Shown in pieces: positions 1 to 37,337 of a stretch of DNA of 37,337 bases (position 1 is its first letter; every line of letters starts with the position of its first letter). The notes under the pieces are model-generated. The model saw only the letters and a list, made by a program, of their open reading frames with translations, did no database searches and was not told the DNA's origin. Both the position numbers and the translations under genes were made by a program. Where the stretch lies: assembly GCA_023144005.1 (NCBI GenBank), contig JAGLGN010000018.1:1-37337 (forward strand). Direction: 5' to 3'. Source of the DNA: a bacterium. Lineage in GTDB: Bacteria; AUK180.

Positions 1-58
1 GAGAAAAGCATATGTTAATAATGAATAGTGAATAAGTGCAGAAGAAAGTGTGAAGTGT
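1..58. repeat. Repeat-derived contig edge
   Basis: Bases 1-25 are a perfect inverted copy of 37285-37309. Bases 34-57 match 25319-25342 exactly and belong to the purine-rich heptad family (GTGTGAA-like units) found in the spacers. The tract abuts the stop codon of the secreted protein at 58-861, so it is the 3' flank of that gene. No terminator hairpin with a T-run is visible. Confidence 0.7.
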
Positions 59-861
59 TATTTTTGATAACGCTTGGGATTTATAAGGTTTTCACCTTTT
101 CTTATCTTACCGGATTGCCAGACATGCCAAGTACCATTGATCTTTCCTTTTATCCCCCAATATTTATATCCGCCTTTTGGGGGTCGGGGACCGCTGAAAC
201 TAGTCATTGTTATTAAAGCCGCATCCTTCATATTATATTTTTCAGCAATGATCTTTATAACTCTCTGCTGAAACTCCTTTGATTCCAAAATGTATTTGGG
301 ATGAATTACCGTAATAGGCTCAAGGAACGTTTCAAGCTCTTTATCTGTGTATTCTTTATTTGGATCGTAGCATTCCCTCTTATTTTTGTCAGAAGCACGA
401 ACAGCTACGGGTTTTACTATATTCTCCTTGACAGGTACCGGAGGGGTATAGGTTGATTGAAAATCTATTAATGTGTAAGGCGGACTCTCTCCGGAAAGAT
501 AAAATATACCACACTCTTTGATCTTAAGGGCGCGAAAGCTCAGCAATAATTCTCTTCCTTTTACGGAAATAGAGATAGTTTCCCCATTTTTAATGGATTT
601 CCCTTCTAAAACTGCTACAATTTTTACTGTATAAATGATCTCTTTTAAAATGTCCGGTCTGCCCATTAAAGGATTGGACCGCCTATCCCATATTTCTTTT
701 CTATTAAGGATCTCTCCTTTTATAATTGCATTGGAATCTTTTGCACATTCCTTATTTATAATAGTGCCTGAATTACTCTCTTGCTTTTTCAGGTTCATGG
801 CAAATAAGTTGTTAAATAAAAGGGAAATAATAAGTATTTTTAAAAACATGATGTTTCTCAA
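58..861 (-). CDS. Secreted protein of unknown function
   Basis: This 267-residue protein begins with a hydrophobic signal peptide (FLKILIISLLFNNLFA), so it should be exported. Residues about 35-130 contain a pattern of a Cys-Ala start, an internal VLEG stretch and a later IKECG Cys. That pattern recalls small secreted OB-like/NTR-like domains, but I cannot assign a family. The C-terminal part (YWGIKGKINGTWHVWQSGK) looks like a compact beta domain. The start chosen is TTG at 861, because GGAGG lies about 5 nt upstream. An in-frame ATG at 849 is possible but poorly spaced. The Shine-Dalgarno sequence itself lies in repeat-derived DNA. The gene is separated from the upstream glycosyltransferase by a repeat spacer and is probably its own unit or a read-through gene. 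Function unknown. Confidence 0.75.
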   Translation of the reverse strand: MRNIMFLKILIISLLFNNLFAMNLKKQESNSGTIINKECAKDSNAIIKGEILNRKEIWDRRSNPLMGRPDILKEIIYTVKIVAVLEGKSIKNGETISISVKGRELLLSFRALKIKECGIFYLSGESPPYTLIDFQSTYTPPVPVKENIVKPVAVRASDKNKRECYDPNKEYTDKELETFLEPITVIHPKYILESKEFQQRVIKIIAEKYNMKDAALITMTSFSGPRPPKGGYKYWGIKGKINGTWHVWQSGKIRKGENLINPKRYQK

Positions 862-865
862 CTAA

Positions 866-1049
866 CCTCCAAACTCTGCGAGGAGTGTTCAAATGTTGAA
901 AAGTTCAAGGTGGAGAAATGGGTGATAGGATGATAAGGTGATAGGTTTGTAGGTGGAAAAAGATGGATTCCCTGCTTTCGCGGGAATGGCGGGTGTGTTT
1001 CTTTTTCCTTTCCTGTCTGCACTAACCTCAAACCTCTATCCTCCAACCA
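866..1049. repeat. Mosaic repeat spacer B
   Basis: This noncoding spacer between two minus-strand genes is made of modules seen elsewhere in the window. Positions 926-947 equal 6132-6153 exactly. Positions 991-1037 match 6489-6536 with about two differences. The right edge is a heptad run of CCTCTAA-like units. It also carries the palindromic element at 962-989. Reading frames across it are repeat translations, not genes. Confidence 0.8.
962..989. repeat. dRS3-like palindromic element, copy 1
   Basis: The arms ATTCC(C) and GGGAAT enclose CTGCTTTCGC, giving a short hairpin of the ATTCCC-N-GGGAAT type known as dRS3 in Neisseria and seen as similar elements in many genomes. Read on the minus strand, the hairpin is followed by CATCTTTTT, so it could act as a weak rho-independent terminator for the glycosyltransferase operon ending at 1050. 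Related copies lie at 6185-6212 and 32091-32119. Confidence 0.55.
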
Positions 1050-2138
1050 CTATTTTCTGACTATTTTCTTGTAGTACTCATAGGTATCCGCAACGGTTTT
1101 CGCAACAGAGAATTTTTCGCGCACAAGCTTGCTGCCGTTCCGGCCCAATTCTTTGATCTGCAGCGGAGCATTGTATAATTTCTGCATATTTGAAAGCAGA
1201 GAATGCGGAGAATCCGGGTCGGCGAGAAACCCTGTCATTCCATCCATGACCATCTCATCATTTCCCGCGATACGGGTCGCGATAACCGGCAGTCCCATGA
1301 AAAGAGCTTCACGGATCGCACCGGCAAAGCCCTCGCCGCTTATACTTGGAGAAACAAGAACATCACAGGAGGAAAGGATATTTCCGACATCCTCTCTGAA
1401 TCCGAGAAGATGCACCCTGTCTTCAAGCCCTAATTGCTTGACACGCGCCTTGAACGGCTCATCCGCCGTACGATGGCCCGCGAAGACGAAATGCGCCTCA
1501 CGAAGACGGTTCTGGCCTAATTTCGCTGCTTCGAGAAGCACATCCTGCCCCTTCCATTTGAAATAATTGGCGATACAGCAATAAACGGTAGCCTTCTCGG
1601 GAATGCCCAATTCTGCCCGCAGAGTTCCACGACTTCCTGAAGAGAAACGGCTGGGGTCAACGCCGGAATATATGACCTCTATCTTGTCTTCCGGTATAGA
1701 GTTCTCCATGAGTACCATTTTGACACCCTTGGATACGGCAATAAGTCCGTCTATGTGTCTGCTGTTATATTTTGCCCGTGAAAGGACATTCTGCTTGAAG
1801 GAGACCCTGCGCGTAACTATCAATTTGAAGTTACGGTAGAAGAACATCTTAAGCAGTAGTATATTTGTATGCGCTGTCGATCTGTGAACATTGACAAGAT
1901 CGATCTGCCTTTCCTTGAGGATACCTCTGATGATCTTGATATATCTTGTGTCAAATCCGCTTCTGGGGGCGAGATAATAAACGGGAACACCGATATCCTC
2001 CACCATTTTACCTAAAACAGATCCGGGAACCGTGATCAGTATATGCTCGACATCCCTCATCTGCCTGATAAGTTGATAAACCTGATTCTGCCCACCGCTC
2101 CAGGCATCGCCGACGATCAATTGCGCTATCTTCATCAT
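1050..2138 (-). CDS. GT4-family glycosyltransferase (GT-B fold)
   Basis: This 362-residue cytoplasmic glycosyltransferase probably transfers a sugar from a nucleotide-sugar donor to a glycan or lipid acceptor; the acceptor is not predictable. Family 4 features are visible: an N-terminal Gly-rich loop (GDAWSGGQNQV), the linker region VIYSGVDPSRF, and the C-terminal donor-binding E-x7-E motif in EGFAGAIREALFMGLPVIAT, followed by GNDEMV. The length is typical of the family. The ATG overlaps the stop of the upstream radical SAM gene by 4 nt (ATGA), so the two are translationally coupled. It is the last gene of the six-gene unit starting at 5820. Confidence 0.9.
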   Translation of the reverse strand: MMKIAQLIVGDAWSGGQNQVYQLIRQMRDVEHILITVPGSVLGKMVEDIGVPVYYLAPRSGFDTRYIKIIRGILKERQIDLVNVHRSTAHTNILLLKMFFYRNFKLIVTRRVSFKQNVLSRAKYNSRHIDGLIAVSKGVKMVLMENSIPEDKIEVIYSGVDPSRFSSGSRGTLRAELGIPEKATVYCCIANYFKWKGQDVLLEAAKLGQNRLREAHFVFAGHRTADEPFKARVKQLGLEDRVHLLGFREDVGNILSSCDVLVSPSISGEGFAGAIREALFMGLPVIATRIAGNDEMVMDGMTGFLADPDSPHSLLSNMQKLYNAPLQIKELGRNGSKLVREKFSVAKTVADTYEYYKKIVRK

Positions 2139-3082
2139 TTTTTATTCCTATCGTTATAAATCAAAAATACTCCCCTGTCCTGCATCTTTGATTTTACCAT
2201 TTTTTCCTTTTCAAGTACATCGAGATATTTATTTAATTCCTGTATCTTCAATCCGGTTACTTCCGCGAGGTCCTCCAGTGTACAGGGCCGCCGTCTGAGT
2301 GTATCGGCTATCAACTGCTCTTTATCCTCTCTGTAGGATGCGATCTCTCTTCTGGATGTGAATTTTGAAATGATCTCAATGCCTTTGACATCAAGGATCT
2401 TCATCGCGTCCCTCAATTCCTGTTTTGATAAAGGCAAGACCCCGCTTGAAGCGGCGGGCCTGTCCAGAGTGTTCAATTGCACCCTGTCCGGAGACAGCTC
2501 TCTCAAATATTTTCCAAGTGCCTGCAAATGGTCTTTGCCGTCATTGAATCCCTTGGCGAGAAATACTTCGACCCAGAGTTCGCCCTGAAATTCCCGGCTG
2601 AAGGCCTTCAGTCCCTCAAGATACTTCTCTAAGGACAATCCGGCAGCTGGCCTGTTCAATTTCTGAAAGACATCGGGAAATACCGCGTCCACAGAGGGAA
2701 GTACGATATCGCAAAGCGCAATGTCATCTCTTACTTTTTTATCGTAAAGGAGCAGGCCGTTGGTCAATAACGCTACCTTCAAAGAGGGGTATTCCTTCTT
2801 CAGAAAGCGAATTATCTTACCGATCCCTGAATTCAGTGTGGGTTCGCCCCCTCCCGAAAAAGTGGCATATTCCGGCAAAGGCGGCTTCAAAATACTTTTG
2901 AGCTCATTTATGATCTCATCCGATGCAATATACTCTTTTCTCTCTGTAGAATGTTTCTCCGCGGCACCGCATTCGCAATAAACACAGTTAAGGTTGCATG
3001 TCTTGAACGGCACCATATCTATTCCTAAACTGATGCCCAGTCGACGCGAAGGCACTGGCCCGAAAAGGTATTTATACGCCAC
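2135..3082 (-). CDS. Radical SAM protein, COG0731 (TYW1-like) type
   Basis: The protein opens with the family signature FGPVPSRRLGISLGID and has the radical SAM cluster motif C29-x3-C33-x2-C36 (CNLNCVYC), so it should bind a 4Fe-4S cluster and SAM. A Gly-rich SAM motif (SGGGEPTL) follows. The C-terminal 60-70 residues (TLEDLAEVTGLKIQELNKYL) look like a winged helix. This is the architecture of COG0731 Fe-S oxidoreductases related to the wyosine enzyme TYW1, but bacteria do not make wyosine and the bacterial substrate is unknown to me. I place the start at GTG 3082, preceded by GGGAGG at proper spacing. The longer upstream frame overlaps DUF89 and is not protein-like. It overlaps DUF89 by 11 nt. 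About 315 residues. Confidence 0.9.
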   Translation of the reverse strand: MAYKYLFGPVPSRRLGISLGIDMVPFKTCNLNCVYCECGAAEKHSTERKEYIASDEIINELKSILKPPLPEYATFSGGGEPTLNSGIGKIIRFLKKEYPSLKVALLTNGLLLYDKKVRDDIALCDIVLPSVDAVFPDVFQKLNRPAAGLSLEKYLEGLKAFSREFQGELWVEVFLAKGFNDGKDHLQALGKYLRELSPDRVQLNTLDRPAASSGVLPLSKQELRDAMKILDVKGIEIISKFTSRREIASYREDKEQLIADTLRRRPCTLEDLAEVTGLKIQELNKYLDVLEKEKMVKSKMQDRGVFLIYNDRNKK

Positions 3083-3905
3083 TACCGCCTCCCGCCAGGG
3101 TCGGCTGTCCCACTTTGCCATGCAAAATGCCGGCGACAAGCTCACACTTGAGGACCAGAAGGAAGTACATATCCGCTGTACGCTGATCCCAGAGCATTTC
3201 GAAATTCGCCTGTCCCTTGATAAGTAGAATGTCATGCTTTGACGACACCTCAAGAAGTGATTCCGTTTGCGCGAGCAGCGGCTCATATGTAACCGGCGCG
3301 GTGCGCAGATATTCATCGAGGTCATCCATCGTACAATCATTCAGCATGGGTTTAGATCTCACGTAATGCGTGATCTTCATATCGGGAAATGTCTTGACCA
3401 GCTCACGCTCCATCAAAGAATCAAAGATCACCTCACCGCAATTATCTCCGATGATGCCGATATTTGTCTTGCTGTGGAGTTCTTTCTTTAACTGCTCGAA
3501 AGCGGTCCACTCATATATGCTTCCCATATCTTTTAAGGTATCGGCAGACCTCTCGACTCCCTGAGCAATATCGAGTATATTGCCTGAAATTGATATTCGG
3601 ACGGCATCATAGAGCGGATCACTTGAAGAAGATAGCAGATCCTCGAAGAAGGGTAGAATAGATTCCGCCTGGATATTCATACGCCCCTTTTCCTCTTTGA
3701 AGACATCTTCGCTTCCCGTGTACTTTTCGATCAAGACACCGTAAAGAGTGTGAAAGTCCTTCGCCTGATCGTAATTATCTATTGTTGAGAGTAATTCCTT
3801 TGAGTCCCTTTGAAAATCAGGGTTCTTGGAAAGCCCTAATAATGCGGGAGTTTTTTCAGCAAATCTCAGAATACAGGCGCGACAGTATTTATTCAATACC
3901 GCCAC
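3072..3905 (-). CDS. DUF89 / ARMT1-like metal-dependent phosphatase
   Basis: The 277-residue protein belongs to the DUF89 (COG1578) damage-control phosphatase family, metal-dependent enzymes thought to hydrolyse aberrant sugar phosphates and related metabolites. Visible landmarks are an N-terminal Cys pair (YCRACILRFAEK), the metal/substrate motif IIGDNCGEVIFDSL and the later IKGQANFE. The gene overlaps the 3' end of pepT. GTG at 3905 gives the longest form, but TTG at 3896 has a better ribosome site (AGGTGG) and may be the true start. The position between a peptidase and a radical SAM gene gives no direct substrate clue. Confidence 0.85.
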   Translation of the reverse strand: MAVLNKYCRACILRFAEKTPALLGLSKNPDFQRDSKELLSTIDNYDQAKDFHTLYGVLIEKYTGSEDVFKEEKGRMNIQAESILPFFEDLLSSSSDPLYDAVRISISGNILDIAQGVERSADTLKDMGSIYEWTAFEQLKKELHSKTNIGIIGDNCGEVIFDSLMERELVKTFPDMKITHYVRSKPMLNDCTMDDLDEYLRTAPVTYEPLLAQTESLLEVSSKHDILLIKGQANFEMLWDQRTADMYFLLVLKCELVAGILHGKVGQPTLAGGGSGV

Positions 3906-5124
3906 CTGCGATCTCGATCATAAGTTCTACAGCGGCCTCCATTTCCTCTAAAACGGCAAATTCATATTTTGAATGAAAATTATAACCGCCGGTAAAAATA
4001 TTGGGGGTGGGAATACCCATAAAGGATAATCGGGCACCATCCGTGCCTCCTCTTATCGCCGAATGCTTCAGGTCTATGTCAGCTCGCACCGCCGCCTTCT
4101 GTATCCTGCTACGGACATCGCTCTTTGAATCGATAATGAGTTTCATATTCTCATAAGCGTCAATGAATTTTATCTCGATCCTGATTCCCGGAAATTGTTT
4201 TTCGGTTTCATTCTTCATAGAGGTCATATCGTTTTTGAAACGCTGAACGCCCATTTTACTGAAGTCCCTGATAACAAAATTGACCTGCACATTGTTCACA
4301 TTCCCGGAAAGAGAATCAAAATGTATGAATCCGTCTCTCCCCTTTGTGCCTTCGGGGGTAAAGCGTTTCTCAAGCCGGTTAACAAAGAACGCGCTGGCGC
4401 GTACACTGTTTATCATCTTGCCGAACGCGGTGCCGGCATGTGTATTGAAGCCATGAAATATTACATGGCCGTTAACCGCATTGAAATTTTCTTCCTCATA
4501 ATAGCCCATGCCTGAACCGTCAAAGGTGTAGGCATATTCGGGCTTGAATATTTTTGTGTCAAAGTATTTGGTACCCTTGCCGATCTCTTCATCTGGAGTG
4601 AAGGCAATAAAAATGTCCGATCTCTTGATCTCAGGATGGAGCTGTAAATATTTCAGGCCGCTGATGATCTCAGCAACGCCCGCCTTGTCGTCCGCTCCCA
4701 GGAGTGTATCCCCTGATGCAGTGATCAGTGTCTTGCCCGCTTTTCCGTCCAACTCACCTTGAATACGGGGATCAAGACAGATCCTGCCGTCTTCTGATAT
4801 GTCGATGACGCCGCCTTTGTAATCGAGTACACGCGGCTTTACATTCTTGCCGGGCTCTTCAGGTGAAGTATCAACATGAGCGATGAAACCCACGGGGGGA
4901 GTACTCTCGCCGCTATTTCCCGCGAGAAAGGCATAAAGGTAATTGTGCGGCTCCTTTTGAACGACCCAATCCATGCCCAATTTATCAAGCTGCCCTTTAA
5001 GTTTTGTTAAAAGCTCTTTCTGCCCAGAGGTCGAGGGGAAATCCTTGCTGGTCGGATCACTTGCCGTATCTACCTTCACATACGATATAAAATCATCCAG
5101 AAGATCTGGAAATTTTTTACTCAT
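3889..5124 (-). CDS. pepT: Peptidase T (tripeptide aminopeptidase, M20B)
   Basis: This 411-residue M20-family dizinc exopeptidase releases the N-terminal residue from tripeptides in the cytoplasm. Metal-ligand and catalytic motifs are complete: AHVDTSPEEPG, GADDKAGVAEI, TPDEEIGKG, YTFDGSGMGYYEEE and a C-terminal NFHSKYEFA histidine. The dimerisation (lid) domain lies around residues 215-325 (FHGFNTHAGTAFGKMINSVR). The length matches PepT. The ATG is 11 nt after the ArsR stop and has only a weak Shine-Dalgarno, so translation may depend on coupling. It is the third gene of the six-gene unit. Confidence 0.95.
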   Translation of the reverse strand: MSKKFPDLLDDFISYVKVDTASDPTSKDFPSTSGQKELLTKLKGQLDKLGMDWVVQKEPHNYLYAFLAGNSGESTPPVGFIAHVDTSPEEPGKNVKPRVLDYKGGVIDISEDGRICLDPRIQGELDGKAGKTLITASGDTLLGADDKAGVAEIISGLKYLQLHPEIKRSDIFIAFTPDEEIGKGTKYFDTKIFKPEYAYTFDGSGMGYYEEENFNAVNGHVIFHGFNTHAGTAFGKMINSVRASAFFVNRLEKRFTPEGTKGRDGFIHFDSLSGNVNNVQVNFVIRDFSKMGVQRFKNDMTSMKNETEKQFPGIRIEIKFIDAYENMKLIIDSKSDVRSRIQKAAVRADIDLKHSAIRGGTDGARLSFMGIPTPNIFTGGYNFHSKYEFAVLEEMEAAVELMIEIAGGGIE

Positions 5125-5135
5125 AGCGTATTAAA

Positions 5136-5462
5136 TTATTTCCTTTTTATCTTCTTGGGTTTCAGCCGGCTCAGTCTGATAAGCTCTTTCAATACATCGA
5201 GAATCTTGGGATCTTTCTCAGAATAATATATGGAATTACCCTCTCTTTCCTGGACAACAACACCGGCGGTCCTCAGCATTTTCAGATGTCTTGAGGCAAC
5301 CGATATATCGATCTCCGCGAACTTGGCGATCTCACCGACAGAGCGTCTTTTTTTGGCAACATACTTCAGTATCTGCAATCTTCTCGGACAGGAAAAAGCA
5401 CTGAACACAGGATATTCATCTTTTCCGGGACACCTTCTTTTCTTTCTTCCATCAACAACCAT
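5136..5462 (-). CDS. ArsR-family winged-helix repressor
   Basis: A 108-residue DNA-binding regulator. The helix-turn-helix spans SVGEIAKFAEIDISVASRHL and continues into KMLRTAGVVVQEREG, followed by the beta wing (NSIYYSEKD) typical of ArsR/SmtB proteins. Two cysteines near the N-terminus (RRCPGKDE, FSCPRRLQ) could bind metal or sense redox state, but the classical ELCVCDL motif is absent. ATG 5462 is chosen because GGAGG lies 8 nt upstream; a GTG at 5477 would sit in that site. The start overlaps the end of the NifX-like gene, so the two are coupled. As the second gene of the unit it could autoregulate the promoter at 5856-5884. Confidence 0.9.
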   Translation of the reverse strand: MVVDGRKKRRCPGKDEYPVFSAFSCPRRLQILKYVAKKRRSVGEIAKFAEIDISVASRHLKMLRTAGVVVQEREGNSIYYSEKDPKILDVLKELIRLSRLKPKKIKRK

Positions 5463-5820
5463 GATCACCACCTCCACAACTGGCCTTGCCAGTCTCTAAT
5501 TTTCCATCTATAAGCATTTTCACCGCATCGTCCACCGTTCCTGAAGAAAATGAATAAACCTTGATTCCGAATTCCTCAAAAAAGGTGATCGCCCGGCTTC
5601 CCATACCACCCGTAATAATCCCGTTGGCGCCCTGTTCATTGATAAATTTGGGTACCTGTCCGGGAGCATGCCCCTGTAGGAAAGGATTCTCTACAGAAAC
5701 AACATCAATAATTTTATTGTCTTCTATTTCAACCATTGTAAAAACCGGTGCGTGGCCGAAGTGCCCTGCTATAGGGGCATTGAGCCCGTTTCCGTTTTCA
5801 GATGTTATCGCGATCTTCAT
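5452..5820 (-). CDS. NifX/NafY-like (dinitrogenase FeMo-cofactor) domain protein
   Basis: This 122-residue single-domain protein is of the NifX/NifB C-terminal fold, small proteins that bind Fe-Mo/Fe-S cofactors or precursors. Family landmarks are MKIAITSE at the start, the histidine-containing AGHFGHAPVF, VSVENPF, and the central TGGMGSRAITFFEEFGI. The tail CGGGDHGC offers Cys/His ligands. Free-standing members are widespread in anaerobes without nitrogenase, and nothing here indicates nitrogen fixation. ATG 5820 has GAGGAG 7 nt upstream. It is the first gene of its unit, behind a strong sigma70-like promoter. Confidence 0.88.
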   Translation of the reverse strand: MKIAITSENGNGLNAPIAGHFGHAPVFTMVEIEDNKIIDVVSVENPFLQGHAPGQVPKFINEQGANGIITGGMGSRAITFFEEFGIKVYSFSSGTVDDAVKMLIDGKLETGKASCGGGDHGC

Positions 5821-5855
5821 ATCGATCTCCTCTATTTGCAAAAAGCTACAATAAG

Positions 5856-5884
5856 AGTATACAGGATTATTTACTTTTTTTCAA
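5856..5884 (-). promoter_or_regulatory. Sigma70-like promoter of the NifX-ArsR-pepT unit
   Basis: On the minus strand TTGAAA (5884-5879) and TATACT (5861-5856) are separated by exactly 17 nt. This predicts a start near 5849 and a leader of about 30 nt carrying GAGGAG. It lies at the edge of the repeat spacer, immediately before the first gene of the unit. Confidence 0.7.
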
Positions 5885-5904
5885 GCCTTATTTCGGTTTT
5901 TTCG

Positions 5905-6279
5905 ACGTTCACGAGTGAACAGTGAACAATTAAGAAATGAACAATGAACAATGAAGAAGGACGCTTCGCAGAGCACAAGACGCTACGCAGAGGTTAGAGG
6001 CTGGAGGTTAGAGGTTATGCTTCGCAGAGCACAAGTGACAAGTGCACAAGGCCCCAGCAATGCTGAGCTCGCTCAGCAAGTGTGAAGTCTGAAGTGTGAA
6101 GTGTAAAGTGGGAAAATAGATAGCCAGGTTGTAGGATGATAAGGTGATAGGTTGATAGGTAAAACAGGAGTGACAGAGGGGAAAGATGGATTCCTGCTTT
6201 CGCTGGAATGACAAAAGAGAAAGTGATAGTATTAGAAGATGTGTGGAGAGTGTTTGCATATGATTCTACGCCCATTCTC
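5905..6279. repeat. Mosaic repeat spacer C, part 1
   Basis: A noncoding tract of heptad-like arrays on the plus strand: GAACAAT, GAGGTTA and GTGTGAA units. Modules shared with other spacers are 5923-5952 (= 25382-25411), 6019-6037 (near-identical to 25202-25220, also partly at 5963-5979), and 6132-6153 (= 926-947). It also contains the perfect palindrome TGCTGAGC-tc-GCTCAGCA at 6061-6078. Open frames here are repeat artefacts. Confidence 0.8.
6185..6212. repeat. dRS3-like palindromic element, copy 2
   Basis: GGATTCC and GGAATGAC arms surround TGCTTTCGCT. It is the same element as 962-989, with a mutated right arm. Its minus-strand frame reads as the familiar spurious peptide VIPAKAGIH. It lies inside spacer C. 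Confidence 0.55.
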
Positions 6280-6464
6280 CCTCCACCCACCCAAGTGATC
6301 TGCTTTATTAATCAGATCACCATTCTCCAGGGACGGAGGTGGTGAATTTTTCAACCCACTTATTTATCTGAATTGAATGTATTTAGTTAAAATATTCAAC
6401 CTGCCGTCCCGTAGGCTGATAGCTCCGGCATTCTATTATTTTAACGGATTATTTAATGTGTCAA
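6280..6464 (-). other. Hairpin-rich island, possible ncRNA or 3' end structure
   Basis: This stretch does not resemble the heptad repeats around it. Nested pairings are visible. GTGATCTG/CAGATCAC (6295-6302/6313-6320, 8 bp) lies inside CCTCCACC/GGAGGTGG (6280-6287/6335-6342). TGCCG/CGGCA (6402-6406/6426-6430) lies inside GTTAAAATA/TATTTTAAC (6386-6394/6437-6445). On the minus strand a consensus TTGACA at 6464-6459 is followed 18 nt later by AATAAT. It could be a small RNA, the end of the 18.5-kb operon's transcript, or a decayed mobile element. No T-run terminator is clear. Confidence 0.4.
6435..6464 (-). promoter_or_regulatory. Possible promoter into the hairpin island
   Basis: A perfect -35 hexamer TTGACA (6464-6459) and a weak -10 AATAAT (6440-6435) are 18 nt apart. 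Transcription would begin near 6428 and run through the hairpins toward the NifX-like gene. The weak -10 and its overlap with an inverted repeat keep confidence low. Confidence 0.3.
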
Positions 6465-6479
6465 ACGATATAGCTATTC

Positions 6480-6545
6480 TTCGTATACGGGTGTGTTTCT
6501 TTTTCCTTCCCTGTCTGCACTAACCTCGAACCTCTAGCCTCTATC
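6480..6545. repeat. Mosaic repeat spacer C, part 2
   Basis: Positions 6489-6536 repeat 991-1037 with about two differences and end in a run of CCTCTAG/CCTCGAA-like heptads. The module runs into the last codons of the rRNA methyltransferase gene (stop at 6541). Confidence 0.75.
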
Positions 6546-7821
6546 CATCAGAGAACTTAGGAACAAAGATACCGACGGCTTCAGAGTGGTAGGTATAGGG
6601 GAACATATTGAAAATATTGATCGATTCCAGTTTATAATTTTTAAATTGTTTGACTGATCTTAAGAGAGCGGAGGGATTGCATGAAATGAAATAGATCACT
6701 TCCGGCTTCAAGGACGCGATCGCGCCGAAGATTTCTTTGCCGGGGCTCTTTCTCGGCGGGTCCAGTATCAGTACCGTCGGGGAGATCTTGCGTTTTTTCA
6801 AAGTGAGAAGGCCCTCTTCGACCGGTAGATCCAAGTATGACACATTGATATCATCCGCGAAAACACCTCTGGCATCATTAGTGCCGGAATAGGAATTCTC
6901 CACGAGGTATATTCTTCTTGCATGCTCCCGCAGGAAGGCCGCGAAAAAACCGAATCCCGAATAGAGATCGACCAGATCCCCGGATAATCCCTTCTGACGG
7001 ATATTTTCTGAGATGAATTCCGCGATCTCAACGGCGATCTTGGGATTTGCCTGCACGAAAGAAGACGGATAAAAACGAAATTGCTGTCCTCCCGTATGGA
7101 GTTCGAGTTTCTTTTCATGCATGGAAATCGTCCGGCGCTGTCTATCGGTTATAACCCAACCCGCCAGGCCCAGCTGCCTTGATATCTTGTTTATTCTTTT
7201 CGCGCCGCCGGAAAGTATTGAATCAAAGAAATATTCAATGCCTTCACCGTGTTCGGTGCTCGTTACCTTGATCTCTTTCAATTTATCCGACAATGGCCCT
7301 GAGCGGTTAACTATTGAATTCCATCTTCGGATGATACGGTTTATTCCAGGCACGCATACGGGACACTCCGAGATACCCTGAATGGCATTTGATCTTAACA
7401 TCGAAAAGCCCAGATATCCATCTTTGGTAAAATGAAAGCGCGATGTGATACGATAGCCCAACTCCCCTGACATGGAGTGGAAATTTATTTTGTCCTTGTC
7501 AATATTCAATCTTTCGCATTCATTGTATATCGCCTGCTTTTTTACCTTCTCCTGAGATGTTGGTGACAGGTCGCCAAAGGTACATCCGCCGCATTTTCCG
7601 AAGTGCGGGCAATGGGGGCGGGTATCTCTCAGCGGAGAGGGTGTGATGAGCTTATCTATTGTTGCATAGAGTAAATCCTCTTTTTCTTTGCTCACGGTGT
7701 AGCTGACCACATCGCCCGGCACCGCCAATTCCACGAGGACTTTCTTTCCCGCGGTTTCGTCCATACCGACCCCGTAGATCCCGTAGGATATATCAGTTAT
7801 TTCTACTTGTGATTTCGTCAA
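6541..7821 (-). CDS. 23S rRNA (uracil-C5)-methyltransferase, RlmD/RumA type
   Basis: This 426-residue SAM-dependent RNA m5U methyltransferase of the TrmA/RlmD family has an N-terminal TRAM-like RNA-binding domain (residues about 1-60). The 4Fe-4S site is C71-x5-C77-x2-C80 with C153 or C156 as fourth ligand. The SAM site is DLYSGFGFFAAF (near 285), then LDPPRKSPG, the catalytic nucleophile in SCNPSAL (C381) and HSEAVG (E415). The iron-sulfur cysteines point to RlmD/RlmCD rather than TrmA; whether U747 or U1939 is the target cannot be told. The start is TTG 7821 with GAGAGG about 8 nt upstream, overlapping the preceding gene by 29 nt. It is the last gene of the long operon. Confidence 0.9.
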   Translation of the reverse strand: MTKSQVEITDISYGIYGVGMDETAGKKVLVELAVPGDVVSYTVSKEKEDLLYATIDKLITPSPLRDTRPHCPHFGKCGGCTFGDLSPTSQEKVKKQAIYNECERLNIDKDKINFHSMSGELGYRITSRFHFTKDGYLGFSMLRSNAIQGISECPVCVPGINRIIRRWNSIVNRSGPLSDKLKEIKVTSTEHGEGIEYFFDSILSGGAKRINKISRQLGLAGWVITDRQRRTISMHEKKLELHTGGQQFRFYPSSFVQANPKIAVEIAEFISENIRQKGLSGDLVDLYSGFGFFAAFLREHARRIYLVENSYSGTNDARGVFADDINVSYLDLPVEEGLLTLKKRKISPTVLILDPPRKSPGKEIFGAIASLKPEVIYFISCNPSALLRSVKQFKNYKLESINIFNMFPYTYHSEAVGIFVPKFSDG

Positions 7822-8488
7822 GGATTATACCTCTCGTGATTAAATTCTGATTGAAGAGTTCGCCCTCTTCCCTGAGAACCTGTTTATAATCTTCCACTTC
7901 AACATATTTCAGGTCCATGAGCAGAGTATCATTCTGTAGATAAAATTCATACTTATAGGAAAGATCGCCCTTATTCAGTATCAGAGCTCCTATTCTGCCT
8001 TTCTTATCCTTATAGATGGACCCAGTATCGTCTATCAGGTCATATTTGTGGTAGAGCCGTCCGTCTATCCTTCTATTACCCCTTTTCTTTGATCCCGCCT
8101 TAAATGAATAAAGCTTCCTTTCAAGTATCGTAATAGGCATTGCACAGCCCTTGGATGCCTTGAAATATTTCTGGCGGTCGGGGAAGATGAGATAATTCTC
8201 TTTTTTGAACCCCCATTGTATCAATTCAGCGGGGCGGTTAACATCCAGATCTATCGAGTAATTGTTCTTCAGATGCAAACGACGGGATTTACCCGCCACT
8301 TGCACAAAGAGGACAGAATCGCTCTGAAGCACGCCCTTTTCATGTATCTTCATCCGAAGACATGTTCCGGGATACTTCACCAGCTCTTCAATACATCCGG
8401 CGGGGATCTGAACATCAAATCCGTATTGCCCTTGAGGAAAAACGATAATGGCTGCTATGAAAGCAGCCATTAGGAAAAATCTTTTCAT
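7793..8488 (-). CDS. Secreted protein, possibly LolA-like
   Basis: This 231-residue protein has an N-terminal signal peptide (FFLMAAFIAAIIVFPQG), so it is predicted periplasmic. Alternating beta-strand character through the middle (DSVLFVQVAGKSRRLHLKNN, KYEFYLQNDTLLMDLKYVEV) is compatible with the half-barrel of LolA-like or outer-membrane lipoprotein-sorting proteins. No signature motif proves it. Two cysteines (AGCIEE and KGCAMP) might form a disulfide. The start codon shares one base with the sppA stop (TAATG), indicating coupling to the envelope protease upstream. Confidence 0.75.
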   Translation of the reverse strand: MKRFFLMAAFIAAIIVFPQGQYGFDVQIPAGCIEELVKYPGTCLRMKIHEKGVLQSDSVLFVQVAGKSRRLHLKNNYSIDLDVNRPAELIQWGFKKENYLIFPDRQKYFKASKGCAMPITILERKLYSFKAGSKKRGNRRIDGRLYHKYDLIDDTGSIYKDKKGRIGALILNKGDLSYKYEFYLQNDTLLMDLKYVEVEDYKQVLREEGELFNQNLITRGIILDEITSRNN

Positions 8489-9438
8489 TACTGCATCTGG
8501 TAAAGCATCTTCACTTCAGTATCTTTGTGTTCCATAAGGAATGAGAGTTTTTCGCCTAAATTATCGAATATTAATTCAAAACGGCTCTTTTTCTTTTCCT
8601 TAGCTAATTTGACCTCTTCACCGATCTCATTCTTTATATACTCTAATGCGTCAACGGTATCTCCGATCTGATCCGCAAGTCCGAGCTTCACGGCATTGAT
8701 CCCTAAGATGATCCTGCCGTCAGCATACTTTGTGATATATTCCGCGACCTTCTCATCAGTGTCCAATTCGGTGAATTTCTTAGCGACGGCTTCTTTTCTG
8801 CCCTTGATCACGGCATTCAGGAAAATAGAATAGGAATCATCGACCAATTGCTGAATGTATGCCTTTTCAAATTCCTTCATGGGGCGTGCAGGATTGCCTA
8901 TATCTTTATACTTGCCGCTTTTGAATGTAAGGACATCCATCTTGAAGAACTTATAGACATCAGTCATATTGATCATCTGCATGATGACGCCGATAGAACC
9001 GGTAAGGGTGCTTTCAGCGGTGATGATATGATCCGCAGCCGCTACGATATAATAACCGCCTGAGGCGCATAATGAACCCATCACGGCATAGATCTTTTTC
9101 CCTTTGTCCTTAGCATGCATCACCGCTCTGTAGATCTCCTCGGTTGGCCCGATGGATCCGCCGGGGCTGTTTACATAAAGGAGCAATCCCTTGATCTCTT
9201 CATCTTCAGCGAATTTCATTATGCTCTTGACCTTGAGCTTTGAATCCGTAATAACGCCCTCGATCTCAACAAAGCCGATATTGCCTTTTGAATAAAGCTG
9301 ACCTGTGAATTTAGAGGACTGCTTTGACGCGCTGCTTCCCAAACTCGCGAACGATACGGAAATGACCACGCAGATCAAAAGGAAAAACAACAAAGTTATA
9401 CCGAGTATGATCGGCCCTGAATCTCTTTTTTCGCTCAT
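8488..9438 (-). CDS. sppA: Signal peptide peptidase SppA (S49)
   Basis: This 316-residue inner-membrane protease digests cleaved signal peptides. One transmembrane segment (residues about 9-31) precedes the S49 domain. Visible are YVNSPGGSIGPTEEIY, the nucleophile Ser126 in CASGGYYIVAAAD, TGSIGVI, and the general-base Lys173 of the FKSGKYKD motif. The length corresponds to the short, single-domain SppA found in many bacteria, not the double-length E. coli form. It is preceded by a 56-nt gap and a good AGGAGG site, one of the larger gaps in the operon. The next gene begins on its stop codon. Confidence 0.93.
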   Translation of the reverse strand: MSEKRDSGPIILGITLLFFLLICVVISVSFASLGSSASKQSSKFTGQLYSKGNIGFVEIEGVITDSKLKVKSIMKFAEDEEIKGLLLYVNSPGGSIGPTEEIYRAVMHAKDKGKKIYAVMGSLCASGGYYIVAAADHIITAESTLTGSIGVIMQMINMTDVYKFFKMDVLTFKSGKYKDIGNPARPMKEFEKAYIQQLVDDSYSIFLNAVIKGRKEAVAKKFTELDTDEKVAEYITKYADGRIILGINAVKLGLADQIGDTVDALEYIKNEIGEEVKLAKEKKKSRFELIFDNLGEKLSFLMEHKDTEVKMLYQMQ

Positions 9439-9494
9439 AATACCTCCTGTAAAATGATTCTGTCTAATTCTACTTGAAAGGAAGGGGTTTTATT

Positions 9495-10013
9495 TCAATA
9501 TCCCTCATTGATATATTCTCGGGCGGTTTCAACATAATGTTTTGCCGAGGATCTTAATTTGTTTATCTCCTCATCGGATAATTCCCGCAGTACCTTCGCC
9601 GGCATGCCGACAGCAAGGGAATTGTCCGGTATCACCTGATTTTCGAGAACCAAAGCATTCGCGCCGACAACACAATTTTTGCCTATTTTCGCGCCTGAAA
9701 GCACTGTCGCTCCCATGCCGATGAGAGAATTATCTCCGATGACGCATCCGTGAAGTACCACATTATGCCCCACGGTAACATCCGCACCGATGACAAGGGC
9801 ATCCGGCGGGAAATCAACATGGCATGTGACATTATCCTGAATATTGGAATTCTTTCCCACGGATATACTGTTGATATCCGCTCGTAAGACCGCATTGTAC
9901 CAGATATTGACATTATCTTCCAAAGTGACCTGTCCGATCAGCCGGGCTCCGGAAGCTATGAAAACATCTTTGCCGATCACGGGCTCCTGCCCGTTCAATT
10001 TGAAAAGTTTCAA
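9495..10013 (-). CDS. Gamma-class carbonic anhydrase-like hexapeptide protein
   Basis: This 172-residue left-handed beta-helix protein is related to YrdA/PaaY/gamma carbonic anhydrases, trimeric zinc enzymes. Hexapeptide repeats run from about residue 15 to 130 (VNIWYNAVLRADINSISVG, NIQDNVTCHVD, GHNVVLHGCVIGD, IGMGATV). The three metal-binding histidines are present in CHVD, VGHN and LHGC. A C-terminal helix follows (LSDEEINKLRSSAKHYVE). Activity as carbonic anhydrase versus another role cannot be decided from sequence. The start overlaps the cNMP-like gene's stop by 4 nt. Confidence 0.9.
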   Translation of the reverse strand: MKLFKLNGQEPVIGKDVFIASGARLIGQVTLEDNVNIWYNAVLRADINSISVGKNSNIQDNVTCHVDFPPDALVIGADVTVGHNVVLHGCVIGDNSLIGMGATVLSGAKIGKNCVVGANALVLENQVIPDNSLAVGMPAKVLRELSDEEINKLRSSAKHYVETAREYINEGY

Positions 10014-10459
10014 TTCTTATCCTCTTTGAGTTCCCTGATGATCGTATTTGTATTTCTTAACCGGCAGAGAAGGGTCTTGATGATATTTTCATATAATTTC
10101 TTTGATATTTCGGGGTTCTTCTTGGCGAAGATGTCAAAAGAGAATTTCCTGACAATAAAAAAAGTCGTATCCTTGGTCGCCTTGACGGTCGCTGAATGAA
10201 GTTTTCCATCCAGAAAGCTCATCTCACCGAAGAAGTCATGATTCTTCATCTCCGCCAGCACGACAGTCTGTCCCTCTATCTCCAATCCTATGGAAACCTC
10301 ACCTTCATCAATAATATATAGACTTCTGGTCATCTGACCTTCTTCTAAAATAGTTTCGCCCGCACTGCATGATTCGGGACTGCAGATCGCTAAGAATGAT
10401 TGCTTTTCCTCTTCATTGAAATCGGTAAAGATATTGAATTCCTTTTCCTCAAACAACAT
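10010..10459 (-). CDS. Cyclic nucleotide-binding-fold protein
   Basis: This 149-residue protein is a single CAP_ED/cNMP-binding beta-roll (residues about 10-125) without a DNA-binding or catalytic domain. The core is recognisable: GETILEEGQMTRSLYIIDEG, then the phosphate-binding cassette FFGEMSFLDGKLHSATVKA. The Arg expected just before SA in true cAMP binders (RxA) is replaced by LHSA, so cAMP binding is doubtful. Start ATG 10459 follows AGGAGG that overlaps the upstream stop. Two adenylate cyclase genes lie elsewhere in the window. Confidence 0.85.
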   Translation of the reverse strand: MLFEEKEFNIFTDFNEEEKQSFLAICSPESCSAGETILEEGQMTRSLYIIDEGEVSIGLEIEGQTVVLAEMKNHDFFGEMSFLDGKLHSATVKATKDTTFFIVRKFSFDIFAKKNPEISKKLYENIIKTLLCRLRNTNTIIRELKEDKN

Positions 10460-10468
10460 AAATGCCTC

Positions 10469-11335
10469 CTAAAAACCGTATGAGATCCCAATAAAATTAT
10501 TGATCCCGGAAAATGCCCTTTCTATCTGCAGAGAATAATCCAGAATGATATCCTTTACTTTATATTGAAATCCTGTTGAAATATTATAATTATTTGTTCC
10601 GATAGAGAGCCTGAATTTCTCATTCACTCTATACCTCGCGCCGGCCCGAAAATTTAATTTCAGGGACATATCGAATATGAAAACCCCTGAGAACTGAAGC
10701 GCGTCTGAGACGGCATATGCCGAACAGACAGTGAATACCGGCTTGGTTTCCTCTTCACGGCCGCTATCATAAGTAATGACCTGTACAAGATCATCAGCGC
10801 CAATGCCTATGCTGAACTTACCGACGAATACGCTTAGATTGACCTTGATACCGTATCCCGAACTGCTTAATTCGTAGAGGTCCTCAAGAAAATACTTGAA
10901 GCCGAAAGAGGCGGTTAGCGGGGCACGGCCGAATCGATAGGCGAAACCGCCGGAAAACATGAATCGTGAGATAGAAAAAATATCCCCTGTTTTGCTGCCG
11001 TCCTGCAGGGCTTCTTCGAATCCTCCCACAGAAGAATAACGCAGGGAAATAAAGGGAGATATTCCCTTTTCGATCTTGAATGCCCCGGAAAGCTCCAAAA
11101 GACTTCTGCCGAATGAGAGCATGCCTCCGGAGAAAGTAATTCCACTGCCGGGGGTAACGGCAAGTACCGAAGGGTTATAGCCCGCATTGCCCCATTCCTT
11201 GGAAAGCGCGAACGCACCGCCGCCGCCGGCCTGCGAAGCACTTATGGGTACATTAGTCCAATCCACCGTATAAGAATATGGAAAGACCGAGAGGGTCAGA
11301 AAAATTATAAATATGCATATCTTGAGAGCTTTCAT
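10469..11335 (-). CDS. PorV/PorQ-like outer-membrane barrel protein
   Basis: This 288-residue protein has a signal peptide (MKALKICIFIIFLTLSVFPY). The start of the mature part, ASQAGGGGAFALSKEWGNAGYNPSVLA, is cited here only as residues 33-60; it is the PorV/UPF0164 pattern of a Gly-rich turn followed by an Asn-Pro. The rest alternates amphipathic strands and ends in an aromatic residue (FIGISYGF), as outer-membrane barrels do. In Bacteroidetes PorV shuttles type IX cargo. Here the ATG overlaps the stop of a subtilisin carrying a C-terminal sorting-like domain (4 nt), which supports a functional pair. Family assignment is by pattern only. Confidence 0.75.
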   Translation of the reverse strand: MKALKICIFIIFLTLSVFPYSYTVDWTNVPISASQAGGGGAFALSKEWGNAGYNPSVLAVTPGSGITFSGGMLSFGRSLLELSGAFKIEKGISPFISLRYSSVGGFEEALQDGSKTGDIFSISRFMFSGGFAYRFGRAPLTASFGFKYFLEDLYELSSSGYGIKVNLSVFVGKFSIGIGADDLVQVITYDSGREEETKPVFTVCSAYAVSDALQFSGVFIFDMSLKLNFRAGARYRVNEKFRLSIGTNNYNISTGFQYKVKDIILDYSLQIERAFSGINNFIGISYGF

Positions 11336-12777
11336 CTTATTCTCAGCCCCCTTACCGTTTTCTTTCCGTCCGGGCCGTTTATGTGAAGAAAGAATACACC
11401 GTTGACCTCATCAACGGAATCCCATGAAAAGATCACATTCGTACCCGCTGTACCCTCTCTCTCATCGGAATACAATTTGTCCATGAATTCGGAGAAGACC
11501 GTAAATGAGATCAAACCCGACTTCTCGGGCTTATAAACCACATTGACCAGCCCTGAAAATGGGTTGGGGAAGCAATAAGCGGCCTTCACGCCGGGATCCG
11601 TCTCCAGGACCGCGACATTGAGTGCATTGAAAACATCAAGGCGGCCATGTCCGGTTTCAAGGTCATAACCCGGGTCACCGGAGTCAACCGCAGTAGAGGT
11701 CAAGAGTAACTTTACCTGGTCAGGGTTCGTGAAGCCCAATGAAACAAGCAGAGCGGCGGCACCCGCAACATGCGGGCATGCCATCGATGTACCGGAAGAG
11801 CCGCCGTAATCACCTATTGTGGTGGACAGTATCCAATTGTTCCAATTGGCGGGACCGTCCACAGGGTCGCCTCCGGGAGCTACAATATCCATGCCTTCTC
11901 CATAATTTGAATAACTCGATCTGCCGTCGGAGTAATCCGACGCACCTACCGCAATAACATTCGTATATAAAGAGGGATAGTCTATTGATGATTTCCCTTC
12001 ATTTCCGGTGGCGGCGATGACGACACATCCCTTTCCATAGGCATAATCGACCGCCTCTGCAAGTATTGTTGTTCCGGTTCCTCCGCCTATACTCATCGAC
12101 AGAACATCTGCGCCGTTATCGGCGGCCCAGCGAATGCCTTCCGCGATATCCGAATCATAGCCATATCCATCGTCGGCAAGGACTTTGATCGGCATGATGC
12201 TGACACCGGGGGCTACGCCGACAACGCCGAGATTATTATTCGCGACAGCGCCTACTGTTCCGGCGCAATGCGTACCGTGGCCATGATCATCGTCAGGATT
12301 TGCCGGGCTGTATAGGTTTCCCTCTGAATCAGCGAGAATTAAGTTACGCCCCGTGACCAGATTGGCGGCGAGGTCGGGATGGTCAAGATCTATTCCGGTG
12401 TCCACGACGGCGACTATCACCGAAGGATCGCCGATGCTGATATCGGAGTAATTCTCAAAGCCGATGCGTTTCATATTCCACTGATATTCGCCATAATAAG
12501 TATCGTTCGGGATAAAGTTCACCTTTTTCAATTGATCTTTTTCGATGAGGTCCAGGCCGTATTTCTCTATCGCGAGATCGCTCAGGTCTTCCGCTCGTCT
12601 GATCTCAGGCATTATGATTATGGAAAAGGTATCTACCTTCTTAATGAATTCCGCCGATTCACCCTTTATAAAGGAAGAGACCGCGGAGGGATCTCCCTTT
12701 ATTATATATCTCACGGGACGGGCACAAAAGCCCAATACCGAGATTAAAGCCAATATGATGATCAAATGCTTTTTCAT
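11332..12777 (-). CDS. Secreted subtilisin-like protease with C-terminal sorting-like domain
   Basis: This 481-residue S8 serine protease has a signal peptide at residues 1-18, a propeptide-like region to about 95, and a catalytic domain about 100-390. The triad is D126 (VVDTGID), H167 (HGHGTHCAGT) and S331 (GTSMACPHVAG), with oxyanion Asn259 (ATGNEG). The last 80 residues begin PNPFSGLVNVVY and end in a GVFFLHI strand plus KKTVRGLRIR. This is the layout of FlgD-like/type IX C-terminal domains. It is presumably exported to the surface or medium. It is 13 nt downstream of the MFS gene and overlaps the PorV-like gene. Confidence 0.9.
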   Translation of the reverse strand: MKKHLIIILALISVLGFCARPVRYIIKGDPSAVSSFIKGESAEFIKKVDTFSIIIMPEIRRAEDLSDLAIEKYGLDLIEKDQLKKVNFIPNDTYYGEYQWNMKRIGFENYSDISIGDPSVIVAVVDTGIDLDHPDLAANLVTGRNLILADSEGNLYSPANPDDDHGHGTHCAGTVGAVANNNLGVVGVAPGVSIMPIKVLADDGYGYDSDIAEGIRWAADNGADVLSMSIGGGTGTTILAEAVDYAYGKGCVVIAATGNEGKSSIDYPSLYTNVIAVGASDYSDGRSSYSNYGEGMDIVAPGGDPVDGPANWNNWILSTTIGDYGGSSGTSMACPHVAGAAALLVSLGFTNPDQVKLLLTSTAVDSGDPGYDLETGHGRLDVFNALNVAVLETDPGVKAAYCFPNPFSGLVNVVYKPEKSGLISFTVFSEFMDKLYSDEREGTAGTNVIFSWDSVDEVNGVFFLHINGPDGKKTVRGLRIR

Positions 12778-12790
12778 CTGTACCTCTATC

Positions 12791-13951
12791 CTATATTTTA
12801 TTCATTTTTACTTGTTTATTCAAGTAATGAGAATAAATATGTGAGGATAAGAGCAAAAATACGAGGCATATTATCGAAATAATACCGTTTATCATCATCC
12901 CGTAAAAGAGATCAGCCCTGTCATTAATATATCCGATGACAGGGATCAGGGTCATGGAGCCGGCGGCACCCGCGGCGAAAATTATCCCGACGGGTTTTCT
13001 GTTTTTTCCCAAAAGTCCGTTGTACATCGAGATCAGAGTGGGATATACGCCTCCGTAAAAGAAAGCAGAGATCGGAATGAGATATACGGGGCCGATAAAA
13101 AGCCCACAGATAAATACTGATGTCCCCAGAATATGACCAACTATCATGCATACTCCGGGTCTCACTTTCTTTGAAATAATTCCCGCGGTGAGGCGGCCTA
13201 ATAGCAGAGAAAGAAAGAATAATGTGAGAAGCAGACCCGCGGAAGCTTCCCCGAGTTTCAAACCCTTCAGAGCATAATTATATACCCAGCCGGATATGCC
13301 GATCTCCGTGCCCACATAGAAGAACGCAGCGATATAGAATATCAGAAGCGAAGCGATGCCGGCTCTTCCTGCCGTGCGTGAATTGTCATCGGGAACGGCT
13401 GAAGCATGTCTGAAGGCGGCCGAATAGAAAGGAATGAGCAGAAGGAATGCCAGAGCGGGCAGCAAAAACAAAGGGCGGTATCCTTCATATCTGCCCATTA
13501 TCAATAATGAGTACTGCGGTGCTGCCATCGCGCCGAAAGCATAGAAGAGATGCAGAAAATTCAAGGCGGACGCCTTATTTGTTGAAATTTCATGCACCAA
13601 TTGATTGGTAGCCGCAAATACTGTAGAGGCGAAATAACCGTAAAAGAAGAGGACGATTATAAGAAAATAGAATTCTTTTGTTAAAAAGACGCAGAATACC
13701 GCCGCTGACGTAAGAAACAAAGAAAATACAACGATACGCCGTTCACCGAATCGGTGAAAAAGAAGGCCCGAGAAGAGATTTCCCAGAAGGTATCCCAGGC
13801 CCGAAAGGGTAAATATCAATGAGGACAGCGTGTAATTGATCCCGTATTCGGCGATCGTTTCAGGAATAATTATACCCCTGAGAGAGTCTGCCACGCCAAA
13901 AAGAAAGATATAGAAAAAGAAGAGCGGGAAAAATCCCTTAACCTTTTTCAA
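12791..13951 (-). CDS. Major facilitator superfamily transporter
   Basis: This 386-residue inner-membrane protein has about 12 hydrophobic segments. The loop between helices 2 and 3 carries the MFS signature as GLLFHRFGERRIVV, and a related SKKVRPG loop follows helix 8. The size and the FGVADSLRG beginning resemble sugar/FucP-like or YbjJ-like MFS proteins, but the substrate is unknown. The start is TTG 13951 with little Shine-Dalgarno, inside the end of the preceding small gene (14-nt overlap), so it probably relies on re-initiation. Confidence 0.85.
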   Translation of the reverse strand: MKKVKGFFPLFFFYIFLFGVADSLRGIIIPETIAEYGINYTLSSLIFTLSGLGYLLGNLFSGLLFHRFGERRIVVFSLFLTSAAVFCVFLTKEFYFLIIVLFFYGYFASTVFAATNQLVHEISTNKASALNFLHLFYAFGAMAAPQYSLLIMGRYEGYRPLFLLPALAFLLLIPFYSAAFRHASAVPDDNSRTAGRAGIASLLIFYIAAFFYVGTEIGISGWVYNYALKGLKLGEASAGLLLTLFFLSLLLGRLTAGIISKKVRPGVCMIVGHILGTSVFICGLFIGPVYLIPISAFFYGGVYPTLISMYNGLLGKNRKPVGIIFAAGAAGSMTLIPVIGYINDRADLFYGMMINGIISIICLVFLLLSSHIYSHYLNKQVKMNKI

Positions 13952-14207
13952 TTACTATTTTCTTATAGGGGTAGAGTTTCCCAGTTATAATCCCTCTGAA
14001 TCCGGAATATCCGCAAACGCATACCCATTCACTGCATGCCTCGGTATGATGATTGAAATGCATCTCTTCCTTTGGGATGAAACAATTAAAAAGCCCCATT
14101 GGAGAAGCGCAGCGAGGGCATATCACCGGATTTTCGCAATTCAGCGTATGCTCAATGGGACAAGCGCCGATAAATTGGCAATTATCCTTTTTACTCCTCT
14201 TCTTCAT
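13938..14207 (-). CDS. Small Cys/His-rich (zinc-ribbon-like) protein
   Basis: A protein of about 89 residues with regularly spaced cysteines: CPIEHTLNC, then CPRCASPMGLFNC, then HFNHH, CSEWVCVCGYSG. The CPRC and CVCG pairs are typical of zinc ribbons, so I infer a metal-binding fold, but no family is recognised. ATG 14207 is used; the frame stays open upstream to an ATG at 14222 and a TTG at 14225, which would overlap the acidic gene more. It lies between a small acidic gene and an MFS gene. Confidence 0.7.
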   Translation of the reverse strand: MKKRSKKDNCQFIGACPIEHTLNCENPVICPRCASPMGLFNCFIPKEEMHFNHHTEACSEWVCVCGYSGFRGIITGKLYPYKKIVIEKG

Positions 14208-14418
14208 CCCACTCGTCGTCATCAAATTCTATATCAGCGATGATCTCATCAACCTTCTCACTGCCTTGCTCAAGCTCAAGGGCCAGCAATTCAACCTCAT
14301 CCAAGAGGTCCTGAGCATCAGCGAGCAGGATATCCAGATCCTCATAGGTGAGGTCCCAAAGCTCTCTTCTTGAAAGCTTCAACTTTTTCATAACGCTTTC
14401 CAATTTCTCAAAGTTCAT
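14191..14418 (-). CDS. Small acidic helical protein
   Basis: This 75-residue protein is strongly acidic, with a predicted long helix (YEDLDILLADAQDLLDEVEL) and a C-terminal tail DDDEWDEEEE. No family recognised. ATG 14418 has AGGAG at good spacing. Before the MITE-like insertion this site would have lain only about 12 nt after the gatB stop, so the gene was probably tightly coupled to gatB. Its stop lies within the next gene. Confidence 0.7.
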   Translation of the reverse strand: MNFEKLESVMKKLKLSRRELWDLTYEDLDILLADAQDLLDEVELLALELEQGSEKVDEIIADIEFDDDEWDEEEE

Positions 14419-14428
14419 ATATACTCCT

Positions 14429-14437
14429 AATTACTTA
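14429..14437. repeat. Target-site duplication, left copy
   Basis: AATTACTTA, 9 bp, identical to 14544-14552 and flanking the MITE-like element. A tenth base (T) also matches on the outer/inner side. Confidence 0.7.
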
Positions 14438-14543
14438 AATGTACTGTTCCATAAATACCGATGTGGGTAGGCGGCGTTCACTGCGCCTCTCATGCTAACA
14501 AAATAGCATCAGCCATTGTTCTGGTATTTTTTGAACAGTACAT
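14438..14543. mobile_element. MITE-like element at the gatB stop codon (about 105 bp)
   Basis: The terminal inverted repeats are 14439-14459 and 14523-14543: 21 bp, 18 matching, outer part ATGTACTGTTC/GAACAGTACAT perfect. Direct 9-bp duplications AATTACTTA flank it at 14429-14437 and 14544-14552. The interior has two hairpins, AGGCG/CGCCT (14469-14473/14484-14488) and ATGCTA/TAGCAT (14492-14497/14504-14509). It has no coding capacity, so it would need a transposase in trans. The right-hand duplication contains the gatB stop codon, and removing one copy plus the element restores a 12-nt intergenic gap. Part of the core recurs at 37160-37182. Confidence 0.75.
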
Positions 14544-14552
14544 AATTACTTA
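14544..14552. repeat. Target-site duplication, right copy
   Basis: AATTACTTA. On the minus strand it includes the TAA stop of gatB at 14548-14546. Confidence 0.7.
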
Positions 14553-16012
14553 TCAAGTAGTTCTTCAAATATCTGCTGTGAAAGTTTCGGGTCGCAACGG
14601 CCATCGGTCACCTTCATCATCATTCCCATAAAGAATCCTATGAGTCCGGTCTTTCCACCGATATACAATTTGACCTGAGCGGGATTCTCGCTAAGAATTT
14701 TCTCCGCGATCTCTTTCAGTTCATCCCTGTCCGAGATGACCGATATGTTCTCATTTTCCAGCATCTCATTAAAATCTTCCCCGGACAATAATCTTCCGAG
14801 GATGGATTTAAAGATCTTTCCCGTTAATTTTCCTGTTCCGATCCGCTTTACTATATCGGCAAAGACCTTTGGAGGCAATTTGCAGTCCTCAAATCCTTCT
14901 CCCCTTTCCCGGAGGTAATGAATTACGTCTCCGGTGATCCAATTGACCATCTGCTCATATTGAACACAGTACTTCGAGGCCTCGATGAAGTAGAGGTACA
15001 TCGCCTTCTCGGAACTCAATACATAGGCATCTTCCTTTCGCAGCCGGAAATTGAAGGTGAGCTGATTCATCGCGAATCCCGGGGTAAGAGGAAGGTCATC
15101 CTTCAAGGCAAAGAGGTTCTTTTCTGAAAGCAGAATAGGCGGGATATCGGGTTCGGGAAAATACCGGTAATCATTGAATGATTCCTTCTTTCTCATTGTC
15201 CGTGTCACCTTTGCTTTGCTGTCCCAATTTCTGGTCTCGGATTCGGGAACGAGATCACGGTCAAAGAGAACTCTTTGTCTTTCTATTTCATACTCAATCG
15301 CTGAGCGGATCCCGGAAAAGGTATTCAGATTCTTTATTTCAACACGGTAATCGGGAAGAATGGCAAGGTCATGCGTCAGAGAAATATTGGTGTCTACTCT
15401 GAGAGAGCCCTCTTCCATATTACACTCGGATATGCCCAGGTATTGCGCGGTCCTTTTAAGGAATTCAAGAAAATATACGACAGAATCCGAGTCGTGGAAT
15501 TCAGGCTCCGTAACCACTTCCAAAAGAGGGATGCCTGAACGATTGTAATCGATCGTGCTCCCCTTTTCAAGAGAATCCTCCTTGTGCACCAGCTTTGCCG
15601 AATCCTCCTTGTGCACCAGCTTTGCCGAATCCTCCTCCATATGAACCCTGGTTATTCCCAGAGAATAAGTATTTTCCGGGGAGAAGAAAAAGAAATTCCC
15701 ATCATATCCTATCGGGAATTCATTCTGTGTGATCTGGTAATTTTTCGGCGTATCCGGATAAAAATAATTCTTTCTGTCAAAACCCGTAAAGAGATTGGTG
15801 CGGCAATTGAGCGCGAGCGAGAGATTCAGAGCGCTTGTCAATATATTGCGGTTAAAGACCGGCAGCGTTCCGGGCTGTCCGGTACATATGGGACAGATAT
15901 GAGAATTGGGAGCGGCGCCGAAAGTATTCTTGCAATTACAGAATATCTTGCGGTCAGACTTCACCTGAATATGGACCTCAACACCGAGCACGGGAAATAC
16001 ATCTTTTTTCAT
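14546..16012 (-). CDS. gatB: Asp/Glu-tRNA(Asn/Gln) amidotransferase subunit B
   Basis: This 488-residue subunit of the GatCAB complex binds the misacylated tRNA and phosphorylates its Glu or Asp side chain before ammonia transfer. Family landmarks are VLGVEVHIQVKSDRKIF, a zinc site C25-x-C27/C40-x2-C43 (CPICTGQPGTLPV), FYPDTPKNYQITQ, HMEEDSAKL and DYNRSGIPLLEVVTEPE. The C-terminal half carries the helical and tail (YqeY-like) domains. Unusually, residues 127-135 (EDSAKLVHK) are repeated at 136-144 and begun a third time, because of a 27-bp tandem duplication beside a conserved metal-binding segment. The ATG overlaps the gatA stop by 4 nt. The stop lies in a mobile-element target duplication. 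Confidence 0.95.
   Translation of the reverse strand: MKKDVFPVLGVEVHIQVKSDRKIFCNCKNTFGAAPNSHICPICTGQPGTLPVFNRNILTSALNLSLALNCRTNLFTGFDRKNYFYPDTPKNYQITQNEFPIGYDGNFFFFSPENTYSLGITRVHMEEDSAKLVHKEDSAKLVHKEDSLEKGSTIDYNRSGIPLLEVVTEPEFHDSDSVVYFLEFLKRTAQYLGISECNMEEGSLRVDTNISLTHDLAILPDYRVEIKNLNTFSGIRSAIEYEIERQRVLFDRDLVPESETRNWDSKAKVTRTMRKKESFNDYRYFPEPDIPPILLSEKNLFALKDDLPLTPGFAMNQLTFNFRLRKEDAYVLSSEKAMYLYFIEASKYCVQYEQMVNWITGDVIHYLRERGEGFEDCKLPPKVFADIVKRIGTGKLTGKIFKSILGRLLSGEDFNEMLENENISVISDRDELKEIAEKILSENPAQVKLYIGGKTGLIGFFMGMMMKVTDGRCDPKLSQQIFEELLDK
15574..15636. repeat. 27-bp tandem duplication inside gatB
   Basis: Unit 15574-15600 is repeated exactly at 15601-15627, with a 9-bp partial third copy at 15628-15636. 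Being a multiple of three it keeps the frame and adds nine residues (EDSAKLVHK) to GatB. Confidence 0.95.
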
Positions 16013-17388
16013 TTCAGCTCTCCCGCAACCTTTCCCGCGAATTTAAGCAGGTCCAGGTCAGAACCGATTCCGCCCATCAGCTGTATTCCGATCGGCAGGC
16101 CATCCGAACTCTCTCCGCAAGGCATGGTGATCGCCGGAGTGCCGAGTATATTGGCAATGGCGGTAAAAACATCACTGAAATACATTGAGACCGGATCATT
16201 TATCTTCTCGCCCAATCTGAACGGGGGTGTCGGAGTGGTGGGCAGCAGTATATAGTTGATCGTACTGAAAAACGCCTCGTAATTCTTTCTCATAAGGCCG
16301 CGTATCTTCAATGCCTTCTTGTAATATTGTTCTGAATATTCCGATGCCGTCACATATGTTCCCAGGATGATCCTGCGTTTGACCTCTTCACCGAATCCGA
16401 AACTGCGTGTAGAACGGCGCATTGAATCAAGGGTTTTGCCCTCTTTCCTCAAGCCGTACTTGATCCCGTCATAACGGGAGAGATTAGATGAGGCTTCGGC
16501 AGTTGAAAGGATTTGATATAGAGGGACAGAATTCTCCAGAAACGGTGGTGAAATATTCACCATTTCCGCACCGAGGTCACTCATTTTTTCTATTAATTCA
16601 AGATAACGGGACTGAATATCGTCAGAGACGGATATAGGGTCAAATCCGCTCATGATACCCACTATCTTGCCCCTCAAGTCCACATTATCATAATTGACCT
16701 GATCTATATCCTGCAGATCTCTATCCGCATAAGAGGTAAGGTCGAAGGGGTCTTTCTCGTTCATTACGGAAGACACCGTAATAATGTCATCTATATTGTT
16801 CGCTATAACTCCGATCTGATCAAATGAAGAGCAAAAGGAAACAAGGCCGCGGCGGGAAAAGACACCGTAAGTGGGTTTAAATCCGTACAGACCGCAAAAC
16901 GCGGCCGGCTGTCTCACCGATCCGCCGGTATCCGAGCCCAATGCGAACGCACAACTGCCGACAGCGACAGATGCCGCCGCGCCGCCTGAACTTCCACCGG
17001 GTACATATTCAGAATTAAGCGGGTTCTTCGTAGGCCCGAAGGCGGAATTTTCGGTAGAAGAGCCCATGGCGAACTCATCCATATTCGTGCGCCCCACAGG
17101 CAAAGCGCCCGCTGCCAGTAATTTCTCCACAACGAAAGCGGAATATGGAGAAACGAAGTCCTCGAGCATACGCGAGCCGCAGCTTGATATCTTCCCCTCC
17201 AGAAGGATATTGTCCTTCAGAGAAAACGGGACATTGTTCAAACGGCCCTTCTTGGCCTTTGAGGGCTTGACCCCGTAGGTCTCAAGGAATATATTCAGTC
17301 CTTTTGAATTGTTTATCGCCGACTTTACTTTATTCTTGATCTGCTCGGCAGGTGAATTCAGCGTATCCGCGATAGTGAGTTTTTTCAT
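16009..17388 (-). CDS. gatA: Asp/Glu-tRNA(Asn/Gln) amidotransferase subunit A
   Basis: This 459-residue glutaminase subunit of GatCAB is an amidase-signature protein. It hydrolyses glutamine and channels ammonia to GatB. The catalytic triad is complete: K58 (FSLKDNIL), cis-S133 (PGGSSGGAAAS) and S157 (SDTGGSVRQPA), with spacings identical to those of characterised GatA (75 and 24 residues). The C-terminal segment GESSDGLPIGIQLMGG is also typical. The length is slightly short but complete. Its start shares one base with the gatC stop (TAATG), and its end overlaps gatB. Confidence 0.96.
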   Translation of the reverse strand: MKKLTIADTLNSPAEQIKNKVKSAINNSKGLNIFLETYGVKPSKAKKGRLNNVPFSLKDNILLEGKISSCGSRMLEDFVSPYSAFVVEKLLAAGALPVGRTNMDEFAMGSSTENSAFGPTKNPLNSEYVPGGSSGGAAASVAVGSCAFALGSDTGGSVRQPAAFCGLYGFKPTYGVFSRRGLVSFCSSFDQIGVIANNIDDIITVSSVMNEKDPFDLTSYADRDLQDIDQVNYDNVDLRGKIVGIMSGFDPISVSDDIQSRYLELIEKMSDLGAEMVNISPPFLENSVPLYQILSTAEASSNLSRYDGIKYGLRKEGKTLDSMRRSTRSFGFGEEVKRRIILGTYVTASEYSEQYYKKALKIRGLMRKNYEAFFSTINYILLPTTPTPPFRLGEKINDPVSMYFSDVFTAIANILGTPAITMPCGESSDGLPIGIQLMGGIGSDLDLLKFAGKVAGELK

Positions 17389-17690
17389 TATTTATCACCC
17401 TTGATAGGAGGGATAACCGGGTCGCCGCCCTCGGTGACCGGGAAATTCTCCTTTATTCTTTCAAGAGAGTAAGTCATTTTTTTGGATGTCAGGGAAAATT
17501 GATTATTGACCTGTTGAAAGATAACATTGCCGACCAGGAAATCCTCCGAAAGGTTTTTTATCTTGTCTATTTCAACAATGATATCACCAAGGTCCTCGGT
17601 CAGTTTAGTGAGCTCTTCCGGCTGGACAGTGATCTTGGCAAGGTCCAGTATCCTTTTGATCTCTTTTTTAGTTATCTTTGAGTTTTTCAT
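17388..17690 (-). CDS. gatC: Asp/Glu-tRNA(Asn/Gln) amidotransferase subunit C
   Basis: This 100-residue protein is the small stabilising subunit that wraps GatA and contacts GatB. It begins ITKKEIKRILDLAKITVQPE and continues with EELTKLTEDLGDIIVEIDKI, the usual GatC helical start. The C-terminal part is less conserved but ends with the usual Pro-rich tail (GGDPVIPPI). ATG 17690 has AGGAG about 7 nt upstream. It overlaps the 3' end of the molybdenum hydroxylase gene by 23 nt, so the amidotransferase genes are embedded in a longer operon. Confidence 0.92.
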   Translation of the reverse strand: MKNSKITKKEIKRILDLAKITVQPEELTKLTEDLGDIIVEIDKIKNLSEDFLVGNVIFQQVNNQFSLTSKKMTYSLERIKENFPVTEGGDPVIPPIKGDK

Positions 17691-19959
17691 ATAATTGCTC
17701 CTGCGTAAGGGGAATATTCCTCAATCTCTGCCCTACCGCGTTCTTAACGGCATTGCCGACAGCGGGCGCTATTCCCATAAGCGGCATCTCGCCCATGCCT
17801 TTGGCACCGAAAGGGCCCTTCGTATAGGGTTTTTCCACGATAACGGGCATCAACTCTCCCACATCCAGCAAGGTAGGGATAAGGTATGTGGAAAAATTAT
17901 TCGAGATTATCTTTCCATTGTCAAGGACCATGTTCTCATAGATGGCATAACCGATCCCCTGCAGATTTCCGCCCTCTATCTGGCCCTGAGCCAATTGAGG
18001 GTTGATAACCCTGCCGAATTCCTCGGCTGAATAGAGAGAAACAACACGGGTCGAATAAGTTCTCAGATCGACCTCCACTTCGGCGTAATTGGTAACATAT
18101 GAGTAAACCACATATGCGTCACCCTGGCCGTCCTTTTCGGCGTATGTTGTGCCGGGAGGCAGATACCAGCCGCTTTCTATCATCTTGACCCGGGCAAGCC
18201 ACGCCTTGAGCGCGAGCTCCTCTACGGAGATGATCTTTTTATCCCGGGCAAATACATGACCGTCTTTGAATACGATCTGCTTGTTCGCGGCTATCATTCC
18301 CTGCGATACCATGAATTTTATGAGGTTAAACTTAATTCTGTCGGTAGCGGCCTTTATGGCATTTCCCGATATGAATGTCGCTCTGGAAGCGACGGTGGGG
18401 CCGGAATCGGATACCTTTTCAGTGGAAACACGGCTGTGATGCACTTTTTCCATGGGTATTCCCATCGCGTCAGCGGTGATCTGTGAAAGAACGGTGTACA
18501 TCCCCTGGCCCATTTCTGTGGTTCCCACGGAGAACTGCACGGAACCGTCCTTAAATAAGGATACAAGAGCGCCGCCTTTCTGAAGAGGGCCGCCGCGCGC
18601 GCCAAGTCCGACACCGTAGAAGAGGGATGCAACTCCGATACCCCTTTTCAGATATGAATTCTTCGCGTTAAAGCGCTGAACTTTCTTGGACCTGCTCGCC
18701 CATTTGAACGCCTTCTTCCCGGCTCTGATGGTATCTCTTATGCCCACACTTTCTTTGAGTTTCTGTCCAGTGGCGGTTCGATCGCCCACCTTAAAAGCAT
18801 TTATCTCCCTGATCTTAACGGGGTCAATGTCCAGTTTCTCTGCCGCTTCATCCATCTGGGTCTCGGCGGCGAATATGATCTGCGGTGTTCCGAAACCACG
18901 ATAAGCACCGGAAGGAACCTTATTTGTAAGCATTCCGAACCCTTCGATATCTACATTATCACAGGGATACGGGCCAACCGCATGTATGACCCCGCGCCAC
19001 AATACAACTGGCGTCAAGGTAGTATACGCTCCGGCGTCAAGATAATATCTGACCCTTACTCCCAATAATTTACCATCCTTATCAAATGCGGATTTATACT
19101 CGGTGTAAGACGGATGTCGTTTGCTCATCGTCTCAAGGTCTTCTTCCCTTGAAAGTATAAATTTCACCGGCCGGCCGGTATGATGTGAAAGTAATGCGGC
19201 TATCTCCGCGATAATGCTCGGAACATCTTCCTTTCCGCCGAAGGCTCCGCCCGTAGTCATCAGGTTCACGCTTATCGAGCTCAACTCCCTTCCCAGTATC
19301 GCGGCAACACCGTCCTGTACATAGAACGGACATTGCATGGAGCCGTAAATCGAAACTATACCGTTGAGTTCGGGCACCGCGATCATGGATTGCGGTTCAA
19401 GATAGGCATGTTCCTGATAATTAGTGGAATATTTATTCTCGATCAGGAGATGGGCAGTTTTGAAGGCCTTTGCCGTATCTCCCCTTTTTACATCGTAGCG
19501 TTGACAGATATTATCTTTTTTTTCGGGGTCCACAGCGATCTTCGCATTCATACTCTGATGAATGTCAAGCACCGGCTTATCTTCCCTTATCTTAATTTTT
19601 ATCTTTTTTATCGCTTCTTTGACCGCTCTTTTCGATTCACCCGCCAATAAAACGATGGGCTCACCGTGGTATCTGACCCTCTTTTCCGCGAGAAGCGGCT
19701 GATCATCAAATACAACGGGGACAAGGTTCTTCCCCGGGATATCCTTATAGGTCAGTACGGCTTTGATCCCCTCTACAGCTTTAGCGGCGGCAATATCCAG
19801 CGACTCGATCGCGCCGGACGCGCAAGGGCTTCTGAATACGCCGGCATGCAGCATTCCCGGAAATGAGAGATCATCCGTAAATATGGATTCTCCCCTTGCT
19901 TTTTCATATGCGTCAACACGCTTTACAGATCTTCCGACTTCGCTTATCTTTTCCTTCAT
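17668..19959 (-). CDS. Molybdopterin-binding large subunit, xanthine dehydrogenase family
   Basis: This 763-residue protein corresponds to the molybdenum-cofactor subunit (XdhA/CoxL-like) of molybdenum hydroxylases. The N-terminal a/b-hammerhead (about 10-130) includes SPCASGAIESLD and YHGEPIV. The Mo-binding domains show TGGAFGGKEDVPSII, PSGAYRGFGTPQ, GTTEMGQGMYTVLSQI, and the active-site Glu in GPFGAKGMGEMPLMG. All key segments are present. No 2Fe-2S or FAD subunit gene is adjacent, so partner subunits must be encoded elsewhere. Substrate (purine, aldehyde, CO or other) cannot be assigned. It starts within the thiC stop (4-nt overlap) and overlaps gatC. Confidence 0.9.
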   Translation of the reverse strand: MKEKISEVGRSVKRVDAYEKARGESIFTDDLSFPGMLHAGVFRSPCASGAIESLDIAAAKAVEGIKAVLTYKDIPGKNLVPVVFDDQPLLAEKRVRYHGEPIVLLAGESKRAVKEAIKKIKIKIREDKPVLDIHQSMNAKIAVDPEKKDNICQRYDVKRGDTAKAFKTAHLLIENKYSTNYQEHAYLEPQSMIAVPELNGIVSIYGSMQCPFYVQDGVAAILGRELSSISVNLMTTGGAFGGKEDVPSIIAEIAALLSHHTGRPVKFILSREEDLETMSKRHPSYTEYKSAFDKDGKLLGVRVRYYLDAGAYTTLTPVVLWRGVIHAVGPYPCDNVDIEGFGMLTNKVPSGAYRGFGTPQIIFAAETQMDEAAEKLDIDPVKIREINAFKVGDRTATGQKLKESVGIRDTIRAGKKAFKWASRSKKVQRFNAKNSYLKRGIGVASLFYGVGLGARGGPLQKGGALVSLFKDGSVQFSVGTTEMGQGMYTVLSQITADAMGIPMEKVHHSRVSTEKVSDSGPTVASRATFISGNAIKAATDRIKFNLIKFMVSQGMIAANKQIVFKDGHVFARDKKIISVEELALKAWLARVKMIESGWYLPPGTTYAEKDGQGDAYVVYSYVTNYAEVEVDLRTYSTRVVSLYSAEEFGRVINPQLAQGQIEGGNLQGIGYAIYENMVLDNGKIISNNFSTYLIPTLLDVGELMPVIVEKPYTKGPFGAKGMGEMPLMGIAPAVGNAVKNAVGQRLRNIPLTQEQLYEKLKDN

Positions 19960-21269
19960 CCCTTAAGTAACTCCAGCGGGTCTCCGTATTCCCCTGTTAA
20001 ATAGGGTTTCAAGCTCTTCATCGAACAGTACTTCCCGCACATTGTACAGACATCAGTATCCTTGGGGTCGGACTGGGAGCGCATCTTGTCGAATCGCACC
20101 GGATCCAGGGACAGCTTCCCCATTGCTTTCCAGTCAAGGCCGATACGCGCGGTCGCCATCTTCTTATCCCATTCTCTGGTCTCTTTTCGCTTGACCATAT
20201 CCGCTACATGCGCGGCGATGCGTGTCGTAATTACTCCCTCACGCACATCGTCCAGCGACGGCAGTCGTAAATGTTCCGCAGGAGTGACATAACAGAGAAA
20301 ATCCGCGCCTGCGGAAGCGGCTACGGCTCCCCCGATAGCGGCTGTTATATGATCATAACCGGGAGCGACATCGGTGACCACAGGCCCGAGAACATAAAAC
20401 GGTGCATTACGGCACAGCTTCTTCTCTAAAATAACATTGGCCTCAACCTCGTCCAGCGGCACATGGCCGGGGCCTTCGATCATGACCTGTACTCCCTGAT
20501 CCCAAGCTCTATCCGTCAATTCGCCCAGTATTATCAATTCCATGAGCTGGGGCCTGTCGGTAGCGTCATTAATGCATCCGGGCCGCAGGCCGTCGCCAAG
20601 GGACAATGTAACATCATATTCCCTTGCCATATCAAGTATCTCGTCAAAATGTGTATATATCGGGTTCTCTTTTTTATTCTTCAGCATCCAGCCGGTCAGG
20701 AACCATCCGCCCCGGGATACGATGAGATTCAATCTCTGCTGAAGTATCAATTGCTTTACCACTTCACGCGTCACTCCGGCATGTATCGTAATGAAATCAA
20801 CACCGTCCTTAATATGCCTGTGAATACCCTCGATGATCTCCTTCTCTGTCATTTCAGGCACGGATCGGCCCGACTCGACGGTCTTCACTGAGGCCTGGTA
20901 TATTGGAACGGTACCGACCGGAATGGTTGAATTCTCAATGATCATTTTCCGCATCTTATCGATATCCCCGCCGGTGGAAAGGTCCATCACGGCATGTGCG
21001 CCGGCTTCGATGGATGTCTTTAATTTTTTTAATTCATATTCGTAATCTATCATGTCCGATGATGTACCGATATTCGCGTTTACCTTGGTGTAAAGCCCCG
21101 CGCCCACTCCCATGGGCTGCTCTAACTTATGCAGCTTACTATTGGGTATGGCGATCGTTCCGTCCTTCAAACCGTTGAGTATATGTTCCTGAGAAACATG
21201 CTCGTACTCCGCGACCTTTTTCATTTCTTTGGTGATATTGTTCTTTTGTGCTTCGATGCGCTGTGTCAT
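19956..21269 (-). CDS. thiC: Phosphomethylpyrimidine synthase ThiC
   Basis: This 437-residue radical SAM-like enzyme converts aminoimidazole ribotide to HMP phosphate in thiamine pyrimidine synthesis. Family segments include MGVGAGLYTKVNANIGTS, DLSTGGDIDKMR, the central TIHAGVT, SLGDGLRPGCINDATD, EGPGHVPLDEVE and DVAPGYDHITAAIGGA. The C-terminal cluster motif reads CTMCGKYC, that is C-x2-C-x3-C, one residue shorter than the C-x2-C-x4-C I recall for E. coli ThiC. The length is that of the short form lacking the N-terminal extension. It overlaps thiE upstream and the Mo-hydroxylase downstream by 4 nt each. Confidence 0.96.
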   Translation of the reverse strand: MTQRIEAQKNNITKEMKKVAEYEHVSQEHILNGLKDGTIAIPNSKLHKLEQPMGVGAGLYTKVNANIGTSSDMIDYEYELKKLKTSIEAGAHAVMDLSTGGDIDKMRKMIIENSTIPVGTVPIYQASVKTVESGRSVPEMTEKEIIEGIHRHIKDGVDFITIHAGVTREVVKQLILQQRLNLIVSRGGWFLTGWMLKNKKENPIYTHFDEILDMAREYDVTLSLGDGLRPGCINDATDRPQLMELIILGELTDRAWDQGVQVMIEGPGHVPLDEVEANVILEKKLCRNAPFYVLGPVVTDVAPGYDHITAAIGGAVAASAGADFLCYVTPAEHLRLPSLDDVREGVITTRIAAHVADMVKRKETREWDKKMATARIGLDWKAMGKLSLDPVRFDKMRSQSDPKDTDVCTMCGKYCSMKSLKPYLTGEYGDPLELLKG

Positions 21270-22315
21270 ATCAATACTCCTTCATATCCGAACCTGTCAA
21301 CATAACGCTGAAGATTCTTTTCAATATCCCCCTCAAAGATATCCGAGACAACAGCTGCCATCTCGAAACCCCCTTTAATTAACTTTTCCGCTCTATCGGT
21401 GTTGATCCCGCCGATGGCGACCTTGAACACATCGGGATGCCCGGACGCGATCTTAATGGCCGCTTTTTCTCCAAGAGGCGCGGAAGCGTCACTCTTTGAA
21501 GAGGTTTTGAAAACCGGGCCGAGTCCGATGTAATCCGGTGCCAGACCGGCGTATTCAGAGAACTTTTTCCCGTTGACAGCGGATACTCCGACAAGCAGCG
21601 AGTCACCTGCCAAGGATCGTACGGTCTTATAATCCATATCGGAATCACCTATGTGAACGCCGTTGGCGCCTGATGCCAATGCGACATCCATTCTGTCATT
21701 TATGATTATCAATGATTCGGAAAGAGCGGTTCTCATATATTTCGCGGAATCAGTATATTCCTTAGTGGATACTCCCTTCATTCTGAGCTGTACAATAGCG
21801 ATACGGGATGCCCGTAATATATCGCATACCCTTTTGAAATCCTTATCAAAGCATTTCGGTGAAAAGACCGGATATATCTTCTTGGAATAGAATACACCGG
21901 TACGCTTATTAAAAAGCTCCGCCGCTTCCTTCTCCAATTGGTAGAATTCATAACGCAGTTTTTCGACCTCTTTCGCCAAAGCCGGGTCGAATAATTTAAG
22001 AAATTCCTCAACGACACGGATGGATTCCTTCACCCTGCCCGCGTTTGAGTAGAAAATAGCTTCAAGTCCGGATCTGATCTCCTCCTCCTCGGTAGATATC
22101 TCTTTGCCTATATCTTCCGCGATATCTCTTGAAATGTAAAGTTCTGTCGCTGAAAAGGACCTTTTTACGAAATGGGAGAAACGATGGCGGAAATTCTTCG
22201 CGGAGGTGGTTAATTTGATATCTTCAAAATAGAATCTGAGAAGTTCTTCCAGAACCCTCATACCTTCATTGAATCGATTCAGATTAACATCTATAATTCT
22301 TTTCACCCTGTCCAT
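21266..22315 (-). CDS. thiE: ThiD2-like domain fused to thiamine-phosphate synthase
   Basis: This 349-residue fusion protein has two parts. Residues 1-140 (RIIDVNLNRFNEGMRVLEEL, then FRHRFSHFVKR) match the ThiD2-like/PF17792 N-terminal domain found in some bacterial ThiE proteins, which may supply HMP-P kinase activity. Residues about 145-349 are a TIM-barrel ThiE: IVQLRMKGVSTKEY, IINDRMDVAL, NGVHIGDSDM, YIGLGPVFKTSSK and AIGGINTDRA. This enzyme joins HMP-PP and thiazole phosphate. The start shares one base with the GH57 stop. No thiG, thiS or thiM lies nearby, and there is no TPP riboswitch upstream. Confidence 0.92.
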   Translation of the reverse strand: MDRVKRIIDVNLNRFNEGMRVLEELLRFYFEDIKLTTSAKNFRHRFSHFVKRSFSATELYISRDIAEDIGKEISTEEEEIRSGLEAIFYSNAGRVKESIRVVEEFLKLFDPALAKEVEKLRYEFYQLEKEAAELFNKRTGVFYSKKIYPVFSPKCFDKDFKRVCDILRASRIAIVQLRMKGVSTKEYTDSAKYMRTALSESLIIINDRMDVALASGANGVHIGDSDMDYKTVRSLAGDSLLVGVSAVNGKKFSEYAGLAPDYIGLGPVFKTSSKSDASAPLGEKAAIKIASGHPDVFKVAIGGINTDRAEKLIKGGFEMAAVVSDIFEGDIEKNLQRYVDRFGYEGVLI

Positions 22316-24324
22316 TACACCCGCCAGTTCTTCAATTGGAAGTCCTTTCCCGGACTCTTCAAAGAGATATGGGAAAAGGTAGGATGCATTTCGCTTATCA
22401 CGCCGTTTTTCTTCAGAACGAAGTTGATATTGAAATCCTCATTCTCCCCGATGCCCAGTAGATAGAACGGTATCCTTATCTCTATTATCTCATCCTTGCC
22501 GAATTCAATGCTCTCTGTGACATCGGCATCACGCAGCATTGCCTGCTTCGTATTGACATCAAAGGTACAGCGGAGTTTTTCATCCTTCAGAATATTCACA
22601 TCTATCTGATCAAAATCATCGCTCACCGTATCAAAACGGAGAAAGAGATTGTAAAGGTCATAGCCGAAAAATATCTTTCTAACCATCTGATCCACCTGCT
22701 TCATTGTGCCCGAAGTGTTCCTGGTGTCAATAAAACCCGCGAATACCCATTCGTAGTAAGTATCTTCTTTTCCATTGATGAAGGGGTTGATGAACTTGAC
22801 CGGATCTCTGAAAAATACACTTTCGCCGGATTGACGAATAGGGGTATCTAGCCGTCCTTTCAGAGAAAGCTTGGCAGCAGAAGCGATATTCCGCAGATGC
22901 AGGCGGTACAGATCATCAAAATCCATCCCGGCGGCGCTGCCGTAAAATGTATCATACCACCAATTCCAGTCAGAGCCTTCCGCCGCATATAAGGCGTTCC
23001 TGCCCGCCGGTGAAAGGTCTTCAGGAGCAATAGTAGAACGGATAAGCGTTAAGCTATCCCAGGATAAGTTCTTTCCTTCACTGCCTATCCACAGGGGGAA
23101 TCCCACATCGATCCAGCTTCCGGGAGCGACATTATCAAGCTCGCCGCAGTCGAATTCCTCAGCCGCATGTTCCAGCGTATAGGTCTCAACCTGCTTGTCC
23201 GTGAGTGAGGTAAATAAGTTTCTGAGAAACGGCAGGCCGTTCTCAGGAAAATATTCCCATGCGTTCTCGCCATCCATGATAACGATCAGCGGAATGGGGC
23301 TATGACTGAGATGATTATGAAAATGTGAAATGCTGTCGGATTTATCCATAGCGGAATACTTGAAAGCGATATCATCTGAGATCCTTCTGTCACGGAAGAA
23401 GAGCTTTACACCATCATACTTGTACAGCGTGAAATCTCTTTTTGAACCGTTCAGGCTCTTAAATAATACCCTTTCATCAGACCCCGCGTATTTGACTCCG
23501 CATTGTCCCATGAGAGAGACGGAAGCGGAATCAATGGAGCCCTCGGAAGGCCACATGCCATTGACATTAAGATCCAGTTTGTCCATATACTCCAATGCGG
23601 ATGTTATCTGGAATTTCGCATCATCCGGATATGAGAAACGAAGGGAAGGCATGGGGATATTCATATCCTTAACGCAATTTGTGTCCATAAGAAGCGGAAG
23701 TATGGGATGGTAGAACGGAGATGCGGTGATCTCCAGATGATCAGCCGCCTGAGCCTTGGATAATAAACCGAAGAATTCACCCGCGATCGACTTGGCGGTT
23801 GACCATACAAGCTCCTTGTCAGAAGATGTTATCGCCTCCCTGCTGCGTATATTTCTGAGCTCCTCATTCTTCTCTTTGGCAATGGGTGACAGCCAATAGT
23901 AAAAGAACAATGTCTGAAGCGCCATGATATCATCGGGGGAATATTCCTCTTTGCTGTCACGCTTTCTATAAAGCGAATAATAGAGATGGCTATCCATAAT
24001 CGCCCTTTCGAAATTAACGGAAAAGAAATGCTTCAGGATAAATTCCAGGGTCTCATCGTCAATGGAAGCCGGATCGCTCAAAAATGCGTGTATCCACGGA
24101 TCATCGACCTGTTCAGGATTCTCCGTATAATCGGCGATCTGCTCCAGAAGGACAGGTGAATAATTGAAATTCTGCTTCACGCCCGGAAATTCCAGAGCAA
24201 GCTCAAGGAAATAATGATAATCCTTAATGAGATGTAGAAATACCCAGGGTAATTGATATTTACCGGTGCCGTTATCCTTATAAAGAGGTTGGTGAAAATG
24301 CCACCACAAAAGCAGTTTATTCAT
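22315..24324 (-). CDS. Glycoside hydrolase family 57 (amylase / 4-alpha-glucanotransferase type)
   Basis: This 669-residue GH57 protein acts on alpha-glucans. Conserved regions are visible: region 1 LWWHFHQPLYKD (residues 6-17), region 3 MWPSEGSIDSAS with predicted nucleophile E261, and region 4 VIMDGENAWEYFP with acid/base D351. The C-terminal 200 residues form a beta-rich domain of the type seen in GH57 amylases. There is no signal peptide, so it is probably cytoplasmic and works on stored or internal glucan. It follows the TPR gene by 1 nt and abuts thiE. Exact specificity (amylase, amylopullulanase, glucanotransferase) is not resolved. Confidence 0.9.
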   Translation of the reverse strand: MNKLLLWWHFHQPLYKDNGTGKYQLPWVFLHLIKDYHYFLELALEFPGVKQNFNYSPVLLEQIADYTENPEQVDDPWIHAFLSDPASIDDETLEFILKHFFSVNFERAIMDSHLYYSLYRKRDSKEEYSPDDIMALQTLFFYYWLSPIAKEKNEELRNIRSREAITSSDKELVWSTAKSIAGEFFGLLSKAQAADHLEITASPFYHPILPLLMDTNCVKDMNIPMPSLRFSYPDDAKFQITSALEYMDKLDLNVNGMWPSEGSIDSASVSLMGQCGVKYAGSDERVLFKSLNGSKRDFTLYKYDGVKLFFRDRRISDDIAFKYSAMDKSDSISHFHNHLSHSPIPLIVIMDGENAWEYFPENGLPFLRNLFTSLTDKQVETYTLEHAAEEFDCGELDNVAPGSWIDVGFPLWIGSEGKNLSWDSLTLIRSTIAPEDLSPAGRNALYAAEGSDWNWWYDTFYGSAAGMDFDDLYRLHLRNIASAAKLSLKGRLDTPIRQSGESVFFRDPVKFINPFINGKEDTYYEWVFAGFIDTRNTSGTMKQVDQMVRKIFFGYDLYNLFLRFDTVSDDFDQIDVNILKDEKLRCTFDVNTKQAMLRDADVTESIEFGKDEIIEIRIPFYLLGIGENEDFNINFVLKKNGVISEMHPTFSHISLKSPGKDFQLKNWRV

Positions 24325-24325
24325 C

Positions 24326-25039
24326 TTATCTGGAAAGGAAGTACCTCGCCTTGATCTGAATGTCGGATGCGATCATCGCTTCTCCATCAAAGTCCTTGTA
24401 TCCTTCAAGTACTGCGGCTGCTTCATCCACCTTGCCCTGCGCTTCCAATGAAAGCGAGCAGTAATAGGCGAAATAGGGCTCATAAATGCTTCCCTGAAAT
24501 GCCGTCAGGCCTTTTTTATAGATCTCAGCCGACTTCACGAAATCCTGGGACAGCTCGAATGATATGCCCCAGTTCATCAACGCTAACGGGGCATAAGGTG
24601 ATTTGGAATGTTTATCATAATACGCTTGAAATACCTTCGCGGCTTCTTCGTATCTTTTGAGCTTGGAGAGGACAACGCCCTTGAAGAACTTTGCATCTCT
24701 TGCCCCTTTGGTAAATTTCTGCTTGTCTATCACGACCTCAAGTTTCTTTAAGGCAGCGATATTCTTGTCTTCCAATGTATCGTAGATCGAATCGGTATTA
24801 TTGGGCTGCTCTTCCTTGGTGACCTCGGAAAGTATGTTCACAGCTTCTTTTAACTTGATAACGCTTTGCTTATCTCGAAGGGATACCGTCTGAAATGCGC
24901 CGATTATTACAAGCACGACTATCAGGCCGAAAAAGAAATAATTATCAGCTTTTTTTCTTGACGCGGGATCATTCCAGATCCCTTGTAATTTGACAAATAG
25001 AGGCTTCCTCTTTCCGCCTTCCTTTTTAAGTTTTTTCAT
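24326..25039 (-). CDS. Membrane-anchored TPR protein (YfgM-like)
   Basis: This 237-residue protein has a basic N-terminal tail, one transmembrane helix (NYFFFGLIVVLVIIGAFQTV) and a periplasmic helical repeat region of three or four TPR units (for example GVVLSKLKRYEEAAKVFQAY). The arrangement is like YfgM/TPR_21 proteins that assist secretion or envelope complexes; the specific partner is unknown. ATG 25039 has AGGAG 8 nt upstream. It is the first gene behind the promoter at 25080-25108, so it heads the 18.5-kb unit. Confidence 0.85.
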   Translation of the reverse strand: MKKLKKEGGKRKPLFVKLQGIWNDPASRKKADNYFFFGLIVVLVIIGAFQTVSLRDKQSVIKLKEAVNILSEVTKEEQPNNTDSIYDTLEDKNIAALKKLEVVIDKQKFTKGARDAKFFKGVVLSKLKRYEEAAKVFQAYYDKHSKSPYAPLALMNWGISFELSQDFVKSAEIYKKGLTAFQGSIYEPYFAYYCSLSLEAQGKVDEAAAVLEGYKDFDGEAMIASDIQIKARYFLSR

Positions 25040-25079
25040 CTCGATGCTCCTATGTGTATATTAAGTATAATATTTTAAC

Positions 25080-25108
25080 ATTATATTACTTTTCCGTTAT
25101 GTTTTCAA
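25080..25108 (-). promoter_or_regulatory. Sigma70-like promoter of the long TPR-GH57-thi-gat operon
   Basis: Minus-strand TTGAAA (25108-25103) and a consensus TATAAT (25085-25080) are spaced 17 nt apart, with a predicted start near 25073 and a leader of about 34 nt containing AGGAG. The leader is too short for a TPP riboswitch. Confidence 0.75.
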
Positions 25109-25118
25109 GGCATTAAGT

Positions 25119-25541
25119 GGGATGTAGAGATAGAGGTTGGAGGTTAGAGGTTAGAGGTTAGTGCAGAGAGGGAATAAATAATTAGAGAAATGAAGAATGA
25201 GGCTTCGCGGAGCACAAGTGCAAAAGCAAGTGTGACGAGTAAAAATATAATTGACAATGGACAATTGACAATGGACAATTATTAGTAAGTGCACCAGTGG
25301 ACCCAGTGTCCCGGGGACAAGTGCAGAAGAAAGTGTGAAGTGTGAAGTGTGAGGTGTGAAGTGTAAAGTGGATAAGTACAATGAACAATTAAGAAATGAA
25401 CAATGAACAATTATAATACAGATAACAAAGAGATTCTTATCTCAAACGGTTTTCCGGTTATGGATGTGATTCCTTATCCCATTCTCAAACCAACCTCTAA
25501 CCTCTAACCTCTGCGGAGCGTCATTATTCATTTCTCCAGTA
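25119..25541. repeat. Mosaic repeat spacer E
   Basis: A noncoding spacer of heptad arrays: GAGGTTA units (25135-25160), TTGACAA/TGGACAA units (25249-25280), GTGTGAA units (25333-25365) and GAACAAT units (25380-25412). Modules shared elsewhere are 25249-25320 (inverted at 32246-32318), 25319-25342 (= 34-57) and 25382-25411 (= 5923-5952). A weak hairpin GAGAT/ATCTC at about 25428-25441 followed by TTTG on the minus strand might end the cyclase transcript. Frames crossing this region read as repetitive peptides and are not genes. Confidence 0.85.
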
Positions 25542-28500
25542 CTACTTATTTCCTTTCAACTTGTTCAGTGTTTTTAACATTTCCGTCAATTGATAAGATT
25601 TCTTCTCTTTAATATATTTCTCACAGACCGAAATCCCATTCTCGAGGTATTCGGCATTCTTTGTCATTGTAAACAGCAGAATGCAGGATTCTACAATCAT
25701 CTGAGGTTCTTTTGCATCTTCACAAAATTCGACCATTTCACTAAGGGCAAGATCGCCGGATTCCAGATGTTTCAATTTCAGAAGATAGAAACGGATATGC
25801 TCCAGAGAGATCTTATTTCCCAAAGTATTAGCCTTTTCCAGCGATTTATTAAGATATTCCCCGGCGAGCGAATATCTTTTCAATTTCATATACACAACAC
25901 CCATGTAAAACTCCACTTGCATGAGCATTTTCATTTCCTGCATTTCTCCGGAAATCTGTTCTCCCTTTTCCAAAATCCTCAGAGCTTTTTCATACTTGCC
26001 TTGAATGCTCAAGGCTTTTCCCTGATTGAGATAATAATTACTCAGATTGAATTTATTACCCGCAGATTCCGCATGATGCAATGCTTCATCCATATACTTT
26101 TGTGATTCCTGGAATCGGCCTAAAAATGAAAGGCTCTCTCCGATACTCAGACAGATCGAAGTTAAAAGTGTAGAATCCTGAGCAGAACGGGCGTATTTTT
26201 CCGCTTGCTCGTACTGAGCGATGGCAGCTTCATGATCGTTCATATCCGAGTGAAGCAGCCCTATGCGAAAATAGGAATTTATTATTCCCTGAATATTTTC
26301 CGAATGCTTTGAAATCTCTTTTGCTTTACCAAAATATTCAATCGCCTTACTATACTTTCCGGCATCCTGGTAAAGTGTACCTATGTTCACATATACATTC
26401 GTCAGATTATATTTATCTCCCATTTCCAAGGCGATATTTTGTTGTTTGGCATACAATTCAAGTGCCCTGTCATGATCCCCCCATATAAGGTATATATTCG
26501 CGATATTACCCAATGCCATTGCCGTTAATCCTCTATCGCCAATATTCTCTGATTCAGTCAGGAAATCCTGATATTTCTCCAAGGCGATATCGTATTCACC
26601 CATATGATAATATACATTCCCGATATTGGCAAGAGCATTTGTCGTTTGACGCAGAAGGTTTGCATTCTTGCTGAGATCTTCCTGTTTGCGAAGATGCTCT
26701 AAAGCGGCATCATACTGCCCGGTAAACATATTGATGATCCCCAGCAACCCGGAAGCACGGGCGGAATTTTCCGTTTGTTTATTCTTCTGAGCAATTACTG
26801 CCGCCTTTTCCGTAAGGGCAGTAGAAGCCGCCATATCGCCTGTATAGTATTCAACGGTAGCAAGTGTTATGTACAGGTCAAATGCCAATTTGGCATTATC
26901 GGATGAACTCTTCTTCCCTGTAAATCTTCCGAGCACATCTTTCACTTCTGAATACTTCCCATAGAATGTCAGGACTCTTGCCCAGTGGATCTCGGATTCA
27001 AGAATAAGCCCGGCATTATCTGTACTCTGCGCTAATGACCGATTGCGGGAAGCTATATCATGCGCTTGCTGAAGATCTCCGATCACTATCAAAAGCGTGG
27101 TCAGCGCATTATTTATTCCGACCTTCTCGGAATTACTCTCAGTATGGGTATATAATCTCTGGTACTTGTCAATTGAATCATGATTCTTGAAATTTCTTTG
27201 TGAATATTCAGCGCTCAATCTCAGGAATTTTCTGGCATCTTCGATCTCTTCAGCCATCTCGTAATGATAGGCGAGGTCTGAATAATAATCCTCCTTGCCT
27301 TCATATACCTCACTCATCGCACCGGCGGCGATACTGTGAAGCTTTCTGAGGCGTGAGCGAAGCTGCATTTCATAAGCAGTTTCTCTTAAAAGTGAATGTT
27401 TGAAGATATACCTGATCTCGGAAATGGAATACCAGAGGTCCTCATTTTCCCCGGCTGTCAGAACATCTGTGATGTGTGATCTCTTCAGCATCTCGGAAAG
27501 TATTCTCACATCGAACTCCATTCCAAGGACTGCGGCGGTGTACATCGCGTCTTTAATGTTCTTCGTGAGTTTATCTATCCTCGCTATGATGATCGCGCTG
27601 ATATTTGCCGGGAGTTTCACGGAGGAAATATTCAGCTCATATTCATCGTTTCTCAGAGAAACATATTCATTCTCCTTCAGAAAAAGGCAGTATTGCTCAA
27701 TAAAAAAAGGATTGCCGTGGGTTTTGTTCTCAATGTAATCCTTGAGCTTTCCAACAGGAGGAGAGCCAAGATATTCCCCGATGATCTCAAAGATTGCATC
27801 TGAGCGAAGCGCTTGCAGATGTAGTTTTTTTGTTCTGATCTCCTTCTCCAAGGAAAGCACCACATCTTTGTCCTTGGCATATCTCGCGCATGCGTATACT
27901 GCCATCGGAAAGTCATCAATATTTCTTGTGAGATCCTTCATGCACGAAATTGAATCCGCGTCCAGCCAATGTATGTCTTCAAGTATCATGACCAAGGGTC
28001 TTTTAATACTGTGAAGTTTAAAGAACTCTTTAATCGCGACGAGAGTATTTTCATATCGCCCTTTCGGGTCAAGCTTATCATATAATGTGCCTTCCGTTCG
28101 AAGGCCTATAAGTGCCGCCAGCATAGACTTGGTCCTTTCCAATTCACTCATAGAATATCCAGCACGGAGATCTTTAGAAGCTTTCGCGGATAACAATAAG
28201 TCATTGAAGATCATATCGAATGTCTTGTGGTTTTCATCTTCGCTCATCGAAGGGTTCTGCTGAAAATATCTACTGAAAGTATAGATAAACGGATTGAAGG
28301 GTTTTCGGACCACATCATCCGTTTTCATTACAAAAATGTCGGCCTTGTCTCTGATATTCGAAGCAAATTCATAAACAAGCCGGGATTTGCCGATGCCGGC
28401 CGTGCCGTAGATGTAAAATACTCCGGCAAAACCTTTTTGAAATATTGGTTTTGAGAACCGTTTTATGGTATCAAGTTCTTTTTTTCTTCCCACAAGACGG

Positions 28501-29729
28501 CTCTTGAATTGCAGATCGAGATCCTCAACTTTTCTATCACCTAAAATGTGCGGGATCACGCCGATTCCCTTACCCTTAAACTTCTGAATCGGCAATTGCT
28601 TAAATGAATAATGCATTGACATTTTGCCCGCGATATTTTCATCGGTCCAGATTTGCTTTTTCCGAGCATTCGAGGTAAATCGCGCGGCCTGATTGACATT
28701 ATCGCCGATCATTGTATAGGTGCCTCTATCGGAATTTCCAATGAAACCGGCATAAACCGCGCCGTAAGAGATACCTCCTCTGACGGTTAATCCCTTCCTT
28801 TTTTCAGCAAAAGAACCGATCCGCTTCACAAGGTCAAGTGCCCTGAAAATATTGTTCTCATATGACACGGGAGCTCCGAACACAATGAATATCACATTCC
28901 CCTTGTCGCCAAAATCAAGAAGATTCAGATATCCGCCGGTCTGCCTTGTAATATGCATGACGAAAGTGATGAATTCATTGAGTAATTTGAAGCCGAAATT
29001 CTCCATTTCGAAATTAAGGAAAATAGAGGCGGCATTCCTGAACTCACCCATTAAATTGAGCTCAAGGATCTCGGCGGGGAGGAACTTCTCGGCTATTGAA
29101 CGCTGTATCTGTTTTTTACTGTCCCTGCAAACTACCGGTGCCGCATTGACATCTGTCAGAATGTATTTGCCGCTGCGCTTTTTATAGGATATTGCATCTT
29201 TGTACATCTCTAAAATACTGTCGTCAAATATCACTTCACCTGCGCTGCAATGCTTTTCACATTCGGCGGCGGCTATAATAGGATCGCCCTGAAAATAATA
29301 AGCGGATCCATCTTTATCGCCCAGTATTCCCCATTTCACCGTCCCATAGGATATCCCTATTTTCACTCCGATATTAAATGTTCCGAAACGAGACTTCTGA
29401 ATGCTGATATCTTTGAGATCCTGAATAACGGAATTTGCGGAATGAAGAGCATTCACCGAATATTTTCCCCTGAAGATCGCGGTAAAAGCATCACCCGCAA
29501 AGGTTGAAATAAACCCTCCGTTCTTGTAAACGGCAGAGATCATTTCGTTGAAGATATTATTGATCATCAATGACATTATCTCGGCACCTTCTTTTCCGTG
29601 CTCCATAAGCTTTTCAGTCATCGATGTAAAACCGGAGATATCCAGAAAAAGGACCGCTGCTGTAAACTTGCCCTTAACCTGGCTTTTTTCATACTTCTTC
29701 TGAATGAAATCCGGTAAAAGATTTATCAT
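25542..29729 (-). CDS. sAC-like protein: tandem cyclase domains + AAA ATPase + TPRs
   Basis: This 1395-residue cytoplasmic signalling protein has the domain order of mammalian soluble adenylyl cyclase. Cyclase domain 1 (about 22-195) keeps metal-binding D30 (LFLDISGFTSMTE) and D80 (FAGDAF) but lacks the Asn/Arg pair. Cyclase domain 2 (about 230-395) lacks the metal Asp yet keeps K276 (DKGNVIFIVFG) and N346/R350 (YTMIGDNVNQAAR). Together they would form one complementary active site. An AAA/STAND-like ATPase follows, with Walker A YGTAGIGKSR (K448) and Walker B VMILEDIHWLD (D585). The region from about 850 to the end is TPR repeats. It lies 16 nt after two small envelope-protein genes, so it is probably cotranscribed with them. 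Confidence 0.92.
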   Translation of the reverse strand: MINLLPDFIQKKYEKSQVKGKFTAAVLFLDISGFTSMTEKLMEHGKEGAEIMSLMINNIFNEMISAVYKNGGFISTFAGDAFTAIFRGKYSVNALHSANSVIQDLKDISIQKSRFGTFNIGVKIGISYGTVKWGILGDKDGSAYYFQGDPIIAAAECEKHCSAGEVIFDDSILEMYKDAISYKKRSGKYILTDVNAAPVVCRDSKKQIQRSIAEKFLPAEILELNLMGEFRNAASIFLNFEMENFGFKLLNEFITFVMHITRQTGGYLNLLDFGDKGNVIFIVFGAPVSYENNIFRALDLVKRIGSFAEKRKGLTVRGGISYGAVYAGFIGNSDRGTYTMIGDNVNQAARFTSNARKKQIWTDENIAGKMSMHYSFKQLPIQKFKGKGIGVIPHILGDRKVEDLDLQFKSRLVGRKKELDTIKRFSKPIFQKGFAGVFYIYGTAGIGKSRLVYEFASNIRDKADIFVMKTDDVVRKPFNPFIYTFSRYFQQNPSMSEDENHKTFDMIFNDLLLSAKASKDLRAGYSMSELERTKSMLAALIGLRTEGTLYDKLDPKGRYENTLVAIKEFFKLHSIKRPLVMILEDIHWLDADSISCMKDLTRNIDDFPMAVYACARYAKDKDVVLSLEKEIRTKKLHLQALRSDAIFEIIGEYLGSPPVGKLKDYIENKTHGNPFFIEQYCLFLKENEYVSLRNDEYELNISSVKLPANISAIIIARIDKLTKNIKDAMYTAAVLGMEFDVRILSEMLKRSHITDVLTAGENEDLWYSISEIRYIFKHSLLRETAYEMQLRSRLRKLHSIAAGAMSEVYEGKEDYYSDLAYHYEMAEEIEDARKFLRLSAEYSQRNFKNHDSIDKYQRLYTHTESNSEKVGINNALTTLLIVIGDLQQAHDIASRNRSLAQSTDNAGLILESEIHWARVLTFYGKYSEVKDVLGRFTGKKSSSDNAKLAFDLYITLATVEYYTGDMAASTALTEKAAVIAQKNKQTENSARASGLLGIINMFTGQYDAALEHLRKQEDLSKNANLLRQTTNALANIGNVYYHMGEYDIALEKYQDFLTESENIGDRGLTAMALGNIANIYLIWGDHDRALELYAKQQNIALEMGDKYNLTNVYVNIGTLYQDAGKYSKAIEYFGKAKEISKHSENIQGIINSYFRIGLLHSDMNDHEAAIAQYEQAEKYARSAQDSTLLTSICLSIGESLSFLGRFQESQKYMDEALHHAESAGNKFNLSNYYLNQGKALSIQGKYEKALRILEKGEQISGEMQEMKMLMQVEFYMGVVYMKLKRYSLAGEYLNKSLEKANTLGNKISLEHIRFYLLKLKHLESGDLALSEMVEFCEDAKEPQMIVESCILLFTMTKNAEYLENGISVCEKYIKEKKSYQLTEMLKTLNKLKGNK

Positions 29730-29745
29730 TTATCTACCCTACTTA

Positions 29746-30474
29746 TTAGAATCCAAATAGCATGGAAAGGCCGAATCCGCCGAGGATATCCCGCTCATAG
29801 TATTCATCCCCCCAGGGATCCATATGTCTAGTCCTTACGACTCTGAATGTTTTAAAAAGTGAGAACTGAATGGAACCGTATCGCTCATTGAAACTGATCG
29901 CTCCGATTTCTACAGAGAATTGCGCCTCTATATTGTCTCTATTGGGATAATCCCCTGAATAATACGGACCACAATTAATGGATAAAAATACATTGCTTTT
30001 TTTGAATGGATTAAAGAATTTTAATCCTAAGAATGCATCGAATAAATATTCATTTTCCGGGCTGAAAAAAACGCGGCTGCCAAGGTAGAGATATCCTGCC
30101 TTGTGGATCAATAGTATTTTTTCAAAGCCGGCCATAATACATCCGATATCTCGAAAATAACTCTCCAATGCCAACGCAAATTGAACATTAATCAGCTTTC
30201 GATTAAAATCTGATCTGATCATATTCTTCAATACTTTCACCGGTTCTGTTGCGTTTTCCAATAATTCTACAGAAGTGACACTTGCATAGGGAACCATCAT
30301 TTCCTTTCCAGATAAGAGCCCAAGGTCAAAATACTCCTTCCACTCAAACCGCAGGATCTCCCCGTAAAGTGCCCTGCCGTCTGTCAAAGTTAATCTATAT
30401 ATTTCATTCCCGGATGAAGATATTAAAATACCGGATATTAAGAACAGGATAAGAAGTACACTATGTTTTCTCAA
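29746..30474 (-). CDS. Small envelope protein, paralogue 2
   Basis: About 242 residues. TTG 30474 gives a clean signal peptide (LRKHSVLLILFLISGILISS) and a 4-nt overlap (TTGA) with the preceding stop. A longer reading upstream would be hydrophilic and overlap it further. A short beta domain (LTLTDGRALYGEILRFEW, then YASVTSVELL) resembles the start of the neighbouring protein. The remainder alternates aromatic and small residues and ends FGLSMLFGF, as in outer-membrane barrels. It contains the same DPW segment (HMDPWGDEYYERD) as its neighbour. Function unknown; probably outer-membrane or periplasmic. Confidence 0.75.
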   Translation of the reverse strand: MRKHSVLLILFLISGILISSSGNEIYRLTLTDGRALYGEILRFEWKEYFDLGLLSGKEMMVPYASVTSVELLENATEPVKVLKNMIRSDFNRKLINVQFALALESYFRDIGCIMAGFEKILLIHKAGYLYLGSRVFFSPENEYLFDAFLGLKFFNPFKKSNVFLSINCGPYYSGDYPNRDNIEAQFSVEIGAISFNERYGSIQFSLFKTFRVVRTRHMDPWGDEYYERDILGGFGLSMLFGF

Positions 30475-31160
30475 AATCCCAATCCTAAATTGAGGATCAG
30501 TATGACAGTAGTATTTGAATATGACACACTTCCCCACCAGGGGTCCCATTCTCTTGTAATATACTTATAGCTTTCCAGACCGAGTTCGAGAAATAATACA
30601 TTACCGACACTATCTCGGCAGAAAAAGCCAATACCGAGCATGAAATTTGGAAAAATGATATCTTCATTGTATGCACCAAAGCCGAATAGTGCGCCGACCA
30701 TTGACACAATATACATACCAGAGTTTGAAGAGGCTGGAAGCACCCTGATACCTTGAGAAATATTTATGGAACTGATCGAATCAGCATAATCCAGTCTGAA
30801 ATCAAAGAATAGATTCCCCCAGTTGAATTTTCGGAAATTCAGTTCTAAGCCCAGCCGGCAAAGGGTATAATCTTCGAGTTTCGTAGCAAGCCCGATCTTC
30901 ATCACTGTGGTATTAAAATTATTCTTTTCACCAGAATCTCCGAACTCCGCACTCCTTGATGTAAGGTCTTTGATCTGATCATATTTGAGTTCGAGAATTT
31001 CACCGTCATCTTTCTCAATAATCACTTTCTCACCGGGGACCAACTCAATAAGATTTCCCGCGATCGCCTGCCCTTCTATATCGACTATTATGACATCTTT
31101 ACAACAAATCGAAATACTGAAGAGGACTAAGATGAGCGATATCAGTAATTTATTCATCAC
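30471..31160 (-). CDS. Small envelope protein, paralogue 1
   Basis: This 229-residue protein has a signal peptide (LLISLILVLFSISICC), a short beta domain (GQAIAGNLIELVPGEKVIIE, EILELKYDQIKDL) and a C-terminal barrel-like region with EWDPWWGSVSYSNTT and a final LNLGLGF. The cysteine pair at the end of the signal peptide (SICC) could be a lipoprotein site, but the lipobox is weak. It is a tandem paralogue of the next gene and first in the unit containing the sAC-like cyclase. The start is GTG 31160 or ATG 31157. The promoter -10 lies only about 5-8 nt upstream, so the mRNA may be leaderless; no Shine-Dalgarno is present. Confidence 0.72.
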   Translation of the reverse strand: MMNKLLISLILVLFSISICCKDVIIVDIEGQAIAGNLIELVPGEKVIIEKDDGEILELKYDQIKDLTSRSAEFGDSGEKNNFNTTVMKIGLATKLEDYTLCRLGLELNFRKFNWGNLFFDFRLDYADSISSINISQGIRVLPASSNSGMYIVSMVGALFGFGAYNEDIIFPNFMLGIGFFCRDSVGNVLFLELGLESYKYITREWDPWWGSVSYSNTTVILILNLGLGF

Positions 31161-31164
31161 TAAC

Positions 31165-31193
31165 AGTATAATATATCAGAACTTTTTTATCAA
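31165..31193 (-). promoter_or_regulatory. Sigma70-like promoter of the envelope-protein/sAC unit
   Basis: Minus-strand TTGATA (31193-31188) and TATACT (31170-31165) are separated by 17 nt. The expected start point coincides with the GTG/ATG start codons at 31160/31157, implying a leaderless or nearly leaderless transcript. Confidence 0.65.
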
Positions 31194-31213
31194 CATACTA
31201 TGGGTACGGTGGT

Positions 31214-32023
31214 TCACTTTTCACTTAATATCTCAACCCCCTTGCCCTCAACATACCTTATCCGGGCGCATCTTACAGGACATGACAATCTTGACTCTTT
31301 CATCAAGAATACTTCCGGCTCAGGGTGTTCTATTGTAAACTGCTCTTTTCCCTCAATTGTTTCTATCTTGTAAATAAATATCTTTTCAAGATCGGGTATG
31401 TTACCTACAGAGTACTCTCCCTTCATCTCATTATAATCTTTCGGGTATTTATGTTCATTTTCTACATAATTTTCGACACGCTTGCCGATCATCTTGATAT
31501 TTAGAACATATATCTTTCTATTGGAATCACTTCTATACCATTCACCGCTTGGAATGCTGAAAAACAGGATCACAAAAGCAATTCCAAAGAATAGTGATAA
31601 CCGTCTATTAATGCGGGCCAATCCTCTGATCGCTATATCGTGATCTTCTTTTTTGAGAATAAACATTCCTGTAAAAAAGAAGGCACATATTATCAGAAGA
31701 AGTATGTAAATATTTAGGACGAGGCCAACGAAATACAGCACGATAGCCAGAAAAAATACGGAATCTATCTTGAAATTGAATTTACTTAACACTTTCTTTG
31801 AAATATCTTTATTTTCTTTTTTAAATTTGAGTTTTGCTACATTTCCGACTATCAATGACAGAACAAAAATAATTAATATACCGAGAATCAGAGATGCCCC
31901 CAAGGAATCAAACGGTATGCATCCTCTGTAAAGCGCACTGTAAAGCGGGAATGCCAGCGTAACGGCAAACGCTAAAATAAACAAAATGACCGTAAAAGGC
32001 CTGTTTTTCTTTTCATTCTTCAT
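31214..32023 (-). CDS. Multi-pass membrane protein with C-terminal extracytoplasmic domain
   Basis: About 269 residues, with roughly five hydrophobic segments: FTVILFILAFAVTLAFPLY, GASLILGILIIFVLSLIVG, two adjacent helices (FFLAIVLYFVGLVLNIYILL region) and FFGIAFVILFFSIP. A hydrophilic C-terminal domain then starts at IYVLNIKMIGKRVENYV. That domain's helix followed by YPKDYNEMKGEY recalls pilin/PulG-like globular regions, but I do not assign a family. ATG 32023 is chosen because upstream codons are repeat DNA. No Shine-Dalgarno precedes it; repeats of TGCGAACTTG type abut the start codon. Confidence 0.7.
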   Translation of the reverse strand: MKNEKKNRPFTVILFILAFAVTLAFPLYSALYRGCIPFDSLGASLILGILIIFVLSLIVGNVAKLKFKKENKDISKKVLSKFNFKIDSVFFLAIVLYFVGLVLNIYILLLIICAFFFTGMFILKKEDHDIAIRGLARINRRLSLFFGIAFVILFFSIPSGEWYRSDSNRKIYVLNIKMIGKRVENYVENEHKYPKDYNEMKGEYSVGNIPDLEKIFIYKIETIEGKEQFTIEHPEPEVFLMKESRLSCPVRCARIRYVEGKGVEILSEK

Positions 32024-32090
32024 AGGAGACCGTTCGCAAGTTCGCAGGTTCCAAGTTCGCAGGTTCATAATCACAACAATATTCAGATCC

Positions 32091-32119
32091 GTCATTCCCG
32101 ACTTTATCTGGAATCCATC
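32091..32119. repeat. dRS3-like palindromic element, copy 3
   Basis: GTCATTCCCG and GGAATCCATC arms around ACTTTATCT. It is the same outer arms as 962-989 and 6185-6212 in inverse orientation, with a different loop. Confidence 0.5.
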
Positions 32120-32186
32120 TTCTCCCTCTTTCATCCCTCATTATTCATTTCTCCTTTTCTCTCATCTTCCCTCATGCTATCCAGAA

Positions 32187-32204
32187 GACAGGTCAAGCCC
32201 TGTC
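32187..32204. repeat. Short palindrome GACAGG-N6-CCTGTC
   Basis: A perfect 6-bp inverted repeat with a 6-nt loop inside spacer D. It is a common kind of dispersed palindrome; no gene-associated function is evident. Confidence 0.5.
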
Positions 32205-32415
32205 CCTACGATTTCTCTCTGGTATCCATCTATCCATTCCTAACTTTGTCCCTGGGACACTGGGGTCCACTGGGCCACTTACTAATAATTGTCCATTGTC
32301 AATTGTCCATTGTCAATTTCTCTTATTCCCCTCTGCACTAACCTCTAACCACTAGCCTCCAACCTCTTTTATAATTGTCCATTGTCAATTTTTCTATAAG
32401 CCTCTAACCTCCTTC

Positions 32416-33111
32416 CTACCCGCATTTAGAGAGTATGTACCCTCCGATATTCGCAAAAATATGCACAATGACCGCGGGGATCAGGCTTCCGGTCTTTTCA
32501 CGGTAATAACCTGCCACAATACCCATAATGAATGCGAGTATCACGATCGACAATACAAGTGCAAAATCCATTCCCATAGTAAGGAGCATCATATGCATTA
32601 CTCCAAAGAGAAATGCTCCCACTAAAACAGGAATGCTGATGCGGAATCTGAAAATATTGAAGCCGTATTTTGACAGCGGAAAAAGAAAGCTCTGGATCAA
32701 ACCTCTGTATAGGACCTCTTCACAGATGCTTGCGATGATCCACACGAATAACAAGGTATGCAGAAATCCCGTATTCATCATAGGGCCCGACATAGGGGCA
32801 AGAGGCTGGATTATTAATACAGATAGAAAAGTCCCCACTAGGCCGATGCCCAAACCGAGGATGATCATCTTGACCGGCTGGAAGTTCAACGGTAGTTTGA
32901 AGCCGTATTCAGAGAGCTTCCCTTTGGATAGGATCAATGCCATCATAAGCGTAAAAACCAGCATCGAGATATGATTGATAAAGCCAAATGCCCATGGATG
33001 GCCGGGCTCGGGCCGTATAAGTGTTATCGCAACTGAAGCCAGGAGAAGCGCGGCGAATGTAAATAAGACAGCTGCAAAGATCCTGAGAAGAGCCGAAAAC
33101 AGCTTACTCAT
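32416..33111 (-). CDS. CPBP-family intramembrane metalloprotease (Abi/CAAX-like)
   Basis: This 231-residue protein has about six or seven transmembrane helices and the glutamic-type/CPBP signature. The motifs are EEVLYRG (EExxxR), the His in FGVMHMM (FxxxH) and HIFANIGGY (HxxxN) near the C-terminus. These proteins are membrane proteases or maturation factors; the substrate is unknown. The ATG overlaps the cyclase stop by 4 nt, so it is translationally coupled to a membrane-bound cyclase, which may hint at shared signalling or stress control. Confidence 0.88.
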   Translation of the reverse strand: MSKLFSALLRIFAAVLFTFAALLLASVAITLIRPEPGHPWAFGFINHISMLVFTLMMALILSKGKLSEYGFKLPLNFQPVKMIILGLGIGLVGTFLSVLIIQPLAPMSGPMMNTGFLHTLLFVWIIASICEEVLYRGLIQSFLFPLSKYGFNIFRFRISIPVLVGAFLFGVMHMMLLTMGMDFALVLSIVILAFIMGIVAGYYREKTGSLIPAVIVHIFANIGGYILSKCG

Positions 33112-34115
33112 TTTTCCTCCACAGAGACCAGCCGGATAAGCTTATGTTTACCTCTGAGACTGATGTCGCCCAGATCATTGATCGCATATTCCTCTTTCAA
33201 AGAAAGCTGCTCAAATATATCGTTCGAGATTATCAGATCCTTTCCATATTTCCGGCACTCCCCCATTATCCTTGAAGTTGTATTCACTACATCGCCGAGA
33301 AAAGTGATCTCGCTTTTGATCAGCCCCATCTGTCCGACCGTCGCGCGGCCGCAGTGTACGGATGCCCGGAATTCGGGAATCTTGCCGTATCCGGCTTGGA
33401 ATTTGCCGTCCATCGTGCCTATTAGGTGCTGAATGTCAAAAAAGCATCTGACGCAATTATTATTCTTGACACCGTTTTTCATGCTCCAGGTAATGATGAC
33501 CTCGTCACCGATATATTTGTATATCTCGCCCTTACTCTTAAGAATAGGGTCCGCCACCGCAATGAAAAAATCATCCAGAAATGAGAGAAATTGTTTATTT
33601 CCCATCTCTTCAGCAAGTGTTGTGGAACCTTTTATATCCAGGAACATGAAGATGGTATCCTCTTCTTTGGGATGCAGATATTTACCTGAGATTATATTTG
33701 AAAATGCACGGGATCCGAGAAGGCGGTGCAATTCGACAATTGATGAGATCAGGAAGGTGATCGCAAAGGAAAATATGACAAGGGCGAGAAATATTTTAGG
33801 AGACAGTGTAACCGTCTCACTCTTGAATAAAAGACCTCCCAGCCATACGGAACCTGTAATGATCACGGTAAAAAGCAGGTTCTGAATAATACTCGCGATC
33901 AATGACCTCATTTTTCTAAGATATCTGTGAATGATAAAATGGAATGTCATTGTCATCAAAGAACTTATGGAGAACCCGATAAACGCGCCCTGAAAAAAAG
34001 TGATCGGATGCCATCCGAATATCAGCACAGGAAATGTTCCTCCGGATATAATACTGATAAGAGAAATCCTCAGAAGGTGTGTGATGAAATATTTTCGGGA
34101 AGCGTGACTACTCAT
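33108..34115 (-). CDS. Membrane-bound class III adenylate/guanylate cyclase
   Basis: About 335 residues. Residues 10-135 contain four or more transmembrane helices. The catalytic domain (150-330) has all six canonical residues of a homodimeric class III cyclase: metal-binding D160 (MFLDIKGSTT) and D204 (YIGDEV), base-recognising K200 and D275, and transition-state N278 and R282 (VVNTTSRI). The Lys/Asp pair favours ATP over GTP. ATG 34115 is used; a TTG at 34130 is possible but has no ribosome site. It has no separate sensor domain, so the membrane helices may sense. It is coupled to the CPBP gene. Confidence 0.9.
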   Translation of the reverse strand: MSSHASRKYFITHLLRISLISIISGGTFPVLIFGWHPITFFQGAFIGFSISSLMTMTFHFIIHRYLRKMRSLIASIIQNLLFTVIITGSVWLGGLLFKSETVTLSPKIFLALVIFSFAITFLISSIVELHRLLGSRAFSNIISGKYLHPKEEDTIFMFLDIKGSTTLAEEMGNKQFLSFLDDFFIAVADPILKSKGEIYKYIGDEVIITWSMKNGVKNNNCVRCFFDIQHLIGTMDGKFQAGYGKIPEFRASVHCGRATVGQMGLIKSEITFLGDVVNTTSRIMGECRKYGKDLIISNDIFEQLSLKEEYAINDLGDISLRGKHKLIRLVSVEEK

Positions 34116-34169
34116 TCTCTCATTCCCCAATTGTTGTACCGAATCGGTTTCTGATATTTATCTCTCGCA

Positions 34170-34850
34170 TCAAAAGATACGGTAAAAGAGTTTTTCGGGA
34201 TTCCAGGAGATGTAACGCTCCCGGGATTCAAGATAGCGGATATGCAGGAAACCCATATCTCCAAGTGTTTCACGATCCAATGAACGCTCATATTCAGGTT
34301 CGTTGAATGGTAATAATGCCTTTTTCGACCCCAGGTACAGGAGGTGTTTCTTCATGCCCAGCTTCCACTCGTACCAAATGAGGAACTCATATTCATTTCT
34401 GGAGAGGAGATTCTTGATATCTTGACGCTTATGTAGAATTTCTAATCTGTCTTTCTTCGCAATAGCGTTATTAAGCTCGCTATAGAGGTCAAGAAGGCGG
34501 ATGTCACTGAAAGGGAATTTAAACTTCCTGCCCCAGTCGGAACCTCTTTTTAATGATATATCAAAGGTATCTCTTAAACGATTTCCGCATTGTGCTTGAA
34601 TATACGGCTCCCAGAATATCACATAACAACTCAATATTCCGGACTCGTTCTTCAAGAACTTTGCGGGAGCGATAACGGTAGGAGCCTTGGCTGGGCCGAA
34701 TGGTTTTAATACCGGGATTTTGATATCTTTGTAGGATTCCGCTTCCGATGACTTGACGATAGGGATCTTAGCCTTGAAAAAGGGATGGACTACACCGTAC
34801 TTCCTTCTAAACTCATCAATGTTTATGTGGGAGGCTTTTGTTGTATTCAT
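34170..34850 (-). CDS. Unrecognised soluble protein
   Basis: This 226-residue protein has no signal peptide or membrane helix. It has a mixed alpha/beta pattern with a Pro-rich start (KAKIPIVKSSEAES, then IPVLKPFGPAKAPTV), a basic-acidic helix (DLYSELNNAIAKKDRLEILH) and a C-terminus rich in aromatic and basic residues (YLESRERYISWNPEKLFYR). I do not recognise a family. It has its own promoter 3 nt beyond the stop of the preceding gene and an AGGG just before ATG 34850. It might be cytoplasmic and regulatory, but that is a guess. Confidence 0.7.
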   Translation of the reverse strand: MNTTKASHINIDEFRRKYGVVHPFFKAKIPIVKSSEAESYKDIKIPVLKPFGPAKAPTVIAPAKFLKNESGILSCYVIFWEPYIQAQCGNRLRDTFDISLKRGSDWGRKFKFPFSDIRLLDLYSELNNAIAKKDRLEILHKRQDIKNLLSRNEYEFLIWYEWKLGMKKHLLYLGSKKALLPFNEPEYERSLDRETLGDMGFLHIRYLESRERYISWNPEKLFYRIF

Positions 34851-34864
34851 CTATACCCTGTATA

Positions 34865-34893
34865 AATATACTACAAAATAAACTTTTTTTCAA
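34865..34893 (-). promoter_or_regulatory. Sigma70-like promoter of the 34850 gene
   Basis: Minus-strand TTGAAA (34893-34888) and TATATT (34870-34865) with 17-nt spacing. The predicted start lies about 8 nt before the ATG, so the leader is barely long enough to carry AGGG. Confidence 0.65.
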
Positions 34894-34896
34894 ATG

Positions 34897-36888
34897 CTAT
34901 ATTACTATCTTGAAAATCAATGAATTCCCTTCTTGCAGATCCCTTCGGGCAGCAAGATATAGAAAGGCTCTGGGAAGAATTTCCCAAGAATACAAGATCT
35001 CGTAAATTTCCCTATTATACAATGTATTCATCTGCAGTTTTGCCCGAACGAACATCTTAGAGGTAAGATACCAAAGGCCGTAGAAAAGATGGTTTTCGCT
35101 CCCGCCCGAATATGACAAAGGAAGCGTCGTATCGTAACTTATTCCGTAAGCGAATTTCAAGGTACCCGTAGGCGAAAAGGCAAGGTCAAAGGTAAGGGTC
35201 TTATAGGAAATAGAAGATAAATTATAATAATCGGCACGCTTTCCCATTGAAAATACTGCGGAGAATCTCAACGGCAGCGATGAAGGAGAAGCAAATGCCG
35301 CACTCAAGTTATTTACACTCATGGAAGCACCGTATCTCTCTCTGCCAAGCGAACCGTTCACAGAAAGGGTGCTGAAATCATAAAAGACTAATGTTAGATA
35401 CGCGCTGCTGAATATGTAATGGTCCTCACTATCGTGATAATCCCCTAAGCTGCTGTTCAATCCCGCATAGAGAGTATGAAAGAACGAAGATTTATATCTC
35501 ATTATATTCAGAGACGAGGAGATCAGTGTCTGGCCGGCTTCAAAGAAATAGCCCTCAGGCGAATCAAGGTTATCGTCATTGTAGATCACATGCGCATTGA
35601 AACTGAAATACTTCGAGTTATAATAGTAATTCTGAAATGCACCGTAACCGGGAGTGCCCGTACTTGAAAATGTGAGCGAAGAAGTTGCGCCGGAATATCT
35701 GGAGAATCTTAAATTCATTCCAACAAAACCCGTCATGCCCGATGCGGCATCAGTATTGAATGCGTTGATGAACAGTCCAATATCTGACATCTTCAAGAAC
35801 GATTTTTTAAGAGAGCCGATCAGATAATCTCCATGATTTCCCTCATTGTCCTTAAGGTACATCAAGAAAGCATGATCATCATTCTTTCTGTAAAGGGCCT
35901 TTCCCCCGACCAGCGGCTTCACTACCCTTCTTGTATAAAAAACATGTGTCGGTGGAAGATACTGGGTCACTGAGGTGAAGAAATTACGCTTCTCCGGTAA
36001 ATATAATTCAAAGCGGGAAAAGTTGAATTGAAGTGTATCCGCTTCTATCTGCGCATAATCGGGGTTTATCGTCAGGCCGACATCCAATGCCTTTCCCTTT
36101 GAAATATCCAGTGACAGTCCCGCGTCATAGGAACTTTCCCCTGCGAGGTCGCTCTTTGCTAGCACGAACGGATCCAGATTGATATCAAATAAGGGTGAAA
36201 GCTTCTCCGGAAAAAGGAGCGTACCGCTCTTATCCATATTAGTCGAGGATTCAAAGGAATACAGAGGATACCAGGTAGTATTTTCCTGACTGTTGAAGTG
36301 AAATCTCAAGAAATTGATCCTGAAGGTATCCGTCTTCCCCTGTAAAGGAAGATTCTTGAAAGGAATATATATTTCTGCAGTCCAGCCCTCATCTATCTCC
36401 GAAACCTCGGAGTACCATACTCCGTTCCAGTTCTTATTGAAGATCCCTCCATTTTCAAAGTATGCGTCGATATGGGAATTCCCCCGCAGTACAGCGAAGT
36501 AATATCCAGTGGCGCCGTCATTGCATGGATCGATCAGAATAGAGATCTGATCAGAAGAATTTACCTGTTCGATCTCACCGAGTGACGGCGGTTTGCCGTC
36601 CTGACCGTCATGACTAACAAAAAGCAGATACAGGCCCTCTTTTGAATACAATACTTTGACCTCAGTGGGATTTGTCTCCGGCTCACCGGTATCCGGCGTC
36701 CGTTGTACAAAATCCGTGATAGTATCCGCTTCGCTCCATACGGCATCGATCTTTCCATCGATCACGGGTAAAGACGCGGGTTTATGTACGGAAATAGAAA
36801 AATCCGCGGCAAATGATGCGCTTGAAAATATCAGAAAAAGAGTGAGGAAAAAGTACGATCTAATGTTCTTCAGGTTTGACCGGAACAA
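34897..36888 (-). CDS. CBM9-like / DUF5916 outer-membrane protein
   Basis: This protein of up to 663 residues has a signal peptide (YFFLTLFLIFSSASFA). An N-terminal carbohydrate-binding-9-like domain spans about 30-210 (PVIDGKIDAVWSEAD, YSKEGLYLLFVSHDG, DQISILIDPCNDG, GWTAEIYIPFKNLP). DUF5916 follows, with PDYAQIEADTLQFNFSRFEL and PEKRNFF, then an outer-membrane barrel of repeated aromatic strands to the C-terminus (SLIFKIVI). Related proteins are surface-exposed sugar-associated proteins of diderms; the ligand is unknown. The annotated start is TTG 36888, inside the PspC gene (29-nt overlap). It has a weak ribosome site, so a nearby alternative start is possible. Confidence 0.85.
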   Translation of the reverse strand: MFRSNLKNIRSYFFLTLFLIFSSASFAADFSISVHKPASLPVIDGKIDAVWSEADTITDFVQRTPDTGEPETNPTEVKVLYSKEGLYLLFVSHDGQDGKPPSLGEIEQVNSSDQISILIDPCNDGATGYYFAVLRGNSHIDAYFENGGIFNKNWNGVWYSEVSEIDEGWTAEIYIPFKNLPLQGKTDTFRINFLRFHFNSQENTTWYPLYSFESSTNMDKSGTLLFPEKLSPLFDINLDPFVLAKSDLAGESSYDAGLSLDISKGKALDVGLTINPDYAQIEADTLQFNFSRFELYLPEKRNFFTSVTQYLPPTHVFYTRRVVKPLVGGKALYRKNDDHAFLMYLKDNEGNHGDYLIGSLKKSFLKMSDIGLFINAFNTDAASGMTGFVGMNLRFSRYSGATSSLTFSSTGTPGYGAFQNYYYNSKYFSFNAHVIYNDDNLDSPEGYFFEAGQTLISSSLNIMRYKSSFFHTLYAGLNSSLGDYHDSEDHYIFSSAYLTLVFYDFSTLSVNGSLGRERYGASMSVNNLSAAFASPSSLPLRFSAVFSMGKRADYYNLSSISYKTLTFDLAFSPTGTLKFAYGISYDTTLPLSYSGGSENHLFYGLWYLTSKMFVRAKLQMNTLYNREIYEILYSWEILPRAFLYLAARRDLQEGNSLIFKIVI

Positions 36889-37057
36889 CTATCCCGGCAA
36901 TGATGTAGAAAATAAGCATTGGCAGGACACCGGTGGCGATACCCAATAGCAGGAATATCAAACGGATCAATGTTGAATCAAGGTCAAGATATTCGCCCAG
37001 GCCTCCACAAAAACCGTTAATTTTTTTATCATCTCGAGACAGGTACATTTTTTTCAT
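36860..37057 (-). CDS. PspC-domain membrane protein
   Basis: This 65-residue protein is a minimal PspC domain: KMYLSRDDKKINGFCGGLGE, then YLDLDSTLIRLIFLLL and a second hydrophobic stretch (TGVLPMLIFYIIAGIVVPV). PspC proteins are inner-membrane stress-response partners. Here the domain stands alone, without pspA or pspB nearby. ATG 37057 has GGAGG 5 nt upstream, better than the GTG/ATG codons further up. It precedes and overlaps the DUF5916 gene. Confidence 0.88.
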   Translation of the reverse strand: MKKMYLSRDDKKINGFCGGLGEYLDLDSTLIRLIFLLLGIATGVLPMLIFYIIAGIVVPVKPEEH

Positions 37058-37075
37058 ATTTCCTCCGCTCATTGA

Positions 37076-37106
37076 ACTATACGGAGAATAAAAAGATATA
37101 TTTCAA
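37076..37106 (-). promoter_or_regulatory. Possible promoter of the PspC gene
   Basis: TTGAAA (37106-37101) and TATAGT (37081-37076) on the minus strand, but with a 19-nt spacer. Weaker than the other promoters in the window. Confidence 0.35.
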
Positions 37107-37309
37107 TTGATTGAGTTTTGATCCGTCTTGGCTAAAGCGCTCTTATTCATAAAGACGGAAACAATGGCTGGATGCTATTTTGCTCCTAAAGATAGCCTCA
37201 GCCCGAAGGGAATATTGTATTTGAATTGTCAATATAAAATTGACAATTGAATAAAGATTATTTGATGGAGTTTTGATCCATCTTTTCATTATTAACATAT
37301 GCTTTTCTC
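37107..37309. repeat. Structured repeat region upstream of PspC
   Basis: About 200 nt of noncoding DNA. Two near-identical 23-nt direct repeats (minus strand AAGAYGGATCAAAAC-type; 37107-37129 and 37263-37285, two differences) bracket several hairpins: CCGTCTT/AAGACGG (37123-37129/37152-37158), GGCTG...GCTAT/ATAGC...CAGCC (37166-37202), and AATTGTCAAT/ATTGACAATT (37224-37248, 10 bp). Positions 37160-37182 share 22 nt with the MITE at 14438-14543. Positions 37285-37309 are the inverted copy of 1-25. Confidence 0.55.
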
Positions 37310-37337
37310 ACATCATTTTATGATGTTCAAAAAGAAA
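37310..37337. repeat. Palindrome at the right edge
   Basis: ACATCA-tttt-TGATGT is a 6-bp hairpin that reaches almost to the end of the window, directly beyond the 25-nt inverted copy of the left edge. Nothing else can be said of this tract. Confidence 0.4.

Follow-up and report, generated by a model that had tools for sequence, protein, structure and literature searches.

Heptameric tandem repeats are a recurrent feature of the DNA between bacterial genes. They are over-represented there in Xanthomonas and Nostoc, and their preference for period 7 has been ascribed to the length of DNA that contacts the polymerase (PMC4692102). In Microcystis and Elizabethkingia one heptamer is mixed with others, and mixed heptamer arrays, contigs that end in them and relatives that lack them have all been reported (PMC4679880). 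The genome considered here (G000; 2.67 Mb in 38 contigs) belongs to a lineage that appears to be small and remote, and the window, the whole stretch of 37,337 nucleotides that was analysed, is its entire contig C10. Several spacers of the window are mosaics of 7-base arrays, a combination that the first-pass annotation had regarded as unusual; mixed arrays have, however, been described in cyanobacteria and Bacteroidetes, so that the co-occurrence of several heptads in a spacer has precedents and this judgement does not stand.

The closest described systems each share part of the architecture. The STRR or heptameric repeats of cyanobacteria and Xanthomonas (PMC4692102) likewise consist of 7-base units with more than one word per genome, are dispersed and mostly intergenic, and vary in array content among close relatives, but the arrays described here are short and degenerate, fuse many words with palindromes in a single spacer, have main words that are not G-quadruplex-like and are in part cargo of miniature inverted-repeat elements (MITEs). 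The TAACTGA repeats of Beggiatoaceae, Cyanobacteria and Bacteroidetes (PMC4679880) are also intergenic, occur alongside other heptamers in certain genomes, terminate contigs, and are present or absent in the same spacer of relatives; in Maribeggiatoa, one dominant word lies just upstream of start codons, whereas here many words occur in no fixed place. The multicopy elements of four or five heptanucleotides in Geobacter metallireducens (PMC2700814) are comparable in being dispersed tandem heptads, but each of them has a consensus alignment, whereas the present modules are freely recombined. The BrickBuilt MITE of Porphyromonas gingivalis (PMC4596501) is, similarly, an intergenic non-autonomous inverted-repeat element that carries tandem repeats; it is built from one 23-base unit with a leader and a tail, whereas here several heptad arrays and palindromes replace the middle. 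With tandem 7-base units above chance, dispersed at many loci and mainly in non-coding DNA, the arrays belong with the STRR-type repeats, and the mosaics are a striking case of a known but little-studied kind of bacterial repeat.

Mosaic spacers and the period-7 signal

The main finding is the spacer at 5905–6545, in which a TGAACAA/GAACAAT array (5916–5958, with 12–25 similar places in about 1 Mb sampled), a GAGGTTA array (5989–6017), a module of CACAAGT-type units (6019–6052; up to 45 similar places sampled), a GTGTGAA array (6078–6114; up to 40 similar places sampled) and a near-heptad or octad array of GGTGATA/AGGTTGAT (6126–6160), all on the plus strand, are followed by the REP-like palindrome GGATTCCTGCTTTCGCTGGAATGAC (6188–6212) and a degenerate copy of family B, a repeat of about 280 bp (6220–6506). 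The first mosaic spacer (862–1049) contains a GGTGATA-type array (921–954), a REP-like palindrome (965–990) and an AACCTC array (1020–1050). The third (25119–25541) has five heptad arrays: on the plus strand GAGGTTA (25131–25161), TTGACAA/TGGACAA with ATAATTG...CAATTAT ends (25247–25282), GTGTGAA (25331–25372) and GAACAAT (25378–25413), and on the minus strand an inverted GAGGTTA array (25492–25512). The fourth (32024–32415) holds a GTTCGCA array (32032–32066), the palindrome GACAGGTCAAGCCCTGTCC near 32187–32205, inverted TKGACAA arrays (32285–32320 and 32371–32390) and an AACCTCT array (32336–32364). A further multi-copy repeat occupies the end of the contig (37188–37337), with similar sequence at several contig ends of the sister species.

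The first-pass annotation had described these four spacers as assembled from one set of modules in differing order and orientation. Self-BLAST of the window recovered all five of the pairs it had named and bore out the differing arrangement: 926–954 matches 6132–6160 (93%), 990–1043 matches 6488–6541 (94%, E = 8e-18), 5919–5952 matches 25378–25411 (97%), 25249–25320 matches the inverted 32246–32318 (94.5% over 73 bp, E = 3e-24) and 34–58 matches 25319–25343 (100%). Two additional pairs were found, 25132–25177 with the inverted 32323–32367 and 1–25 with 37285–37309. The heptads GAGGTTA, GTGTGAA, GAACAAT and TTGACAA/TGGACAA are present as named, but the blocks are only partly 7-base arrays, as the mosaics also hold octad-like arrays, REP-like palindromes, family B and MITE remnants. 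No Rfam family matched the window.

Period-7 coverage of the four spacers amounts to 24, 145, 174 and 58 bp, values that were reached in none of 300 dinucleotide-preserving shuffles of each, and is zero in the ordinary spacer 3341–3888. The excess that had been anticipated genome-wide does extend past the window in the sampled stretches, in non-coding DNA only. In an initial sample of 426 kb, the autocorrelation of non-coding DNA peaks at lag 7 (0.302 versus about 0.27), whereas coding DNA has no such peak; 21 exact period-7 arrays are non-coding and five are coding, with non-coding DNA forming 12% of the sample, and exact non-coding arrays at periods 4–6 and 8–12 number 0–2 each. By a looser measure, 4.2% of the spacer DNA of this genome and 4.9% of that of its sister species lies under period 7, against 0–1.4% for other periods (no more than 1% in G000). 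These statistics are based on about one quarter of G000 as stretches together with whole-genome pattern searches, and on a smaller share of the sister genome; gene calling accepted open frames from 100 codons upwards, and short genes may therefore lie in some spacers. The suggested preference for certain gene orientations took the form of a mild lean to convergent pairs, between which arrays are about twice as frequent (26/104 versus 34/234, p = 0.03).

The comparison comprised the sister species G001 of the same genus, G002–G004 of the same family, two other genomes of the same class and further genomes that share only the domain. With at most one mismatch, TTGACAATGGACAATTGACAA has 21 sites in G000, 51 in G001, 51 in G002, 7 in G003 and 0 in G004, and none in 36 other genomes, and its reversed control has none. 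Arrays of GTGTGAA are present in G000, G001 and G004 and, outside the family, in three of about 380 genomes; the reversed-word control is void for this word, the mirror image of which is a rotation of itself. TKGACAA occurs in G000–G003 and in two of about 380 genomes outside the family. The heptad words are lineage-specific though not exclusive, as an exact TTGACAA/TGGACAA 28-mer spans at least about six phyla, and heptad arrays as such recur widely across bacteria. The remaining principal words of G000 are not among the common heptads near the 28-mer in other phyla, where neighbouring words mostly differ; because of this, and because reversed controls were equally frequent in the roughly 380 genomes, a vocabulary shared across phyla is not claimed.

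Several side observations were made on these sequences. In Prevotella and relatives (L206, L229 and L252), an array of TTGACAATGGACAATTGACAATGGACAA appears to lie in a reading frame near a protein C-terminus (IDNGQLTMDN by eye), suggesting that heptad arrays may sometimes be translated. In TTGACAATGGACAATTATAAGATAAAAT (L062, L066, L068 and L071 of the sister species), the array provides a –35-like hexamer, followed after 16 bases by a –10-like hexamer, a possible mobile promoter. The palindromes GGATTCC...GGAATGAC, GGATCC...AGGATGAC and GGACAGG...CCTGTCC recur in the window (6188–6212 and 965–990) and in G001 and G004 (L062–L081 and L135), and in a Delongbacteria locus (L221) similar REP-like palindromes adjoin a TTGACAA array. 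Genes for Y1-type transposases, mostly of about 285 codons, are present in all five family genomes, with 3–13 in each and five Y1_Tnp genes in G000 (for example at C25:41650–45865). The spacers near two of the G000 genes have a 331-bp repeat in common, and REP-like palindromes are absent from these two inspected flanks.

Spacer turnover between sister species

The genes of the two sister species are collinear and mostly 91–98% identical, and the window is collinear with contigs C95 and C46 of G001. Among the orthologous spacers of 53 gene pairs, full conservation was found for 1 of the 23 that bear heptads in either species and for 23 of the 30 that are heptad-free (p = 6e-8), with median conservation of 0.18 and 1.0, respectively: heptad-bearing spacers are replaced wholesale while the surrounding genes barely change. 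Heptad spacers are longer on average; length alone is nevertheless insufficient to account for the turnover, because heptad-free spacers of 548, 817 and 1249 bp are fully conserved.

Individual loci illustrate the extent of replacement. The spacer 861–1056 is a 196-bp mosaic here versus an unrelated 187-bp mosaic in the sister species, between neighbouring genes that are 96–97% identical; the divergence begins at the gene ends and no target duplication is present. The mosaic at 25115–25541 is absent from C46 (L102), where about 1.3–1.36 kb of other DNA, apparently with small genes, takes its place, and the fourth mosaic spacer is 392 bp long in the window versus 161 bp in G001. At position 36861 the sister species has a 308-bp mosaic versus eight non-aligning base pairs in the window, and at position 29730 a 221-bp mosaic replaces a stretch with two open frames of the window (29746–31160), both of which are absent from G001. 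Such replacement of spacers without terminal repeats is common. With regard to copy number, for which a comparison of strains had been suggested, the two species differ in the content of whole spacers, beyond copy number alone. In the sole pair of arrays that can be aligned directly between the two species the unit number is equal, the other spacers being too divergent to align, and with flanking genes that differ by about 2–14% single slippage steps are too distant to see. An apparent rearrangement breakpoint at the heptad spacer 5905–6547 was rejected as uninformative because two contigs of the sister species end there.

MITE family and heptad cargo

Part of the movement of the mosaics is ordinary transposition, as some MITE copies carry heptad arrays. 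Both species carry many copies of the parent family, a 273-bp MITE whose terminal-repeat pattern has 248 sites in G000 versus one for the reversed pattern (whole-genome search); heptad arrays are absent from the canonical 273-bp copies. The composite elements are short, multicopy and provided with terminal inverted repeats, as MITEs are. A 300-bp element of this kind (C11:24906–25205), bounded by AGTGTGCTGTCTCATAAATAC and its inverted partner, encloses two palindromes together with arrays of GTGTGAA and AACCTTT; the empty site ATATTAGTTC in the sister species has one TA, whereas the filled site has two, as left by a TA duplication, and a second copy lies inverted at C7:16569–16868. The reverse situation also occurs, with a heptad-filled element of 226 bp and like termini in G001 and no insert in G000. 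Within the window, 14438–14543 is a short, decayed MITE copy whose terminal inverted repeats measure 21 bp, and the orthologous spacer of G001 lacks its body; a 28-bp residue, in which two terminal-repeat tips stand face to face, lies at 6293–6320 within the family-B copy; its counterpart is a full 272-bp MITE in a family-B copy of the sister species, and another family-B copy of G000 has none. An IS630/Tc1-type DDE_3 transposase (PF13358) was dropped as the candidate mover, as no such gene was found in G000 or G001.

Terminal repeats are enriched in heptad spacers (19 of 104, versus 17 of 234 heptad-free spacers; p = 0.004), and about 82% of heptad spacers have none that is recognizable. With up to four mismatches allowed, no terminal inverted repeats bound the mosaics of the first, third and fourth spacers, and that of 5905–6545 holds the internal remnant only. 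As most heptad spacers lack MITE termini, recombination, deletion and slippage must explain the remainder. One orthologous element points in this direction: C12:1211–1386 corresponds to C66:7356–7655 in the sister species, which is 124 bp longer, and the extra block is flanked by two TTGTCAA-type arrays, each with TTTCTC at its end, a difference that fits recombination or deletion between arrays. From this pair, together with the wholesale replacement of spacers without termini, we infer that such exchange is probably the general route.

Origin of the mosaics

The mosaics are probably selfish or neutral intergenic debris, in which slippage extends the heptamers, MITEs transport some of them and recombination rearranges them. 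Judging from the tandem structure and the literature, slipped-strand mispairing would create and lengthen the heptamer repeats; some arrays would then ride inside miniature inverted-repeat elements with termini close to AGTGTWCTGWTTCATAAATA and a TA target duplication, as documented for individual elements, and recombination, deletion and template switching would find short homologies in the repeated words and may thereby exchange blocks between spacers. Weak selection on spacers would let such non-coding repeat mosaics build up in them, and the data are explicable without any host role. It is quite unlikely that one ordinary insertion sequence or MITE family is the source of all of the modules, a possibility that the first-pass annotation, with an ordinary insertion sequence in mind, had named as fatal to its reading: the many-copy 273-bp family is interleaved with the mosaics, encloses some of them and has left remnants in the window, but its canonical copies are free of heptads, the heptad words, the REP-like palindromes and family B each have a sequence of their own and the terminal repeat is absent from most heptad spacers, so that a single element accounts for some mosaics, fails as an explanation of the whole and is already largely refuted. 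An assembly artefact of repeats in metagenome bins can practically be dismissed; contigs of G001 and G002 do frequently terminate inside such repeats, but the same words are found in separately assembled relatives, internal to contigs and with clean empty sites.

Reading of the heptads in register by a protein or RNA regulator, with the arrays as binding platforms by analogy to the TAACTGA repeats of Beggiatoaceae, for which a regulatory proposal exists (PMC4679880), is unlikely. Tandem identical units would suit cooperative binding, and some TTGACAA arrays of the sister species lead, by eye, into –10-like TAAAAT or TAGAAT at promoter spacing, so that promoter activity of single copies is possible, but array positions are mostly unconserved at orthologous genes, both orientations are found with a lean towards convergent spacers, and many different words stand side by side. 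A dedicated activity that writes heptad arrays into spacers, such as a polymerase that works at breaks and either uses a template or is prone to slippage, is very unlikely, although it would account for the recurrence of period 7 in unrelated phyla. In its favour are the dominance of period 7 in this family, the rewriting of whole spacers without termini and the exact 28-mer in Bacteroidota, Clostridia, Treponema, Anabaena, Geomesophilobacter and Delongbacteria (among the matches listed). Against it, a candidate enzyme is lacking, reversed words are no rarer outside the family than forward ones (two genomes each of about 380) and a word test on viral contigs was inconsistent (27 versus 3, 18 versus 10 and 2 versus 12). 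It is likewise very unlikely that a mechanism for writing or expanding 7-base spacer arrays, and for recombining them, is common to unrelated phyla, with the enzyme rather than the word setting the period; if it were, this mechanism would replace entire intergenic regions while genes diverge by 4–8%.

With slippage, transposition and recombination as the preferred account, what is new here is the evidence from a species pair that MITEs transport heptad arrays, and the scale on which spacers are replaced. The two genomes provide a clear comparative case of heptameric repeat movement, with inverted-repeat elements carrying the arrays, empty sites and wholesale turnover between conserved genes, and with such a pair of species a long-standing question, the preference of bacterial tandem repeats for period 7, becomes open to testing. 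The mosaics also suggest a reason why assemblies break at spacers, and they serve as a warning that the spacers of such genomes are not readable as conserved regulatory DNA.
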